From: Gracilibacillus orientalis
Lineage (GTDB): Bacteria > Bacillota > Bacilli > Bacillales > Amphibacillaceae
DNA: 64,000 nucleotides
Assembly: GCF_900114645.1 (NCBI RefSeq)
Contig: NZ_FOTR01000001.1
Coordinates: forward strand, 682,001 to 746,000
Direction of reading: 5' to 3'
Part shown: positions 1-64,000 of the stretch, piece by piece
Layout: each line of letters opens with the position of its first letter
How positions within the stretch are numbered: the stretch's first letter is position 1
Position numbers and translations under genes: made by a program
The notes under the pieces: model-generated
Database searches by the model: none
What the model saw: only the letters and a program-made list of their open reading frames with translations
Told to the model about the DNA's origin: nothing

Positions 1-308
1 ATCAAAGCAAGCCAAATGTTTTGATGCTCCATGATTGCTGCAGCTGTAGCACCTGATATGGCTAATACTGAACCAACTGAAATATCTATACCTTCTTTTG
101 CAATAACTAACGTCATTCCAATAGAAATTATCACAAGTGGGATCGAACGATTTAAAATATCAATAAGACTGCCAAATAAGTGATTGTTTTTTATTTCAAT
201 TTCAAAAAAGCCAGGATCTATAAACAGATTTAAAACAAGAAACAAAGCTAATGCTGTTAAAGGCCAAAATATTTTTTGCCTAGTAAATTTAAGAAGGTAT
301 TGTTTCAT
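1..308 (-). CDS. Sugar ABC transporter permease, RbsC/YtfT type (partial, N-terminal part)
   Basis: Only the first ~102 residues are in the window; the gene runs off the left edge. Reading from the ATG at 308 gives a short basic N-terminus (MKQYLLKFTRQK), a hydrophobic segment, and then the GMTLVIAKEGIDISVGSV motif characteristic of RbsC/XylH/YtfT permeases of CUT2 sugar importers. It would form the membrane channel for the sugar delivered by the binding protein at 7009-8046 and powered by the ATPase at 289-1821. The start overlaps the end of the ATPase gene by 20 bp, so translation is probably coupled. Substrate is inferred from the YtfQ-like binding protein (a furanose sugar), not from this fragment. 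Confidence 0.9.
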   Translation of the reverse strand, partial: MKQYLLKFTRQKIFWPLTALALFLVLNLFIDPGFFEIEIKNNHLFGSLIDILNRSIPLVIISIGMTLVIAKEGIDISVGSVLAISGATAAAIMEHQNIWLAL

Positions 309-1821
309 CTATTTCATCTCCTTTTGCTATCATGTCCATAATCTTAGACTCTGTCATATCCTCTCCTTGTAGTTCTCCAATTTTTTGACGGTCCCGTAAG
401 ACAATGACTCGATCACAACAAGCTACTGTTTCTTCAAGTTCAGCAGATATGAATAAAATGGTAATTCCCTCTTTTGCTAAATCAAAAATTAATTGCCTAA
501 TTTCTTGCTTCGATCCTACATCAATACCTCTAGTTGGTTCATCTAAGATAAGTAAAGTTGGATTTGTAGCTAACCATCTAGCAAGAATGACCTTTTGTTG
601 ATTTCCACCACTAAGATTATCAATGCTTTGTTCTATACTCGGTGTTTTTATTCTTAATAATTTGATATATTTATTGGCTATCCTTTCTTGTTCTTTCATA
701 GGAATGTATTTTAATAGGCCTTTTTTGGTTTGTAGTCCTAGAATAATATTTTCACGAATGGTTAAATCATTAATTATTCCTTCTACTTTGCGATCTTCCG
801 GGCAGAAACTCACCCCTCTTTCAATCGATGATTTTGGGTTTAAAGATCCAATCTTTTCATTGTTTAAATAAAGAACCCCTTGATCTGGCTTATCAATCCC
901 AAAAATTACTTTAGCCAATTCAGTTCTACCTGAACCTAACAGCCCAGCTAACCCTAATACTTCTCCCTTACGCATCTCTATATTTAATGGATTAATAGAG
1001 CCTTTTCTGGCTAGATTAGTTCCACTTAATAACAACTCAGATGATTTTAAATTTTTAAATTGTTTTTCTTTGTGATTAGAATTTTCATCCCATTCCCGTC
1101 CAATCATATTCGATACTAAATCTTTTCTAGGGAGTTGATTCGTTACGTAATCTCCGATATATTGGCCATTTCTTAAAACAGTAATTCGATCAGAAATTTC
1201 GTAGACTTGCTCCAAAAAATGACTAACAAATATAATCCCCATGCCTTCCTCTTTCAATGATTTCATTACCTTAAATAATTGTTTTACTTCATTTTTGTCC
1301 AGACTGGAAGTGGGTTCATCCAGAATAAGAACACCACTAGACATATCTACAGCTCTTGCTATGGCTATCATTTGCTGAATGGCAGTAGAATACGAAGAAA
1401 GAACTTTAGATACATCAATCTTTATATTTAATCTCGTTAAAAGTAATTGCTCAGCTCTTTTTTTAATTTCCTTCCAATTAATTCTTCCATTTTTTTTTGG
1501 TTCTCTACCAATAAAAATATTCTCTGCTACAGAGAGATTTTCGCATAAATTAACTTCCTGAAACACCGCACTAATTCCCTTGTTTTGAGCACTTTGCGGA
1601 GAATCAAGATCTATTTGTTCTTCTTTGAAAAATATTGAACCTTCATCCATTTTGTGAACTCCTGTGAACACCTTAATTAGAGTTGATTTACCAGCACCAT
1701 TTTCACCCATTATGGAATGAATTTCACCTTGTTTTAAAGTGAAGCTAACGTTTGATAAAGCTTTGACACCTGGAAAAAATTTAGATATTCCTTCAGATCT
1801 TAGCAAATACTCAGAAACCAT
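289..1821 (-). CDS. Sugar ABC transporter ATP-binding protein, RbsA/MglA/YtfR type (two ATPase domains)
   Basis: A fused double ATPase of about 510 residues, usual for CUT2 importers. The first half has Walker A GENGAGKST and Walker B LILDEPTSS. The second half has GLLGSGRTELAK in place of Walker A, signature LSGGNQQK and Walker B LILDEPTRGID. An open frame extends upstream to 1938, but the start chosen is the ATG at 1821 (MVSEYLLRSEG): it has an AGAGGGTG ribosome site just upstream and aligns with family N-termini. The first-domain signature is weak (SSYSTAIQQ), as is common in this family. It follows the tandem binding-protein gene after a terminator-like hairpin (1973-2001), so it may be expressed at a lower level or from a separate promoter. 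Confidence 0.93.
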   Translation of the reverse strand: MVSEYLLRSEGISKFFPGVKALSNVSFTLKQGEIHSIMGENGAGKSTLIKVFTGVHKMDEGSIFFKEEQIDLDSPQSAQNKGISAVFQEVNLCENLSVAENIFIGREPKKNGRINWKEIKKRAEQLLLTRLNIKIDVSKVLSSYSTAIQQMIAIARAVDMSSGVLILDEPTSSLDKNEVKQLFKVMKSLKEEGMGIIFVSHFLEQVYEISDRITVLRNGQYIGDYVTNQLPRKDLVSNMIGREWDENSNHKEKQFKNLKSSELLLSGTNLARKGSINPLNIEMRKGEVLGLAGLLGSGRTELAKVIFGIDKPDQGVLYLNNEKIGSLNPKSSIERGVSFCPEDRKVEGIINDLTIRENIILGLQTKKGLLKYIPMKEQERIANKYIKLLRIKTPSIEQSIDNLSGGNQQKVILARWLATNPTLLILDEPTRGIDVGSKQEIRQLIFDLAKEGITILFISAELEETVACCDRVIVLRDRQKIGELQGEDMTESKIMDMIAKGDEIDETIPS

Positions 1822-1972
1822 ATAGAACACCCTCTTAATTCTGTGTTTTAACCTGTTGTATATAGTAAGAACAGGCTTATTTAAAGTATAATTTTTTGTT
1901 GAAATTTTGTATTTAAAAATAAAAGTCTTTTTTTGCACATTTCGGCTTTATAATTAAAAAAGCTATTAAAAT

Positions 1973-2001
1973 ATCCCCGCTTCACTTTGTGAAACGGGGA
2001 T
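1973..2001 (-). terminator. Hairpin between the tandem binding-protein gene and the ATPase gene
   Basis: Inverted repeat with stem ATCCCCG plus TTCAC, a 3-nt loop and one internal mismatch. On the minus strand it is followed by a T-rich stretch (TATTTTAATAGC, then TTTTTT). It could act as a partial terminator inside the operon, separating sensor genes from transporter genes. Confidence 0.7.
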
Positions 2002-2040
2002 TGGATAGATTATAATATTATGCTGGCGTAATAGCTAACT

Positions 2041-3912
2041 CTAATAGTTTCTTTTTTTTATTTCTTTCTTTGCTTCTTCTTGTGTAAAGGTTTCCTCAGA
2101 TGTAATAATTTTCATCGGTATTTCCGTACCGTTTTTTAATTCTTTAGCAGCTTGCATAATCTGTGGTCCTAACAACGGGTTACATTCCACCGTAAAATTT
2201 AATTTACCAGCACTTAGTGCTTTAAAAGCTTTATTTGTAGCATCTATTGAGATAATTTTTATATCAAATCCAGGTTGTAAACCGTATTCCTCAATTGCTT
2301 CAATTGCCCCAATTGCCATGTCATCATTGTGCGAATACACTATATCTATTTCACTGCCAAACTGTTGCAACGCCTTTTCCATCATTTCTTTACCTTTTCC
2401 CAATGTAAAATCGCCTGATAAAGAATCTATTATATGAAGATTGGGGTGATGTTCTGATACTTCTTTAAATCCTTGTTTTCTATCAGTTGCTGGTGCTGAA
2501 CTCTTTGTGCCTTCTAATTCTATAATATTAACTGTTTCCGTATTAGATTCCTTATGATCTACTACCCATTGAGCAGCTCTTCTTCCTTCTTCAACAAAAT
2601 CTGATCCAATAAAAGATGTCCAAAGTGAATCGTCTTGAACCTTTATTTCCCTATCACACAATATAACAGGGATTCCTGCATCTTTTGCTTCCTGTAATAC
2701 TTCATCCCATCCATTCTCTACCATAGGGGAAAATGCAATGACATCTACACCTTGCTTAATAAAATCCCTGATTATTGCTATTTGTTTTTCTTGATTATTA
2801 TTTGCATTTATTAATTGAAGATCTACATTTTCTTGCTCAGCTGCTTTTATAATAGATTCCGTATTCGCTGATCTCCATGCACTTTCATTACCTACTTGTG
2901 CAAATCCAAGGGTGACTTTCTCATCATTTTCTATATGGCTAGTTAAGTCATTTCTGTTATGATAAAAGTCCTCCACATTTTGAGAAGATACTTCATGATT
3001 TCTTAATATTATTTTTTTAGGAATTTCTGTATCTTCTTCTAGAATACGAATAGCATAGTGTATCGCTTGTTTACCTCCTGTAGGTGTTATAAATGTTGTA
3101 TCTATTTTCTTTTGTTTTACAAGTTGCAGTCCTCCATTTGGTTTATCTACGCCATCACTTCCAATTATTTTAATATGATCTATATCTAGGGAATGAAGTG
3201 CTTTATACACACCTAAAGCCATCGCATCATTGTGGGCATATATGAGATCAGGTTGATCATTACTCTTTTTTAATAATGCTTTTAATTCATCCTCTGCTTT
3301 ATCACGTTGCCAGTTAGCAACAAGTGTGTTTATAATTTTTATGTTTTTCATTTGATTTATATTTTCTCTAAAACCACGACTTCTCTCTTCTGCTTGTACT
3401 GCACTCGTTAAGCCTTGTACTTCAATTACGTTACCGCCTTGATTTCCCAACAAATTTGTAGTAGCTTCAGCAGCCATTTCACCTATTAAAAAATGATCAG
3501 TTCCAATATAAAGTGTATAATTGTAACCTTCTACACCTCTTCCTAGTACAATAACTGGAATTTCATTATATGCCTTTGATATAACGGGTGTCATTGCTAT
3601 TGAATCTTCAACAGACACAATTAATAAATCAATATCATATCCCTTTAACGTTTTAATATCATCAATTTGCTTTTGCGTATTTTGAGCTGCGTCAGTGTAA
3701 ATCACTCTTATATTATGATATTTTGATGCTTCCTCTTGTATTTCTTCATTCATTGAAATTTGCCAAGGTTCTAGGAGGTTAGGTTGTGAAACGCCAATAA
3801 CATAGTCGACTTCCGTTTCTGTATGAGAATTTGATTGAAACAATATAACAAATACTAAGCATATCATAAGTGCTACAAACAACATGATAGTAGTGACGAT
3901 TCTTTTATTCAT
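2041..3912 (-). CDS. Membrane-anchored protein with two tandem sugar-binding (periplasmic-binding-protein) domains, probable sensor subunit
   Basis: 623 residues. Residues 1-27 form one hydrophobic segment with no convincing lipobox (the only Cys is preceded by Ile), so it looks like a membrane anchor. Residues ~37-310 form one Peripla_BP_4 domain (starts DYVIGVSQPNLLEPWQ; contains YAHNDAMALG). Residues ~335-610 form a second, closely resembling the transporter's own binding protein at 7009-8046: both share WTSFIGSDF/YTSFIGSDF-type, SHNDDMAIGAI/AHNDDMALGAI and VECNPLLGPQ blocks. Ordinary binding proteins have one such domain (~300-350 aa). The start overlaps the response-regulator stop by 8 bp, placing it in the kinase/regulator operon. 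Inference: it presents sugar to the kinase rather than feeding the transporter, as described for XylFII with LytS/YesN and for AraP with AraS/AraR. Confidence 0.9.
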   Translation of the reverse strand: MNKRIVTTIMLFVALMICLVFVILFQSNSHTETEVDYVIGVSQPNLLEPWQISMNEEIQEEASKYHNIRVIYTDAAQNTQKQIDDIKTLKGYDIDLLIVSVEDSIAMTPVISKAYNEIPVIVLGRGVEGYNYTLYIGTDHFLIGEMAAEATTNLLGNQGGNVIEVQGLTSAVQAEERSRGFRENINQMKNIKIINTLVANWQRDKAEDELKALLKKSNDQPDLIYAHNDAMALGVYKALHSLDIDHIKIIGSDGVDKPNGGLQLVKQKKIDTTFITPTGGKQAIHYAIRILEEDTEIPKKIILRNHEVSSQNVEDFYHNRNDLTSHIENDEKVTLGFAQVGNESAWRSANTESIIKAAEQENVDLQLINANNNQEKQIAIIRDFIKQGVDVIAFSPMVENGWDEVLQEAKDAGIPVILCDREIKVQDDSLWTSFIGSDFVEEGRRAAQWVVDHKESNTETVNIIELEGTKSSAPATDRKQGFKEVSEHHPNLHIIDSLSGDFTLGKGKEMMEKALQQFGSEIDIVYSHNDDMAIGAIEAIEEYGLQPGFDIKIISIDATNKAFKALSAGKLNFTVECNPLLGPQIMQAAKELKNGTEIPMKIITSEETFTQEEAKKEIKKRNY

Positions 3913-5104
3913 ATAGTTTTTCCCCTGTACGATATACAGTTGGTGAAATCCCGACTACTTTTTTAAAGGCATTGCAAAAATAATGTTGTGTACTATAACC
4001 AACCATTTCAGCTACTTCATATATCTTCAGATAAGGATCCTTCATTAAGATCAATGCTTTATTAATTCGCACATTTTTAAGATATTGAATAAATGAGACA
4101 CCTAGTTCATTTTTTATTTGTTTACTTAGGTACGTAGGATTCACTTGCACATAACTTGCAACCTGTTGTAATGAAATAGATGGACTATAATAATGTTGAT
4201 CAATATAATTTTTAGCCAATGCAACAATAGGCGTCATTTTATTCGCTGATTTTAAATCACTAACTACTTTTTTATATTCATTAGGAAATTCCAAAGATGA
4301 AGTTAATAAGGAATCCCTACAAGTGACAACTTTTCCTAGAAAACGCTCTAACTCTAGTACTATTTTTTGATTGATATCGAATAAAAATTCTGTGTCTATC
4401 TGTGGTAACAATAAAACAATGTGACCAGATTGATCCTCAAACATTTCTTTTGATTGATATCCACTTAAAAGATCACTAATAATATTTTTGATTGAAAAAC
4501 TTAACAGAACATCACTCCAATTTTGTTCCATACTTCCTATGTTAATTTCTTTTATAACCTTAAATACCAATAATCCAGTGTTTTTCGTTAAACTGACTCC
4601 AAGTAGCTTTGCATGTTTTTTCATTTCGTCTTCTTGATAGTGTCCAAGACTCCAACTCAATAGAAATTTTTCCTTAAGAAGTTGTTTATTGCCTTCCAAT
4701 TGTTTTTCACGAAGCCTATTCCTAGACCTTCTCGTCAAAATATCAACAGCATTCTCAATCGACTGTTCTAGCTCCGGTTTTTTTACGGGTTTTAATATAT
4801 AGTCTATTGTTCCCATCTTTATTGCTTTTTGAGCATAAATAAATTCATTATAACCTGAAATAACAATAAAAACGGCATCAGGTAATATCGACCGTAATTT
4901 TTCCATTAATTCTAATCCATTTAAAAACGGCATGTTGATATCGATAAATAGAATATCCGGCCTCAATTCTATAGCCTTGTTTAACGCTTCTTCTCCATCC
5001 TCTGCTTCACCTATCACATTGATTGAATAACTTTCCCAATTTAATGATTTTTTTAACCCTCTTCTAATAATACTTTCATCTTCAGCAATAAATAATTTCC
5101 ACAT
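3905..5104 (-). CDS. Response regulator, YesN type (receiver + AraC-family DNA-binding domain)
   Basis: 399 residues. The N-terminal receiver domain has acidic residues E8/D9, phospho-acceptor D55 (LFIDINMP) and conserved Lys in LKPVKKPE. The middle part is a weakly conserved linker. The C-terminal ~100 residues carry two AraC-type helix-turn-helix motifs (ISLQQVASYVQVNPTYLSK and KIYEVAEMVGY), ending GISPTVYR. It is the partner of the kinase at 5128-6876 (23 bp apart) and overlaps the tandem binding-protein gene. Its likely targets are the promoter of the binding protein at 7009-8046 and the transporter genes, inferred from position only. Confidence 0.95.
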   Translation of the reverse strand: MWKLFIAEDESIIRRGLKKSLNWESYSINVIGEAEDGEEALNKAIELRPDILFIDINMPFLNGLELMEKLRSILPDAVFIVISGYNEFIYAQKAIKMGTIDYILKPVKKPELEQSIENAVDILTRRSRNRLREKQLEGNKQLLKEKFLLSWSLGHYQEDEMKKHAKLLGVSLTKNTGLLVFKVIKEINIGSMEQNWSDVLLSFSIKNIISDLLSGYQSKEMFEDQSGHIVLLLPQIDTEFLFDINQKIVLELERFLGKVVTCRDSLLTSSLEFPNEYKKVVSDLKSANKMTPIVALAKNYIDQHYYSPSISLQQVASYVQVNPTYLSKQIKNELGVSFIQYLKNVRINKALILMKDPYLKIYEVAEMVGYSTQHYFCNAFKKVVGISPTVYRTGEKLYE

Positions 5105-5127
5105 TAATTAACCCCCTTGAAAATAGC

Positions 5128-6876
5128 TTAGAATGGCTTAAGAGGAAGGATTGCATTAATTGTTGTACCTTTTTTAAATTCACTATACACTTCCAGCCCA
5201 TAATCTGTTCCATAAGATAGTTTGATTCTTGCATTAACATTGAACAAACCATACCCCTTAGACACATTAGAATCAATTTTCTTTAGATAATTGTTAATTT
5301 CTCGTAATTTATCACTTTTCACTCCCATTCCAGTATCACGAACTGTAAATAGAAGCTTATCATCTTGAGTATCAATATTAATTATAATCTTTCCTTTACC
5401 TCTCTTATTTCTTATACCATGATATATTGCATTCTCTACTAAGGGTTGTAATATCAGTTTTAAGACTTGATAATCTTTTACACGCTCGTTCATATTTATC
5501 TCATACTCTAACTTTGATTCGTATCGAGTCATTTGTATAATGAGATAGCTTTTTACATGTTCAACTTCTTCTTCTACTGTGATGAATTCCTTTCCTTTAT
5601 TCAAACCAATTCGGAAAAGGGTTGTTAACGCATTCACTAATTCAGTTATCTTTGTAGCATGATATTCATCAGCCATCCATTGAATAGTATCTAAAGTATT
5701 ATATAGAAAATGAGGTTTGATTTGCGCTTGCAAGATCTCTAACTCTGCTTCTCGTTTACTTTTTTGTTCTTTGTATACTAATTCGATTAAACGTTCAATT
5801 TCATCGATCATTTTATTATAACTCTTACCTAATTGTCCTATTTCATCTCTGTATTTGGAATGAAATCGTAAATCAAATCTTCCTTCTTCTACATTACCCA
5901 TTAGTGTTTTCAATTTGTTAACTGGTTTTGTTATCATACTTGCGAAAAATAATGAAAATACAGATCCGACCAACAAAGTAATTAAAGCGATTACAAAAGT
6001 GAGTTTCTGAACATCCGAAACCACTTTTGTCGTTTCATCTAGAGAAAAAACACCAGCTACTTTCCAACCGATATCAGAAATAGTGTTGTAAATAATTTGA
6101 TAATTATTTCCTTTAATAGTTTGTTCAACAGGTGAAGAGCTTTCATTTTGTAGCCAACTTGGATGTATTCGATAAACGATATCATTTACTGGTGCATACA
6201 CAACTTTACCGTTCTCGTCCGTTATAAACACAAAACCACTTTTTCCTAATTTAATTGATTCAATAATATTTTTGATAAAATCTAATTTTAGGTCTATCAA
6301 AATAACACCCATTACTTCATCTGTATTAGAGTTTTTCACAGCTTTTACAAGTGTGAGTACATTATTTACTTGATAATTTGAATTGTTTTTTATATTTCTT
6401 CCAATTGGATTACTAATTAAATGCATTTTTTCAGGTGACTTGATTGTCTCTACATACCACGGCTCCGTTGTGAGTGGATCTCTTGAAATACGTGATATCT
6501 CGTTACTAATAAATCTATCATGCTTATTTAGGATTAAAATTCCCGCAATCTCCGGATGTCTATCTTTGTAAACTTGCATTTTGTTTTTTATTGACTGTTC
6601 ATCAGAACTATTACTCTCTTGTTCCAACATGAATTCTTTCACTAATTCCTCTTGAGAGAGATAATACATGATATTTTCGTTTTCTTCTATCAGTGTTTTT
6701 ATATTGCTCCATACTTGATTAATCATTTGATCAGTATGCATATTCGCTTCTTCTTCTAGCGAATCTTTGTAGATATTTCCGCCAAAAAAACTTAATGTAG
6801 ACACACATAAAATGATAATAATAAAAAAATAAAATAAGAGCTTAAATCGAATACTTTTGTTATTAAAATATAACAC
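5128..6876 (-). CDS. Sensor histidine kinase, YesM/LytS type
   Basis: 582 residues. An N-terminal membrane helix (~12-32), a large extracellular Cache-like sensor region (~33-280), a second membrane helix (~285-310) and a HAMP segment (SMITKPVNKLKTLM...) precede the His_kinase domain with QIKPHFLYNTLDTIQ, whose His is the phosphorylation site. The HATPase_c domain has the N-box QPLVENAIYHGI and G-box DTGMGV. The family signals to AraC-type regulators such as the adjacent one. A hairpin (6966-6999) separates it from the upstream binding-protein gene, so it may be expressed by read-through from that gene. The attached double binding protein suggests sugar recognition is at least partly done by that partner. 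Confidence 0.95.
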   Translation of the reverse strand: MLYFNNKSIRFKLLFYFFIIIILCVSTLSFFGGNIYKDSLEEEANMHTDQMINQVWSNIKTLIEENENIMYYLSQEELVKEFMLEQESNSSDEQSIKNKMQVYKDRHPEIAGILILNKHDRFISNEISRISRDPLTTEPWYVETIKSPEKMHLISNPIGRNIKNNSNYQVNNVLTLVKAVKNSNTDEVMGVILIDLKLDFIKNIIESIKLGKSGFVFITDENGKVVYAPVNDIVYRIHPSWLQNESSSPVEQTIKGNNYQIIYNTISDIGWKVAGVFSLDETTKVVSDVQKLTFVIALITLLVGSVFSLFFASMITKPVNKLKTLMGNVEEGRFDLRFHSKYRDEIGQLGKSYNKMIDEIERLIELVYKEQKSKREAELEILQAQIKPHFLYNTLDTIQWMADEYHATKITELVNALTTLFRIGLNKGKEFITVEEEVEHVKSYLIIQMTRYESKLEYEINMNERVKDYQVLKLILQPLVENAIYHGIRNKRGKGKIIINIDTQDDKLLFTVRDTGMGVKSDKLREINNYLKKIDSNVSKGYGLFNVNARIKLSYGTDYGLEVYSEFKKGTTINAILPLKPF

Positions 6877-6965
6877 TACTTTTTTTACATTGATTGTTCT
6901 CCCCCCTTTGTAAACTTATTATTCATTACAAAGAACTATTTATCAAGAGGAACTGAAATATGAAT

Positions 6966-6999
6966 AAAAATCGAGATTGAAAATTCAATCTCGATTTTT
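6966..6999 (-). terminator. Perfect hairpin, terminator/attenuator between binding-protein gene and kinase gene
   Basis: A 10-bp perfect stem (TCGAGATTGA) with a 4-nt loop, flanked by five A on one side and five T on the other, so it can work on either strand. It fits partial termination giving much more binding protein than kinase. Confidence 0.85.
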
Positions 7000-7008
7000 C
7001 ATTTCCAT

Positions 7009-8046
7009 TTAATACTTGCGATCAGGTAAGGCTTCTTCTGCTGCTTCTGCACCTACAAACACCGTTTCTTCTGTTTTAATCCATCGCTCAATTTCTTTTT
7101 CTTCCTTTAAATCCTTTGCTGCTTGTGCAAGCTGTGGTCCCAATAATGGATTACATTCTACAATAATATTTGCTTTTCCTGCAATAACTGCCTCGAATAT
7201 ATCGCTAATTCCATCTACAGATACAATTTTTATATCTTCCCCAGGATTCAAGCCATATTCCTCAATCGCCTGTATCGCCCCTAATGCCATATCATCATTA
7301 TGGGCATAAACTACATCTATATTCTCACCATCAGATTTTAAGAATGCCTCCATAACTTCCTTACCTTTTGACCTTGTAAATTCACCAGTTTGGGATTTAA
7401 TAATATTATACTTATCGTTCTCATTTATAATATTCGCAAATCCTTCCATCCGGTCATTTGCTGCACTAGCACCGACAGTCCCTTGAAGTTCTACAATGTT
7501 CGTTTCTACGTCCTCTCCAACAAGGTTAATTAATTCTTTTGCTGCATTCTCACCTTCAAGAATAAAATCAGATCCTATAAAGCTTGTGTACAATGACTCA
7601 TCTTCTACTTCAATACGACGGTCTAATAAAATTACTGGAATATCTGCATCCTTTGCCTCTGTTAAAACCGTTTCCCATCCAGATTCTACTACAGGAGCTA
7701 AAGCTATAATATCTACCTGTTGAGCAATAAAATTTCTTAGTGCCTTTATCTGATTTTCTTGTTTTTGTTGAGCATCAGAAAATTTCAGTTCAAACTGTGG
7801 ATCATTTTCTAATGTGTCTTTAATAGATTCTGTCTCAGCTGTTCTCCATCCACTCTCTGCACCTATTTGTGAAAAACCAATCACAATAGGACCAGAAGAG
7901 TCTTCATTTGAAGCTTCCTCACTATTGTTGTCTGATTCATTATTTTCATTAGTTGAGTTTGTGTTTTCTGAATTACATGCTGAAAGAATCAATACTAATG
8001 ATAGCACCGTAACCAAGATTACAAATACCTGTTTTACACTTTTCAT
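7009..8046 (-). CDS. Sugar ABC transporter substrate-binding lipoprotein, YtfQ-like (furanose sugars)
   Basis: 345 residues with a lipoprotein signal (LILSAC, Cys24) and an Asn/Glu/Ser-rich linker. It then shows the YtfQ hallmarks: GFSQIGAESGWRTAET, QQKQENQIKALRNFIAQQVD, APVVESGWETVLTEAKDADIPVILLDR and AHNDDMALGAIQAIEEYG. E. coli YtfQ binds galactofuranose, and the related bifidobacterial FruE binds fructose. Given the fructan locus elsewhere in the window, a furanose such as fructofuranose, arabinofuranose or galactofuranose is a reasonable but unproven substrate. It is the first gene of the locus, with a strong AAAGGGGGAG ribosome site. Its sequence is closely similar to the second half of the tandem protein at 2041-3912. 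Confidence 0.93.
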   Translation of the reverse strand: MKSVKQVFVILVTVLSLVLILSACNSENTNSTNENNESDNNSEEASNEDSSGPIVIGFSQIGAESGWRTAETESIKDTLENDPQFELKFSDAQQKQENQIKALRNFIAQQVDIIALAPVVESGWETVLTEAKDADIPVILLDRRIEVEDESLYTSFIGSDFILEGENAAKELINLVGEDVETNIVELQGTVGASAANDRMEGFANIINENDKYNIIKSQTGEFTRSKGKEVMEAFLKSDGENIDVVYAHNDDMALGAIQAIEEYGLNPGEDIKIVSVDGISDIFEAVIAGKANIIVECNPLLGPQLAQAAKDLKEEKEIERWIKTEETVFVGAEAAEEALPDRKY

Positions 8047-8165
8047 TTTACTCTCCCCCTTTATCTAATTTAAACTCCTCTTCATAATAAAAGGGATCTC
8101 CAAAAATGTATTTGTAATAATGCTTGTTTATTTATAAATTTCCGTACTTTTATAACGAACTAAAA

Positions 8166-8200
8166 AATAACCCCATTTCATATGTAGAAACAAGGTTATT
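8166..8200 (-). terminator. Terminator of the TRAP transporter operon
   Basis: On the minus strand an AATAACC...GGTTATT stem with an inner GTTTC/GAAAT pairing is followed directly by TTTTTT. It lies ~120 bp past the DctM stop. The remaining intergenic sequence (8047-8319) shows no open reading frame; its left part must hold the promoter of the binding-protein gene, though no clear hexamers were identified. Confidence 0.75.
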
Positions 8201-8319
8201 ATCAAACATATTAGACGTCTCCACCTTGCCAATCGAAATTCCTGGTAACAGTTCCTGCTCCATCATTAGTGGATGAGAGACGAATAATTAGCAAAAAGCA
8301 TATATATTTTTGAACATTC

Positions 8320-9570
8320 TTATATAAACAAAAGCGATAACCCCGGTATAAATAGAATAAACAGTGCAGCAATAATCAGTACAATAATGAATGGAAAGGT
8401 TCCTTGAACAACATTAGAAAAGGGTGTTTTACTCACACCTGAAGCAACAAAAAGGTTCAGTCCAAATGGAGGTGTTAGCATCCCAATCGCTAACGTGACG
8501 ATCATAATAATTCCAAAGTGAATCGGATCAATACCAAATTCATATACAATCGGTAAAAACAACGGAACGAAAATTAATACCGCAGCGCTTGTATCCATAA
8601 ACATCCCAACCACTAACAAAATCACAAACACCATAAGCAGGAAAACAACCTTAGTATCTGCATATTCTAAGAAAAAGGCTGCGATTTCTTTCGGAATATT
8701 TTCATAGGTTAAATACCAACTGAACACGTTAGATGTTGCAATCACCAGCATAATCATCGAAGAGGTAATCACAGACTTTCGCGTGACGTTATATATTTTC
8801 TTCCACGTTAGTTCTTTATAGACAAACAAACCGATTAAAAAACTATAAACAATAGCTACAGCAGCCGCTTCTGTCGGAGTAAAAATACCAATATAAATAC
8901 CACCAAGCACAATGATTGGCAACAAAATCCCCCAGAAAGCATGGATAAATGATCGCAACAATTCACCGAAGCTTACCCGTTTTTCTGGCTGATGTCCTTG
9001 CTTTTTGGCAATCACATAACTGACGACAATTAATACAAATCCTATAAAAACCCCTGGCATAATTCCCGCAATAAATAGATCTCCAATTGACACTTCAGCA
9101 GCAGAACCATAAACCAGCAACGTAATACTCGGAGGAATAATTATCCCTAAAGATCCAGCTGCAGTCATTAAACCAACAGAGAATTTTCTTGAATAATTTG
9201 CATCACGCAATGATGGAATCATTATGCCCCCAATAGCTGCTACAGTCGCAGGGCTAGAACCTGACAATGCGGCAAATAACATCGAGGATAAGACTCCAGC
9301 TATTGGTAATCCACCTGTCGTCCACCCAACCAATTTCCGAGCAAAATCGATGATCCTTCTTGATGTTCCTCCAGATAACATTAAATCTCCAGCGAAAATA
9401 AAAAACGGTATTGCCATCAATGTAAAAGAATCAATTCCGGAAAAAAGCGTTCGCGCAAAGACATCAAGTGAAATTCCTTGCTGATACATCGCCACAAAGC
9501 TAGCTATTCCAATGGCAATAGCAATAGGTGCACCGATCAGCAGCAAAACGATAAAAATGAATAAAATCAT
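8320..9570 (-). CDS. TRAP transporter large permease, DctM type
   Basis: 416 residues, almost entirely hydrophobic with about 12 membrane segments, matching the DctM family length (~425). Recognisable family stretches are IPFFIFAGDLMLSGGTSRR, ALSGSSPATVAAIGGIMIP, GSLGIIIPPSI and GMLTPPFGLNLFVASG. It forms the ion-coupled translocation channel of a tripartite sugar-acid/carboxylate importer. It overlaps dctQ by 4 bp and is transcribed after dctP and dctQ. Confidence 0.95.
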   Translation of the reverse strand: MILFIFIVLLLIGAPIAIAIGIASFVAMYQQGISLDVFARTLFSGIDSFTLMAIPFFIFAGDLMLSGGTSRRIIDFARKLVGWTTGGLPIAGVLSSMLFAALSGSSPATVAAIGGIMIPSLRDANYSRKFSVGLMTAAGSLGIIIPPSITLLVYGSAAEVSIGDLFIAGIMPGVFIGFVLIVVSYVIAKKQGHQPEKRVSFGELLRSFIHAFWGILLPIIVLGGIYIGIFTPTEAAAVAIVYSFLIGLFVYKELTWKKIYNVTRKSVITSSMIMLVIATSNVFSWYLTYENIPKEIAAFFLEYADTKVVFLLMVFVILLVVGMFMDTSAAVLIFVPLFLPIVYEFGIDPIHFGIIMIVTLAIGMLTPPFGLNLFVASGVSKTPFSNVVQGTFPFIIVLIIAALFILFIPGLSLLFI

Positions 9571-10079
9571 TTCTCCATGACCTCCTCTGGTTGTCCTTGA
9601 TCATCAGAGTAAGATCGCTTTACATCAACAACTAGCATTTGAACAAAGCGAAACAACATCAATCCTCCACCAACTGGAACCGTTAGATACGGTATCGCCA
9701 TTGGTACACCTAATGCAGGGGTAACATTCCCAAGCTCCACTACACTGGAAACCATTTCAGAGCCTGCCAAAATCATAATCAAGCAAAAAACAATACCTGC
9801 TAAATTAGCAAAAATGGAAAAAAACTTTTTTCCTGCCGATGGAAGAAATGCCACCAACGCATCAACCGTCGCATGCCCTTTTTCCCTGACCGCAATACTG
9901 CTGCCAATCAACACCAACCAAATAACTAAAAAGCGTGCAGTCTCTTCCGACCAAATCAAAGAAAAATTAAATAAATAACGTAAAATAACTTGTACAAAAA
10001 TTAAAATAGAAGCGACTATCATGGAAAACACAGCAAAAGATTCTTCAATATGATTGACGACTTGATTGAACTTCTTCAT
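9567..10079 (-). CDS. TRAP transporter small permease, DctQ type
   Basis: 170 residues with four predicted membrane helices. Typical DctQ features are the WSEETARFLVIWLVLIGSSIAVREKGHATVD block and a short charged C-terminus. It bridges the DctP binding protein and DctM. The stop overlaps the DctM start by 4 bp, indicating translational coupling. Confidence 0.93.
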   Translation of the reverse strand: MKKFNQVVNHIEESFAVFSMIVASILIFVQVILRYLFNFSLIWSEETARFLVIWLVLIGSSIAVREKGHATVDALVAFLPSAGKKFFSIFANLAGIVFCLIMILAGSEMVSSVVELGNVTPALGVPMAIPYLTVPVGGGLMLFRFVQMLVVDVKRSYSDDQGQPEEVMEK

Positions 10080-10211
10080 ACAAAGCCCCCTTTATGGTTA
10101 GGAAAATTTTCCATATAAGTTTTTTTATACTATAAACCATAAAATTATATACATACTTATAGCGTGAAATAAGAGCGATCCCTCGCTCTTATCCACCTCA
10201 ACACTTTCCTT

Positions 10212-11276
10212 CTATTCGATTAACTCGATCATCTTATCCGAATCCTCAAATTTATCATGGAATTCATCAAATACTCCACTTAATGCATCCTTAAAAGCCT
10301 CTTTCTGTTCACTAGTCAATTCATTTATTTCGACGTCAGACTCTTCTAATATTTGCATGTACTCCTCTTCATCACTTTCTGACATATCCCATTGCCATTC
10401 CGTAACTTCCATCGCCACTTCTTCCACCACTTCCTGCAATTCCCCAGGCAGACTGTCATAGAAAGACTGGCTAATGATAAGAGGATACCCCATGTAACCA
10501 TGAGAACTTAACGTTACATAATCTTGCACTTCATAAAATTTTTGACTGATAATGTTTGATAGAGGGTTTTCCTGTCCGTCGACAGTACCTGTCTGTAAGG
10601 AAGTATACAATTCCGAAAAGTCGATCGATACTCCACCCGCATTTAATGTTTTAAATTGCGAAATTAATAATGGACTTTGTGACGCACGCATCTTTAATCC
10701 ATCTAAATCTTCTGGCGTTTCAATCAGTCTTTTCGAGTTGGTAAAATGTTTAAATCCGCCATCCCAGAAACCAATTAGTTTTAAATTTTGTTCCTCTAAT
10801 TTTTCACTAAGATAATCCCCTAAATCTCCATTGACTGCTTCAAAAGCATGCTCACGATCTTCAAAAAGATAAGGCAGATCAAATACTTCAAACTCTTCTA
10901 CAAAAGTTGGCAGTACACCAGTAAACGGAGCATTCATGTGGACTGTACCAGATTGCATTTGCTCCAGAATCTCTCGATCACTGCCAAGTTGAGAGTCCGG
11001 GTAAATTTCTACTGCTATTTGTCCATCTGTTCTCTCTTCAAGTAACTCTCCAAATTTTTCTGCACCCTTCCCTTTTGCAGTAGAAGGGCTCACCACATGC
11101 GCAAATTTCAAAACATATTCTTCACCGTCTTCATTATTAGCTTCCGTTTCCTCATTTGTTTCGTTGTTACCACTCTCTGTATTACCTTCTTCCGTATCTC
11201 CATTAGGCTCTGAAGAACTGCAAGCAGCTAGAGTAAGTAAAATCAATCCCATAACACTCATTAAAAGCCTCTTCAT
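10212..11276 (-). CDS. TRAP transporter solute-binding lipoprotein, DctP type
   Basis: 354 residues from the ATG at 11276 (MKRLLMSVMG). The frame is open to 11306, but the shorter start has a GAGAGGGG ribosome site and begins the lipoprotein signal (TLAAC, Cys19). An acidic Glu/Asn-rich linker follows, then DctP motifs: LGSDREILEQMQSGTVHM, GLKMRASQSPLLISQFKTL with the conserved substrate-binding Arg, and the ELYTSLQTGTVDGQENP signature. DctP proteins usually bind sugar acids or dicarboxylates. The adjacent SMP-30-like enzyme favours an aldonic or uronic acid, an inference from neighbourhood. Confidence 0.95.
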   Translation of the reverse strand: MKRLLMSVMGLILLTLAACSSSEPNGDTEEGNTESGNNETNEETEANNEDGEEYVLKFAHVVSPSTAKGKGAEKFGELLEERTDGQIAVEIYPDSQLGSDREILEQMQSGTVHMNAPFTGVLPTFVEEFEVFDLPYLFEDREHAFEAVNGDLGDYLSEKLEEQNLKLIGFWDGGFKHFTNSKRLIETPEDLDGLKMRASQSPLLISQFKTLNAGGVSIDFSELYTSLQTGTVDGQENPLSNIISQKFYEVQDYVTLSSHGYMGYPLIISQSFYDSLPGELQEVVEEVAMEVTEWQWDMSESDEEEYMQILEESDVEINELTSEQKEAFKDALSGVFDEFHDKFEDSDKMIELIE

Positions 11277-11419
11277 ACCAAAACCCCTCTCTATAAAACT
11301 CTCCACTATTAACTATATGAAGCTCGTCCTGAAAAATAACTAAATAATAAACGAACAACATCTTGAGAGATGATGATAGAAGGATTCAAGACAGTTTGAA
11401 AGTTGAAGAATACAAAAAT

Positions 11420-11451
11420 CCCTGATCAACTCCACTAAGAATCAATCAGGG
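11420..11451 (-). terminator. Hairpin terminator between SMP-30-like gene and TRAP operon
   Basis: The stem CCCTGAT/ATCAGGG is followed on the minus strand by a TTTTTG run. A near-identical design (CCCCTGAT...ATCAGGGG then TTTTT) occurs at 61172-61206. A further hairpin, AAGAC-GGAATC paired with GATTCC-GTCTT, lies at 11523-11555 just after the SMP-30 stop but lacks a T-run. Confidence 0.7.
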
Positions 11452-11559
11452 GCAACACAATAAAATTCCCCATTTTCCACTTAATATAAGCACGCTGGAT
11501 ACTCCTCGTCACCAGATGAAGAAAGACCCGGAATCGCAAATTGATTCCGAGTCTTACGG

Positions 11560-12447
11560 TTATGCGTTGTGATTGTTTTTAAAGCGATTCGCTTCCAACC
11601 CTTTTGCATTCGGTTTAATAAAAAAGAGGCTGCCGGACAATGGAAGTTTTCCCAGTTCTTCCTCTGTCATTCCTTCCCTTGCAGTTGTAATGTATAGTGT
11701 GTCAAAATCCTTACCGCCAAAAGTGCAGGATGTAATGTTTTTGGCTGGCACTTCTACCACAGACAAAACCTCTCCAGTTTCCGGATTCCATCTGCTTACT
11801 TTTCCTGATCCCCACCCTGCGATCCAGAGCATGCCTTCGGTATCAATTGTCATGCCGTCCGGAAAACCATATGTTTCGGTGAATTGGAAAGCAACACGCT
11901 GATTCGTAATAGTTCCAGTTTCCAAATCGTATTCGAATACATAAATATTTCTAGTCGGTGTATCGATAAAATACATTCGTCTATATTTCATATCCCAGGC
12001 CATACCATTGGAGGTTCTCAGTTCAGTTAACTTTGCTTCCACTTCAAGCGCATGATTCATGCAGTACAAAGTGCCTTCTGGCTCATTATCACTTTTTTGC
12101 ATCGTTCCCGCCCAAAATCTTCCTGCAGGGTCCACCTTACCGTCGTTGAATCGATTGTCTGGCCTGTCTAGTTCTGGATCATGTATAGCATTCATTTGTT
12201 TTGTTTCAGTATCATAAAAATAAAAGCCATTCTCCGCCGCCAACACTAATTGTCCATCTTCTGCTACAACAACTGCACCGACCATCTCACCAATCTCAAA
12301 CGTGTCGTTCTGCTCCTTTTGCGGATTGAATCGATGAATTACTTCTCCTGTAATATCGGTCCAGTATAATACCTGATTTCTTTCATCCCAACAAGGCCCT
12401 TCACCAAGCAATGCTTTGATTTCATAAGCTACTTCTGCTTTCACCAT
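11560..12447 (-). CDS. SMP-30/gluconolactonase/LRE family protein (sugar lactone hydrolase)
   Basis: 295 residues, the usual family length. It shows the six-bladed propeller signatures LLGEGPCWDERNQVLYWTDI (metal-binding Glu), DRPDNRFNDGKVDPAGRFWAGTM (Asn/Asp metal ligands), SNGMAWD and GFPDGMTIDTEGMLWIAGWGSGKV (active-site Asp). The family hydrolyses aldonolactones, feeding free sugar acids to catabolism. It is transcribed towards the TRAP operon but separated by hairpins, so it is probably its own unit. The exact sugar is unknown. Confidence 0.92.
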   Translation of the reverse strand: MVKAEVAYEIKALLGEGPCWDERNQVLYWTDITGEVIHRFNPQKEQNDTFEIGEMVGAVVVAEDGQLVLAAENGFYFYDTETKQMNAIHDPELDRPDNRFNDGKVDPAGRFWAGTMQKSDNEPEGTLYCMNHALEVEAKLTELRTSNGMAWDMKYRRMYFIDTPTRNIYVFEYDLETGTITNQRVAFQFTETYGFPDGMTIDTEGMLWIAGWGSGKVSRWNPETGEVLSVVEVPAKNITSCTFGGKDFDTLYITTAREGMTEEELGKLPLSGSLFFIKPNAKGLEANRFKNNHNA

Positions 12448-12625
12448 TTTTTCCTCCTTCTTCTATTCGCATTCATACGAGCACACGGTTAGTTGAATGC
12501 TGGAGAATCTATTATAGCGCTTTCTTTTTCTAATATTATTATAGTGTAATTAGATAATAGAATAAAAGCATAATACACAGTTAGAAACAAAAGATCTATT
12601 GTTATGAGAAAAACAGAACGACATA

Positions 12626-12654
12626 TTGACAAAGCTAGTAAACATTGAGATAAT
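12626..12654 (+). promoter_or_regulatory. SigmaA-type promoter of the codBA operon
   Basis: TTGACA (12626-12631), a 17-bp spacer and GATAAT (12649-12654), directly upstream of the PyrR-type leader and pointing at the cytosine permease gene. Confidence 0.85.
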
Positions 12655-12677
12655 GTCTAAAATTATATATTGGTACC

Positions 12678-12802
12678 TTTAATTCAGTCCCGTGAGGCTG
12701 ACAAGGACAACGGATTTGCTAATAGCATGCATAAGTGTGTACAAAACACGTGCATCTATTTGCCAAAAGCTTCTTGTCAGTCGGGCAGGAAGCTTTTTTT
12801 AT
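12678..12802 (+). promoter_or_regulatory. PyrR-type attenuator leader of codBA
   Basis: The transcript would carry AGTCCCGTGAGGCTGACAAG at 12686-12705, which matches the conserved PyrR-binding loop (UCCNGNGAGGCUnrnAAGG). It is followed by an intrinsic terminator at 12765-12802 (AAAAGCTTCTTG pairing with CAGGAAGCTTTT, then a T-run). In B. subtilis PyrR bound to UMP stabilises this loop and so favours the terminator. The arrangement implies that cytosine uptake and deamination are switched off when pyrimidine nucleotides are plentiful. The motif is seen; the mechanism is transferred from the family. Confidence 0.85.
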
Positions 12803-12907
12803 TTGTTTAAAAACCTTCCAAACTATTAGTACAACATGTACAACTACTTTACAATCAAATAAACTGCTCGGCTTTGGTACTAATACAATGACAAGGAGGA
12901 ACCAAAA

Positions 12908-14161
12908 ATGGACAAAGAATTTTCTTTACAAGCTGTGCCACAATCACACCGAAATGGCTTTTTAAAAATGTTTGTGGTGATGCTCGGATTTACTTTCTTC
13001 TCTGCAAGCATGCTTTCAGGTGGAGAGCTAGGGTTAGGATTAACGATGAAAGAATTTATCTGGATCGTTTTACTCGGAAATCTAATACTCGGTTTATATA
13101 CAGGTGGACTAGCCTTTATGGCAGCCAAAACAGGTTTATCTACTCACTTGCTTGCACGTTTTGCATTTGGTGAAAAAGGATCCTATTTAGTTTCATTTTT
13201 ATTAGGTGCTACACAAGTAGGTTGGTTTGGAGTCGGGTTAGCCATGTTTGCTGTACCCGTTCATAAAGTAACTGGAATTAATATGTTAACATTAATCATT
13301 ATTGCAGGAATGGTAATGACATTTTCAGCGTTCTTTGGCATGAAAGCATTAGCCATATTAAGTTTTATCGCTGTACCAGCTATTGCGATTTTAGGAAGTA
13401 TTTCTGTTGGAGTTGCGATTAGCGATTTAGGTGGAATATCCGAATTATTTGCTTATCAACCTGAAACAACATTAGGTTTCGCTGCAGCTTTAACTATTTG
13501 TGTTGGGTCTTTCTCAAGTGGTGGAACTTTGACGCCAGACTTTGCCCGTTTCGCTAAAACAAAAAAGACAGCTGTTATTACAACACTGATTGCCTTTTTC
13601 ATCGGAAATTCATTAATGTTTTTATTCGGTGCTATTGGTTCCATCTCAACAGGTCTAGGAGATATTTCGGAAGTAATGTTTGTGCAAGGTTTGATCGTTC
13701 CAGCGATTATTGTATTAGGATTAAATATTTGGACAACAAATGATAACTCTTTATATGCATCCGGTTTAGGTTTTTCCAACATAACAAAAATCAAAAAAAG
13801 TAAAGTGGTTATATTTAACGGAATTGTCGGTACCATCTTTGCGATGTGGTTATATAATAATTTTGTTGATTGGTTAACATTACTAGGAGCAGCACTTCCA
13901 CCAATAGGTGCGATATTATTAGCTGACTTCTTCTTGTTAAGAAAAGGCCGTTACCCAGCATTAAATGAAATGACATTCCAAGTTATTCGTTGGCCAGCTA
14001 TTATTGCTTGGATAGGTGGATTTGCATCAGCACAATGGTTACCAGGGATTCCGCCATTAAATGGCATTATTTGTGCAACTGTGTTATATATAGGTTTGAC
14101 AATGGTATTAGAAAAATCTTTTAAAGCTGAAAAAAGCATGAAATTAGGAAAAGAGGTATAA
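12908..14161 (+). CDS. codB: Cytosine permease (NCS1 family)
   Basis: 417 residues, about 12 membrane segments. It resembles E. coli CodB throughout: GGELGLGLTMKEF, LSTHLLARFAFGEKGSY, GWFGVGLAMFA, SFSSGGTLTPDFARFAKT and TTNDNSLYASGLGFSN. It imports cytosine with a coupling ion. It starts at ATG 12908 behind AAGGAGGAACC and is followed 3 bp later by cytosine deaminase, forming a two-gene operon under the PyrR-type leader. Confidence 0.95.
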   Translation: MDKEFSLQAVPQSHRNGFLKMFVVMLGFTFFSASMLSGGELGLGLTMKEFIWIVLLGNLILGLYTGGLAFMAAKTGLSTHLLARFAFGEKGSYLVSFLLGATQVGWFGVGLAMFAVPVHKVTGINMLTLIIIAGMVMTFSAFFGMKALAILSFIAVPAIAILGSISVGVAISDLGGISELFAYQPETTLGFAAALTICVGSFSSGGTLTPDFARFAKTKKTAVITTLIAFFIGNSLMFLFGAIGSISTGLGDISEVMFVQGLIVPAIIVLGLNIWTTNDNSLYASGLGFSNITKIKKSKVVIFNGIVGTIFAMWLYNNFVDWLTLLGAALPPIGAILLADFFLLRKGRYPALNEMTFQVIRWPAIIAWIGGFASAQWLPGIPPLNGIICATVLYIGLTMVLEKSFKAEKSMKLGKEV

Positions 14162-14164
14162 ATC

Positions 14165-15421
14165 ATGATTCTTCAAAATGCAACATTACCAAAACAAGAA
14201 GGACTTTGGAATATTCATATTGAAAATGGGTTGTTTACAAAGATAGAAGAAGCAAAACAAATAGATGGTGCGCTAGATATTGGTGGAAAACTAGTGAGTG
14301 CGCCTTTTATTGAACCACATGTTCATCTTGATACGACATTAACAGCAGGTGATCCCAAATGGAATGAAAGTGGGACACTTTTCGAAGGGATTTCTACTTG
14401 GACCGAACGAAAAAAATCACTGACTATAGAAGATGTGAAAGCAAGGGCAACGAAAGCATTAAAATGGCAAGTCGCACAAGGTATCCAGCATGTCAGAACA
14501 CATGTCGATGTTTGTGACCCATCTTTAACAGCGATGAAAGCATTGCTCGAAGTGAAAGAAGAGATGAAGGAATATATTGACCTCCAGTTGGTTGCTTTTC
14601 CTCAAGAAGGGTACTTGTCTTATCCTAATGGTACCGAACTGGTTGAGGAAGCATTGAAAATGGGAGCCGACGTTGTTGGAGGAATTCCGCACTTCGAATT
14701 CACTCGTGAATATGGTGTAGAATCGATGAAAATTGCGTTTGACTTAGCAGAAAAATATAACCGCTTAGTCGATATTCATTGTGATGAAATCGATGATGAA
14801 CAATCGCGTTTTGTTGAAGTAGTAGCAGCAGAAGCATATAATCGCGGACTAGGTAGTAAAGTGACGGCAAGCCACACAACTGCCATGCATTCTTACAATA
14901 GCGCCTATGTATCAAAATTAATGAAACTATTAGGACTTGCTAATATTAACTTTATTGCAAATCCACTCGTTAATATTCATTTACAAGGCCGTTTTGATGA
15001 TTATCCAAAACGACGTGGTATTACTCGAGTTAAGGAATTATCAGAAGCAGGACTTAATGTTAGCTTTGGTCATGATGACATTTTTGACCCATGGTATCCA
15101 CTTGGAACAGGAAATATGTTGCAAGTATTACATATGGGAATACATGTAACCCATTTAATGGGATATCATCAAATTATAGATGCCTTTGACTTCATTACTG
15201 AAAATAGTGCAGTAACATTAGATATCCAAGATACATATGGTATAGAAGTTGGAAAACCAGCCAATTTTATCATATTAAATGCTAACAATGTTTATGATGC
15301 AGTTCGGAAACAAACAGAAGTGTTAGCATCATACCGTAATGGTGTGAAACTAGCAGTCACAAAACCAAAAGAATCTACTATTTATATAAATACGGAAGAA
15401 AAAATTGACTTTGAAAGGTAG
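14165..15421 (+). CDS. codA: Cytosine deaminase
   Basis: 418 residues, close to E. coli CodA. It converts cytosine to uracil and ammonia. Metal and catalytic residues are visible: [11 protein letters not shown] (two metal His), [25 protein letters not shown] (His and catalytic Glu), [11 protein letters not shown] and [19 protein letters not shown] (metal Asp). It forms an operon with codB. The nucleoside hydrolase remnant just downstream on the other strand would have fitted the same pyrimidine-salvage role. Confidence 0.95.
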
Positions 15422-15436
15422 TATCTTTTCTCTAAT

Positions 15437-15470
15437 AAAAAGGGAGTTATCCTAAGATAGCTCCCTTTTT
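15437..15470 (+). terminator. Terminator of codBA
   Basis: AAAAAGGGAG and CTCCCTTTTT arms with an inner TATC/GATA pairing form a strong hairpin 16 bp after the codA stop. The T-run exists on both strands, so it can also end transcription arriving from the other side. Confidence 0.9.
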
Positions 15471-15473
15471 ACA

Positions 15474-15671
15474 TTAACCTACTATTCTATTAACAAAATG
15501 ATCAACAAATTGTTCGGCATCTACTTCAAGTGCCACCTTCACATTCCCATTCTTATCTTCTGTTTCGATAGTTTGTCCACTTTCGTCTCCGTCTGTTATA
15601 ACATTTACTGACATTTGTTTTGTCCTCACTAGTGATGGGAATACTGCCACACCGATTGTAAGTGGGTCATC
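15474..15671 (-). pseudogene. 3' fragment of an inosine/uridine-type nucleoside hydrolase, cut at the IS end
   Basis: Reading the minus strand from the IS boundary gives about 65 in-frame codons beginning DDPLTIGVAVFPSLVRT and ending HFVNRIVG before a TAA at 15474-15476. DPLTxGVAxxPSL is the C-terminal hallmark of nucleoside hydrolases (hDPLAVAvAidPSL), which split ribonucleosides into ribose and base. The rest of the gene is absent: on the far side of the element (beyond 17837) there is no matching N-terminal part, only a terminator and a phosphoesterase gene. The gene therefore lost its front by insertion plus deletion or rearrangement. Confidence 0.8.
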
Positions 15672-15980
15672 TGACGGCTCCCACGCCTAAAGACGTGGGG
15701 TTCCCACGACCTAGACAGCAGGTGACTTACAGCTTGTGTTCCGCGAAGAATACAAGCGTTCCATCGTCTCAAAGGTACCTTATCAACCTTGCGGTTGAGT
15801 TTGCATCCTAAGTACTGAATGGGTTCAGCAAGTCTTTCACGATAGCGCATGACATTTAGTCTACTTACACATGCCTAGCCTCCGAAGAGACCGTACATCG
15901 ACTTAACTATCGAATCCTTGAGTTTAAGGAGAACTCTCTTGGTGCCAGTCAGTCCAAGCGACAACCTATATCGATTCACC
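15672..15980 (-). ncRNA. Putative TnpB guide RNA (omegaRNA/reRNA) region
   Basis: About 309 nt of non-coding DNA between the tnpB stop and the right end. In known TnpB systems this part of the transcript forms the guide RNA scaffold, which ends at the right-end hairpin, and the flanking host sequence acts as the guide. Here the minus strand ends CCCACGTCTTTAGGCGTGGG then AGCCGTCA, a layout resembling the ISDra2 reRNA 3' hairpin. The next ~16-20 nt, beginning GATGACCCACTTACAATCGG, would be the guide and correspond to the nucleoside hydrolase remnant. An additional hairpin (AGACCGCT/AGCGGTCT) overlaps the tnpB stop at 15983-16000. Assignment rests on position and shape. Confidence 0.6.
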
Positions 15981-17495
15981 TTAGACCGCTACAGCGGTCT
16001 TTCTCTGTTTATCTGGTTTCACAAACCAGTGAAGTGTCTTGTTTGTAGATTGTTGAAGCCGTGCAATCTCACGATTATGCAGTTCTACAAATTGTTCCCA
16101 TTGAGAGTCGCATAAATCCACATCAATGGAATCAAGACTATCAGTTGTATTTCCGATAAGGAAAGCACTATATAGGTCTCGTTGAATCGACAAGCCTTGA
16201 ATGTCATTCCAGCGTTGCTCTAGTTGTTTCTTAGTATATTCGCCAGTTTTATGATTGAATTGACTGGCTTTTGTTGCGTAGGTATCAATTTTTTTAACCG
16301 ATTTTCCTTGATACCCAAGTTTTCGGTCTAATATGGTGATTAACATGGCAGGTGCATGGTTCAACAAGCTCTTACCAAATCGTTTCTTCTTGTCGATACG
16401 CCCATTCTTCTTGTTTCGAGTTGTCTTTTTAGCTTTCTTCTGAAGGGATTGAAACCGCATCGTTTCTACTCGCACATCTGAACCTTGCGACAATATGTCA
16501 TTCGCCAATTCTTCGTGTGCCTGTTTTCGTTTAGTAGCTATCTTGCGGTGCAAGTCTTTTCTTTTCGCTTTCCGTTTCATGTAGCGGTTAGAGAATGACC
16601 ACTTTACGCCTTTCTTGACCACACCATTTTCTTTGAAGTTATGAGGATTCGTTGCACGTTTCGACCGGTCCATAGCGCGTTCCATACGACGTAGCTCTTT
16701 CGCATCAGCCTTACAGGCTTCCGCTAACTCGACGAGTTGAATTTTATCTTCAGATACGACAGCACCAGTGGAAGTCCCCATATCAATTCCTACTCGACTG
16801 TTAAATGTATCTACTGGATTCTTTTCCAAGCCAGTATCTTTATCTCGCTTAGTAGGTGGCAATCCCTCTTGAATTAGCTGTACGAAGAATCGTGGTTTCC
16901 CTCGAATCTCACGCATGACTACTCGGCAATACTTTGTCTTATCGCAAAGAGCCATGTGTGCATATTCATCATTTGGTTTGATAAAAACTTTCAGTTTGAG
17001 CGAACCCTTAGCGTTCTTCTTTCCCCAAAGCAGAAATTCACCATCGAAACGTATCCCGGTTGCATTGTTCTTGTTTTCAACCGACATATCATCAAACGGT
17101 CGTTTGAAGTGTACTCGTTTCGCTTGGTGGTATTTGAGTTTTTCAACTGATTTGAACGCTCGGGTTGCCAACTTTTGTGCTTCGAGTGACCCCATATTTT
17201 TGGCATACTTTGCCTGCATAGGAGCGACAAATGCATGGAGTTGATACTCAGAATAGCCATGTGACCGTTCTATTTCTTTGAGTCGTTTAGTTCTACCTTT
17301 GGCAGACTTATCAGCAACTAGCACATGGTATTCTTTGTCTGAACGAAGTTCAGCTAAACGCTTGAGGGCAAACCCAAGGCAAGCGTTATAGATTTGTTTA
17401 GCTATCTTTATCTTTTTCTCTAAGATGACTCGTTCAGCTTGATTTGTTTGAAGTTCTAGTTCGAGCACATAGCTTGGTGTTTTCGCTTTTGCCAT
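15981..17495 (-). CDS. tnpB: TnpB-type RNA-guided nuclease homologue lacking the zinc-ribbon cysteines
   Basis: 504 residues, longer than usual TnpB (~400). The RuvC-like catalytic residues appear intact: D238 in RVGIDMGTSTG, E344 in VRVETMRF, and D440 in IQRDLYSAFL. Between motifs II and III, where TnpB normally has a CxxC...CxxC zinc ribbon, the sequence reads TKASQFNHKTGEYTKKQL with no Cys pair. The N-terminal ~200 residues are Lys/Arg-rich, consistent with the RNA/DNA-binding lobe. Start ATG 17495 has a strong AAAGGAGG site. Known TnpB proteins cut DNA matching the guide and help retain the element. Whether this zinc-ribbon-less version cuts DNA is not evident from sequence. Confidence 0.9.
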   Translation of the reverse strand: MAKAKTPSYVLELELQTNQAERVILEKKIKIAKQIYNACLGFALKRLAELRSDKEYHVLVADKSAKGRTKRLKEIERSHGYSEYQLHAFVAPMQAKYAKNMGSLEAQKLATRAFKSVEKLKYHQAKRVHFKRPFDDMSVENKNNATGIRFDGEFLLWGKKNAKGSLKLKVFIKPNDEYAHMALCDKTKYCRVVMREIRGKPRFFVQLIQEGLPPTKRDKDTGLEKNPVDTFNSRVGIDMGTSTGAVVSEDKIQLVELAEACKADAKELRRMERAMDRSKRATNPHNFKENGVVKKGVKWSFSNRYMKRKAKRKDLHRKIATKRKQAHEELANDILSQGSDVRVETMRFQSLQKKAKKTTRNKKNGRIDKKKRFGKSLLNHAPAMLITILDRKLGYQGKSVKKIDTYATKASQFNHKTGEYTKKQLEQRWNDIQGLSIQRDLYSAFLIGNTTDSLDSIDVDLCDSQWEQFVELHNREIARLQQSTNKTLHWFVKPDKQRKTAVAV

Positions 17496-17741
17496 GAGGT
17501 CGCCTCCTTTCTAGCGTTTTCGTTGCATCTCAACATACCTCAACCAGGTGTTTAAATCTTCAATCAACGGCTTCATTCAGGAATATCTTTCTCCTGTATC
17601 GTGGGCAGAAAACAAAATGATAGTTGAGAAGACTCACAGTTGTTTTGGTGTGCCTATAATCTTCTGTCATGGTTCTATTATACCACACAGTTCGTATGTA
17701 TTAACGATAAAATCACGAAAACACACAACAAAAAAGAACTA

Positions 17742-17826
17742 GGATAGTGGTTATGTCGGACATGTACGACCCGCAAGGGGCCGCCCCAGTCCGAACTCAC
17801 TATCATCCCATCCCTAAAGGAGTGGG
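17742..17826. repeat. Left-end structured DNA of the IS element
   Basis: A large imperfect hairpin (GATAGTG at 17743-17749 with CACTATC at 17798-17804, and GTCGGAC with GTCCGAA inside it) is followed by the left-end hairpin at 17807-17826. Such folded single-strand structures are what Y1 transposases recognise in IS200/IS605 ends. The rest of 17496-17741 shows no supported gene. Confidence 0.65.
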
Positions 17827-17903
17827 CTTTCTCGTTCGTAAAATCTGTAACATTAGAGTAAGCCTTTGTGATTTAGAATATCTTAGTGAACATTGTTCTC
17901 ACA

Positions 17904-17946
17904 AAAAGACTGCTATAAGTTAGTATTACTTATATGACAGCCTTTT
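17904..17946 (-). terminator. Terminator of the phosphoesterase gene
   Basis: On the minus strand AAAAGGCTG-CATATAAG pairs with CTTATA-CAGTCTTTTT across a short loop, ending in a T-run, ~45 bp past the gene's stop. Confidence 0.8.
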
Positions 17947-17992
17947 AGATATCATAGTATTCATTTTTAAATAATACGTAATGGTACTTATT

Positions 17993-18826
17993 TTATGAAA
18001 TAATATCACTGGTTGCAAGAATAGGAATTACAGATTGTACGTCTTTATCTGTACCTGCAGCTTCCGGGGACGGGCGAAAATGATTAATCTGTTCAGAGAC
18101 AAAATCTGCTTGCTCTGACATAACTTTATGATGGGAGATAATGATATGATTTTCTGTAATCTCTATAGTACGCCATGCTTGTTCATCTAAACAAGCCGCA
18201 ACTTGAACAAAAGTCCAGTTACCTTTATGTACAATAGAATTCTGATGATTATGACCATTAAAATAAACAGCTTGACCTTTTTTCTTATCTAAAATACGCC
18301 ACATATCTATGTTAGGGTCAACAGATAATTTATCCATATCCGAGCGAGAAGTTGTATTATATACTGGATGATGTGCAAAAACAAATAATGGTTTTGTACC
18401 AGAAGCTTCGACTACCTCTTCAAACCAATCTAATTGCTCCTGATTTATGGAACCACCCCAGTCCTCATAGTCCATTTCTTTCGCAGTATTCAAAAAGGCA
18501 AAAATGGCATCATCTTTAGCAACGGTATGATACAAAGGCTGCTTGGTAATCTCCAGCACCCTTTCTATAGACTGGCCATATAAATCGTGATTCCCTAGTA
18601 CATGATGAAAATGATTAGGCTTGTTATGAATAATCTGATAAACTCCTTCGAGTTCCTCAGTAGTACCAAAGTTAGTTAAATCACCTAACGAAATATGCAT
18701 GTCCGCCTCATTATCAAGAAAATGGCCTAGAAAAGAACGATAAAAATCCCGCTTTGCTTCCTTTAATCCTTGAACATTTTGCTCAACTTCTGGAAAATGC
18801 AAATCACCTAATACAGAAAATTTCAT
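17993..18826 (-). CDS. Calcineurin-like metallophosphoesterase
   Basis: 277 residues with the full metal-ligand series of the family: FSVLGDLHFP (D..H), HISLGDLTNFG (GD), HVLGNHDLYG (GNHD), FVFAHHPVYNT (H) and YFNGHNHQNS (GHxH). This class includes cyclic-nucleotide and other phosphodiesterases (CpdA-like); the substrate cannot be told from sequence. No signal peptide is visible, so it is presumably cytoplasmic. Ribosome site AAGGAGGGAT precedes ATG 18826. It stands alone with its own terminator. Confidence 0.92.
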   Translation of the reverse strand: MKFSVLGDLHFPEVEQNVQGLKEAKRDFYRSFLGHFLDNEADMHISLGDLTNFGTTEELEGVYQIIHNKPNHFHHVLGNHDLYGQSIERVLEITKQPLYHTVAKDDAIFAFLNTAKEMDYEDWGGSINQEQLDWFEEVVEASGTKPLFVFAHHPVYNTTSRSDMDKLSVDPNIDMWRILDKKKGQAVYFNGHNHQNSIVHKGNWTFVQVAACLDEQAWRTIEITENHIIISHHKVMSEQADFVSEQINHFRPSPEAAGTDKDVQSVIPILATSDIIS

Positions 18827-18944
18827 TCTATCCCTCCTTACCCAGAGGATAACTTATCAATATTAATGCAATATAAATGTTTAGTTAAAAAACGTAAATT
18901 TCCTATGAGCGATACACTGTTAAGAACATTACATTTCCAGTTAA

Positions 18945-19166
18945 ATGAGCAATTTGGAAAGAACACCTTTCAAAGATGACAACAGGATATCAGCTGTGAC
19001 AGCTATTCAGTTATTAGACGAATATTAATTGACCTATATTTACGAGGTTCTTGATCGTCGATGGACGTTTGATGGTCTCCCTTTTTGCCCCTACCTAAAA
19101 GAGGATGGAAATATTTTTTGGTCTTTTGATCGGAATGATCCCTCCAAAATATTTCGCTTGTTGTAA
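18945..19166 (+). pseudogene. Possible remnant of a small gene with one in-frame stop (unrecognised)
   Basis: One frame reads MSNLERTPFKDDNRISAVTA... to a TAA at 19026-19028. It then continues in the same frame as LTYIYEVLDRRWTFDGLPF... and ...FWSFDRNDPSKIFRLL to a second TAA at 19164-19166. The composition is protein-like across the stop, suggesting a decayed ~73-residue gene, or its end. No clear ribosome site precedes the ATG and the family is not recognised. The flanks (18827-18944 and 19167-19314) show nothing else, apart from the ribosome site of the next gene. Confidence 0.3.
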
Positions 19167-19314
19167 GGAATTATTTCCACATTTGTAGGAAATAAAAATA
19201 ATAACTCGTTATTTTCTGGTAAAATCTTGTTATGAGGAATTATTGGTTTGTGAAGTGTTGATCTTAAATTAACTAGCAGGTTAATGGAACAAAAGAAACG
19301 AGGGGAACTTTATT

Positions 19315-19851
19315 ATGATTGAATTAAAATTTTTCGAGCGTTCAGATTTCCAACAACTAATAGATTGGATTGAAACACCAGAGTTTCTACTGCAATGGGG
19401 AGGTCCTAATTTTAGTTTTCCATTAGATGAACTGCAATTAGAAAACTACCTAAACAATGCAAACAGTGACAATTTTAATACTTTTGTTTATAGCGTTATA
19501 GAAAAGGAAACTGGAAAAGTCATAGGACATATTTCGTTAGGGAATGTTGATAGAAAAAACAAATCAGCAAGAATTGGAAAAGTTTTAGTTGGTGATAAGA
19601 ATGTAAGGGGAAAAGGGATAGGTCAACAAATGATGACAGAAATTCTTAAAGTTGCATTCGATGAACTTCGCTTACATAGAGTTAGTCTCGGAGTGTTTGA
19701 CTTCAATTCCTCTGCAATTGCATGTTATGAAAAATCAGGATTTGTAAAAGAGGGATTATTCAGAGACGCAAGAAAAATAGGTGATGAGTATTGGAATTTA
19801 TGGGAAATGAGTATTTTAGAAAATGAGTGGTTTGAAATAAATAAAGGTTAG
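19315..19851 (+). CDS. GNAT-family N-acetyltransferase (RimJ/RimL-like)
   Basis: 178 residues. GNAT motif A is visible as ARIGKVLVGDKNVRGKGIGQQMM (acetyl-CoA pyrophosphate loop RGKGIG), followed by motif B HRVSLGVFDFNSSAIACYEKSGFVKEGLFRDA and EYWNLWEMSIL, typical of RimJ/RimL acetyltransferases. It would transfer acetyl from acetyl-CoA to an amine; the acceptor is unknown. Ribosome site GAGGGGAA precedes ATG 19315. It is a single gene, followed by terminators at 20125-20248. Confidence 0.92.
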   Translation: MIELKFFERSDFQQLIDWIETPEFLLQWGGPNFSFPLDELQLENYLNNANSDNFNTFVYSVIEKETGKVIGHISLGNVDRKNKSARIGKVLVGDKNVRGKGIGQQMMTEILKVAFDELRLHRVSLGVFDFNSSAIACYEKSGFVKEGLFRDARKIGDEYWNLWEMSILENEWFEINKG

Positions 19852-19861
19852 CCTTATTGTG

Positions 19862-19877
19862 CTAACGGGTGCGTTAG
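19862..19877. repeat. Small hairpin after the acetyltransferase gene
   Basis: CTAACG-GGTG-CGTTAG lies 11 bp after the stop of the GNAT gene. It is too short and lacks the boxes needed to call it an integron attC site. The stretch 19878-20124 has no supported gene; a minus-strand run of ~25 codons ending EEIIKKLSIPFYKKV may be the tail of a lost gene. Confidence 0.4.
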
Positions 19878-20124
19878 TTGAACAAGCCAAATTTAAAAAG
19901 TCGGTTCCTTAGCTTATAAAACTCGCGTTGTGTCGGCAGGCCCTATAAAATGCAAAATAAAAAAGAGTGCACATTTTTACCATTCTGACTTCAATTTTCA
20001 TATCGTTACACACATGTTAACAGTGAAAGAGGAAGATTATCCTAAACTTTTTTGTAAAAAGGTATTGATAATTTTTTGATGATCTCTTCCGCAACACTAG
20101 TCGTGGCTACACTGTCATTTCATC

Positions 20125-20172
20125 AAAAAAATAACCACCCTAGCCTGATCAGCTAATGAGGGTGGTTATTTT
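20125..20172 (+). terminator. Strong bidirectional terminator
   Basis: AAAAAATAACCACCCT pairs with AGGGTGGTTATTTTT around a ~16-nt loop. T-runs occur on both strands. Confidence 0.85.
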
Positions 20173-20214
20173 TCACCTTATTAAGCAAGTCGCCCCCTTA
20201 AAGGGCTATGCACT

Positions 20215-20248
20215 AACCGTTTGGTGTACCAGTACCAAACGGTTTTTA
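20215..20248 (+). terminator. Hairpin with T-run
   Basis: AACCGTTTGGT and ACCAAACGGTT arms enclose GTACCAGT and are followed by TTTTTATT on the plus strand. It lies ~75 bp past the end of the HEPN-like pseudogene (opposite strand). Confidence 0.75.
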
Positions 20249-20325
20249 TTATGATATGTCTTTTCTACTTACATTATACCCGAATGCATAATTTTTAACA
20301 ACTGATCAAAGCACAATAATAAATG

Positions 20326-20934
20326 CTAACTATATTTTTTAATAAAAACATTTACAACACGTTCCCTCGTTACAGAGTCCCAACCATCTTTTACTTTATT
20401 GTAAAGTTGCAATGCTAACCTATTATACATTTCTTTTATAATTAGTCTTAGTTCAGGAGTTATCTCTATATCTGGGGCAATACCAGAATAGTCCAAAGGT
20501 ATCGGATATCTTCCCCAATAAGGAATAGCTTCTTCGACTTTTTTACATATGTCTAGTTCTTCTTCAGAAAGTCTTATCCCATCTATTTCTTTAACAAGGA
20601 GAGTGATTTTGTGAGATTTTATTTTCCCTCGTGTGATTGTTGATGGATCATCAAAAACAATAAATCCTTTCAACAAATTTTCAATAGCAAAACCAACCAA
20701 TAAAAAATAAGTTCTGGATATTCCTTATATTTTCCTTGATTCATTGAATTTTATTTTTTCATCCAAAACTGGACCCCGAATTTCGGATTTCATAGAACCA
20801 TTATTACTTTCCCACAAAATCTCTGCTGACTCCATTAGTTCTTCAGCATAGAATAACCATTCACTTGGAGCACCATCAATTATAAATTTTGATAATTTTG
20901 AACGGTCATCAATATTAAAGTATAGTTCATCCAT
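20326..20934 (-). pseudogene. HEPN-like protein gene broken by a one-base frameshift
   Basis: Start ATG 20934 (MDELYFNIDDRSKL) has a GAGGTG ribosome site. The frame stops at 20725-20727 after NESRKI. If one A is removed from AAAA near 20731-20736, it continues as KYKEYPELIFYWLVGFAIENLLKG and runs to 20326, giving one protein of ~202 residues. The FYWLVGFAIENLLKGFIV...SHKITLLVKEI pattern resembles HEPN-type domains, often found in nucleic-acid-cleaving toxins, but this is a weak match. The single-nucleotide break could be a real mutation or a sequencing error in an A-run. The gene is probably downstream of the remnant at 20951-21134. Confidence 0.6.
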
Positions 20935-20950
20935 ATAAATCACCTCAAAT

Positions 20951-21134
20951 TTAAGACATACCAATAGTAAAGAGTACTTGATCCTTACTTTTTTGTATTG
21001 CAATCATAACATAGTCAGAAATAACTTCTACATCCTCTTCTGGTAACCATTATTCGATTACATCTTCATTCGGATGTAATCGATTTTTAGCACCTAATAT
21101 GACGAGATCAGGTTTGCTGCTTAGGCAGATTGGT
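20951..21134 (-). pseudogene. C-terminal remnant of an unrecognised gene with an in-frame stop
   Basis: The minus strand reads KPDLVILGAKNRLHPNEDVIE, then a stop at 21050-21052. It continues in the same frame as WLPEEDVEVISDYVMIAIQK... ending LFTIGMS and TAA at 20951-20953. The composition is clearly protein-like, and it ends 16 bp before the HEPN-like gene, so the two were probably co-transcribed. No N-terminal part is visible upstream. The family is not recognised. Confidence 0.5.
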
Positions 21135-21180
21135 TCCAACTTCTACTCATTTACAATTAATTAATTTTTTAAGAGAGTGT

Positions 21181-21210
21181 AAAAAAGAGCCTTTGAAATT
21201 TCAAAGGCTC
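21181..21210 (-). terminator. Terminator overlapping the end of the purine permease gene
   Basis: The perfect palindrome GAGCCTTTGAAATTTCAAAGGCTC is read on the minus strand into TTTTTT. It overlaps the stop codon of the permease. Confidence 0.85.
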
Positions 21211-22492
21211 AAACAGCAAACTGAATAATGAAATGGAGTAAAAACAAGCAAGCTATCACGTAAAGTGTAAAGGATACTTTTCTTGCACTGCCAGTACTCA
21301 ATTTCAAAATCACATATAGAATGAATCCAATGGCAATTCCATCCGCTATACTATAGGTGAATGGTATCATCACAATAATAAATATCGCAGGGAAAGACTC
21401 CGTTAGATCACGTAAGTCTAACTGCTTAATACCTTGAACCATAAGTCCTCCGATAATAATTAATACCGGTGCAATCGCATTGGAAGGAATCATTTGGATA
21501 TATGGAATAAAAAACGTTACAGCTAAAAATAAGAAACCTGTGGTAATCGTAGTTAAGCCTGTCCGTCCTCCTGCTGTAATCGCCGCCGTTGTTTCGGCAG
21601 TCGATACTGTCGGGCTGGAGCCAAACATACCGGAGAGCATAACCGAGATCCCATTTGCTTGAAAGGCTTTCTTAAATTTCTCCGGATGATTCGTTGCCGC
21701 AACATGGCTATATGTTAAGCCAATATTTTCAAACAACACAACCATTGTAATCGAAAATACCGCTACTAAATACGGAAAGGAAGACCAATCCGCCAAAGAA
21801 AAAGCCCAAAATACTTCCTGATATCCTTGCAGTGAGAACGATTCATTTGCTTTTGAAGGCAGTACTCCTAAAAAGAATGCTATTCCGGTACCAAACAAAA
21901 TCGTCCATAAAAAGTTACCTTTTACATTACGAATAAATAATATTAGCGCAATGATAAAGGTAATAATCGTCGCAAAGACAGCGGGATCACTGAAATCACC
22001 TAAGGCAAGGATTGATTGGTCGCCTCGTTCAACCAGATGACCTTTCTCTAAACCGATCAACATAAGAAACAGACCGATGCCGATATTAATAGCTTCCTTC
22101 AATGACTCCGGAATCGCATTCTTGATCACAGTCGTTAAAGATGAAAATGCAATCAACGTAAACACAAGACCTGAAACAACAGTTACACCGAGCGCCTGTT
22201 GCCACGTAAGTTCCATTGATTGTACAAGCGTATAGGTAAACATCGCATTAATACCCATACCAGGAACGATCAGGATTGGTGCATTGGCCCATATTCCCAT
22301 AATCAAACAACCAACAAATGAAGTAAGAATGGTTCCTAGGACTGCTCCTTCTAATGGAACACCAGCTTCTGATAAAATCAAGGAATTCACAGCAATAATA
22401 TAAGCAATCGTGAAAAACCCGATTAATCCAGCAGATAGTTCTTGTTTTACACTCGTCTCATGTTGTTTTAATTGAAAAATATCTTTTCTCAA
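21209..22492 (-). CDS. Purine (guanine/hypoxanthine/adenine) permease, AzgA/PbuG family (NCS2)
   Basis: 427 residues, about 12 membrane segments. AzgA signatures include LIGFFTIAYIIAVNSLILSEAG, GIWANAPILIVPGMGINAMFTY, FGSSPTVSTAETTAAITAGGRTG and ILYVILKL. The start is a TTG codon at 22492 with GAGGGA upstream, and there is no better in-frame ATG. Proteins of this family import hypoxanthine, guanine or adenine with protons. A sigmaA promoter (22554-22581) lies upstream. The leader has no recognisable purine riboswitch core, unlike B. subtilis pbuG. Confidence 0.93.
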   Translation of the reverse strand: MRKDIFQLKQHETSVKQELSAGLIGFFTIAYIIAVNSLILSEAGVPLEGAVLGTILTSFVGCLIMGIWANAPILIVPGMGINAMFTYTLVQSMELTWQQALGVTVVSGLVFTLIAFSSLTTVIKNAIPESLKEAINIGIGLFLMLIGLEKGHLVERGDQSILALGDFSDPAVFATIITFIIALILFIRNVKGNFLWTILFGTGIAFFLGVLPSKANESFSLQGYQEVFWAFSLADWSSFPYLVAVFSITMVVLFENIGLTYSHVAATNHPEKFKKAFQANGISVMLSGMFGSSPTVSTAETTAAITAGGRTGLTTITTGFLFLAVTFFIPYIQMIPSNAIAPVLIIIGGLMVQGIKQLDLRDLTESFPAIFIIVMIPFTYSIADGIAIGFILYVILKLSTGSARKVSFTLYVIACLFLLHFIIQFAV

Positions 22493-22553
22493 TGTATTTC
22501 CCTCTATTTAATTGTCCCTCTCCCGACCCGCTCTAATAAAAGAGCCAACTTAT

Positions 22554-22581
22554 ATTGTATTAAATTTAGGGAACTTGTCAA
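22554..22581 (-). promoter_or_regulatory. SigmaA-type promoter of the purine permease gene
   Basis: On the minus strand TTGACA (22581-22576), a 16-bp spacer and TACAAT (22559-22554), about 60 bp upstream of the TTG start. Confidence 0.75.
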
Positions 22582-22754
22582 CTCTAATCGGGAAAGGTTC
22601 ACTTAACCATAACAACTTCATATCACTTCATGTCCTACCGTTCTCAATTTGATATTTGCATTATCTCATATTGAGATTTATAATTAAGTCAACGAGATGA
22701 AAACGCTTTACTAAATGAATAACTCTTTGAATAGGAGCATGAGGAGGACTTAGC

Positions 22755-22901
22755 ATGAGCCAATTAGAAAGAAATGACAAAATGGAACACCTACTAGAGA
22801 AAAACAAATTTAATGAGGAAACCATATACAACATGACAGACGAACAAATTGAATATTTTCACTGGCTCTATTTCGAAGATTCTGTATATGACTTAATGTA
22901 A
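22755..22901 (+). CDS. BH0509-family miniprotein
   Basis: 48 residues, MSQLERNDKMEHLLEKN... then NMTDEQIEYFHWLYFEDS. The NMTDEQIE(Y/H) block is the hallmark of the BH0509 family, short acidic proteins of unknown function found in Bacillaceae. A strong GAGGAGG ribosome site lies 8 bp before the ATG, and a terminator follows (22922-22960). A cre-like TGAAAACGCTTTAC lies at 22696-22709 upstream. It is soluble and has no membrane segment. Confidence 0.8.
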   Translation: MSQLERNDKMEHLLEKNKFNEETIYNMTDEQIEYFHWLYFEDSVYDLM

Positions 22902-22921
22902 AATTAATAAAAAAATATATA

Positions 22922-22960
22922 CACAGCTCTTGGTTAAAGTAAATCCGAGAGCTGTTTTTT
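22922..22960 (+). terminator. Terminator of the miniprotein gene
   Basis: The ACAGCTCT/AGAGCTGT stem is followed by TTTTTT on the plus strand. Confidence 0.85.
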
Positions 22961-23000
22961 AATGGCAAAAATTCATACAAAATCTTGCTAGTTTAAATAA

Positions 23001-23966
23001 TTATTCTTCTTTTACCTCTGATATAAATTTACTTATTTCATTTAAATTTGGAAGCGCTGGAATACCTCCTTGTTTTTGAGCAACATATGCCCCCATAGCG
23101 TTTCCAAATAGAAGTAATTCACTCATTTCCTTTTCCGAAATATTTTGATATGGCATGTTGTTTTCTAATATCTTGTATAAAACTCCTGCAAAGAAAGCGT
23201 CGCCACATCCGGTTGTATCGATAGCTTTTATAGACAATCCTGGTTTAAACAAAATAACATGTTTGTTACAACAATAGCTCCCTATACTACCAGCTGTAAT
23301 AAAAAGTAAAGATACATCATATTGCTGAAAAATCAGTTTAGCACCTTTCTCCACCTCGTTCGTACCTGCTATAAATTCTAGTTCTTCCTCTGAGAGTTTT
23401 ACTATGTCTGCATAATATAATAATTCTACTATTCTTTCCTTTGCCCCTTCTAAAGAATCCCATAAATCACGTCTAAGATTTGGATCATATGAAATAGTTA
23501 CACCATTTTCCTTTGCTATTTTTAAAGCTGTTCGCGTAGCTTTTCTAGATGGCTCGTTTGTCATCGAAATAGAACCCACATGAAAAATCTTAGTTTGAGC
23601 AATTGATTCAGGCTTTAGATCATCTTTTGATAACATTGTATCTGCTCCTGGATTTCTGCAAAAACTAAAAGAACGATCTCCGCTTTCATCTATATGAACA
23701 ATTGCAAGTGTTGTATGTATATCGGAATACACCATGCCCGATGTGCTGACCCCATTGTTGTACAATGTTTCTTCAAGCATATTTCCAAACTGATCATTCC
23801 CAACGGAGCCTATAAATGATGTTTCTTTACTTAATCGAGAGAGTGCTACCAATAGATTACCGGGAGCTCCTCCTGGGTTTGCAGCATAAACCGGATTCCC
23901 ATGCTCACTAACTCCGTTTGGTGTAAAATCAACTAAAATCTCGCCTAATGCTGTTACATCTACCAT
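23001..23966 (-). CDS. Fructokinase (PfkB/ribokinase family)
   Basis: 321 residues. PfkB family features: N-terminal GEILVDFTP, the NPGGAPGNLLVALSRL motif typical of fructokinases (ScrK), and the catalytic-base motif DTTGCGDAFFAGVLY near residue 255. It phosphorylates fructose released by the GH32 enzymes to fructose-6-phosphate. It sits at the downstream end of an operon-like run (two permeases, binding protein, GH32). A terminator-like hairpin at 24065-24101 separates it from the GH32 gene, so it may be partly read through. Confidence 0.92.
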   Translation of the reverse strand: MVDVTALGEILVDFTPNGVSEHGNPVYAANPGGAPGNLLVALSRLSKETSFIGSVGNDQFGNMLEETLYNNGVSTSGMVYSDIHTTLAIVHIDESGDRSFSFCRNPGADTMLSKDDLKPESIAQTKIFHVGSISMTNEPSRKATRTALKIAKENGVTISYDPNLRRDLWDSLEGAKERIVELLYYADIVKLSEEELEFIAGTNEVEKGAKLIFQQYDVSLLFITAGSIGSYCCNKHVILFKPGLSIKAIDTTGCGDAFFAGVLYKILENNMPYQNISEKEMSELLLFGNAMGAYVAQKQGGIPALPNLNEISKFISEVKEE

Positions 23967-24064
23967 TTTTTCACCAACTTTTTTATAATTTACTCTTTCA
24001 CAAGTCTCTATAGACAGTTTAAACTTTCATTTTTTATATAGTTTCACTACTACATACTTCTAAG

Positions 24065-24101
24065 AAAAAAGTCAGAATCTTATTTCTCGGTCTTCTGGCT
24101 T
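24065..24101 (-). terminator. Hairpin between GH32 gene and fructokinase
   Basis: On the minus strand AAGCCAGAA pairs with TTCTGACTT and is followed by TTTT. Moderate strength; probably a partial terminator. Confidence 0.6.
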
Positions 24102-24122
24102 GCTTCACACATTTTAAAATTG

Positions 24123-25571
24123 TTAAGTTCTAGGCTTTAAAAGATATCCCTCTTCAACCTTCATCTCACCATCTAAAGCATGAAGCGAAATTTCTTCACA
24201 TGCTTTATCCGGATATACTAGGCTTGTTAAAGCAAACTCTCCTCCATTTCCAAATATTTCTATAGAAGAAGAATCAATAACCAAGTTTAGTTTAAGCTTT
24301 TGTGTATCAAATAATTTTATTTCTTGTGGCATTGAGAAATTATCTGAAAAAGAATTCATGCCTGAATTTTTACGATCCAATATTAATAATTGTTTTTGTG
24401 TATCAATTATTATGGATGTTACATTTGATTGTGTATGATGAATATCCACTCCATATTTTGTCGCATCCATATTTTCGATATTTAGCGTTATCATCCCATA
24501 CGATTCATCAAAATCATATCGTAGTTCCTTATCTATCAATTTATTATTGATTACTTCTTTTCTCGTAAAATAAACATCTAATTCTTGTACAGGTTTCTGT
24601 ATCACGGAATAGGAATCCTTGACTTTACGAATCCCTAGTTCCCTAGGTAATGTCATTTGACTTCTCCAACCTTGAGTTGGTACCTCATTAGCATAACGCC
24701 AGTTACTCATCCACCCTAAATAAATACGTCTACCATCTTCTACTGGTATATCAGAAAAGCTTACACCTGCATAATTGTCTTTGCCGTAATCTAACCATTT
24801 TTCATCCTCATGTTCAGCCTGAAATACAGAACCATTAAATGTCCCGACAAAATATTGAGTAAGTGAACCTTTTTCGAATTTAGGATTATCTCCTATACTT
24901 ACAAAAAGTACCCACTTAGATTCTTCGCTATTTTCTACCTGTAATTCAAATAAGTCCGGACACTCCCAAACCCCGTCATGAGATCCAATGTTATCTCCAA
25001 ACTCACTTTCAAAACACCAATCTATTAAATTAGGAGATGAATAAATAGATATAGTTTGACCAGTCGCCAACACCATCATCCATTTGTTAGAGGAGTGATG
25101 CCAAAATACTTTTGGATCTCTGAAATCAACATTTGAGTCATGTTCTAATACAGGATTATGTTGATACTTTACCCATGTCCTTCCATTATCATAACTATAA
25201 GCTAAACTTTGTGATTGCTTTGGTGGGATGTATACTTCGTTCTCTAAGTGATGAGTAAAAATCGCGACAAGCCCCGGTTCATCAGGAAAGAAACCTGTGG
25301 TATTATTCCAATCAACTACAGCACTCCCTGAAAAAATGGTGCCATTTTCATCGGGATATAAGGCAATAGGTAACTCTGTCCACTTAACCAGATCTTTACT
25401 GACAGCATGGCCCCAATGCATGGGACCCCATTTGCTGTCATTTGGATTGTATTGAAAAAAAAGATGGTATTCTCCTTTAAAGTAAATTAAACCGTTTGGA
25501 TCATTCATCCAATTTTCTTGTGGTGAAAAATGTAAGTGTGGTCGATATTTTTGCACTTGACTTAGTGACAT
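24123..25571 (-). CDS. GH32 beta-fructosidase (sucrose-6-phosphate hydrolase/exo-inulinase type), cytosolic
   Basis: 482 residues, no signal peptide. The three GH32 catalytic blocks are canonical: NWMNDPNGLIYF (nucleophile Asp), VDFRDPKVF (transition-state Asp) and VWECPDLFEL (acid/base Glu). A C-terminal beta-sandwich follows. It would release fructose from sucrose, sucrose-6-phosphate or short fructo-oligosaccharides brought in by the importer encoded just upstream (25577-29089). It ends 5 bp after the binding-protein gene's stop in the transcript, so it is clearly co-transcribed. Which substrate it prefers cannot be told from these motifs. Confidence 0.93.
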   Translation of the reverse strand: MSLSQVQKYRPHLHFSPQENWMNDPNGLIYFKGEYHLFFQYNPNDSKWGPMHWGHAVSKDLVKWTELPIALYPDENGTIFSGSAVVDWNNTTGFFPDEPGLVAIFTHHLENEVYIPPKQSQSLAYSYDNGRTWVKYQHNPVLEHDSNVDFRDPKVFWHHSSNKWMMVLATGQTISIYSSPNLIDWCFESEFGDNIGSHDGVWECPDLFELQVENSEESKWVLFVSIGDNPKFEKGSLTQYFVGTFNGSVFQAEHEDEKWLDYGKDNYAGVSFSDIPVEDGRRIYLGWMSNWRYANEVPTQGWRSQMTLPRELGIRKVKDSYSVIQKPVQELDVYFTRKEVINNKLIDKELRYDFDESYGMITLNIENMDATKYGVDIHHTQSNVTSIIIDTQKQLLILDRKNSGMNSFSDNFSMPQEIKLFDTQKLKLNLVIDSSSIEIFGNGGEFALTSLVYPDKACEEISLHALDGEMKVEEGYLLKPRT

Positions 25572-25576
25572 AATTA

Positions 25577-27187
25577 TTACTCCTTCGCATTTCTATCATA
25601 GGCTGTTTGTTTAATTTCTAACCATTCTTGATAACCAAGACGGTCTAATTCTGTCAGATACTCTTCCCATTCCTCATCAACATTGCCATTTGAGATCCAT
25701 TCCGCCTTTTTCCTTTCTACATAAGGAAATAAATCTGCTTCAATGGTAGAAAGGTCATCTAATTCTTCTAATGTCATAAATACTTTTGGATAAATATTGT
25801 CATTATTCATATATGGAACCAGCTCTTCATGAAGTATTTCTAATCTCCACGCTGCATCATCCGGCATTGTTGTGACATCACCATAATATTCATCTAGAAT
25901 CGCTAACGGTCCACCAACCGAAGTTTCTTCACGCAATTCTACTGGCGCAGTTCCTTCTAGAGATAAGTGTCTTAGCATGTTTTCGCCTTCATCATATTCA
26001 AAGATATTTTGCTTTTCTTCATCACCATATGTCCCCCAGTTATTTTGTACAGACTGATGAGGATCATATAGTTGATCAATCCATTTCGCCGTTAATTCTA
26101 GATTTTCATTTGCACTAGTAATGACCATTCGGGCCCGATCAAATCCCATTCCATTCGAACGAGCAACATGTTTACGCCCATCAGGACCTTCTACCGGCGG
26201 CAACAATTGATACTTATCGTTCTGACCAGTGATATTTGCTTTATCCCAAGTAAAATACAAACCATATCTTTCTTCTTTACCCTTAGCTAGATACGAATTC
26301 CAATCTTGCTCAAAAGCTTCTACATCCATTAAGTCTAATTCATATAATTCATGTAGATAATTAATTCCTTCCCTGTATTCTTCTTGTGCAGTAGTAAATA
26401 TAACCTCATCATCGTTACTTACAACAGTATGATCCCAGTTATCGCCCTCACCAAATGGAGAAAATAAAAATGAAAGATCTTCCCCACCATGGTTGATAAT
26501 AAATGACATTGGAATGGTTTGGCCATCGCCAGCCATATCATTTTCTTTAAATGCAACTAGGGCCTCTTTGAGTTCTTCAGTTGTTGAAGGCATATCCAAA
26601 CCAAGCTCATCTAACCATTCAACATTAATCCAACCTGTAGCATCTAGTGAATGGATACTTTCCTTGCCAGCTCCTAATTCTTCAATCCAAGGAAAAGCAT
26701 AAATATGACCATCAGGTGCTGTCATCATAGCACGATATTCAGGTGCTTGCTCTAATACCGCCTGCAGATTTGGCATATATTGATCAATTAAATCTTCAAC
26801 AGGTATAATTGCTTCGTCGTTCGCTAAGTCCAGTAATTCATAATCACTATAACCTGCATTCATAATTGCATCAGGTAATTCACCGCTTGCTACTGCTAAA
26901 TTTCTTTTTTCAGCAAAGGATTCGCCAGTATAATTCTTCCATTCTATGTGTACTCCTGATTCTTCCTCTAAACGTTGTAAAATTAATTTATCATTAGGAT
27001 CTTCAGGAGCCATTGGTGAACTTTCCGTCATGAATTTTAGTGTTACTTCCTCCTCTAAAGGGAACGTGATATCATTTAATTCATAGTTTTCTGATGAAGC
27101 TTTTTCACTATTACCACATCCAGCAATTAATAAAATACCGAGCAACACGCTCGTTAGTGTTAATAAACTTCTGTACATATTTTTCAT
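25577..27187 (-). CDS. ABC transporter substrate-binding lipoprotein, LplA type (probable fructo-oligosaccharides)
   Basis: 536 residues with lipobox LIAGC (Cys24), then an extracellular binding protein of the large LplA/YtcQ class (~500-550 aa) that works with LplB/YtcP-type permeases. It lies between its two permeases (upstream) and a GH32 gene (downstream, 5 bp), so oligo-fructosides are the likely ligand. No ATPase is encoded nearby; importers of this type typically share MsmX. Confidence 0.9.
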   Translation of the reverse strand: MKNMYRSLLTLTSVLLGILLIAGCGNSEKASSENYELNDITFPLEEEVTLKFMTESSPMAPEDPNDKLILQRLEEESGVHIEWKNYTGESFAEKRNLAVASGELPDAIMNAGYSDYELLDLANDEAIIPVEDLIDQYMPNLQAVLEQAPEYRAMMTAPDGHIYAFPWIEELGAGKESIHSLDATGWINVEWLDELGLDMPSTTEELKEALVAFKENDMAGDGQTIPMSFIINHGGEDLSFLFSPFGEGDNWDHTVVSNDDEVIFTTAQEEYREGINYLHELYELDLMDVEAFEQDWNSYLAKGKEERYGLYFTWDKANITGQNDKYQLLPPVEGPDGRKHVARSNGMGFDRARMVITSANENLELTAKWIDQLYDPHQSVQNNWGTYGDEEKQNIFEYDEGENMLRHLSLEGTAPVELREETSVGGPLAILDEYYGDVTTMPDDAAWRLEILHEELVPYMNNDNIYPKVFMTLEELDDLSTIEADLFPYVERKKAEWISNGNVDEEWEEYLTELDRLGYQEWLEIKQTAYDRNAKE

Positions 27188-27207
27188 CCTTTTAACCCTC
27201 GCTTTTA

Positions 27208-28098
27208 TTATTTTAATGATCCAACCATGACACCTTTTTCAAAATACTTCTGGAAGAAAGGATACATGATCATTAATGGTAAACTTGCTATAACAATGGC
27301 AGAATACTTAATCATTTCTGCAATTCTTTGTAATTCTGCTCTCGCCAGTTGATCTCCAATCATACCTGGCTCTATTTCGTTTTGAATTAAAATGTCACGT
27401 AGAACCAACTGTAACGGATACAGACTTTTATCCTCTAAGTAAATCATGGCATCAAAGTAGGCATTCCACTGTCCGATAAATGAGTAAAGTGCAAGAACAA
27501 AAATAATAGGTTTCGCTAATGGCAATATAATACTAATGAAGATCTTAGCATCTGATGCACCATCAATTCTCGCAGCTTCTTTCAATTCATTAGGCAAGCC
27601 TTTAAAGAATGTCCTTGCCAAGATAATATTCCAAACAGTAATAGCTCCCGGTAAAATAATCGCCCATGGACTGTTAAGCAAACCTAAATCTTTTACCAGT
27701 AAATAGACAGGAACCATTCCCCCATTAAAGAACATGGTAAAAAGAAAATAAAGCATAATTATTTTCTTCCCCACCAGATTATCAATAGATAATGAGTAAC
27801 CCGCAAGAATAGTAAACCCAACTGAAACAAGAGTAAAACCTGTTGAATATAAAATAGAATTTATAAATCCTCTCACGATCGACCCATCATTAAAAATTCG
27901 AACATACCCATCAACTGTCCAATGTTTGGGGTCGAATGAAAGTCCTTTCGTCAAAAGAACATCAGGCTGTAAAAAGGAACCTAATAGTACATACAAAAGA
28001 GGTAATGTAACAATTAGCACTACGACAACCAAAAGTATCTTATTAATAAAGAGTAGCACTTTGTCTGTTTCCGAATTATTAATGAGATTATTATTCAT
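27208..28098 (-). CDS. ABC sugar permease, YtcP/LplC (MalG) type
   Basis: 296 residues from ATG 28098 (MNNNLINN). The frame is open to 28134, but AGAGAGGAGG sits 7 bp before the ATG at 28098 and the longer form would overlap the upstream gene. Six membrane helices and the EAA loop ELKEAARIDGASDAKIFISIILPLAKP are visible; it ends YFEKGVMVGSLK, typical of this family. It pairs with the permease at 28115-29089. Confidence 0.92.
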   Translation of the reverse strand: MNNNLINNSETDKVLLFINKILLVVVVLIVTLPLLYVLLGSFLQPDVLLTKGLSFDPKHWTVDGYVRIFNDGSIVRGFINSILYSTGFTLVSVGFTILAGYSLSIDNLVGKKIIMLYFLFTMFFNGGMVPVYLLVKDLGLLNSPWAIILPGAITVWNIILARTFFKGLPNELKEAARIDGASDAKIFISIILPLAKPIIFVLALYSFIGQWNAYFDAMIYLEDKSLYPLQLVLRDILIQNEIEPGMIGDQLARAELQRIAEMIKYSAIVIASLPLMIMYPFFQKYFEKGVMVGSLK

Positions 28099-28114
28099 TT
28101 TCACTACCTCCTCT

Positions 28115-29089
28115 CTAATAAAGGGTTTCGCCATTTGCTTTTTTTACAACTGTATTAACTGTTACTAACAGAACCAGGCTAATTATAGAATTGAATAAAC
28201 CAATTGCCGCACCAAATGACCAATCAGCAGCTTGCAGTCCTCGTTTATAAACGTAGGTATCAATAATTTCTGATGCAGGTAAATTCATCGAAGTCTGAAG
28301 TAAGTATGCCTTCTCAAATCCAATCGTCATTATTCCTCCAACAGCTAAAATAAACAACACCGCCATCGTTGGTTTCAATGTTTGCAAATCAATATGTCTG
28401 ATACGTTGAAATAATGAAGCACCATCAATAGTGGCAGCATCATGTAATTGTGGATCTACATTCGATAGAGCTGCGACGTAAATAATCGATGCAAACCCCG
28501 CAGACTGCCAAATTCCAGATGCTATGAAAATGGTTCGGAAATACTCAGGCTCAGACATGAAGGAAATCGGACGATCTATTACTAATGTCAATAGTACATT
28601 TAACGGTCCTGCAGGTGATAAAAATATAAAAGTCATACCAGCAATAACCACCACAGAGATAAAGTGTGGTGCATAAAGCACTAGCTGAATATTCTTTTTA
28701 ATATTCGCTCTTCTTACTTGATTTAACATTAGAGCTAATATTACAGGTACCGGGAAGCCAATCAGCAATTCGAATGTACTAAGCTTTATCGTATTCATAA
28801 AGATTTGATGAAAGTTTGGCGATTCCAAAAACTTGATAAAATGTTTAAAACCTACCCATTCGCTTCCCATAATTCCCTTTAATGGGCTAAAATCTTTAAA
28901 TGCGATTGTCACACCATACATCGGAATATAATTAAAAATAAAAACTAAGATAACAGCAGGTAATAAGAACAAGTACAAAATATAATTCTTTTTGATATAT
29001 TCTAATGAACTTTTCTTCTTTTCCCTCCCTTCATTTATCTGTTTGGTCAGTGCATCTGACTTAGGTGAAGTATCCCAGCCTTGCCCCAT
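28115..29089 (-). CDS. ABC sugar permease, LplB (MalF) type
   Basis: 324 residues. A hydrophilic Lys-rich N-terminus of ~35 residues is followed by six membrane helices. The family block NYIPMYGVTIAFKDFSP and the EAA loop QLHDAATIDGASLFQRIRH are visible. AAGGAGG precedes ATG 29089. It is the first gene of the importer operon (permease, permease, binding protein, GH32). Its leader contains a hairpin (29139-29170) and a cre-like site (29208-29221). Confidence 0.92.
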   Translation of the reverse strand: MGQGWDTSPKSDALTKQINEGREKKKSSLEYIKKNYILYLFLLPAVILVFIFNYIPMYGVTIAFKDFSPLKGIMGSEWVGFKHFIKFLESPNFHQIFMNTIKLSTFELLIGFPVPVILALMLNQVRRANIKKNIQLVLYAPHFISVVVIAGMTFIFLSPAGPLNVLLTLVIDRPISFMSEPEYFRTIFIASGIWQSAGFASIIYVAALSNVDPQLHDAATIDGASLFQRIRHIDLQTLKPTMAVLFILAVGGIMTIGFEKAYLLQTSMNLPASEIIDTYVYKRGLQAADWSFGAAIGLFNSIISLVLLVTVNTVVKKANGETLY

Positions 29090-29138
29090 TAGAAGTCCTC
29101 CTTAGATCAATTGATTTCTTTAGAATAAAGTGAGATTT

Positions 29139-29170
29139 CCCTCAGTGGGATTTTTGTCCCCCACTGAGGG
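29139..29170 (-). other. Leader hairpin of the first fructan importer operon
   Basis: An 11-bp perfect stem (CCCTCAGTGGG/CCCACTGAGGG) lies ~50 bp upstream of the LplB-type gene. It has no T-run on the minus strand, so RNA stability or processing is more likely than termination. Confidence 0.6.
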
Positions 29171-29207
29171 TTAGCGAACCCTTTCATGTGTTTAATATAC
29201 CAAATAA

Positions 29208-29221
29208 TGAAAACGTTTTAT
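29208..29221. promoter_or_regulatory. cre-like CcpA site upstream of the importer operon
   Basis: TGAAAACGTTTTAT matches the cre consensus (TGnAAnCGnTnnCA type) except at the last two positions. It lies in the promoter region of the operon starting at 29089. Binding of a LacI-family protein other than CcpA is equally possible. Confidence 0.55.
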
Positions 29222-29284
29222 TTCAATATTTTAGGTTGATGAACTTCAAAATATTTGGATGGTAAATTTTGATAAAACAAAAAA

Positions 29285-29306
29285 ATCACTAGTACAAACT
29301 AGTGAT
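29285..29306 (-). terminator. Terminator of the YesL-like gene
   Basis: ATCACTAGT and ACTAGTGAT arms around a 4-nt loop, followed by TTTTTTTG on the minus strand, 15 bp past the stop of the YesL-like gene. Confidence 0.8.
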
Positions 29307-29321
29307 AGTGAATGCTTTTTA

Positions 29322-29942
29322 TTAATATGACTCTTTAAGTCCTTGCTTTCTCGGAAAAGATAATGCCGCTATTTTCATTACGACAAAGCAAAACAAACTG
29401 ATTCCAAAAAGGAGAATTAACGCCGGGATATACATATATATAAATAATATAGCGCCTAGAAAAGCGATCAACATAATAGTGTGAAAGGGTCGAGCTATTG
29501 TCAGTATGCATGCATATCGAAAATACTGTATCAACTTAAAATCGAAATGAACATACAACGGAAAAATATACAATATACTAATCGCATAGAATATCCCTAT
29601 GACCAAAATCAAATTAAACATCATAATTTGCAAATAATCGTTGCTTATTTGTTGGACAATTTTAAAATCTAAAAATAAAAATACTCCTATGAAAGTAACA
29701 CTGTATCCCATCAGGTTTGATTTCATAAATTCGTTTTTGAACTGTTTTATAAACTCTGGTAAAACTGGTATGTCCTCATCTTCTAATATAAATTTTCTGA
29801 TAACAGCAAATAATGCTACTGTCGACGGGAAGAAACCGAACACAATGAGACCTAATAAAGAGAACGTAATCCATAATATATTTAGTAAAATTAAATTAAA
29901 TCCTAAATTCCCCAGTCGTATATACCACCTTTTTTCCAGCAT
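29322..29942 (-). CDS. YesL-like membrane protein (DUF624)
   Basis: 206 residues with about five membrane segments and the N-terminal NLGFNLILLNILWITFSLLGL pattern plus FFPSTVALFAVIRKFI typical of DUF624/YesL. The family is regularly encoded beside YesM/YesN systems and sugar importers, and its function is unknown. Here it lies between the binding protein of the second two-component locus and the importer operon. Confidence 0.85.
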   Translation of the reverse strand: MLEKRWYIRLGNLGFNLILLNILWITFSLLGLIVFGFFPSTVALFAVIRKFILEDEDIPVLPEFIKQFKNEFMKSNLMGYSVTFIGVFLFLDFKIVQQISNDYLQIMMFNLILVIGIFYAISILYIFPLYVHFDFKLIQYFRYACILTIARPFHTIMLIAFLGAILFIYMYIPALILLFGISLFCFVVMKIAALSFPRKQGLKESY

Positions 29943-30105
29943 GTTGATTCATCCCCTCATCTAAATGCCATTAATGCCTATAACTACTTTCACTTTAACA
30001 AAAGGAGCGTTTTTAGGATTATAATATTTTTGGATAATGTCATATAAAATTTTTGGGAACTTTGAAAGTTCCTAAATACAGGAAGGGAATCTATCAATCT
30101 TATGG

Positions 30106-31437
30106 TTACTCTATTTCTTTTAAACGTTTATTAATTGTTTCAACTGCTTCATCAACAGAAGACCCAACATCTTTGTTAGCAATACCAATATCCTCAAATA
30201 ATTCCTTTACTGCAGTGCTGATATCAGGATAAGCAGGGGTTACAGGACGATTTCTTGAATAATAATATGCTTGATGCAAAAATATATTGTAAGGATATTC
30301 ATCAAATACTGGCAAAGCCTCTGCAACCGAATATCTTGCTGGAATATCTCCAGTTATGGTTACATACTTTTTCATTCCTTCATAGCTTGTGACATAACGA
30401 ATAAACTTCCAAGCTTCTTCAGGGTGTTCTGTTTTAGAGGAAATACCTAACGCCCAACTTCCATTTGGAACTACCTGTTTATCTGCTTTCGGGAGCGGCG
30501 CAACTCCAAAATCTTCCCCTAATATGAATCCGTTTTTTTCCAAATCGATTAATGCCCATGAACCAAGAACTGTCATTGCCAGTTGATTGGTTTCGAAAGC
30601 TTTATCTGGTAACTCAAGTGCTGCGACTCCTTCTTTATGATACAAGTCTTGGTAAAACTGAAGAGCAGCAAGAGCTTCTTCTGAATCCAGATAACCACTT
30701 ACTGTAGAGCCATCAGGGCTTAATACACTAGCACCGAACTGCCATAGGAAGGGTAACTTAAAATAAGCTGGAGATTCCCCATTACTGAAACCTTGAGCTG
30801 GATCAATCCCATACACACCTTGCTCTTTGTTTTGTACAGCTTTAGCTATTTCAATAGTCTCTTCCCAAGTCATAGGCTTTACAGGACTTTTCTCTGGAAA
30901 AGGTACACCAGCCTCTTCAAAAATATGCCTATTATAGTATAATGCAATACTAGATTCTACGATTGGCATTAAGTAGATTTCATTTTGATACGTTAAACCC
31001 TCTATGATTGATTCTGGAAAGTTTCCCTTTATATCTACATCTTCTTCCACAAAAGGATCTAATGATAGCAAAATTCCTGAATTAGCGTACAATGCTAAAT
31101 TAGGACTGTCGATAGCCATAATATCAGGTCCAGTTCCAGTAACGATTTCCGTACGCAATTTCACTTCATAGTTACTATATTCTATTTCTTCCATATTAAT
31201 ATTTATGTTAGGATGCGCAGTTTCAAAGTCACTAATCAACTCGTTGTATGCTTCATTTTCAGCAGAATTACCAAAATTACGCCAGAATGTCAGGTGCACC
31301 TTGTCTTCCTCATTTATCACCTCTTCAGCACTATGACGACCACGATCAGATGTTAGTGGTTTTACTACCATTAATAAATAACAAGTGACAATACTAATTA
31401 ATAAAATGAAGACTAAGATATAGACTATTTTTTTCAT
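30106..31437 (-). CDS. Binding protein (SBP_bac_1) attached to the second two-component operon; probable membrane-anchored sensor partner
   Basis: 443 residues from ATG 31437, chosen because AAAGGGTG lies 7 bp upstream; earlier in-frame ATGs at 31443 and 31458 are poorly spaced. A hydrophobic N-terminus (residues 4-24) has Cys in the context IVTC, not a good lipobox, so it may be an uncleaved anchor. The body is a MalE-like binding protein (ALYYNRHIFEEAGVPFP, VLGSWALIDLEKNGF, NGSWALGISS). It has no permease genes of its own: the downstream permeases come with the LplA-type protein. It resembles B. subtilis YesO by position after YesM/YesN. A sensory role is inferred. Confidence 0.85.
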   Translation of the reverse strand: MKKIVYILVFILLISIVTCYLLMVVKPLTSDRGRHSAEEVINEEDKVHLTFWRNFGNSAENEAYNELISDFETAHPNININMEEIEYSNYEVKLRTEIVTGTGPDIMAIDSPNLALYANSGILLSLDPFVEEDVDIKGNFPESIIEGLTYQNEIYLMPIVESSIALYYNRHIFEEAGVPFPEKSPVKPMTWEETIEIAKAVQNKEQGVYGIDPAQGFSNGESPAYFKLPFLWQFGASVLSPDGSTVSGYLDSEEALAALQFYQDLYHKEGVAALELPDKAFETNQLAMTVLGSWALIDLEKNGFILGEDFGVAPLPKADKQVVPNGSWALGISSKTEHPEEAWKFIRYVTSYEGMKKYVTITGDIPARYSVAEALPVFDEYPYNIFLHQAYYYSRNRPVTPAYPDISTAVKELFEDIGIANKDVGSSVDEAVETINKRLKEIE

Positions 31438-31450
31438 ATGCATACACCCT

Positions 31451-33052
31451 TTATTCAAAATCAGAAAATACTGTTAGAGACTTACGATATTCTGCTGGTG
31501 TTTGACCGACATGTTTCTTAAAAACTGTACTGAAATAAGCGGAACTAGAAAAACCGACTAAATTAGCAACATCAATAATCTTTAAATGTCGGTCTTTTAG
31601 AAATTTTTTTGCTTCCTTCATTCGTCTTTCAACAAGATATTCACTAAAGTTTTGACCAACTTGAAGCTTGAAAATTTCTGATAAATAAGCACTATTAATA
31701 TGAAATAATTCCGATAAGGCGGTTAAAGAAACATCATTTCCATAATGCTGATCTAGGTAGCGTTTAACACCATCAACAATTAATTTCCCATCGGTTATAC
31801 GGGTATTACTTACTTGTTCAATGATTATACGTGCAAGTTGAACAAGGTGATCCATCACTCTCTTTTGGGAATTAAGTTCCCAAATTGCTTGTTGGCTTTC
31901 CCATATAAATCTTTGTGTTTGGGTCGTTTCCATATCATATTTTTTAGCAATTGCGCTTAAAGAAAATAATATTCTGTTTGACATGATGGAGAAAGATAAC
32001 ACAGATTGCTTATTCGTTTCGCCAAGCAACAATTCAAGTTCTGACTTAAACCGTTCCAAATTGGTTTGTTCAATTGCATTCGTTATTCTTTTTTCTAACT
32101 CTGGTGAAAAATCGGCAATTCCTTCTTTTTTCACTGTTTCATCAATAACTTGCGAATGAGTTCCTAATTGACTTTGACTCCAAGACAGTAAACTAGAAAT
32201 ATACCCCATTTTAAATTCGGTTATTCCCGTCACAATATTGCCGATACCAATCACCGCTTCTAATTTAAGTAAAACTTTCACATTATGCTGAACTGACTTA
32301 ACTAAATAAGACGGGTTGTTTGAGTCATCTACCAATCTTAAAAAATGGATCATATTCGTATAATTGGGATCATAAAAAGATAAGACACCAGATTGTTTTT
32401 CGGCAATTTCTTTACATAACATTTGAAAAGTCATCTGTAATTGTTTAACTCGATTAGAATGCTCGATTAGATCCCGTACCTCCACTGTGATAAACTGAAC
32501 CTTTACGTTTTCCTGCAGAAGACTGTGTAATTTTAATTGTTTTAATCTTTCTTTGACAATACTATGCTGCAGCCATTCTTCTTTCACTAAGTAAAGTAAA
32601 TATTGCTCTTGCACTTCCTGTAGTTGGGTACTGACAAGTCTTTGCACTCTCTCTAATTCTAATTGTTTACTCTTGTCATTTTCTATTTCTTGTCTCATTC
32701 GCTTTAATACTTCTTGTAATTCGTCTGGATCTACTGGTTTTAATAAATAATCTCTCACCCCTTCTTTCATTGAATTCTTCACATACTCGAAATCTGAATA
32801 ACCTGATAATACGATAACTTTCGTATTTCGATAATTTTCCTGACACTGCTTTGCTAATTCAATTCCGCCCATTATCGGCATTCTAACATCAGTCAGTACC
32901 AGATCAATTCTATTCTCAGCAATTAATGCGAGTGCCTCCTTGCCATTTGGTGCTTCTGCTACGATTTGAAAATCTTCCTCTTCCCAGTCAATCTTCCAAT
33001 GTAGTCCTTTACGTACTTGCGCTTCATCATCAACAATTATGACTTTCCTCAT
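31451..33052 (-). CDS. Response regulator, YesN type (receiver + AraC HTH)
   Basis: 533 residues. The receiver domain has D8/D9, phospho-acceptor D55 (LVLTDVRMP) and LLKPVDPDEL. A long middle region (~150-420) is typical of YesN-like regulators. The C-terminal AraC domain has two helix-turn-helix motifs (SLTALSELFHINSAYLSE; IIDVANLVGFSSSAYFSTVFK) and ends GQTPAEYR. It overlaps the kinase stop by 23 bp, so translation is coupled. The natural targets are the fructan importer and GH32 genes downstream (inference). Confidence 0.94.
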   Translation of the reverse strand: MRKVIIVDDEAQVRKGLHWKIDWEEEDFQIVAEAPNGKEALALIAENRIDLVLTDVRMPIMGGIELAKQCQENYRNTKVIVLSGYSDFEYVKNSMKEGVRDYLLKPVDPDELQEVLKRMRQEIENDKSKQLELERVQRLVSTQLQEVQEQYLLYLVKEEWLQHSIVKERLKQLKLHSLLQENVKVQFITVEVRDLIEHSNRVKQLQMTFQMLCKEIAEKQSGVLSFYDPNYTNMIHFLRLVDDSNNPSYLVKSVQHNVKVLLKLEAVIGIGNIVTGITEFKMGYISSLLSWSQSQLGTHSQVIDETVKKEGIADFSPELEKRITNAIEQTNLERFKSELELLLGETNKQSVLSFSIMSNRILFSLSAIAKKYDMETTQTQRFIWESQQAIWELNSQKRVMDHLVQLARIIIEQVSNTRITDGKLIVDGVKRYLDQHYGNDVSLTALSELFHINSAYLSEIFKLQVGQNFSEYLVERRMKEAKKFLKDRHLKIIDVANLVGFSSSAYFSTVFKKHVGQTPAEYRKSLTVFSDFE

Positions 33053-34841
33053 TCATTTCCCTTCCCTCATAGTTTATACCTAACGTAATTCTTGTCCCTT
33101 TATTTATTTCTGAGTCTATCTGATAAGAGAATTGTTCTCCGTAATATAACTGTAAGCGATCCAAGACATTTTTAAGGCCAATACTATTTCCGCTACTTTC
33201 CAATGTACTAGATTTAGTATTGTTATCATCATTATCTATCAAATGATAAATAACTTCCTCGGACATTCCTATCCCATCATCTTCTATAACGATTGTGAGA
33301 TGATTTGATTGATAACTCGTTTTTATATACACTTTTGCATGGTTTTTGGCAATGAAGCTATACTTTACTGCATTTTCAACTAGTGGTTGAATAATAAATT
33401 TAATAATTGGAAGATTTTTGCATTCCGGATCTTCATCAATAGATATATGGAGCGCATCTTCATATCGAAGTTGTAAAATAGTTGCATAGTTACGAATATA
33501 CTGTATCTCCTCACCAAGTGTGACAGTATTAGACTTTGTATCCAAAGAATATCGCAACATTTTCCCTAAATAAACACTAACATTCATCACATCTTTATTC
33601 TTACCTTGAGCTGCCATTCCCCCCATAATTTCCAAGGTATTATTTAAAAAATGAGGATTTATTTGCAACAGTAATGCCTTATACTCTGCATTACGCCGAC
33701 GAATATTAGCTTTATATTCATTATCAATTAAACTCTTTAACTGTTCGAGCGTATGAGCAAATACACGTAAAACATAACGTACTTCATTATTTTCTGATTT
33801 TATTGTTGGCATAATCTGCTTGGCACTATTAAAATCCCCCTTCTCCAGGTAATTCATTGCTTTCGTTAGCTCTCGAAGTGGATTAGTAATAGAAGATGAA
33901 AAGACAAATGAAGCAATAATGGTAATTAAAAACACTCCAAAACTCAGTAAAAGCATACTTTTCTGAATTTGATAGGGATGGGCAAACAAATCCGCTTCAG
34001 TAACTTCACTCATTAAAATCCAATCACCTACTGATAAGTGTTGATAAAATAATAAATATTTTTCATTATCACCTTCTATTTCTAACAATCCTTGCTCGTT
34101 TTGCCTGTCTTTCATCTCTTCTAAAGAATCAGTAACAATCTCTTGAGGTGTCTTTATTTCCCCTGTTAATACATTTGCTCCCTGTTCGTTGACGATAAAA
34201 GTATTTCCCTGCTCACCAATCTTTATTTTATCTAATGCATTTTCAATCAATTCTGTAGAAAAATTAACCTTAATAACACCGCTATCACCAAAGGAATTCA
34301 TATCAACTAAAGGGATAAGATGACTATTAATATGCAAATCTCGCATTACAGCTGACTGTTGATTAGGGTCTATATGTGAACGTGTATATGTTTTATTATG
34401 ATTCTCAAACTCGCTATACCAAGTGTTATTTTCTATATCAGCATAATCTCCCCAAATCCCTTCCCCGTCATGTGTAAAGATGGACACTGAAATATTATTA
34501 GAGTTATTGACCATCATCGAACTTAGTAAAGCGTTTAATTCATTTCTTACTAATAATCGAGCAATGTTCAGTGTATCATCATCTTTTTGTTTTGTTTCCA
34601 ATTGTAACCATTCCTGCGTTATCGGGTTAACCAACACTTGTTGTCCTACATCTTCAGCCTGCTTGGTAATGGAATCAATATAAAGTGAAAATTGGTCCAT
34701 TATCTCAACCGTTAATTCTTGCGTTTGATCTTTAATATAAATAGTAAATAAACTAGGAATAACTAAAGACAAAACAAGAAACGGGATGGTTAATAAACAA
34801 GAAAACACTAGAAATAGCTTATTTCGCAATGAAAAAAACAT
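33030..34841 (-). CDS. Sensor histidine kinase, YesM type
   Basis: 603 residues. A membrane helix (~8-34), a large extracellular Cache-like domain (~35-290), a second helix (~295-318) and HAMP (SITNPLRELTKAMNYLEKGD) precede the phospho-acceptor motif LLQINPHFLNNTLEIMGG. Most YesM proteins read PHFLYNTL, so Asn replaces Tyr here. HATPase_c blocks are IQPLVENAVKYSF and IEDDGIGMSEE. It forms an operon with the regulator and the binding protein at 30106-31437. Candidate promoter: extended -10 at 34914-34922. Confidence 0.94.
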   Translation of the reverse strand: MFFSLRNKLFLVFSCLLTIPFLVLSLVIPSLFTIYIKDQTQELTVEIMDQFSLYIDSITKQAEDVGQQVLVNPITQEWLQLETKQKDDDTLNIARLLVRNELNALLSSMMVNNSNNISVSIFTHDGEGIWGDYADIENNTWYSEFENHNKTYTRSHIDPNQQSAVMRDLHINSHLIPLVDMNSFGDSGVIKVNFSTELIENALDKIKIGEQGNTFIVNEQGANVLTGEIKTPQEIVTDSLEEMKDRQNEQGLLEIEGDNEKYLLFYQHLSVGDWILMSEVTEADLFAHPYQIQKSMLLLSFGVFLITIIASFVFSSSITNPLRELTKAMNYLEKGDFNSAKQIMPTIKSENNEVRYVLRVFAHTLEQLKSLIDNEYKANIRRRNAEYKALLLQINPHFLNNTLEIMGGMAAQGKNKDVMNVSVYLGKMLRYSLDTKSNTVTLGEEIQYIRNYATILQLRYEDALHISIDEDPECKNLPIIKFIIQPLVENAVKYSFIAKNHAKVYIKTSYQSNHLTIVIEDDGIGMSEEVIYHLIDNDDNNTKSSTLESSGNSIGLKNVLDRLQLYYGEQFSYQIDSEINKGTRITLGINYEGREMNEESHNC

Positions 34842-34913
34842 ATTCGTTCCTCCAAATACAGATAGAACATTTTAAGCTTTATTAAATTAACAAATAGATT
34901 AATTTCACTTCTC

Positions 34914-34922
34914 ATTATATCA
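34914..34922 (-). promoter_or_regulatory. Extended -10 promoter element upstream of the second kinase
   Basis: TGATATAAT on the minus strand, ~75 bp before the kinase start; no good -35 was found. The rest of 34842-35016 shows nothing further. Confidence 0.5.
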
Positions 34923-35016
34923 CGGGAAAGATTCCTCTCTTTAGCGTTATCATTACAAGGTGAGACTTCAATCATTGAGGGTACTACGGACGGTTAGGCC
35001 ATGATAAATTAATTTA

Positions 35017-35047
35017 GAAAAGGGAAGTTTACCAACCTCCCTTTTCA
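35017..35047 (-). terminator. Terminator of the levanase gene
   Basis: The AAAAGGGAGG/CTTCCCTTTT hairpin is followed on the minus strand by TAAATTAAT. A modest T-tract, 17 bp past the stop. Confidence 0.65.
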
Positions 35048-35063
35048 GCCTATTGCTTACCAG

Positions 35064-38000
35064 TTAATCTACTTCTGAAGATAATGTCCACTGCTGATGT
35101 AATTTCGATGGGTCATATTCCTGTAACGTTAATTCACCTTCTTCTGTTACTTCCATTGCTTGACTATTAAAAACAGATATTATCGATACAGTTGCATTCT
35201 CGTTTTCTTTTATTATCCAACGTTGATTCTCGTAACCGAGGTAATCATATAGCTGAGTTTTATTCTCGCCCGTATCTAAATCGATAGTTTTTCCATCTTC
35301 ATTCCTTATTGAATAGGAGTCGTGTTCATCTCCAGTAGGATTTAAGGTCCAATTTGTCAGCTCATCTTCTTTTCCTACTGTAACCAATTCACCATTATTA
35401 GAAGTAGCTGCATAGATGGATTGCCCAGTATGAGAATTGATAAAGGAAGTTTCCATTAAGTCAGCTTCCGTTACATTACTAATTTTCACATTTTGATAAG
35501 TAGCTCGCCCTCCGAATACGTTTAACCCAAAGTGTCCTTCTGCAAAGGTACCATCTTTAATATTTATAATGTTCTCACCACCTACATTAATTCGAATCTG
35601 TGGACCATTTGCTTCAATTTTTACTTTATATATTTTTCCAGGCTGAATAAATGCTGGGACTTTCTTGATTATCATACGTTCTTCAAAACGTCCATCCAAT
35701 TTATAAAAAAGACGAAAAGCTTGCATATTAGGATCTAAGTTAAAGTAATATCCACTCCTCCCATCTTTGCTTGCACGGAATAGTATGGATCCAGCTCCTC
35801 CAGCTTCATCAAGCATCATGTCTGCTTCGTATATAAAATTTCCTCCATTTTCTTTTGCCATGTAATTAACATCACTGTTATGCGAACCTCGTATCCCATC
35901 TTCCGTAGTAATCCAAGTGGCACCAGATATATCTGAAGTCCAACCTGTAAGATTTGTATGAAACTCACCATCGTATACGCTTACATGAATCTCTTCAGAC
36001 ACTTTCTTATCTGGGGTTGATGCTGTAATAGTTGCTTCTCCATCACCTAGTGCTTTGATTACTGCATTACGATTATTAACAGATTCTATCTTTACGATAT
36101 CAGCATTTGATGCCTCCCATTTTATTGGCTGCATTTCATTCTCTTTACTGCCATCAATCGTTGCATACACTGAGTGGGTATCTCCAATATTCATCTCTAT
36201 CTCTTTCGTATTTGTCACGATACTTGCTTTCTCATTTATATCTCGATTCCAGATATCATTAAGTGTATGGACTTTAAGCGACACTATATTAACAGCGCCG
36301 TCTTCCGTGTAAAAGCTAACTCCTCTACTCGTTGCTTTAGGAAAGATGACATCAGAAAATACTGATTTTCCATCGTTCGCAAACACTTCAACAGACGCAT
36401 TATCCACAAAAATATTCAGTTTAATGCGTCTATTTTCTAGTAGTAGCGGAGCTTCATGTAAAGTTGTAAATTGTTTAGAGAAATCTGTATAACCTGAATT
36501 GGAACGATCAATAAACATTAAATTATCTGTTATGTTGTAACCGACCAAAGTTTTTTCTTCTGTTCCCTCTCGAAGTTGGAAACCAAACTCGGTTACGTCA
36601 CTATTAGATGGTATTTCAATCTCCGCTTCGATTTCATAGGATCCTTCGTTTACTTTTTTTAATAAGTTCAAGGCATCTTCAGGTTTTATATATTTATTCT
36701 CTGTTTCAAAAACTGTTTTGCGAATCATTTGTAATTCTTCAATCGGCGCTTGAGCAAGTCTAATTCCTTCATCTGTTTGTATTAACCGTAATTCTCTTGG
36801 AATAGTAAGTTGACCCTGCCATCCTTCTGTTGGAAAATCAAATGGATAGTCCCAATTTGTCATCCACGCCATCGTTACACGGCGATTATCCGGCATATTG
36901 GCAAACGACATGGAAGCATAGAATTCTTTACCATAATCTGTCTTCAATTCCTCTCCAACTGAGTTGTCATTGATGAATTTCCCATCTGGTGTCAACTCTC
37001 CAATAAAATATTCTGCATCAGAACCTTCAGTATTCGGATTTGCCCCGGTACTGATCATAAGCACCCATTTCTTCTCGTTTGTATCTTCGACTTGCAGTTC
37101 AAAAAGATCCGGACATTCCCATACTCCTCCACGAATATAATCACCATAGCCAAAGTTATCTGTATGTTCCCACTGAATAAGATCTTTAGAAGTAAAGAAT
37201 CGAATATGGTCTCCGCCCGATACAACCATTATCCAACGATCATTCGCTTCATCACGTACTACTTTCGGATCGCGAAAATCCCAGCCTCCTGGATCTTCCT
37301 CGTTTTTCCCCGGATTTTCAATTACAATCGGGTGTTCTGTTGAATATTCCCATGTACGGCCTTTATCCTTACTATAAGCAAGACCAATTCGCTGATTTCC
37401 ATTGTGAGCATCAGGGTTAAAAGAAGTATAGTACGCTATCAATCCTTTGCCACCAGAATCAGTAAAAAGCCCCGAATCATTATGCAAGTCTGCTACTGCA
37501 GATCCTGACCATACATGCCCATAATCATTCCACGGCAAAGCTATAGGTAGATGTTTCCAATGAATTAAATCTTCACTAACTGCATGCGCCCATTTACCAC
37601 CATCTTGATGGAAGAGATGGTACTCACCTTCGAAATATACAAGTCCATTCGGGTCACTGGCGGATCCTCGAGCTGGCGTATAATGATAATCCGGTCTATA
37701 ATTTTCTTTGTAATAACTATTTGTTGGAACTACATAGACATCTTGAAAATAAGCTTCCCCTTTTAAAACCGTCAATCCTGTTAAACCATCCGAGTAACTG
37801 CTATCTGTAACTTGTACTGCGGGATCTGCATAACCATCTAGATATAATGTTATTTGCTCTTTATTCACTATTATTTCCAAATGGTGCTTAGTACCATTTG
37901 GTGATTTAAAGCTTCGTGTAGATTTTCCAATCACTGTTCCATCTGTTTTTTGTAACCGAACTTCCATTTCCTCTCCATGCTTCATAAGTATAGCTTGATA

Positions 38001-38849
38001 ACCGTCAGTCCCATCTTCATTCATACGGAATGTAAGACCTGCCTCCGCTTGTTCGTCATCAAGAGAGACATTACCTTCTAACACAAAGTCACTTGCTTGT
38101 GTTTCATATGCTTTCTTAGCTATTTCGTTCTCATCTGCTAGTCCTTTTAAACCTTTAATATTTGGTTCCCAATTCCCTTCCTCAACTAAAGTTGAACCTA
38201 AATTTGTAGTAACTTCACTCACTTTTACATTCTGAAATAATGCAGAGCCATTCCATACATTTAGTCCTAGATATCCGTTATGATAGAGCGATACATTAGA
38301 ATCTATGACTGGAGTATATTGATCTTCCCAATATACTTTAATATTATCTGCTACTACTTTTATTTTTAAATGATAGATTTCTCCTTCTTGAATATTTACG
38401 TGAGTTTCTTCTTTTAATCTACCTTCATCACGAGCATCACGAAGTCGAATAATTCCTGAATCTGGAGCTATTTGAACCATATAAGAATCCCTACCATCTT
38501 CACCAGATCGAAAAATCAAGGTAGCGTCTGCTGATTGGTCCAAAATTTTTATATCTGCTTCATAAATAAAGTCTTCTGATTGAACACTTGAAATCGCCAT
38601 TACATTCTCATTTGGTTCGGATGTAAGCTTTAATCCTTGTTCTGTGTCTTCAAGTGTGCCTGCTCCATGCACTATCCAATTAGCTAAATTTGTGTTTGCG
38701 TTAATCACAGAAACCTCCTTATCTTCATTTGTATTTACTACTTGCTCTGTTGCCAATGCTTCCATATAGATCAATTTAGTGATTATTAGTCCTGTTACAA
38801 TTAAGAAAAGCAAACGAAAAACAACCTTTTCATTTAATGTATGATTCAT
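35064..38849 (-). CDS. Secreted multidomain levanase/fructanase (GH32 with extra carbohydrate-binding domains)
   Basis: 1261 residues from ATG 38849, which has GGAAAGGAG upstream. A signal peptide is predicted (hydrophobic ~12-28, cleavage near ALA-TEQ). Order: two LamG/DUF1080-like sandwich modules (~40-215, ~220-375), the GH32 catalytic propeller and its sandwich (~385-865), a Big_2 immunoglobulin-like domain (~870-960), a third LamG/DUF1080-like module (~965-1125), and a ricin-B-like lectin end (~1130-1261, with NSHTGQSIYA, YENQRWIIKE and HQQWTL). Catalytic blocks: GSASDPNGLVYF (nucleophile Asp, the usual preceding Asn is Ser), WDFRDPKVV and VWECPDLFEL. No LPXTG anchor. It would degrade levan or inulin outside the cell. 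Its promoter region carries two perfect operators. Confidence 0.93.
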   Translation of the reverse strand: MNHTLNEKVVFRLLFLIVTGLIITKLIYMEALATEQVVNTNEDKEVSVINANTNLANWIVHGAGTLEDTEQGLKLTSEPNENVMAISSVQSEDFIYEADIKILDQSADATLIFRSGEDGRDSYMVQIAPDSGIIRLRDARDEGRLKEETHVNIQEGEIYHLKIKVVADNIKVYWEDQYTPVIDSNVSLYHNGYLGLNVWNGSALFQNVKVSEVTTNLGSTLVEEGNWEPNIKGLKGLADENEIAKKAYETQASDFVLEGNVSLDDEQAEAGLTFRMNEDGTDGYQAILMKHGEEMEVRLQKTDGTVIGKSTRSFKSPNGTKHHLEIIVNKEQITLYLDGYADPAVQVTDSSYSDGLTGLTVLKGEAYFQDVYVVPTNSYYKENYRPDYHYTPARGSASDPNGLVYFEGEYHLFHQDGGKWAHAVSEDLIHWKHLPIALPWNDYGHVWSGSAVADLHNDSGLFTDSGGKGLIAYYTSFNPDAHNGNQRIGLAYSKDKGRTWEYSTEHPIVIENPGKNEEDPGGWDFRDPKVVRDEANDRWIMVVSGGDHIRFFTSKDLIQWEHTDNFGYGDYIRGGVWECPDLFELQVEDTNEKKWVLMISTGANPNTEGSDAEYFIGELTPDGKFINDNSVGEELKTDYGKEFYASMSFANMPDNRRVTMAWMTNWDYPFDFPTEGWQGQLTIPRELRLIQTDEGIRLAQAPIEELQMIRKTVFETENKYIKPEDALNLLKKVNEGSYEIEAEIEIPSNSDVTEFGFQLREGTEEKTLVGYNITDNLMFIDRSNSGYTDFSKQFTTLHEAPLLLENRRIKLNIFVDNASVEVFANDGKSVFSDVIFPKATSRGVSFYTEDGAVNIVSLKVHTLNDIWNRDINEKASIVTNTKEIEMNIGDTHSVYATIDGSKENEMQPIKWEASNADIVKIESVNNRNAVIKALGDGEATITASTPDKKVSEEIHVSVYDGEFHTNLTGWTSDISGATWITTEDGIRGSHNSDVNYMAKENGGNFIYEADMMLDEAGGAGSILFRASKDGRSGYYFNLDPNMQAFRLFYKLDGRFEERMIIKKVPAFIQPGKIYKVKIEANGPQIRINVGGENIINIKDGTFAEGHFGLNVFGGRATYQNVKISNVTEADLMETSFINSHTGQSIYAATSNNGELVTVGKEDELTNWTLNPTGDEHDSYSIRNEDGKTIDLDTGENKTQLYDYLGYENQRWIIKENENATVSIISVFNSQAMEVTEEGELTLQEYDPSKLHQQWTLSSEVD

Positions 38850-38971
38850 CAACAAAACTCCTTTCCAAAAGAAAGATTTATTCGGATTATTGGTCAGCCA
38901 TGTTTTTCTTAAATATTCACCTCCTTGACATTTTGATTTAACAATAACTTTCGCAATAAGTTTTTTTATAA

Positions 38972-39064
38972 TGTCAACCGGTTGACATTATGCTTAAATC
39001 AGGGTCTTACTTTATTATAAAACCAATAATAAAGTAAGCGTTTTCAATTGTCAACCGGTTGACA
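38972..39064 (-). promoter_or_regulatory. Levanase promoter with two LacI-type operators and a cre site
   Basis: Two identical 16-bp palindromes TGTCAACCGGTTGACA lie at 38972-38987 and 39049-39064, 77 bp centre to centre (about seven helical turns). The upstream one contains the -35 of a minus-strand promoter: TTGACA (39054-39049), a 17-bp spacer, TATTAT (39031-39026). Between -35 and -10 lies a cre-like TGAAAACGCTTACT (39046-39033). A 13-bp perfect inverted repeat (39006-39018/39026-39038) occupies the middle. The second operator falls ~35-50 bp after the expected transcription start. The adjacent LacI protein is the obvious ligand; looping and roadblock repression are inferences. Confidence 0.85.
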
Positions 39065-39101
39065 CATAGAAAATAAGCCATTAGTTGAACTATAAAGGCC
39101 C

Positions 39102-40073
39102 TTATGTCGTTTTATTTATGATGATCTGAGGTGATAGAAAAGTTTCCCTGTGAAGCTCTTTATCTGGATGCTTAATAAGCTCCATCATTTGCGATACAGC
39201 TGTTGAAGCAATATCTTCTATTGGCTGCTTAATCGTAGTCAACTGTGGTAATAACCTGTTTACAGTGGAAGTACCATCATAACCAACAATTTTCAGCTGC
39301 TTAGGTACTTCAATATTCATTTCCTCAGCAATTTGCAAACAGCTTGCTGCCATCAAGTCATCACTAGCAAAGATACCATCTGTTTCAGGATATTCGTTAA
39401 ATATTTTTTTGATTGTTTGGATGATTTCTTCTTCATCGAAGGGACTTTTTACTACATATGTTATAGGTTTTTTGATTAAATCTTCGTATGCTTTTCTTCT
39501 TAACTGAGTTGGTGTCTCCAGTTCAGCAGGTCCATTAATATGAATAATAGATTTACACCCACGTTCAATCAAATGTTGAACTGCCATTTTACCTCCTTCA
39601 TAATTATCTGATCCCACGACTGGTATCGTCTCAGCAAGGTAATGATCAATGGCTACTATCGGGAGATTTGACTTCTTATACGTCTCAACATCTCGATTGT
39701 ATGAACAAACAATAATACCATCTACTTGGTTTCTTATCAGCATAACGGAATACGCTTCTTCTTTTTCCGGTTGGCCAAGACTGTTACATAAAATCACTCT
39801 ATAACCCACATCGGAACAAATTCCTTCTATAGCTAAAGATAACTCACCATAGAAAGGATTCGAAATATCCGGAATGATCAAACCTACTAAATAGGTTCTT
39901 TTTTTATATAATGATCTAGCTACATCATTTGGATAGTAACTTAATTCCTTCATAGCGCTTTCAACTTTTTGTTTTGTTTTCTCACTAATATACCCGCGAT
40001 TATTTATAACACGTGAGACAGTTGTGGGTGATACACCTGCAACTTCAGCAACATCATTTAGCTTAATGGTCAT
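39102..40073 (-). CDS. LacI-family transcriptional regulator (fructan/sucrose, ScrR-like)
   Basis: 323 residues. The N-terminal LacI helix-turn-helix and hinge are typical: LNDVAEVAGVSPTTVSRVINNRGYISEKTKQKV...YYPNDVARSLYKKRT. The sugar-binding core follows (GLIIPDISNPFYGELS, DGIFASDDLMA, KIVGYDGT). It lies directly upstream of the levanase gene, in the same direction, with two perfect palindromic operators in between. It presumably represses the levanase and possibly itself, with a fructoside as inducer. Confidence 0.93.
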   Translation of the reverse strand: MTIKLNDVAEVAGVSPTTVSRVINNRGYISEKTKQKVESAMKELSYYPNDVARSLYKKRTYLVGLIIPDISNPFYGELSLAIEGICSDVGYRVILCNSLGQPEKEEAYSVMLIRNQVDGIIVCSYNRDVETYKKSNLPIVAIDHYLAETIPVVGSDNYEGGKMAVQHLIERGCKSIIHINGPAELETPTQLRRKAYEDLIKKPITYVVKSPFDEEEIIQTIKKIFNEYPETDGIFASDDLMAASCLQIAEEMNIEVPKQLKIVGYDGTSTVNRLLPQLTTIKQPIEDIASTAVSQMMELIKHPDKELHRETFLSPQIIINKTT

Positions 40074-40308
40074 GTGTGTTTCTCCTTGAAAATAAATATT
40101 AAAGAATTATACTAGTCCAAATCATTCTTTTTTATGATCATACAATGATTATTTGAGAGTGTAAAATATTTTGAGTAAGTTTTTTATTAACTGTTATTCT
40201 TTATCCACTAAAATACGTTTCTAATTAAAAATATTTAAAATAGTTTTGGTAACTTTTGTATCCAAAAATTCAATATTTTTCACCTTAATAGTAATTTAAA
40301 CAGAGGCA

Positions 40309-40427
40309 ACCTCAAACGGAAAATGGTGACCATGCTACATCTAAGGGGATTTTTGTTTATCGTTCAAATGGTCCAAATGGAATTCAAGTTGGGGATGTTG
40401 CTCGCCAAACAGCAGAAGTTAGTGACA
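40309..40427 (+). pseudogene. Remnant of an extracellular nuclease-like protein
   Basis: A plus-strand frame of ~39 codons reads PQTENGDHATSKGIFVYRS... followed by NGIQVGDVARQTAEVSD. This resembles the (D)GDxATSxGIFVY...VGDxVxVTGxVxE segment of secreted endonucleases (OB-fold region before the exonuclease/phosphatase domain). No start, no flanking frame. The stretch 40074-40308 shows no other supported feature beyond the LacI gene's own upstream region. Confidence 0.45.
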
Positions 40428-40435
40428 AACTGTTC

Positions 40436-41031
40436 TTGTGCATCATTTTCTGCGGCTAGTAACATCACCCATTAACTTGAACTTTCATGCCAGAATACTT
40501 TTGGACCTCTAAATACTGGGAGATTTTCAGTATTATGAATGACAGGATTACCTAAATATATATACCAAGTTCTTCCTTTATCCGTACTATATGCCAAACT
40601 CTGGCTTTGTCCCCAAAAACTCCGCAAATGATACTCTCCTTCGTGATTGAAGGAGCAATCCCATCTCTACTCATGATTTGCCAGCCTGTTAAATCTCCAC
40701 TTTCAAAATTGGCATCGGTGATATCTTATTTTTCTCAGGGGGGATGCACAGGAGCATTTACAACATCACTGTTAATATGTCCATGAGATGGTGTAACTGT
40801 TGCTGTGAGCCATAAAGGATTGTTTATCCCAATATTCTGATTTCGAGCTGATATCTGTGTCAGTAAAAGCTGTTCCATCGACGATTTCCTAAGCTGACAA
40901 GTCTCCTGTTTCAAATCCTGGGTTTGTAATGGTATTGGCAGCTTTTACATCCGGTATATCTCCTGAGATCATCCAATGACTCCCATAAAGCAAGATTATC
41001 AAAAAACATATACTAATCTGTTTGGCCATTT
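40436..41031 (-). pseudogene. Decayed secreted GH32 levanase
   Basis: The minus strand starts MAKQISICFLIILLYGSHW, a signal-peptide-like sequence. It continues with NTITNPGFETGDLSA, a stop, then EIVDGTAFTDTDIS: the sandwich module found at the front of SacC-type levanases. After several stops and frame changes it reads GQSQSLAYSTDKGRTWYIY, NPVIHNTENLPVFRGPKVFW (the FRDP block with Asp replaced by Gly) and WVMLLAAEND, which are GH32 pieces. About 600 bp remain of a gene that would have been well over 1.5 kb, so large parts are deleted. Confidence 0.8.
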
Positions 41032-41088
41032 TTTCTTTTCATAAAACGCTTTTATTTTGATTAACCCGTATTACCCAAACCTATTCAT

Positions 41089-41118
41089 AAAGAGGAAGCT
41101 ACCTTCTACTCCCTCTTT
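41089..41118 (-). terminator. Weak hairpin after the GH32 gene
   Basis: AAAGAGG and CCTCTTT arms lie about 10 bp past the stop of the GH32 gene at 41129. No good T-run. Confidence 0.4.
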
Positions 41119-41128
41119 AATTTTATGG

Positions 41129-42628
41129 CTATCTAAGTTCCCACTTAATCAATTTATCAATATGTGTATGGCCTTCTGAATGAAGCAACACTTGCTCTCC
41201 TAATTCTTTTGAAAAGAATAACGAAGTAAATACGTGTTCTCCATCATTCACAAAAATTTCAATCGAAGAAACATCTAAAAAAATGTTTAGCTTAACTTTT
41301 TGGCTTAAATCTATAGAATGGCTTCTCGTAAAATCATTATGAATCGCCGTATTTTTAATAGGGAATTGAGCATTTCGACGATCTAGGACTATTTCATTTC
41401 TAGATTTATCAAAGCTTAACAATAATTTTTCTCGGTCCCCTTTAAAAAATTCCATATTAAAATAATCACTATCATTCATACAAAATTTAATCTCCATTTT
41501 CTTACAATTCCCGCGTAATTTATCGTTCTCAAAGTAATCCTTTATACTAAAATGACTCCACTCTATCCTTTCCTCTCTATACTTGTCTATCGTATGATAA
41601 GGTTTTTGAATAAGCTTTCCATCTTTTAGCAATAGTTCTCGGGGCAGTGTCATGGAACCATTCCAACTATGTCCTAGTTCATGTAAAGGATATTCCATGT
41701 CCCACATATTCATCCAAGCAATCATCACCCGTTTTCCTTCTTCTGACAAGGTAGTTTGCGGAGCGTAAAAGTCGAAACCTTTATCCAGTTCCTGTTCGTT
41801 TTCCACTATGAATTCACCTGTCTCATAATCGAACTCACCGATTAAAGCCATCGTAGAATGAATATTTTCATAGCGATAGCCGATACGCGGAATTTCTTGA
41901 GGTGAAAAAATCAATACATGTTTTCCATCTAATTCAAATAAATCCGGGCATTCCCATGCTGTTCCATACTCTGGACCTAGTGAGAGTTGATTTAAATATT
42001 CCCATGTAACGCCATCATTGGAACAATAGAATAAAACATGTCCAACATTCTCATGACTCTTTGCACCAACTATCATATAAAATTGATCATGGTGCTCCCA
42101 AACTTTTGGATCTCGAAAATCTTCCAATCTTATGTTGGAAGGAACTTGTTGGGAGGAAATGACAGGATTATGTTCATATTTTTCGTATGTTATACCATCC
42201 GCTGACTTAGCTAAACATTGAACCTGTCTAATAGGAGAAACAATTTCTTCGCTTTCTATCACCCCCTCTTTCTTTTTCAAATTTTGATCATATAAAAAAT
42301 CCAGGAAAGAATCATTATGCCCGGTATAATAAAGCCAATGTTCATTCCCTACTTGAAGCCCTGATCCTGAGAAAACACCATTTTTGTCATAACTTTTATC
42401 AGGTCTTAAAGCGATTTTTTCATGATCCCACTTTATTAAATCATCACTAACGGCGTGAGCCCAATGCATTGGCCCCCATACAGTATCATATGGATAATAC
42501 TGATAAAATAGATGATAGCTATTGTTAAAAAATGAAAAGCCGTTAGGATCATTCATCCAGCCATATTCCGGCATTAGATGATAATGATGTCGATAAGTCT
42601 CGTTTGTATTTTTTGTATTTATTGTCAT
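41129..42628 (-). CDS. GH32 beta-fructosidase/sucrose-6-phosphate hydrolase, cytosolic
   Basis: 499 residues without a signal peptide. Canonical blocks: YGWMNDPNGFSFF (nucleophile), EDFRDPKVWEH and AWECPDLFEL. It belongs to the second importer operon (binding protein, two permeases, LamG-GH32, this gene). It begins 2 bp after the stop of the LamG-GH32 gene, so expression is tightly coupled. It is the likely enzyme finishing the hydrolysis of imported fructosides. Confidence 0.93.
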   Translation of the reverse strand: MTINTKNTNETYRHHYHLMPEYGWMNDPNGFSFFNNSYHLFYQYYPYDTVWGPMHWAHAVSDDLIKWDHEKIALRPDKSYDKNGVFSGSGLQVGNEHWLYYTGHNDSFLDFLYDQNLKKKEGVIESEEIVSPIRQVQCLAKSADGITYEKYEHNPVISSQQVPSNIRLEDFRDPKVWEHHDQFYMIVGAKSHENVGHVLFYCSNDGVTWEYLNQLSLGPEYGTAWECPDLFELDGKHVLIFSPQEIPRIGYRYENIHSTMALIGEFDYETGEFIVENEQELDKGFDFYAPQTTLSEEGKRVMIAWMNMWDMEYPLHELGHSWNGSMTLPRELLLKDGKLIQKPYHTIDKYREERIEWSHFSIKDYFENDKLRGNCKKMEIKFCMNDSDYFNMEFFKGDREKLLLSFDKSRNEIVLDRRNAQFPIKNTAIHNDFTRSHSIDLSQKVKLNIFLDVSSIEIFVNDGEHVFTSLFFSKELGEQVLLHSEGHTHIDKLIKWELR

Positions 42629-42630
42629 AT

Positions 42631-44841
42631 CTAATCACTCATTTCTTTCTGTTTCCAAATAGATTGAAGTCTGAAAATTTTGATTGATTTAATTCTAATA
42701 TCAGTGTTACCAACAATAGACAAGTAATCACTATTGGATGATACGGGGTAGGCTCTGCTGGATATCATTTTTTTCTGATTCAAATAACATTCCATCGCAG
42801 AATGATCAATAAAAATATGGGCTTTAAAACCTTCATCCAGTTTTAGTGATCCGCCTTGAATGTCACCCTCTTTATCCTTTCTGCTTTCCGTTCTATCCAG
42901 CCAAACCCTATCGTTTGCTTTGTCAAAAAGCAGCTTTGTTTTTTCTTGATTAGCGGGATCCTTCTTTAACTCGAGTCCAACTAGATTCTCGGTTTCTTCA
43001 AATTCAATCATGATCTCTAGCATTTTATCCTGAATATTTTTCACTTTATGATTGACTTCTTCAATAGATTTATTGCTTTCATGGATTAACAGCTCTTCTC
43101 TTAATGAAGCTAAATTTTCTAAAGGTTGGATACGTAATGCCTGATTCTCCAAGAATAACTCAATTGGCAGGCCTGCATGATGAGCCCATCCTGCTTCATA
43201 TTCTTCTTGTTCCTCTCGATCTCCTTGAAGAATGGAGAAAACAATCGTTTTATTCGTAACAGGATCCACAAATCCACTTGGACCGCTAAATTTAAATCGA
43301 CCGTAATCCATTAATTCCGGCTCTATTGTATCCGGGATAAATTGGGCTTTTTGCTTATCGAATTCTCCTAAATAATAATAAGTATCCACTTCATATTTCG
43401 ATTCATCATCAAAGAAACTCATAAAAATAAAGGCATACTTCACTTGCCCCTGCTGATCACGTACTGGTAATAAAACTGGGAGCTCCCAATTGGTTCCGAG
43501 GTATGGATATAGGCTACTATCTACTGAAAATAATTCCCCTTTAAAATCCCAATGCTCACAATCAGTGGATGTATATATCCAAACTGTAGGTCCCTTATCT
43601 TTCACACCGCCTCCAATGATCAAATACCATTTTTCTTCTGTTTCATCTTTCCAAACAAATGGATCTCGAAATTGTGAAGGGATTCCTTGTTGGTCGGTTT
43701 GATAGATAGCTCCTTGTGGTTTCATTTTCCAATCGACTAAATGGGTATCTTCAACATTTTCAGGACGAGCAATCGCTACACCTTGATTGTATTTTTTGTT
43801 TAAATTAGCAAAGGTGTAGAAAAGATAAGGCTTGTTATTGGGCCCTATAGTTGCAGAGCCAGACCATACACCTGATGGCGACAATTCTCCCTTTTGCGGA
43901 AAGAGAGCCGTTTTTTCATTTTGCCAAAATACTAAATCATCACTCGTCCAATGCCCCCAATGTAAATGGGAAAAATAAGGACCAGATGCATTTTTTTGAT
44001 AGAATAAGTGATATTTCCCTTTATAGTAAAAAGGGGCATGCGGCTCATTCATCCAATGTTGCGGAGGAATGGCATGATATTGAGGACGATGCACATCATC
44101 TAATAGTTTTTGTTCATCGAGATCGATATCTTCTAATGGCACTGATCGCTTGTCACGTATTTTGTCATATTCTTTTTGAATGTCCTCATCTGTCAGTGCA
44201 TGATCATATACCTTTATAAAATCTATCAGTCCAGCAAACATGCCCCCTTTAAACACCTCACTAATCTCAAATAGGTGATTATTTAATCCGATGGATAACG
44301 CGATATCAGCTGGACGGAAATATTTTATGTTAGTACTTTCAAGCTCCTTCTTTCCATTGATATAAATCATAACGGAGAGTTCTTCTTGGTTATATGTCAC
44401 CGTTAGGAAAGATTTAGTAAACAATTCAAGTTGTCTATCGGTTCTAAATCGATAAATATTTCTTCCATCTCCTAATTCGAATTGCACTTCTCCGTGTCGA
44501 AAAATACTTAAAGCGAATCCTTGTTGACTCGACTGATTAATCTGATCGATTATGGTAGTAGGTACATCCCCGTGACATGCTTCAAAACACCGAGGTGCAA
44601 GAAAGGCAGATATAGAAAAAGACCCATTTACTTCTAAAGGTTGATCTTTGATATAAGTGGAATATCCATCAAAGTCCACTGCATATCCAGATACGGGTGA
44701 TTCCACCCAATTAGGAGAAGAACTTGCTTTATATTTTGCGTGATTGAATACATAATGAATGGGTAATATATTGCCGCTAATTGCTTCTTTTGTTTGATTA
44801 CCTTTTCCTTCACGAAAAGGTAGATCATATATTAAACTCAT
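42631..44841 (-). CDS. LamG-GH32 protein with Glu at the nucleophile position, cytosolic
   Basis: 736 residues, no signal peptide. Residues ~1-230 form a LamG/concanavalin-like domain (SGYAVDFDGYSTYI, FSISAFLAP, AGLIDFIKVYDHALTDEDIQ). Residues ~255-735 are GH32-like. The first catalytic block reads HWMNEPHAPFYY where GH32 enzymes have WMNDPNG: the nucleophile Asp is Glu and the NG is HA. The second block FRDPFVW is intact. The third reads NWELPVLLPV in place of WECPDLF, keeping the acid/base Glu. The consistent rest of the fold argues for a distinct subfamily, not decay. The activity may differ from simple hydrolysis or be lost. It is in an operon with importer genes and a canonical GH32. Confidence 0.88.
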   Translation of the reverse strand: MSLIYDLPFREGKGNQTKEAISGNILPIHYVFNHAKYKASSSPNWVESPVSGYAVDFDGYSTYIKDQPLEVNGSFSISAFLAPRCFEACHGDVPTTIIDQINQSSQQGFALSIFRHGEVQFELGDGRNIYRFRTDRQLELFTKSFLTVTYNQEELSVMIYINGKKELESTNIKYFRPADIALSIGLNNHLFEISEVFKGGMFAGLIDFIKVYDHALTDEDIQKEYDKIRDKRSVPLEDIDLDEQKLLDDVHRPQYHAIPPQHWMNEPHAPFYYKGKYHLFYQKNASGPYFSHLHWGHWTSDDLVFWQNEKTALFPQKGELSPSGVWSGSATIGPNNKPYLFYTFANLNKKYNQGVAIARPENVEDTHLVDWKMKPQGAIYQTDQQGIPSQFRDPFVWKDETEEKWYLIIGGGVKDKGPTVWIYTSTDCEHWDFKGELFSVDSSLYPYLGTNWELPVLLPVRDQQGQVKYAFIFMSFFDDESKYEVDTYYYLGEFDKQKAQFIPDTIEPELMDYGRFKFSGPSGFVDPVTNKTIVFSILQGDREEQEEYEAGWAHHAGLPIELFLENQALRIQPLENLASLREELLIHESNKSIEEVNHKVKNIQDKMLEIMIEFEETENLVGLELKKDPANQEKTKLLFDKANDRVWLDRTESRKDKEGDIQGGSLKLDEGFKAHIFIDHSAMECYLNQKKMISSRAYPVSSNSDYLSIVGNTDIRIKSIKIFRLQSIWKQKEMSD

Positions 44842-44854
44842 AACTCACCTCTCA

Positions 44855-45697
44855 TTATTTAATTCCAGATGAAGAATTCTGAGGAGTAATGTATTTTTGC
44901 CCCAAAATAAAGATTAATAGAATCGGAATGGTGGTGACAGTTAATCCTGCCATGACTTGGTTTAAATAAGCAGGCTTCGTTTCATTCATAATATTTACCG
45001 CAACTGATAATGGATATTTACTCTCTTCTGTAAAAACCATTAGCGGCCAAACATAATCATTCCACGCGCCGACAAAAACCAATATACCAATGGTCATAAA
45101 AATAGGTCGGGAGATTGGTACCACTATTTTGGTAAATATCTTCCAATTAGATGCCCCATCTATATAGGCAGATTCCCTTAGTTCTTTAGGGATTCTTTGA
45201 AAAAACACCATAAACAGATAAATATAAAAGGCACTTCCAATATGAGGAAGCGCTAATCCCCAAACTGTATTCGTCAGATTCCATTGATTGATAATGATAA
45301 AAATTTGAATAAATACAGATTGAAATGGAAAAATAATTAAAATAATTAAAGCGCCTGTAATAAACTTTTTAAAGGGTACATCAAATACAGCTAAAGCATA
45401 CCCTGCCAACGAATTAACGAATAAGCTTCCGAATACAATAATAAAAGTGTAATAAACACTGTTAAAGAAATGGATCGAGAAATTAAATCGGCTAAACATT
45501 TCTTGGTAAGGTATTAACCAATTTTGAATATTACTGAAATTCGGTATAAAACTTTGCATCGAACCTATTTCTTCTGAAATTTCCACCACGGTTTTTGTAC
45601 TGCTTACCAACATCCAAACAGTGGGAAATAAGAACAAAATAGCAAAGGCGATTAATACGATATATTTTAATAAACGAATGACCGTAATCCCTTTCAC
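44855..45697 (-). CDS. ABC sugar permease, MalG type
   Basis: 280 residues, six membrane helices, EAA loop ELRESAYIDGASNWKIFTKIVVPISRP. It overlaps the MalF-type gene by 4 bp and precedes the LamG-GH32 gene by 13 bp. It forms half of the membrane channel of the second fructan importer. Confidence 0.93.
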   Translation of the reverse strand: MKGITVIRLLKYIVLIAFAILFLFPTVWMLVSSTKTVVEISEEIGSMQSFIPNFSNIQNWLIPYQEMFSRFNFSIHFFNSVYYTFIIVFGSLFVNSLAGYALAVFDVPFKKFITGALIILIIFPFQSVFIQIFIIINQWNLTNTVWGLALPHIGSAFYIYLFMVFFQRIPKELRESAYIDGASNWKIFTKIVVPISRPIFMTIGILVFVGAWNDYVWPLMVFTEESKYPLSVAVNIMNETKPAYLNQVMAGLTVTTIPILLIFILGQKYITPQNSSSGIK

Positions 45698-46599
45698 CCT
45701 TCTTCCTCCTTTACTAGCTTTCTTTGGACAAAGGCAATCATAATCAATATGATGGCAAAAATGACGGTGATGGCACTGGCATAACCTATTTGACGATACC
45801 TTGTTCCTTGTTCAAACATATATAAAAGAATACTTGATGTACTGCCTTGCGGTCCGCCATTTGTTATAACTAAAGGTTCAATGATGATTTTAAAAGTTCC
45901 TGTGGTCACGACAATTAGTACAAATACGACCTGACCTTTTATACTAGGAAGCGTAATATGTTTGAATTTCTGCCAAGCATTTGCCCCTTCCATAGAAGCT
46001 GCTTCATAAAGAGAAGATGGTATATCCTGAAGAGCAGCCATTAAGATTAACATCTGAAAACTGATCCCTTGCCAAAGAATAATGAAGGAAATGGTCGGGA
46101 GTGCTAAATTTGGGTCAGAGAAAAACTCTTGTTTTGCAAAGCCTAATGAAGCCAAAAATTCGTTTACAATTCCTGAATTGGGATCTAAGATGTTTTTCCA
46201 CAATAAGGAAACAACGATAATAGACAAAATATACGGTGAAAAGAAAGCCGTTCGAAAAAGTGTGTTCGTTTTGGACTTTTTCGCAATCAGCGTGGCCAAA
46301 AATAAAGATAAAATAACCTGTAATGGCACAATATAAATAACGTATTTCGCTGAATTAAAGAAAGCCTTCTTAGCATATTTGTCATAAGCTATTTCCATGT
46401 AGTTATCAAAGCCAACAAAAGATATATCATTTGGTTTCAGCAAATAATAATCAGTAAAAGAATAACCAACGGCTAAAATTAGTGGATAAATAACAAAGAT
46501 ACTGATCAACGCAAAAGCCGGAAGCAAAAATAATATTTTTCCACTAAAAATAAAATCAAGAGTTTTATTTTGTTTTATCTTTTGCTTGATATTATGCAT
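45694..46599 (-). CDS. ABC sugar permease, MalF/UgpA type
   Basis: 301 residues with six membrane helices and the EAA loop SSLYEAASMEGANAWQKFKHITLPSIK. It pairs with the MalG-type gene (4-bp overlap). A stable hairpin lies between it and the binding-protein gene upstream. No ATPase gene accompanies it; sharing of an MsmX-type ATPase encoded elsewhere is inferred. Confidence 0.93.
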   Translation of the reverse strand: MHNIKQKIKQNKTLDFIFSGKILFLLPAFALISIFVIYPLILAVGYSFTDYYLLKPNDISFVGFDNYMEIAYDKYAKKAFFNSAKYVIYIVPLQVILSLFLATLIAKKSKTNTLFRTAFFSPYILSIIVVSLLWKNILDPNSGIVNEFLASLGFAKQEFFSDPNLALPTISFIILWQGISFQMLILMAALQDIPSSLYEAASMEGANAWQKFKHITLPSIKGQVVFVLIVVTTGTFKIIIEPLVITNGGPQGSTSSILLYMFEQGTRYRQIGYASAITVIFAIILIMIAFVQRKLVKEEEG

Positions 46600-46620
46600 A
46601 ACAAATACTCCTTTGACGGG

Positions 46621-46655
46621 ATAGCAAGTGTACGACTTAGCGTTACACTTGCTAT
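46621..46655 (-). other. Intercistronic hairpin between binding-protein and permease genes
   Basis: An 11-bp perfect stem (TAGCAAGTGTA/TACACTTGCTA) without a T-run on the minus strand. As in mal-type operons it may protect the upstream message and so raise binding-protein levels over permease. Confidence 0.7.
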
Positions 46656-46665
46656 TTTCTAATCC

Positions 46666-47982
46666 TTACTTAAACCTATCTGCCTCACGATCTACTTTTT
46701 CCTTCGCATCATTGATAAGACTTTCGAGTGATCCATTATCTAATGCAATTCCTTCCATAATGTCACCAAGTGCATCTTCCAACACTGGGAAAATGGGGGA
46801 TTTTGGCTTAAGATGGTTCGTATTGACTAACTGATCTAACATAAGCTTTCTCGGGTAATCGCTATATGTTTCGGATGAATCTAGCAACTCTTTATGACCT
46901 GGAATTAATCCAGTCGCTTCTTCCATTTTGATCGCACTATCTTTGTTTGTTAAATGCGCTACTAGCTCAGCTGACAGTTCTGGATACTCTGTGTTTTGCG
47001 TTGCTGCGATATACCAGCTGCCATGAGGTGCTGATTGATGCCCATCTTTTCCATACGGATAAGGCATGATCGACCAATTTAAATCTGGATATTCATTTTG
47101 AAATACATCCACCATCCATGGTCCTTCAAAACTAATCGCCGCTTCCTCTAATGCAAAAGCGTCTTCTCTTGTTGTGGAAGCTACAATGCCATCTCTAAAT
47201 AATGAGTCTATGAATTGTAATGCTTCCATTGTATTATTGCTATCTAAATATCCCTCTGTATCGAGACCATTTTCTCCGACCATTCTCGCATCATTGGAAA
47301 AAATAATAGGAGAATGGGCATACATATGCCAACCGTTATTTTCTGTAAACATATGGACAGGTTCTTGTCCCATGTGATCTTTAAGCTTTCTCGCATTCTC
47401 TAAAAATTCTTCATAACTCCAAGCTAAATCCAACGTCCAATTGCCATTTTCATCTGCCGGCACCTTAATGCCCGCTTCTTCAAATAAATCGACGTTATAG
47501 TAAACAGGTGATGATAAATCAAATGATTGCAAGGCGTAAATATTATCTCCTACACTACCAGCTGAAATAATGGTATCTAGGTATGAATCCAATGTTGCTT
47601 GATCTAAATATTCATTGAGCGGTAAAAGAATATCAGAATCCGTATACGAAGCAGCATATACGCTCTCTAATGCGATAATATCTGGCAGTTCTCGAGTAGT
47701 GATCGCTGCATTGACCCGATCATTATAGCCGCTTCCTCCTCCTGTTTTGACGATATGTTCTACCGTCACGTCTACATTTTCATGAGCTTCTTCGAATTCT
47801 TTCGCTCTCACATCATAGTTTTCTCCTTCTGGTTCATCAGCAGGAACATGGACCCATACTTCCAACTCTTTTACATCCTCTTCTGCATCACTGTTTTCCG
47901 AAGCATTATTTGATGAATTAGAACAAGCAGCTAATACCAAGAAAATCAAGGGGATCACCAGAAAACTAATTATATTTTTCAT
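46666..47982 (-). CDS. ABC sugar-binding lipoprotein, MalE/SBP_bac_1 type
   Basis: 438 residues from ATG 47982. The frame is open to 48018, but AAAGGAGGAG lies just before 47982 and the lipoprotein signal (LVLAAC, Cys20) begins there. Features: acidic Asn/Ser linker, VYYNVDLFEEAGIKVP, ISFEGPWMVDVFQ and APHGSWYIAAT. It is the first gene of the second fructan importer operon. Its promoter region (48003-48113) has two LacI-type operators. Confidence 0.93.
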   Translation of the reverse strand: MKNIISFLVIPLIFLVLAACSNSSNNASENSDAEEDVKELEVWVHVPADEPEGENYDVRAKEFEEAHENVDVTVEHIVKTGGGSGYNDRVNAAITTRELPDIIALESVYAASYTDSDILLPLNEYLDQATLDSYLDTIISAGSVGDNIYALQSFDLSSPVYYNVDLFEEAGIKVPADENGNWTLDLAWSYEEFLENARKLKDHMGQEPVHMFTENNGWHMYAHSPIIFSNDARMVGENGLDTEGYLDSNNTMEALQFIDSLFRDGIVASTTREDAFALEEAAISFEGPWMVDVFQNEYPDLNWSIMPYPYGKDGHQSAPHGSWYIAATQNTEYPELSAELVAHLTNKDSAIKMEEATGLIPGHKELLDSSETYSDYPRKLMLDQLVNTNHLKPKSPIFPVLEDALGDIMEGIALDNGSLESLINDAKEKVDREADRFK

Positions 47983-48002
47983 AACTTCTCCTCCTTTTAT
48001 AA

Positions 48003-48113
48003 GGAAACGTTTCCACAATAGTAAATTTAAAAAGGGGTTAACCCCTTTTTAATGTTATGTGGAAATGTTTCCATCTTTGAAGTTAGTATATATAATCCCC
48101 TTCATATTGTCAA
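48003..48113 (-). promoter_or_regulatory. Promoter, two LacI-type operators and an internal terminator in front of the second importer operon
   Basis: Minus-strand promoter: TTGACA (48113-48108), a 17-bp spacer, TATACT (48090-48085). Downstream, inside the leader, are operator TGGAAATGTTTCCA (48060-48073), then a perfect palindrome at 48029-48050 that forms a GC-containing stem with a TTAA loop and T5 (an intrinsic terminator on either strand), then operator GGAAACGTTTCC (48003-48014) next to the ribosome site. The operators are 58 bp apart. The terminator also lies downstream of the LacI gene at 48136-49101, so it may end that transcript and attenuate the operon. Confidence 0.82.
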
Positions 48114-48135
48114 TCCGTATTTTAATATTTTTCCA

Positions 48136-49101
48136 TTAACGCGTTGTTTCCCCTTTTACAAATTCAACCGGGTGTATTACTGGCGTTACATAAGAACCAT
48201 TTACTCTTTTGATTAATAATTCCACCAAACTTCTTCCCATTACTTCTACTGGTTGTCTAATCGATGAAAGTTTTGATTTTAACACTTCATAAACTTTAAT
48301 GCCATCATACCCTATTATAGACAGCTCTTCAGGAACTTTAATATTTTGTTCCTTTGCCAGTTCAAAAAGCTCCAATGCCATAAGATCATTTTCAGCAAAA
48401 ACCCCATTTACGTTTTTATATTGAGATAGAAATCGCTTTAAAAATGCTGTTTGGTCTTCTATCGGGTCTTGTTCTGTATAAATAATATAATCCATTCCAT
48501 CTTCTTTTGCTGCATCTTCAAACCCTTTTTGCCGTTTCTCAACTTCTGTTAGTACGCTGTTTGAATAAGATCCAATATAAGCAAGATGCTGACACCCCGT
48601 GTCCTTTAATACTTGAAAAGCGATTTTTCCTCCACCGTAATTGTCACTGGATACATAAGGAATTGTACCAATATGGCGATCTACCAACACAATCGGCATA
48701 GAATTATGAATTTCACTTTCAATTTCGTTATAAGAAATCCCGATAATACCAGAAACTTTGTTCTGTTTAAGCATACTGATGTAACTCAACTCTTTTTGAA
48801 TGTTGCCGGTAGAATTACATAAAAGCATTTTGTAACCGTTTTTATCTAGTGCATCTTCAATATAATAAGCAAGTTCCGAGAAAAAGGCATGATGAATGGA
48901 CGGTAAAAATAGTGCCACAATTTTACTATTTTGCGTCACAAATGCTCTAGCCGTTTCATTGGGAACATATCCTAATTTATTAATTGCATCTTGGACTTTT
49001 ATTTTTGTACTTTCACTCACATATCCAGATTTATTAATAACTCGCGAAGCCGTGCTAATCCCTACACCAGCTAGCTTCGCAACATCTTTTATCGTTGCCA
49101 T
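48136..49101 (-). CDS. LacI-family transcriptional regulator of the second fructan operon
   Basis: 321 residues. DNA-binding N-terminus: IKDVAKLAGVGISTASRVINKSGYVSESTKIKVQDAI...PNETARAFVTQ; sugar-binding core with LPSIHHAFFSELAYYIED, VNGVFAENDLMALEL and SIIGYDGIKVYEVL. GAGGTGAT precedes ATG 49101. It lies upstream of the importer operon and is separated from it by operators GGAAACGTTTCC and TGGAAATGTTTCCA. A similar sequence (TGAAAACGTTTCTC) precedes its own gene, suggesting autoregulation. Confidence 0.93.
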   Translation of the reverse strand: MATIKDVAKLAGVGISTASRVINKSGYVSESTKIKVQDAINKLGYVPNETARAFVTQNSKIVALFLPSIHHAFFSELAYYIEDALDKNGYKMLLCNSTGNIQKELSYISMLKQNKVSGIIGISYNEIESEIHNSMPIVLVDRHIGTIPYVSSDNYGGGKIAFQVLKDTGCQHLAYIGSYSNSVLTEVEKRQKGFEDAAKEDGMDYIIYTEQDPIEDQTAFLKRFLSQYKNVNGVFAENDLMALELFELAKEQNIKVPEELSIIGYDGIKVYEVLKSKLSSIRQPVEVMGRSLVELLIKRVNGSYVTPVIHPVEFVKGETTR

Positions 49102-49132
49102 AGTATCACCTCAAATAAAAGCATACCATAAA

Positions 49133-49146
49133 TGAAAACGTTTCTC
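49133..49146. promoter_or_regulatory. Operator/cre-like site upstream of the second LacI gene
   Basis: TGAAAACGTTTCTC, sharing the GAAA-CGTTTC core with the operators at 48003-48073. A half-similar ATGTTTCCAT follows at ~49163-49172. Confidence 0.55.
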
Positions 49147-49581
49147 TATTTTTAGAAAAGGTATGTTTCCATAATCAATTTTTTTGTTCATGGTTCTATC
49201 TATTCCGAGCTATGGTGAAAAAGGCGACATTTTTAACCAATACGCAAATAATAGAGATGAGAGGGAATTAGAAGGTTTTTCTGATTCTTTTCCTATATTG
49301 TATGCAGGTTGCCATACTGGCCATTTTCGCTTTACTAGCAATCTAAAAAAGAAGCTGCGTATAAAGTTTCTAGCTTGCTTACGCTTTCCCCTCACATTAA
49401 AATAATCTAGAAAATCTTTAAATTGTGCTAGTACTTCTCGGTTCCTCCAACATAAAGCTATTATACAATAAGAAAAGGTAAGCGGTTACCTCCTTAACTA
49501 AATCTGCAAAGGCTTTGTATGCAATGCTAGTGTACTGATGAAGGCAAGTAAACCCTATAAGGGATTCAGTGTCTTAGTAAG

Positions 49582-49670
49582 CGGACATTTGTTCCGTTAA
49601 ATGGCGGAATGGATCTCCGTATAATCTTTTAAAATAGGTATTTTAGAAGATTATACGGAATAAATGTCCG
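49582..49670. repeat. Long palindromic intergenic element
   Basis: Outer arms CGGACATTT / AAATGTCCG enclose a nearly perfect 20-bp stem (49616-49635 with 49639-49658, TCCGTATAATCTT type) around a 3-nt loop. It looks like a folded MITE or repeat unit. The rest of 49147-49808 (~660 bp) holds no supported gene; a minus-strand frame at 49210-49395 is basic, lacks a ribosome site and is not recognised. Confidence 0.65.
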
Positions 49671-49808
49671 TTGATTGTTTTATCACTAGAAACCATTCCT
49701 TTTTTCTTCTTAGGTGGGTTCACCTTCTTTTCTCAAACATCTCATCTCCAGTGATAATTAGCTTCATGCCAATTCAAATCATAGAACATTCTTCCTTCAC
49801 AATTCCGA

Positions 49809-51182
49809 CTAGTTTACATAGGCTTTTTTCCTTCTGGTAAACACTTTTAAGAACTTCATCCACTTTGGATTTTCAGATGTAGCATTTAAAAATAATAACA
49901 AAATGATCAATTCTATTAAAAAGCCAATAGATTGCGCCAATGCTCCAATCGATCCGCCACCACTAGGAAAAACATAAATAAGGATAAACAATGCCGTCAC
50001 TGCCGCAACAACGTTTCCAGTTTGTGAAAATGACATGACCTTTGTTTTATTTCTAATCATGAGTATCCCATTGGCAAAATCAATCCACGGAAAACAGAGT
50101 GTAAAGAGAACAAAAAAGCGTAATGCTAAAATACTATGATCAAGCAGTTCTCCAGAAACTCCGATAATATGTTGAAATATCCATACACCGACAGGAGAAT
50201 AAGCAAAAACCGTTAACATTAAGCTAGGAATCAAGCTCATGATAACAGTAAAACGGATGACAGATCGTTGGTCTTGTTGATAAAAATTGATAACAATTTG
50301 ATGAATATAAGAGGCAATACTGTTCAACAAATGTACTACAGACAAAGCAACAGCATAAGAAGCAATTGCAATTTCCGCCTTCGTACTCCAACCAAGAACA
50401 GCATTTATCGTTGGAGTAACACTAACTGCAATTAATGATGCCACCATTAAAGGACTATAAAAGCGAAAAATCTGTGATTGTTGAAAAATCCTATGTTCCT
50501 CCTTTTTTTGCGGTAATTCCCTAACAATCAATCTTCCTTCCAGAACACTGACAAGTGCCTCAATGGCCATACCAGCTAAAAAGATATAAGCACCTATGTA
50601 GCCATGGTTAACCCAACCATTCCTAAGTAAAAGCCAAGCCAAAAAAGCCATAATTATAAGTCGTACAAACATTCCAATTGTCAGCCATTTGGTTTTCAAA
50701 TTCGATATAATTACACCTTGATACAAACAACGAATGCCTGAAAAAATGGTAACGAACATCAGCACGCGGTAGGCATTCAACGTTGGTTCAAGCATTCGAT
50801 CACTGACGCCAAGCAATACTGAAAAAAAGCCTTTGCCTAAAGGTGAATAGGCTAGGATAAGACTCAGCAAAAAAATAGCTGACAACACATACAACGTGGC
50901 ATTTTTCATTAATTTGTAGGAAATCTTATCTCGTACTAAAGTGGAACACGTTTGCCGTAATATGACTGCACAGCGTTCCAATAACCCAAATAGACTCATT
51001 GCTACAGAATAACTGGCAATAACAACGGCTGGTTCTGGCGCACGGGCCAGTGTACTGTTTATAATAACGTGTGAAATCGTCACTAAGCTTGCCGATAAGC
51101 CTAATGGAATAAAAAAATAAAGAAGAGTACGAAATGTAACTTGATCATAGTCACTTTTTGGAATCGCTTTCTCTTTGTTCAT
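49809..51182 (-). CDS. Polytopic membrane protein, MATE/flippase-like exporter
   Basis: 457 residues with about 12-14 membrane segments arranged as two similar halves: ...VVIASYSVAMSLFGLLERCAVILRQTCSTLVRDK and ...IAIASYAVALSVVHLLNSIASYIHQIVINFYQQD. The internal repeat and length are those of MATE/MOP-superfamily transporters (drug exporters or lipid-linked sugar flippases). The substrate is unknown, and no specific family motif was found, so the family call is tentative. It has no partner genes. Confidence 0.6.
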   Translation of the reverse strand: MNKEKAIPKSDYDQVTFRTLLYFFIPLGLSASLVTISHVIINSTLARAPEPAVVIASYSVAMSLFGLLERCAVILRQTCSTLVRDKISYKLMKNATLYVLSAIFLLSLILAYSPLGKGFFSVLLGVSDRMLEPTLNAYRVLMFVTIFSGIRCLYQGVIISNLKTKWLTIGMFVRLIIMAFLAWLLLRNGWVNHGYIGAYIFLAGMAIEALVSVLEGRLIVRELPQKKEEHRIFQQSQIFRFYSPLMVASLIAVSVTPTINAVLGWSTKAEIAIASYAVALSVVHLLNSIASYIHQIVINFYQQDQRSVIRFTVIMSLIPSLMLTVFAYSPVGVWIFQHIIGVSGELLDHSILALRFFVLFTLCFPWIDFANGILMIRNKTKVMSFSQTGNVVAAVTALFILIYVFPSGGGSIGALAQSIGFLIELIILLLFLNATSENPKWMKFLKVFTRRKKAYVN

Positions 51183-51290
51183 TACTTAACACTTCCTAAA
51201 GTAAGGTTTATAACACATCATAGAATAATTAAAAAAATAATGCTAGTTATTAGAACCTTTAACCTCAGGAAGAAGTTTATCTCCAAGCTA

Positions 51291-51335
51291 AAAAAACCCC
51301 TTACAGAATACAGTTTCATTCCATAAGGGGCTTTT
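51291..51335 (-). terminator. Terminator of the Gln/Asn-rich small protein gene
   Basis: CCCCTTA and TAAGGGG arms, read on the minus strand into TTTTTTT. It lies ~30 bp past the stop at 51365. Confidence 0.75.
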
Positions 51336-51364
51336 TCATTATCACTTAACCTAAATATGAAGAA

Positions 51365-51655
51365 TTACTGTTCATACATAACAGAGTTATTATTGTCATC
51401 TTCAGCAAATGTCTGAACAGCATTTTGTACTGCATTAGTTGGTTGCATCATATTTTGATTTTGGCTTTGGTTTTGGTTTTGATTTACCATATTTCGTATC
51501 GGCTGCGTAAACTGTTGCATTTGGCCATTGTTGTTCAATGCATTATTAATGGTTTCAGGTAATCGCTGAAAAGTTCCGTTTTGAACACCTCTTGTAATTC
51601 CATAAATCGCTGCACCAGCTGCGCCTGCCGCCAATATCCTATTCGTTACACCCAT
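51365..51655 (-). CDS. Small Gln/Asn-rich protein with one N-terminal membrane helix (unknown function)
   Basis: 96 residues if started at the ATG at 51655 (MGVTNRILAAGAAGAAIYG), which has AGAAAGGGA at proper spacing; ATGs 6-9 bases upstream are too close to it. Residues 4-20 are Ala/Gly-rich and hydrophobic. The remainder is low-complexity, with a QNQNQSQNQN stretch and an acidic end. It is similar in layout to short Ala/Gly-rich DUF3918-like Bacillus proteins, but I do not recognise the family with confidence. It has its own ribosome site and terminator, so it is probably expressed. Confidence 0.7.
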   Translation of the reverse strand: MGVTNRILAAGAAGAAIYGITRGVQNGTFQRLPETINNALNNNGQMQQFTQPIRNMVNQNQNQSQNQNMMQPTNAVQNAVQTFAEDDNNNSVMYEQ

Positions 51656-51841
51656 TATCATCATTCCCTTTCTTAAAATTTAGGAACAGTAATAGCTTTT
51701 TATTAAACGTGGATTTTTATACAATTATTCAATTTCCAAATAACAGTTGAACAAAATCCATATAAAGTGGGAATAACGTAATCAATGTTGCAAATAATAA
51801 TGATGACAAGCTATTCGGATAAGTTTATGGTGTGATGTCAC

Positions 51842-51876
51842 AAAAACTTGAAGATGCCGAGCATTTTCAGGTTTTT
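51842..51876 (-). terminator. Terminator of the VOC gene
   Basis: AAAAACTTGAA and TTCAGGTTTTT arms form a hairpin with T-run on either strand, 13 bp past the VOC stop. The rest of 51665-51841 shows nothing. Confidence 0.75.
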
Positions 51877-51888
51877 GTCCAAATATAA

Positions 51889-52296
51889 TTATTTATTTAA
51901 TTGCGGAGAGTCTGGATGTAGTTGCATGAATTCGATTCGGTTACCATCTGGGTCTTTAACCCAACATTGATGGTTTAAATCTAATCCTTGCTGTGGTTCG
52001 ACATCTAGTGTTAAACCCTTTCCTTTTAAGTGACCTGCAATTTCATTTATATCGTCTACTTCTAAACACAAATGATTATAACCAATGGTCTCACCATCTA
52101 TGTTATTTCGTTTCTTTCCGCCATAGAACAATTCTATAAATTGTCCTTCACAAACTTTTAAATATATAATCCATGGCTCATTATCTTGATTATGTAATTC
52201 AAACAGCTTTTTAAAACCCAAATGATCACAATAAAACTCTAATGACTTCTCCATATTTTGAACGGTAAATGCGGTATGACCAATGCCTTTAATCAT
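51889..52296 (-). CDS. VOC-family (glyoxalase/bleomycin-resistance fold) protein
   Basis: 135 residues, one VOC domain: GHTAFTVQNMEKSLEFYCDHLGFKKLFE at the start, IELFYGG, YNHLCLEVDDINEI and WVKDPDGNRIEFMQL at the end. His8, Glu near 57, His near 76 and Glu near 124 could bind a metal. Such proteins include lactoylglutathione-lyase-like and ring-cleaving enzymes; the substrate is not evident. It is a single gene with AAAGGAGGAG upstream. Confidence 0.88.
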   Translation of the reverse strand: MIKGIGHTAFTVQNMEKSLEFYCDHLGFKKLFELHNQDNEPWIIYLKVCEGQFIELFYGGKKRNNIDGETIGYNHLCLEVDDINEIAGHLKGKGLTLDVEPQQGLDLNHQCWVKDPDGNRIEFMQLHPDSPQLNK

Positions 52297-52533
52297 CTTT
52301 TCTCCTCCTTTACTAACATAAATCTTATTTTCATCACTATTGATATCGCTTTCAACATTTTAACACAATACCCACGTTCCTTAAATAAAAAATACATTCT
52401 TCCAACTAGTTAGACAATAGGGATATTTCTTTCGTTCGCGCCATTATGTTACTCCAAAAAGTTAATTATCTAGTGTTCTTAGTAAATCTTCGTTAAAATA
52501 TAATCAAACGTTTCAAATACAGGGGGCCCTCTC

Positions 52534-53310
52534 ATGAGCAATATATTATTCGATATTCCTGCAAACACTTATAAAACGTTAAGCGAAACGGAAAAATATT
52601 TATTAGAATATATTCACAATCATTTAGATGAAATTTCATCTATGTCAATTGTCAAACTAAGTGAACACGCTAATGTATCCACCGCCACTATAGTAAGATT
52701 AATGCAGAAAATTGGATATGACGGGTATACTTCATTTAAGTATAGTCTAAAAGAAAAAGTGAAGCTTTCAGATGATAATAATGAAATGGAAAATATCGAT
52801 CAAAAGATCAAGCATGCCATTCAAAAGAATGAGCATGAAGTCTTAAAAACCATTCAATTACAAAGTATCGGCCAAATAGAAGATGCTGTTCAAAAAATTG
52901 ATGATGCTGAGAAAATATTCGTGTTTGGGCGTGGATTCTCTGAAATGATAGCTAAAGAAATGACAATTAAACTACAGTTAATGGGGAAAAATTGTGAAGA
53001 ACACAACGATCCTAACATCATTAGAATAAAATCAAGAAATATACAACCAAATGAAATAGCAATCTTTGTTTCGCTAAATGGTGAAACAGAGGAATTAGTC
53101 GAAGCTTGTAAAAACTTAAATATTAGGCAAATCACTACAATCGCTCTCACTACGAGATTCGATTCAAGTCTTGGTCAGATGTCAGAGATGACTTTTGTCG
53201 GGTACAAGGGAACCCAGTCCTACTTCCCCGATTACGAAGTGCGTTCCCGTCTTCCTCTAAGTGTAATCTCACGAATTTTATTAGATGCCTACGCAATACG
53301 AATGCTTTAA
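52534..53310 (+). CDS. RpiR/MurR-family transcriptional regulator (HTH + SIS)
   Basis: 258 residues. The N-terminal HTH_6 domain (~1-77) contains MSIVKLSEHANVSTATIVRLMQKIGYDGYTSFKYSL. The SIS phosphosugar-binding domain (~115-245) contains IFVFGRGFSEMIAKEMTIKL and AIFVSLNGETEELVEACK. Family members sense sugar phosphates. It precedes the fructose PTS operon with its own terminator (53310-53338), and two direct repeats stand before the next gene, so it likely controls that operon. Confidence 0.92.
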   Translation: MSNILFDIPANTYKTLSETEKYLLEYIHNHLDEISSMSIVKLSEHANVSTATIVRLMQKIGYDGYTSFKYSLKEKVKLSDDNNEMENIDQKIKHAIQKNEHEVLKTIQLQSIGQIEDAVQKIDDAEKIFVFGRGFSEMIAKEMTIKLQLMGKNCEEHNDPNIIRIKSRNIQPNEIAIFVSLNGETEELVEACKNLNIRQITTIALTTRFDSSLGQMSEMTFVGYKGTQSYFPDYEVRSRLPLSVISRILLDAYAIRML

Positions 53311-53338
53311 AACTTGGCTGTACGCCAAGTTTTTTTAT
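53310..53338 (+). terminator. Terminator of the RpiR gene
   Basis: AACTTGGC pairs with GCCAAGTT around a short loop, followed by TTTTTTT. Confidence 0.88.
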
Positions 53339-53350
53339 TTTACAAAGCAC

Positions 53351-53382
53351 GAAAACCTTTACATATTCTGAAAACATTTACA
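53351..53382 (+). promoter_or_regulatory. Direct-repeat operator candidate before the fructose PTS operon
   Basis: GAAAACCTTTACA (53351-53363) and GAAAACATTTACA (53370-53382), one mismatch, 19 bp apart and ~55 bp upstream of the kinase start. A CATAAT at 53396-53401 could be a -10. The most likely ligand is the adjacent RpiR protein, though DeoR-type regulators also use direct repeats. Confidence 0.6.
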
Positions 53383-53434
53383 CTATTTCCTGTGCCATAA
53401 TGAAGACAAATAGAAAAGCAAGGCAGGTGAGCAC

Positions 53435-54373
53435 ATGATTTATACACTGACCCCCAATCCAGCCATTGATCTTTATGTTGGATTAGACCAATTAAAACCT
53501 AGTGTTGTCAATCGGACATATGAAGAAGACTATCAGCCAAACGGTAAAGCAATTAATGTATCTATTATTTTAAGTGAACTAGGAATTTCCAATACTGCCA
53601 TGGGCTTTATCGGTGGATTTTCTGGAGAATTTATCGAACAAGAATTAAAGAAGAAGTCTATCAACACTTCCATGGTTTACGTAGAAGGAATTACTAGAAT
53701 AAATGTATTCGCTAATGCTGACAAAGAATACAAGATTGTCAATAAAGGACCTCTGATTTCAACAACAAAAAAAGTAGAACTGCTCGAAAAAATTCAGCGA
53801 ATACCAGCTAATAGCACATTATTTGTTTCAGGTAGTTTACCAGGAGGTATAGAAGATGATTTTTATATCAAAATCGCCAAAATATGTTATTACAACAACA
53901 TCAAACTTATTTTAGATATTAGTTCTCATGCTTTACTAGAGTGCTTGGCATATAAACCGTTACTAATTAAACCAAATGATGATGAACTTGCCTCTTTTTT
54001 TCAGCTATCAGTATCAGAACTAACACAAGAGAAAATCATCGAGCTCAGTCAAACACTTTTAAACATGGGAGCTCAGCAAGTTCTGGTTTCAAGAGGTGAA
54101 AAAGGGGCGATTTACACCTCTTCTAACCGTATTTTGAAGGTAAGTTCAACTAAAGGAACAGTAGTAAACACTGCATGTGCAGGTGATGCTATGCTAAGTA
54201 CCTTTATCGGAAAATTAGATCTAAATGAGTCGTTAGAAAATGCTTTAATTTATGCTTCAGCTGCAGGAGCAGCTACCGCCTTCAGTAAAGGGATTTGTAG
54301 CCTGTCAGATATCGAGGCACTTGTTCATGAAATTCAAATCGAAAAATTAAAGGAGGAAAATATGTATGGCTAA
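53435..54373 (+). CDS. fruK: 1-phosphofructokinase (PfkB family; tagatose-6-phosphate kinase-like)
   Basis: 312 residues. It begins MIYTLTPNPAIDLYVGL, the FruK/LacC signature, with QPNGKAINVSIILSELG (substrate-binding), VSGSLPGG and an ATP/catalytic motif TACAGDAMLSTFIG near residue 250. Here TACAGD replaces the common NTVGAGDS. It converts fructose-1-phosphate from the PTS to fructose-1,6-bisphosphate. Its end overlaps the EIIBC start by 8 bp. Confidence 0.88.
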   Translation: MIYTLTPNPAIDLYVGLDQLKPSVVNRTYEEDYQPNGKAINVSIILSELGISNTAMGFIGGFSGEFIEQELKKKSINTSMVYVEGITRINVFANADKEYKIVNKGPLISTTKKVELLEKIQRIPANSTLFVSGSLPGGIEDDFYIKIAKICYYNNIKLILDISSHALLECLAYKPLLIKPNDDELASFFQLSVSELTQEKIIELSQTLLNMGAQQVLVSRGEKGAIYTSSNRILKVSSTKGTVVNTACAGDAMLSTFIGKLDLNESLENALIYASAAGAATAFSKGICSLSDIEALVHEIQIEKLKEENMYG

Positions 54374-55808
54374 CGTAAAAATCGTTGCAACAACAGGTTG
54401 TCCGACAGGTATAGCACACACCTTTATGGCAGAAGAATCTTTAAAGAAAGCCGCTAAGAAGCTAGGTGTAGAAATTAAAGTAGAAACACATGGACAAGTT
54501 GGAGTTGAAAATGAACTTACCAAACAGGACATTGCCCAAGCTGATGGTGTCATCGTTGCAGCAGATAAAGATGTATATGCGTATCGGTTCCATGGAAAAC
54601 CGACAGTTGAAGTATCTGTTGCAAAAGGAATCCATGAAGCAGAGCAATTAATTCAAACAATCATTGATGGCAAAGCAATCGTATATAAAACGAAGGAAAG
54701 TGATGCAGAGAATGAAGATGAAAGCGTATCAAGCAATAACAAAAATAATGTAGTACATTCCATTTACAAACACCTTATGAATGGTGTTTCACATATGCTT
54801 CCATTTGTCGTTGGTGGTGGGGTTCTTATTGCACTTTCATTCTTATTTGGTATACACTCTGCCGATCCAGATCACGAAAGTTATAACCCTATTGCCGCAA
54901 TGCTCAATGATATTGGAAGTCTTGGCTTTCAAATGATGGTACCAATACTAGCAGCGTTTATTGCCGAATCAATTGCGAAGAGACCGGGTATGGTAGTCGG
55001 CTTTATCGGTGGTTTGATTGCAAGTAATGGTGGAGCCGGATTTTTAGGTGGTATTGTTGCTGGTTTCATTGGTGGTTTCATTATTGTATTACTAGGTAAG
55101 TTACTGGAGAAAATGCCAAAATCATTAAATGGGCTTAAATCGATCTTTTTATATCCTTTAATCGGTATTCTGTTAGTAGGTGTGATCATGACATTATTAG
55201 TAGAGCCGATGACAACAATCAATGAGGGCATGATTAATTTCCTAAGTAATTTCCAAAATGCGAACCCTGTTTTACTTGGTTTAATTGTTGGAGCCATGAG
55301 TGCCTTTGATATGGGTGGTCCTGTCAATAAAGCAGCATATGTAACGGGTACTGCTTTACTTGGAGAAGGTAATTTTTACTTTATGGCAGGTGTTTCGGCA
55401 GCATGTATTACACCGCCACTAATTACAGCATTTGCAACCGTGTTATTTAAAAAATATTTTAATCAGGCAGAACGTAATGCCGGTGGAGTTAACTTCATTC
55501 TTGGCTCCACCCACATTACAGAGGGCGCTATTCCCTTTGCAGCGAAAAACCCTATTATCGTGATTCCGATATTAATGGTTGGTTCATCTGTATCAGCTAT
55601 TTTGACGTATATGATGAACATCGAAGTACCAGCTCCACACGGCGGATTCCTTGTGTTACCAGTAGTTACAGGAGCTATACAATGGGTAATTGCTATATTA
55701 ATCGGCTCCTTAGTTGGAGCATTTATATATGGATTTCATAAAAAACGTGCTTATTTAAAAGACCAACAAAGTAAAGGTGGAGGAAATGATGGACAACAAA
55801 TTGCTTGA
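54366..55808 (+). CDS. fruA: PTS fructose transporter EIIBC
   Basis: 480 residues. EIIB domain (~1-100) with phosphorylation site Cys12 in VATTGCPTGIAHTFMAEESL. EIIC domain (~130-465) with about 9-10 membrane helices, PFVVGGGVLIALSFLFG, GPVNKAAY, FILGSTHITEGAIPFAAKNP and APHGGFLVLP, all typical of fructose-family EIIC. EIIA is a separate gene downstream, unlike E. coli FruA/FruB or the B. subtilis EIIABC fusion. It imports and phosphorylates fructose (or a close ketose). Confidence 0.93.
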   Translation: MANVKIVATTGCPTGIAHTFMAEESLKKAAKKLGVEIKVETHGQVGVENELTKQDIAQADGVIVAADKDVYAYRFHGKPTVEVSVAKGIHEAEQLIQTIIDGKAIVYKTKESDAENEDESVSSNNKNNVVHSIYKHLMNGVSHMLPFVVGGGVLIALSFLFGIHSADPDHESYNPIAAMLNDIGSLGFQMMVPILAAFIAESIAKRPGMVVGFIGGLIASNGGAGFLGGIVAGFIGGFIIVLLGKLLEKMPKSLNGLKSIFLYPLIGILLVGVIMTLLVEPMTTINEGMINFLSNFQNANPVLLGLIVGAMSAFDMGGPVNKAAYVTGTALLGEGNFYFMAGVSAACITPPLITAFATVLFKKYFNQAERNAGGVNFILGSTHITEGAIPFAAKNPIIVIPILMVGSSVSAILTYMMNIEVPAPHGGFLVLPVVTGAIQWVIAILIGSLVGAFIYGFHKKRAYLKDQQSKGGGNDGQQIA

Positions 55809-56244
55809 TATCAACCAAATTAAATTAAAACAACAGCTGACAACACAGGAAGAGGTTTTCGAACAAATAGCTGCCATTGCTGTTACTCAAGGGATTGCTT
55901 CAGATCCTGAAGAGGTAGTAGTTGGATTACAAAAGCGCGAACAAGAAAGTACAACAGGTTTTCAAGATGGATTTGCCATTCCACATGCACAAGTGGATGC
56001 GATTAAACGACCTGCTATTGTTGTTGTATCTTCTAAAGAAGGAATAGAATGGAATGCTTTAGATAGAAAACCAGCTACCTTCTTTATCGCCTTACTAGTG
56101 CCAAAAAGAGAAGCAGGTACAACACATATTCAATCACTAGCATCTATTTCAAGAATGTTAATTTATGAAGAAAAACGAGAAGTACTAGCACATGCTGAAG
56201 ATGCAAACACCGTAATGGAAGAACTTGCGGGAGCTTTCGCATAA
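55789..56244 (+). CDS. PTS fructose EIIA component
   Basis: About 151 residues from ATG 55789 (MDNKLLDINQIKL), with GGTGGAGG at correct spacing; ATG 55786 and GTG 55777 are alternatives. The PTS_EIIA_2 active-site block is FQDGFAIPHAQVDAI, with the phospho-His at about residue 66. It overlaps the EIIBC stop by 20 bp. It passes phosphate from HPr to the EIIB cysteine of the preceding gene. Confidence 0.92.
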   Translation: MDNKLLDINQIKLKQQLTTQEEVFEQIAAIAVTQGIASDPEEVVVGLQKREQESTTGFQDGFAIPHAQVDAIKRPAIVVVSSKEGIEWNALDRKPATFFIALLVPKREAGTTHIQSLASISRMLIYEEKREVLAHAEDANTVMEELAGAFA

Positions 56245-56268
56245 AATTTAATTTAAGGGGAGAATCAT

Positions 56269-57180
56269 ATGACACTCGTATCATCAACACCAATGTTACA
56301 AGAAGCTAGAAAATCCGGTTATGGAATAGTCGCCTTTAATGTTCACTCTTTTGATATGCTATATTCCGTTGCAGAAGCTGCAGCCGAGATAGATGCACCT
56401 GTCATCATTCAAACAACTGTTGGAACAGTTCAAAACTTAGGCCCAGATAGCATTGTAAAAACAGCAAATGCCGCATCTGAAAAATATGATATTCCAATGG
56501 CACTTCACTTAGATCATTGTACAGATTTAGATGTAATTATCCAGTGTATTCGCGCGGGCTACACATCTGTCATGATTGATGCTTCCATGCATCCATTTGA
56601 GGAAAATATAAGTCTTACAAACCAAGTTATAAATATTACAAAATATATTGATGTGAATGTAGAAGCAGAACTAGGAAAAGTCGGTGGTGTAGAAGACAAT
56701 ATTGTTGTCTCAAATAAAGATGCGGAAAAAGCAGTACCATCTGAATGCAAGGAATTTATTGAAAGAACCGGTGTACCTACATTAGCGCCAGCAATTGGAA
56801 CGGCACATGGTATTTACAGCGGTGATCCGGATATAGACTTTAAACGAATTGAAGAAATCGCCAGCCTTGTCGATGAACCGCTCGTTCTACATGGTGGATC
56901 TGCGATACCCGAAGAAGATGTAAAACAATGCATAACATTAGGGATGGCAAAAATGAACGTATCAACGGAACTTAAAAATGCTTACTCAGAAGCAATCAAG
57001 GATCACTTTTCCCAAACACCAGATTCCTTAGACCCTAGAAAGTATCTATCCAAAGCAAAAGAAGTAGCTAAGAAACTAGCAACAGAGAAAATGACTTTAG
57101 TCGGTTGCGCTGGAAAAGCACAAGAAATAAAAACACAGGCATACCCGAATCAATATAAAATAGATTCATTACGTGTATAA
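56269..57180 (+). CDS. Class II fructose-/tagatose-bisphosphate aldolase
   Basis: 303 residues. Class II zinc aldolase features: MALHLDHCTD (catalytic Asp, zinc His), VMIDASMHPFEEN, VNVEAELGKVGG, GTAHGIYSG (zinc His), LVLHGGSAIPEED (zinc His) and KMNVSTELK. It splits fructose-1,6-bisphosphate into dihydroxyacetone phosphate and glyceraldehyde-3-phosphate. GatY/KbaY-type tagatose aldolases look similar and cannot be excluded. It completes the fructose PTS operon, 24 bp after EIIA. Its likely terminator is split by an inserted repeat (57188-57454). Confidence 0.92.
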   Translation: MTLVSSTPMLQEARKSGYGIVAFNVHSFDMLYSVAEAAAEIDAPVIIQTTVGTVQNLGPDSIVKTANAASEKYDIPMALHLDHCTDLDVIIQCIRAGYTSVMIDASMHPFEENISLTNQVINITKYIDVNVEAELGKVGGVEDNIVVSNKDAEKAVPSECKEFIERTGVPTLAPAIGTAHGIYSGDPDIDFKRIEEIASLVDEPLVLHGGSAIPEEDVKQCITLGMAKMNVSTELKNAYSEAIKDHFSQTPDSLDPRKYLSKAKEVAKKLATEKMTLVGCAGKAQEIKTQAYPNQYKIDSLRV

Positions 57181-57187
57181 CAATAAT

Positions 57188-57454
57188 AAAGGAGCCCGCT
57201 AAGAAAAGCGTAGAGCGCCCGTTTAAAAACGTAGCGACTGGAGCGAATCAACTGAGATAAAGGAATCACGGTGAGTTTACGAACCGATGATGACTTTCGC
57301 CTAAAGGCATAAGTGCGATTAAGCCTCTGGTTCCACCAATCGGCAAGTCTTCTTTATCGTAGGGGGATTCGTGAAGTCGCCTAGTTTTTGGCGCTTGGAG
57401 CTAGACATCTCCGTTTATACTTTCTTACATCATTAGAAAAAAGCGAGCTCCTTT
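57188..57454 (+). terminator. Terminator arms of the aldolase operon separated by an inserted repeat
   Basis: AAAGGAGCCCGCT (57188-57200) and AGCGAGCTCCTTT (57442-57454) are inverted copies with one mismatch, eight bases after the aldolase stop. Between them lies repeat copy A. The simplest reading is a terminator whose loop received the repeat. Confidence 0.55.
57199..57407. repeat. Structured intergenic repeat, copy A
   Basis: 209 bp starting CTAAGAAAAGCG and ending CTAGACA. It is highly similar to copy B (59716-59984), sharing AACTGAGATAAAGGAATCAC, GATGACTTTCGCCTAAAGGC and TCTTCTTTATCGTAGGG, but lacks ~60 bp present in B. The ends are imperfect inverted repeats of each other (CGCCC...AAAC...GCGACT against AGTCGC...GTTT...GGCG), so the unit folds on itself. 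No reading frame. The remaining sequence to 57603 shows nothing further. Confidence 0.85.
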
Positions 57455-57603
57455 CACATGTATAATTGTATTGGAGAATCATCCTCTTGAAAGCAGGTAT
57501 TATAACGGCTCCTCAAACTCATCTAACTTCTCTACATCTGTTGTCTGAAGAATAATGTCTTCATGTTAGGTTTGTTCATTTTCACTAAATCTAGCACTTT
57601 TTA

Positions 57604-58791
57604 TTAAACTATTTTCTTTTGCTGCACCTTTCTATCTTTCACCAACAAAGATATATATAATACAATCGAAATCATCGCTGAGGCGGCACCTGTAATATAA
57701 ATGTAGCTATAACTCAATACGGATGCAATAAAGCCAAAGCCAATCGCACCGACACCTACACCTAAATCAAAAAAGGAAAAGAATGTCGCATTCGCCATTC
57801 CTTTGCGATTATCAGGCGCCTGATTTACTGCCCATGCTTGAAGCGCTGGCTGTACGGAACCAAACCCTAACCCATATAACGCAGCCGCTACATACAAAAC
57901 AAATTCATTTGGCAACCATGCTAATAAAATCATGGCCAAAAAAATTAAAAACGTCCCAGGTAAAAACACCACAATATGCCCTTTTCTATCATACAATTGC
58001 CCAGCAAACGTCCTCGTGATCATTAAGAAAATAGCAAAAACAACAAAATAAACCTCAATTCCTGCAATTCCTTCTTGCTCCGTATATAACGGCAGAAACG
58101 AAGCAATACCACCAAAACATGTCGTAATAAAAAACAATAACAAGGACGGTCGTAATGCCTTTTTCTCAAACACATCAAATCTTGGAGCAACTACCTTTTT
58201 AGCTTCAGGATCAACAGGCTTGTATGTAATTAGACTAGACAACAATAACGCTACTAATCCTAACGCTGAACAAATTAAAAATAATGTCGTAAACGAGATA
58301 TAACCATATAAAGTGAGTCCTAATGCAGGCCCGAAGGCAAGCGCAATATTACCAGAAAGACCGAAATAACCCATTCCTTCCCCACGCCTGCTCACTGGAA
58401 TCAAATCCGTCGCAATCGTACCAGTAGCCGTTGTTGAGAATCCCCAACCTAACCCCTGTACACAACGCATTAAAATCAAAAAGACAATACTCGTAATAAA
58501 TGCAAATGAACCAATTGAAATCACAAATATTCCTAGTCCTATCATATACACAAACTGTCTTCCTTTAGTTTCCAACGCATGGCCAGCAGTTGGACGTAAA
58601 AGTAATGCCGAAAATGTAAAAATACCTGTAATAATTCCAATAAATTCATCACTGCCGCCCAAGTGCTGGACGAACAACGGAATTGTTGGCAACGTCATCT
58701 GAAACCCTAAAAATATAAAAAAATTTGCCATACAAATTAGGGCAAAATCCTTCGTCCAAATCTTCTCTTTTTTCTTTTGCGATTGACTCAC
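57604..58791 (-). CDS. MFS transporter (multidrug/sugar efflux-like, 12 TM)
   Basis: 395 residues from a GTG at 58791 (VSQSQKKKEK), which has AAAGGAGTC upstream; the longer frame to 58884 has no ribosome site and odd composition. Twelve membrane segments. MFS signature A is LGWGFSTTATGTIATDLIPVSRRGEGMGYFG-like, with LRPTAGHALETKGRQ and TRTFAGQLYDRKGH loops. It resembles YfcJ/YwoG-type drug exporters of Bacillus. The substrate is unknown. Confidence 0.85.
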   Translation of the reverse strand: MSQSQKKKEKIWTKDFALICMANFFIFLGFQMTLPTIPLFVQHLGGSDEFIGIITGIFTFSALLLRPTAGHALETKGRQFVYMIGLGIFVISIGSFAFITSIVFLILMRCVQGLGWGFSTTATGTIATDLIPVSRRGEGMGYFGLSGNIALAFGPALGLTLYGYISFTTLFLICSALGLVALLLSSLITYKPVDPEAKKVVAPRFDVFEKKALRPSLLLFFITTCFGGIASFLPLYTEQEGIAGIEVYFVVFAIFLMITRTFAGQLYDRKGHIVVFLPGTFLIFLAMILLAWLPNEFVLYVAAALYGLGFGSVQPALQAWAVNQAPDNRKGMANATFFSFFDLGVGVGAIGFGFIASVLSYSYIYITGAASAMISIVLYISLLVKDRKVQQKKIV

Positions 58792-58978
58792 AAGCAGGAC
58801 TCCTTTATTTCGATAGTCGAAGTAATTATAACGCAAGATACACTGACGATAAAAACAATATGCACATAATAAATGTATATCCAACTACTTTTTTGTGAAA
58901 AATGGAGAGGAAAACCATACGTATGCTCTGCGTACACGTCATTCGACATATGGACATCAAAAGAGAGGGTCGTGCGAT

Positions 58979-59092
58979 ATGTGGTGGATTATCAGCGGTT
59001 TATTTTCATTCATAACGTTTGTACTATACTGCTGTCTAGTTGTGGCTGGCAGGTGCGATCAAGAAATGGAACAGTATATGAAAGGGAAGTAG
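58979..59092 (+). CDS. 37-residue membrane peptide (unknown)
   Basis: ATG 58979 with GAGAGGGT upstream encodes MWWIISGLFSFITFVLYCC... followed by a short polar tail ending MKGK. It has one strongly hydrophobic helix with a Cys pair, then charged residues. A terminator directly overlaps and follows the stop. The complete ribosome site/ORF/terminator layout between convergent genes argues that it is real. I do not recognise a family. Confidence 0.55.
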   Translation: MWWIISGLFSFITFVLYCCLVVAGRCDQEMEQYMKGK

Positions 59093-59119
59093 CTTTTTGC
59101 ATGCTTACTTCCCTTTTTG
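59081..59119 (+). terminator. Terminator after the small membrane peptide gene
   Basis: AAAGGGAAGTA pairs with TACTTCCCTTT, ending TTTTTG on the plus strand. It also faces the end of the YdcF-like gene. Confidence 0.85.
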
Positions 59120-59122
59120 TTG

Positions 59123-59701
59123 TTATAGTCGGAAAAGTTCCCAAATGAATTTTAATACTTCGCTTGCTCCCTGCTTTCTTGTTTCATGGTCTTTCCACCA
59201 ATTCTTGTCATAAACGTCATCACGGACAGGGACAGAAATGACTTCAATATTTTCATCTTGTAATGTTTTTCGGAAAATCCATTTTGCCCGTGCGGAGTGA
59301 AATTTATTAGTTACGAGCATTAGGCTGTCTACGTTTAGCTGGCGTAGCAGTGGTTGGGACAATTCTGCTTCTTCTCTGGTACTTGTCACTTCTTTGAAAG
59401 AATAAATAGCATCTGCAGGCACATCCAATTCGATTAAGTGCTCCGTCATAATCTCCGATGAGTAAGTATCCCAACCGACAAGAGCACCAGTAACTATTAT
59501 GGTATCGCTCCATCCTTCATGATAGAGTTTAGCTGCCTCTGCCTCTCGCTCGCCTTTTCCGCCACTTAGTACTAAAATTGCATCTGCTTTTTTTGGTTGT
59601 TGTTCTAATACCAAAAACTTATGTAAATTGATCAAAACAATCAAGCCAATTACCAGCAAAAATAGAGGCAATGAGATGAACAACCATTTTTTCCAGTCCA
59701 T
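59123..59701 (-). CDS. YdcF/SanA-like protein (DUF218)
   Basis: 192 residues. One N-terminal membrane helix (~8-28), then the DUF218 fold: ADAILVLSGGKGEREAEAAKLYHEGWSD, IIVTG, EVTSTREEAELSQPLL and LVTNKFHSARAKWIFRKTL. Family members (YdcF, SanA, ElyC) are membrane-attached and linked to envelope maintenance; the biochemical activity is unsettled. Repeat copy B begins 15 bp upstream of its start codon, so its natural promoter may be displaced or supplied by the repeat. Confidence 0.88.
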   Translation of the reverse strand: MDWKKWLFISLPLFLLVIGLIVLINLHKFLVLEQQPKKADAILVLSGGKGEREAEAAKLYHEGWSDTIIVTGALVGWDTYSSEIMTEHLIELDVPADAIYSFKEVTSTREEAELSQPLLRQLNVDSLMLVTNKFHSARAKWIFRKTLQDENIEVISVPVRDDVYDKNWWKDHETRKQGASEVLKFIWELFRL

Positions 59702-59715
59702 ACCGCCACTCCCAA

Positions 59716-59984
59716 CTAAGAAAAGCGCAGAGCGCCCGTTTAGAAACGTAGCGACTTCAGAATCAACTGAGATAAAGGAATCACGGTGAGCTTGCGAGCT
59801 GATGATGACTTTCGCCTAAAGGCACGACGAATACGATGTTCTAGTATCGACGTTGGTCACAGGACGTGACCGAATTTAGTCGATGAAAGTGCGACTAAGC
59901 CTCTGGTTTCACCAATCGGCAAGTCTTCTTTATCGTAGGGCGATTCGTGAAGTCGCCTAGTTTCTGGGCGTTCGGAACTAGACA
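59716..59984. repeat. Structured intergenic repeat, copy B
   Basis: 269 bp, the longer version of copy A (57199-57407), beginning CTAAGAAAAGCGCAGAGCGC and ending GGAACTAGACA. It contains an extra ~60-bp middle part with its own hairpin (GGTCAC-AGGAC-GTGACC). The ends pair imperfectly (CGCCC...AGAAAC...TAGCGACTTCA against its inverted counterpart). It lies right before the YdcF-like gene. The remainder to 60107 (~120 bp) shows no feature. Confidence 0.85.
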
Positions 59985-60107
59985 CCCGCGCAAATTTTAT
60001 ACTTTATTGTCTTACAAAAAATTCACTTGCCCCTCTACTTTACCATCAGAATATCGATTCAACAAAATGTTACTATGGATACAAATTCAACAACTGCTAC
60101 CGAACAT

Positions 60108-61070
60108 TTAATACCCCTTCTCAAAATCTACGACATTCACTTCGGGAGCACCATACTTAAGATAATGTCTTAAGTTAGGAATAAATATATCCCGAATAAC
60201 ACGCTCGGTATAGTGTTCTGTTGCTCCTGCCGTGTGCGGAGTTACAATGACATTATCCATAGTCCATAATGGACTGGCTTCCGGTAAGGGCTCCACCTGA
60301 AACACGTCAAGTCCAGCTCCGGCAATTTCCTGATTTTCTAGCGCTTGAATGAGCTCGTCCTCTTTTACAATTGGACCCCTTCCAATGTTAATCAGAAAAG
60401 CACTATTTTTCATTTGGCGGAACTCTTCTGCCCCAAACATGCCAGTTGTTTCTTCTGTCAATGGAAGTGTTATTACAACAAAGTCACATTGAGGTAAAAT
60501 GTCAACCAATTGATCAGGTGTATACATTTCATCAATATGGTCTGTTGGTTTTCCTGAATGGCGAACGCCAAGGACATTCATGCCAAAAGCTTTTGCAATT
60601 TTGGCTGTTTCTTGACCAATGGCACCAACACCTATAATACCAATTGTTTTTTCATGAATTTCTAATTTTAGTCCTGCATTGTGCCACGTTTTCTCCTGCT
60701 GTTGACGCACGTATGTATGAATTTTTCGCGTTAATCCAAGCATAAGAGCAAGAATTGTTTCGGAAATCGGGTAAGCGTGTACGCCATTTGCACTCGTCAA
60801 TGTCACGTTTTTTCGTTGTAACGCATCAAGCGGAAGGCCGTTTACTCCAGCGCTCCATGTTTGAATCCACTTTAAGCGATCATTTTTCTCAAGCAAAAAC
60901 GGTGCAGTGGCATTTTTCCAATGCAATACTACTTCCGCCTCGACAAGTTCATTTTGAATCTTATCGATGTCTTTGTTTGCGATGATGTTCCAGTCAGGTA
61001 CTTCTTGCTTTATTTCTTTGAACAAGTTTTCATCTAAATTCAAGTTTATGACTAGTGTCCGTTCAGACAT
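60108..61070 (-). CDS. D-isomer-specific 2-hydroxyacid dehydrogenase
   Basis: 320 residues from ATG 61070 (MSERTLVINL), which has GGGAGGGC upstream; the frame is open to 61100. NAD-binding motif IGIIGVGAIGQETAKIAKAFG, then catalytic Arg (INIGRGPIVKEDELIQAL), Glu (LDVFQVEPLPEASPLW) and His (NVIVTPHTAGATEHYTERV). It reduces 2-keto acids such as glyoxylate, hydroxypyruvate or phenylpyruvate; the substrate is open. Single gene. Confidence 0.92.
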   Translation of the reverse strand: MSERTLVINLNLDENLFKEIKQEVPDWNIIANKDIDKIQNELVEAEVVLHWKNATAPFLLEKNDRLKWIQTWSAGVNGLPLDALQRKNVTLTSANGVHAYPISETILALMLGLTRKIHTYVRQQQEKTWHNAGLKLEIHEKTIGIIGVGAIGQETAKIAKAFGMNVLGVRHSGKPTDHIDEMYTPDQLVDILPQCDFVVITLPLTEETTGMFGAEEFRQMKNSAFLINIGRGPIVKEDELIQALENQEIAGAGLDVFQVEPLPEASPLWTMDNVIVTPHTAGATEHYTERVIRDIFIPNLRHYLKYGAPEVNVVDFEKGY

Positions 61071-61171
61071 AATAGCCCTCCCTATATGTGAAACTACCAA
61101 GATTTATATGTAGTTTACCACTTTTTTAGACATACCTCCTAATTATTCTATATTCTTTTACTACCTAAAAA

Positions 61172-61206
61172 CCCCTGATCACCTTCTACTAAAAAGCAAT
61201 CAGGGG
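61172..61206 (-). terminator. Terminator of the third sugar ABC operon
   Basis: CCCCTGAT pairs with ATCAGGGG and is followed by TTTTTAGG on the minus strand. Same design as 11420-11451. Confidence 0.8.
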
Positions 61207-61214
61207 CAGCATCA

Positions 61215-61500
61215 AAGCCCAACTGATAAAACGCCTTACCAGCCCTGTATAATTATCTAATTCTCTCAGTTCATTCCGCTCATATAGCCAAAAATATGGA
61301 TAATTTTCAATTTCAAATGTATCCTCCATATATAACATCATTGTATTAAAGCCCATCAAAGCTATTTTCTTAAAAGATTTTCAAATGTAGTTATGGGAAT
61401 GACTGCATTTCTGGACAAATCAAACATTGGACCAATTGTGGTTCTTCCACAATCTGAAAATCTTTATTTAGATGAAGATTTTCAATGTCTTGTTCTGTAA
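61215..61500 (-). pseudogene. Remnant of a GH20-like beta-N-acetylhexosaminidase
   Basis: The minus strand reads IGPMFDLSRNAVIPITTFENLLRK. Then, one base out of frame, it reads IALMGFNTMMLYMEDTFEIE and NYPYFWLYERNELRELDNY. DxSRNAV...LMGfNTlMLYmEDTyEvEnePYFGYmRGr is the start of a GH20-related hexosaminidase family. The one-base shift lies in an A-run (AGAAAATAG), and the gene is truncated to under 100 codons before the terminator. It directly follows the MalG-type permease, so it was probably the hydrolase of that operon. Confidence 0.7.
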
Positions 61501-61510
61501 ACCAATACTA

Positions 61511-62389
61511 TTACCCTTTCACTGAACCTGCTACCATCCCTTTCATAATTTGCTCCTGAAAGAAGACGTACATGATAATTGTTGGAATCACAGCAATTGC
61601 CATCGCTGCCATGGTTAACGAATAATTAGTACTATATCCATCCGAAAAAATCGAGAGGCTAAGTGGTAACGTTTTAAGTGATGAATCGTTAATGAATACT
61701 AGTGCAAATACATATTCATTCCAATATCTTAAAAAAGCTAAGATAGCAACTGTTGCCATAGCAGGTATTGACATAGGTAACATCATTCGAAAAAAAATCC
61801 CCCAATAGCCTGCACCATCTATTACCGAAGCTTCTTCAATTTCTTTCGGAATAGAAGACATATAAGCGGTAATGAGAAATATTGCAATAGGCAATTCAAA
61901 AGCTGTGTAAGGTAAAATCAATGCCCAATACGTATTTAACATATCCACTTTATTCATCATCGTAAATAAGGGCACTAACGTACTATGAACTGGTATAAGC
62001 ATCCCAATCACAAAAAAAACCATTACCAATCCTTTCAGACGAAAGTCAAATCGCGACAATACATATGCTGTAAGTGCACCAATAAATACCGTCAACAGTG
62101 TGCCACCAACTGTGACAATTGTTGAGTTAATCATAGCTGTACCTAGATCTGCTATTTGCCATGCCTCTATAAAATTCTGAAAGGTCCATTCTTGAGGTAG
62201 TGCATATGGAGAGGCAAAAAATTCTTCGTTCGATTTAAACCCACTAATCATTAGCCAATAAAGCGGATAAATCATAAGGAACGAGAATACAAGCAAAAAA
62301 ATAATTCTTAAAACAGAACCTATTCCTCGTTTAGTAAAAAAAGGAGATTGATAAGTCGATTTATTTTCCACTCTTATATCTTGTTGCAT
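61511..62389 (-). CDS. ABC sugar permease, MalG type (third importer)
   Basis: 292 residues, six membrane helices, EAA loop EIEEASVIDGAGYWGIFFRMMLPMSIP and the family end FFQEQIMKGMVAGSVKG. It overlaps the MalF-type gene by one base. The hexosaminidase remnant right after it suggests an amino-sugar oligosaccharide as substrate (inference). Confidence 0.93.
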   Translation of the reverse strand: MQQDIRVENKSTYQSPFFTKRGIGSVLRIIFLLVFSFLMIYPLYWLMISGFKSNEEFFASPYALPQEWTFQNFIEAWQIADLGTAMINSTIVTVGGTLLTVFIGALTAYVLSRFDFRLKGLVMVFFVIGMLIPVHSTLVPLFTMMNKVDMLNTYWALILPYTAFELPIAIFLITAYMSSIPKEIEEASVIDGAGYWGIFFRMMLPMSIPAMATVAILAFLRYWNEYVFALVFINDSSLKTLPLSLSIFSDGYSTNYSLTMAAMAIAVIPTIIMYVFFQEQIMKGMVAGSVKG

Positions 62390-63279
62390 TACTCCTTCCC
62401 TCCTTTTTTATTTCTTTTTTTCATTACCACCTGACTGACTACTATCAAAATTAAACTGATGATAATAATCATAGTCGATATTGCTGATCCAAACCCATAA
62501 CGGTAAACAACAAAAGTATTATTGTACATATACGTAGCTAACAATTCCGTTGATTGAGCTGGACCTCCACCTGTCATAACAAACACTTGGTCAAATGCTT
62601 TTAAACTTCCTGATATACATAGTACAATAGCCACTTTTATTGTTGTCCACATCATTGGCAATGTTACGTAGATTAACTTTTTCAAACCATTGGCACCATC
62701 AATCTTTGCGGCCTCTTCAATTTCTGAAGGAATGTTTTGCATGGCAGCAATAAATATAATTAAATACGGACCAATATAGTTCCATATGATCGGCACCGAA
62801 ACCGCATACATGTTCACGCTTGGATCAGATAGCCATGACTTAGTCCATGACTCAAGTCCAATCCATTCTAAAAACGAATTCACAATCCCAAATTGCGGAT
62901 TATAAATATAACCCCAGATTAACCCTACAACAACTGTAGAGATAACCATCGGCAAAAAAACAGCCGAACGTACAAAACGCTGAAATAAAGATATTTTACG
63001 CAACATCAGTGCTAAAAACAATGCAACTGGAACTTGACCAAAAACCGAAGCAGCGACAATTATAAGATTATTCTTAAGTGCGCGCCAAAAGATAGGGTCT
63101 TTTATCACTTCGATATAATTTTCTAATCCAATAAATTTAGGGTCAGTTGTACCTGTCCAGCTAAAAAAACCATAGTACGAGGACCAAAATATTGGCACAA
63201 TAACAATAACTGTATAGATTAACAAGGCAGGCATCAGCGACAGAATCAACCAATATCTTACCTTTAAAATATTCTGCAT
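62389..63279 (-). CDS. ABC sugar permease, MalF type (third importer)
   Basis: 296 residues, six membrane helices, EAA loop EIEEAAKIDGANGLKKLIYVTLPMMWT. It starts at ATG 63279 with AAAGGAGAG upstream. It is transcribed between the binding-protein and MalG-type genes, and an intercistronic hairpin (63331-63366) precedes it. Confidence 0.93.
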   Translation of the reverse strand: MQNILKVRYWLILSLMPALLIYTVIVIVPIFWSSYYGFFSWTGTTDPKFIGLENYIEVIKDPIFWRALKNNLIIVAASVFGQVPVALFLALMLRKISLFQRFVRSAVFLPMVISTVVVGLIWGYIYNPQFGIVNSFLEWIGLESWTKSWLSDPSVNMYAVSVPIIWNYIGPYLIIFIAAMQNIPSEIEEAAKIDGANGLKKLIYVTLPMMWTTIKVAIVLCISGSLKAFDQVFVMTGGGPAQSTELLATYMYNNTFVVYRYGFGSAISTMIIIISLILIVVSQVVMKKRNKKGGKE

Positions 63280-63330
63280 GTAAATCTCTCCTTTACCAAA
63301 CTAGGAAAAGACGAACGAAATGGAACGATG

Positions 63331-63366
63331 AGTGATAGTCCTAAGTAACGATGTAGGACTACCACT
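63331..63366 (-). other. Intercistronic hairpin between binding-protein and MalF-type genes
   Basis: AGTG-TAGTCCTA pairs with TAGGACTA-CACT, with no T-run. Same position as the hairpin at 46621-46655 in the second fructan operon, consistent with protecting the binding-protein message. Confidence 0.65.
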
Positions 63367-63377
63367 TTTGTCAAACA

Positions 63378-64000
63378 TTATTCTTCATTTTGGGCATTTT
63401 CTTGTGCTTGTTGTAGCTTATTTGCTACCGCTTCCACATCTCCATCTAACATAATTTCTTGCAATCCGTTATTAATTGCTTCACCCGCACCCGAAGATAA
63501 ATGCAAATCATACACAGGGGCAAATTCAACGCTGCGCACCAATTCAAAAGCTTCATAATATAATGTGGATACTTTGTCTTGATCAATCTCAACATCGTAC
63601 ATAACCATGGAATCACTCTCAGCTATAGCTTTTTGTGCTTCGTCATTGCTTAAGGCATAAATTAAATCTAATGCTGCATCCTTTACCTCACCTTCAGCAT
63701 TACTATTTAATACAAAACCTCCACCTGGACCGCCGGTTATCGTATTAGCTTTACCTTCTCCCTCAGGAATACTAGGAATAACCGTGACACCAATATTATT
63801 TAATTGATCCTCAGAAACAGTTGAACCGAAACTACTGATCGTCCAGGATCCATTAATCATCATAGCTGCATTTTCTTGCAGGAAATATTGCTCAGCTTGG
63901 GTATTATCCATGCTATTTGCTCCTTCTGGATATGCACCAGCATCAACTAATTGTTTAAAATACTCTAATGCTTCGATAAAAACGGGATCTGTAAAAGAAG
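63378..64000 (-). CDS. ABC sugar-binding protein, SBP_bac_1 type (partial, C-terminal part)
   Basis: About 206 residues; the frame continues off the right edge, so the internal Met at 63911 is not the start. It reads FTDPVFIEALEYFKQLVDAGAYPEG, then EQYFLQENAAMMINGSW (the binding-protein block FxxGkAAMmiNGsW), GGPGGGFVLNS and DEAQKAIAES. C-terminal half of a MalE-like lipoprotein, first gene of the third importer operon. Confidence 0.92.
   Translation of the reverse strand, partial: SFTDPVFIEALEYFKQLVDAGAYPEGANSMDNTQAEQYFLQENAAMMINGSWTISSFGSTVSEDQLNNIGVTVIPSIPEGEGKANTITGGPGGGFVLNSNAEGEVKDAALDLIYALSNDEAQKAIAESDSMVMYDVEIDQDKVSTLYYEAFELVRSVEFAPVYDLHLSSGAGEAINNGLQEIMLDGDVEAVANKLQQAQENAQNEE

Follow-up and report, generated by a model that had tools for sequence, protein, structure and literature searches.

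Two tandem sugar-binding domains in a putative three-component sensor beside a YtfQ-type importer of Gracilibacillus orientalis

The stretch of Gracilibacillus orientalis DNA analysed here (64,000 nucleotides of contig NZ_FOTR01000001.1, hereafter the window) carries in its first 8 kb, all on the minus strand, a run of genes leading from a transport binding protein through a kinase, a response regulator and a tandem binding-protein sensor to a YtfR-like ATPase (Table 1). Beyond the window the operon runs on with YtfT-like and YjfF-like permeases and a GH2-type protein of 1207 aa, in which PA14, GH2, GH43_C2 and FIMAH were matched but Pfam gave no hit for the catalytic barrel of GH2 (E up to 1e-6). 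The true start of the YtfR-like ATPase probably lies near position 1821, judging from the point where the family match begins. As the preliminary description of this DNA had reported, the tandem gene overlaps the stop of the response regulator gene (3905), the overlap being 8 bp, and its ATG is preceded at 9 bases by AGGGG. Terminator-like hairpins number 9 in the region against 2.4 expected. Two of them flank the kinase, regulator and tandem genes, one in the gap between transport protein and kinase and one in the gap between tandem sensor and YtfR, so that these three genes look like one cassette. A promoter scan of the region was uninformative (33 sites against 32.7 expected).

Table 1. Features of the locus, with positions numbered from the first letter of the window
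Feature	Position	Strand	Evidence
YtfR-like ABC ATPase	289..1938	-	ORF and family match
13-bp terminator-like hairpin between tandem sensor and YtfR	1973..2001	-	hairpin scan
Tandem binding-protein sensor, 623 aa, ATG start	2041..3912	-	ORF, Pfam, AlphaFold2 model, 44 collected tandems including its own
D2, residues 334-623, YtfQ/GafA-type furanose-binding domain	2044..2913	-	PDB 6HBD/6HYH, fold match, site residues
Linker, residues 323-333, pLDDT <50 at 323-327	2914..2946	-	AlphaFold2 model
D1, residues 35-322, BT1754-like, putatively kinase-facing	2947..3810	-	PDB 2X7X, fold match, ectodomain co-occurrence
D1 Thr276 (Tyr in 43/45 singles)	3085..3087	-	residue counts
D1 Gly124	3541..3543	-	residue counts
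D1 Gln51	3760..3762	-	residue counts
N-terminal membrane helix, residues 3-26, no lipobox by pattern	3835..3906	-	hydropathy, model, 43 N-termini
YesN-type response regulator, receiver and AraC-type HTH	3905..5104	-	Pfam
YesM-type histidine kinase, dCache_1 and HAMP	5128..6876	-	Pfam
Kinase ectodomain stretch (Cache), search query; homologous to ectodomain of kinase beside AraP-like gene	5977..6792	-	ectodomain searches
15-bp hairpin, terminator-like on both strands, between transport protein and kinase	6966..6999	-	hairpin scan
Transport binding protein, YtfQ/GafA-like, lipobox present	7009..8046	-	Pfam, NCBIfam, N-terminus comparison

The layout first proposed for the tandem protein, two complete binding-protein domains behind one membrane anchor, is confirmed. 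Pfam matched Peripla_BP_4 twice (126.6 and 164.2 bits, cut-off 35.1; whole protein E 6.8e-83), and an AlphaFold2 model built from 40 sequences (mean pLDDT 90.3, pTM 0.84), which supersedes a poor one built from 5 (pLDDT 74.2, pTM 0.44), places a helix at residues 3-26 ahead of two complete domains, D1 and D2. The two domains are 26% identical, and no PDB structure spanning both was found in the 50 hits listed (best query TM 0.46). Chance or a frame artefact as the origin of the reading frame is ruled out, the identical layout recurring in 44 loci. The preliminary description had named cleavage of the N-terminus as a lipoprotein as an outcome that would speak against a tethered sensor; a pattern search found no lipobox in the protein. 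The same pattern matched 8 of 43 relatives, and several more, missed by the pattern, have a Cys where the hydrophobic stretch ends. The membrane tether looks conserved, its chemistry does not. Linker lengths between membrane segment and domain were left unused as uninformative, since in the transport proteins it is the query that determines where the domain begins.

Such proteins are conserved yet rare. Full-length tandems occurred in 4 of 61 relatives and, counting the genome of the window in each case, were found in 2 of 397 genomes of the order, 1 of 398 genomes of the class (E up to 1e-110) and 2 of 398 genomes of the phylum (E up to 1e-60). To collect loci, named genomes were scanned with D1; the best 80 of at least 558 relatives correspond to 78 loci, to which 3 were added, and the resulting counts describe the top D1 matches and not all genomes. 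These 81 loci hold 44 tandems, 10 single-D1 sensors, 26 single-D1 proteins following transporter genes and 9 without such neighbours. Three loci that repeat others were excluded from the counts (L064, L066 and L067, repeating L075, L080 and L104) and three near-identical pairs were left in (L090/L126, L103/L105 and L110/L111). Tandems were defined by their domains alone; a single sensor was one whose immediate upstream neighbour is a regulator or kinase gene, so that the position of single sensors is not a result. Among the matches listed, tandem hosts include members of the Bacillaceae, Paenibacillaceae, Clostridiaceae, Lachnospiraceae, Oscillospiraceae, Acutalibacteraceae and Sporomusaceae, along with two Spirochaetes.

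A survey for tandem Peripla_BP_4 proteins next to YesM/YesN pairs, advised in the preliminary description, is answered by the same collection, and the placement of the protein within a three-component gene set is supported. Among these top matches 43 of the 44 tandem genes lie directly after a regulator (39) or kinase (4) gene, at -116 to +18 nt, while the 44th sits at a contig end. The fetched stretch encodes a YtfQ-type transport protein in 40 of the 44 and a D1-type one in none. As for the remaining four, L102 and L116 reach their contig end with the tandem or shortly beyond it, and the contigs of L125 and L127 are 12,997 and 3,847 bases long. The single sensors have a D1-type transport protein nearby in 8 of 10 cases and a YtfQ-type one in 2 of 10. 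D2 goes with the YtfQ-type transporter. In two relatives a single neighbour was identified, a galactokinase in L076 and a galactose mutarotase in L110; the other neighbours scanned give no pointer to one particular sugar.

The second domain is, as first described, plainly related to the operon's own YtfQ-like binding protein (52% identity, E 5e-103), with which it has the FIGSDF, HNDDMA.GAI and VECNPLLGPQ blocks in common. Its nearest PDB relative is MSMEG_1712 (6HBD/6HYH; E 2.1e-102), solved with galactofuranose and arabinofuranose, and 6HBD matches D2 at a target TM of 0.93 with 55% identity over 293 columns. Against the NCBIfam equivalog NF041827 D2 scored 390.7 bits, below the cut-off of 510, and the operon's transport protein fell short as well (369.7). 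Sugar sites were compared at nine positions which we take to represent ligand contacts, drawn from contacts of ribose-binding protein and from the GafA paper. At these positions D2 keeps 385 of 393 cells, the 8 exceptions being aromatic-for-aromatic, and the transport YtfQ proteins keep 376 of 376. The furanose site of GafA is described in PMC10191376; excerpts of that source link Phe40 of Shewanella GafA to arabinofuranose-only binding and report that MSMEG_1712 binds both galactofuranose and arabinofuranose. In the alignment Phe40 falls on D2 residue 350, an Asn in both the window protein and MSMEG_1712 (across the tandem D2s Asn in 34, His in 9 and Ser in 1), so that D2 may accept both sugars.

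D2 differs from the transport proteins outside this site. At 14 positions where at least 88% of the transport YtfQ proteins agree on a residue, no more than 30% of the D2s have it; such changes would be expected of a domain that has ceased to work with the permease. They bear on the proposal that the tandem is no sensor but an additional capture protein for the ABC importer, in the manner of the GlnPQ tandem domains. Importers with tandem domains are known (excerpts of PMC8025302) and the 52% identity of D2 to the transport protein would suit such a role. However, a separate YtfQ-type transport protein is present in the 40 stretches noted above, 43 of the 44 tandem genes come straight after a gene for a regulator or kinase, and D2 departs from the transport proteins at the 14 positions; a transport-only role was rejected on these three grounds, and we regard a capture function as hardly credible.

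The first domain is of a different type, as the preliminary description had noted, although BT1754-like describes D1 better than the label RbsB-like. By sequence, the nearest PDB relative is 2X7X, the fructose-sensing domain of BT1754 (E 5e-44), which is also the top fold match outside the YtfQ group (target TM 0.90, 32% identity). At the nine site positions the D1s of the collected tandems keep 302 of 394 cells, and a loss of ligand contacts in both domains, the other outcome that had been held to tell against the sensor, was not seen. The D1 site is nonetheless altered. Tyr276 occurs in none of the 44 tandems against 43 of 45 single-domain relatives, the two singles without it being Clostridium sensors that lack D2. 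Asp124, invariant in the 45 singles, is kept in 22 of 44 tandems and is Gly in the other 22; Arg51, likewise invariant in singles, is Arg in 32, Gln in 10 and His in 1 of 43 tandems. Trp201 is present in 45 of 45 singles and 35 of 44 tandems, and Asn228 in 38 of 44 tandems. These changes amount to fewer events than rows, Gly124 being limited to 22 Bacilli rows and the Trp201 losses to one clade of nine rows. Where BT1754 has Trp-Arg, Asp-Arg and Tyr, the D1 of the window has Trp-Gln, Gly-Arg and Thr, positions 51, 124 and 276 being those that differ. Arg125, Arg177 and Asp253 are each found in 44 of 44 tandems and Trp50 in 43 of 43, although Trp50 is not invariant in singles (Tyr in 6 of 26 transporter-linked ones).

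Six D1 positions switch between tandems and singles (103, 104, 106, 230, 256 and 276); eight columns met the rule, of which 217 and 321 were dropped, each resting on one residue among the single-domain proteins. Seven further positions, E61, L89, P109, E207, D208, L264 and Y286, are common to tandem and single sensors and not to other singles, the cut-offs being 80% for the tandems taken with the two Clostridium singles, 74% for eight singles and a maximum of 20% for the remaining proteins. On the strength of this conservation pattern, they are candidate kinase-contact residues.

The preserved charged core of D1 is odd for a non-binding domain and argues against a reading in which D2 alone binds. 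It would rather suit a dual-ligand sensor, in which D1 has a small ligand of its own, unlike that of D2, and the kinase combines the two; the changes at 51 and 124, common to all ten Bacillaceae tandems, could in that case mark a new specificity and not decay. Yet the changes of the D1 site differ by lineage, unlike what one conserved new ligand would leave: Trp201 is replaced by Glu, Ala or Gly in the nine-row clade, and Asn228 by Ser or Cys in six tandems. Moreover, no common second sugar was seen among the neighbours in the ten proteins scanned. We consider a second ligand unlikely, though a serious alternative.

Phylogenetic analysis placed the 44 tandem D1s together with two Clostridium singles, apart from the 43 other singles (branch support 98/91). 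These two singles, from Clostridium magnum and C. folliculivorans, are nested among the tandems, with D1 present and D2 absent; both genes end where D1 ends and no convincing remnant of D2 was found in them. With the truncated D2 of L116 set aside, a single branch (100/96) divides the 43 D2s compared from 42 transport YtfQ proteins. Under a root placed within the transport group, which we assume, D2 would have been gained once, together with the loss of the D1 tyrosine, and then lost twice.

A new result of this analysis is that the kinase ectodomain goes with D1, whether D2 is present or absent. Compared with the ectodomain of the window, those of all 40 collected tandem loci with a complete kinase scored 134-584 bits, and those of all 10 single-D1 sensor loci 141-233 bits. 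By contrast, four YtfQ operons without D1 served as controls (L069-L072, one of them in the same genome; the kinase of L068 is cut off and was left unscored), and their ectodomains scored 1-22 bits against 185-195 for their kinase cores. The kinase ectodomain of a fifth YtfQ operon lacking a tandem scored 60 bits, closer than any of the four controls, and this weighs against the pairing of D1 and kinase. As the loci were collected with D1, its presence in them is a matter of selection, and only a search with the ectodomain alone tests the reverse. In the 397 genomes of the order this search gave three hits above 230 bits, namely the two tandem genomes and a genome with a single D1 (G199); in tandem genome G796, a 193-bit ectodomain match lies about 2 kb from the tandem. 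The next-nearest ectodomains scored 118-151 bits in the order and 109-132 bits in a phylum sample of 343, and 28 of 28 such loci read have one binding-protein gene directly upstream, at 27-39 bits to D1 or D2. With kinase core, regulator and YtfR removed, distances correlate with those of the kinase ectodomain at 0.305 for D1 and 0.119 for D2 over 37 loci, whose pairs are not independent. D2 distances correlate with the kinase core at 0.331 (again with non-independent pairs), which a model where D2 reads and D1 couples does not predict.

That all 10 of the D1-only sensor relatives carry the same ectodomain family would also fit a sensor in which D1 alone reads and signals, D2 being an accessory such as a local trap for sugar or a brake acting by competition for the signalling surface. 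The two Clostridium loci without D2 agree with it: their sensors persist beside a YtfQ-type transporter, so that D2 is not the sole reader there. However, the intact site is that of D2 (385 of 393 cells against 302 of 394), and the tyrosine of single-domain relatives is gone from every tandem D1; we find this alternative quite improbable.

The AraP-AraS-AraR system of Geobacillus likewise has a binding-protein gene beside a Cache-type kinase and a YesN-type (AraC-type) regulator. The genome of the window also encodes an AraP-like protein of about 347 aa that matches PDB 6SW4, 'Arabinose binding protein', which we take to be AraP (E 6.5e-130), and the ectodomain of the kinase beside this gene matches that of the window kinase at 132 bits (E 4.7e-38). 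Given this ectodomain kinship and the 6SW4-type neighbour, the system of the window appears to be a relative of AraPSR-type sensors with a different, doubled sensor protein. D1 scores 34 bits against the AraP-like protein, whose locus encodes one binding domain in the order binding protein-kinase-regulator, whereas the window has two domains and the order kinase-regulator-sensor. XylFII-LytS-YesN of Clostridium beijerinckii follows the same three-component logic, and chains 5XSD, 5XSJ and 5XSS, presumably XylFII, are weak relatives of D1. It differs from the window system in having one binding domain (chains of 306-316 residues), and no LytS chain occurs among the 15 hits of the window ectodomain in a sequence search at E up to 1; close kinship with LytS was consequently dropped. 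Like both systems, the window and its relatives encode a sugar-binding protein with a kinase and a regulator (43 of 44) beside a sugar transporter (40 of 44), but the single binding domain of those systems is replaced here by two.

The view that known three-component sensors use one domain agrees with the lengths of the AraP-like and XylFII proteins and with CuaD, a one-domain precedent according to excerpts of PMC10384115, where three-component systems with separate sensing and transport proteins are reviewed. A YesM-YesN pair with two binding proteins occurs at a Parageobacillus arabinose locus (excerpts of PMC13068155). BT1754, a fructose-sensing hybrid two-component system of Bacteroides, resembles D1 in fold and sequence, but its binding domain lies within the kinase chain (excerpts of PMC3404733), and not in a separate gene as in the window. 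The YtfQ and GafA proteins (E. coli, Shewanella, MSMEG_1712) resemble D2 in sequence and site residues; they are transport proteins, whereas D2 stands in a sensor-type gene position and is changed at the 14 transport-conserved positions. Tandem binding domains are also found in BvgS of Bordetella, presumably from a family other than that of the tandem sensor. Excerpts of PMC4352136 describe two such domains with different roles in one sensor, fused there into the kinase chain, unlike in the window. No two-domain sugar sensor of the tandem kind was found among the titles and abstract openings searched, a literature mostly outside subscription journals.

Taken together, we favour, with modest confidence and as slightly better than an even proposition, an AraP-like three-component sensor re-aimed by domain addition, in which D1 couples to the kinase and D2 reads a furanose. 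The tandem protein would be the extracellular input module of a three-component system with the YesM-type Cache kinase and the YesN-type regulator, and this system probably controls the YtfQ-type furanose importer and the GH2-type glycosidase. The protein would stay tethered at the outer face of the membrane, with D1, the putative ancestral sensor domain, resting on the Cache ectodomain of the kinase. A YtfQ-like binding protein would have supplied D2, most simply in a single event; D2 has kept the site of that protein and is predicted to bind a galactofuranose- or arabinofuranose-type sugar taken up by the importer. Its closure around the sugar could be relayed via D1 to the kinase, the regulator would then be phosphorylated, and the operon induced. 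The preliminary description had offered two roles for the paired domains. That one kinase weighs two sugars is not well supported, the D1 site departing in many tandems and the ectodomain going with D1; that one domain reports the occupancy of the other fits better, in the form of D2 reading and D1 coupling. A bolder version of the favoured model, in which D1 gave up its old sugar, kept its kinase contact and had a relative of the importer's binding protein welded on as the new reader, is tentative, and we would place it somewhat short of even. If true, this would allow sensor kinases to be re-aimed while the kinase itself stays unchanged, with D1 as an adaptor converting the closure of another domain into a kinase signal.

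The sugar three-component systems checked have one binding domain per sensor; here, a doubled version extends across several Bacillota families and two Spirochaetes. The furanose-type D2 points to furanose, not pyranose, sugars as the signal. How a sensor kinase gains a new ligand without re-evolving its own interface becomes testable, the one-domain relatives and those lacking D2 offering natural, ready-made controls. D1 could also find use as a modular adaptor for sugar biosensors. Our analysis suggests that adding a domain can turn a sensor of the tandem type towards a new sugar.

Gene sets that combine a binding protein with a kinase and a regulator number at least three in the Gracilibacillus orientalis genome: that of the window, and one each on contigs C16 and C11. 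The C16 locus holds a second YtfQ-type operon besides that of the window, divergent from a cassette of kinase, regulator and single binding protein, the kinase of which has an ectodomain unrelated to that of the window kinase (17.5 bits). The C11 cassette runs in the order AraP-like binding protein, kinase, regulator.

In other genomes, a YtfQ-type gene of G640 (locus L198) and a kinase gene point away from each other; the ectodomain of this kinase scores in the middle range (60 bits against the Cache ectodomain of the window kinase), and no tandem, i.e., sensor with both binding domains (D1 and D2), was found in the short stretch read at this locus. A YtfQ-like gene of a same-genus genome (L073, 7596-8356) is broken into pieces, with stops present, and the transport binding protein adjoining a tandem at L065 (3673-4365) has a reading frame of just 230 aa.

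Other features are collected in the table. DUF2961 corresponds to GH172, a family with furanose-active members. As judged by eye from the translations, the putative TRAP-type transporter comprises two membrane proteins and one lipoprotein.

Features near sensor loci in the window and in relatives
Feature	Locus	Position	Context
Putative TRAP-type transporter	window	8320-11306	upstream of sensor operon, same strand; translations judged by eye
Likely sugar lactonase	window	11560-12447	next after TRAP-type transporter; translation judged by eye
DUF2961 protein	L096	5298-6398	adjoins single-D1 sensor locus
DUF2961 protein	L104	14658-16688	adjoins single-D1 sensor locus
Second kinase-regulator pair, Paenibacillus	L130	10974-14467	directly adjoins single-D1 sensor locus
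Second kinase-regulator pair, Paenibacillus	L135	11622-14959	directly adjoins single-D1 sensor locus
D2-less Clostridium sensor	L095	9887-10864	placed within tandem group
D2-less Clostridium sensor	L098	9887-10870	placed within tandem group
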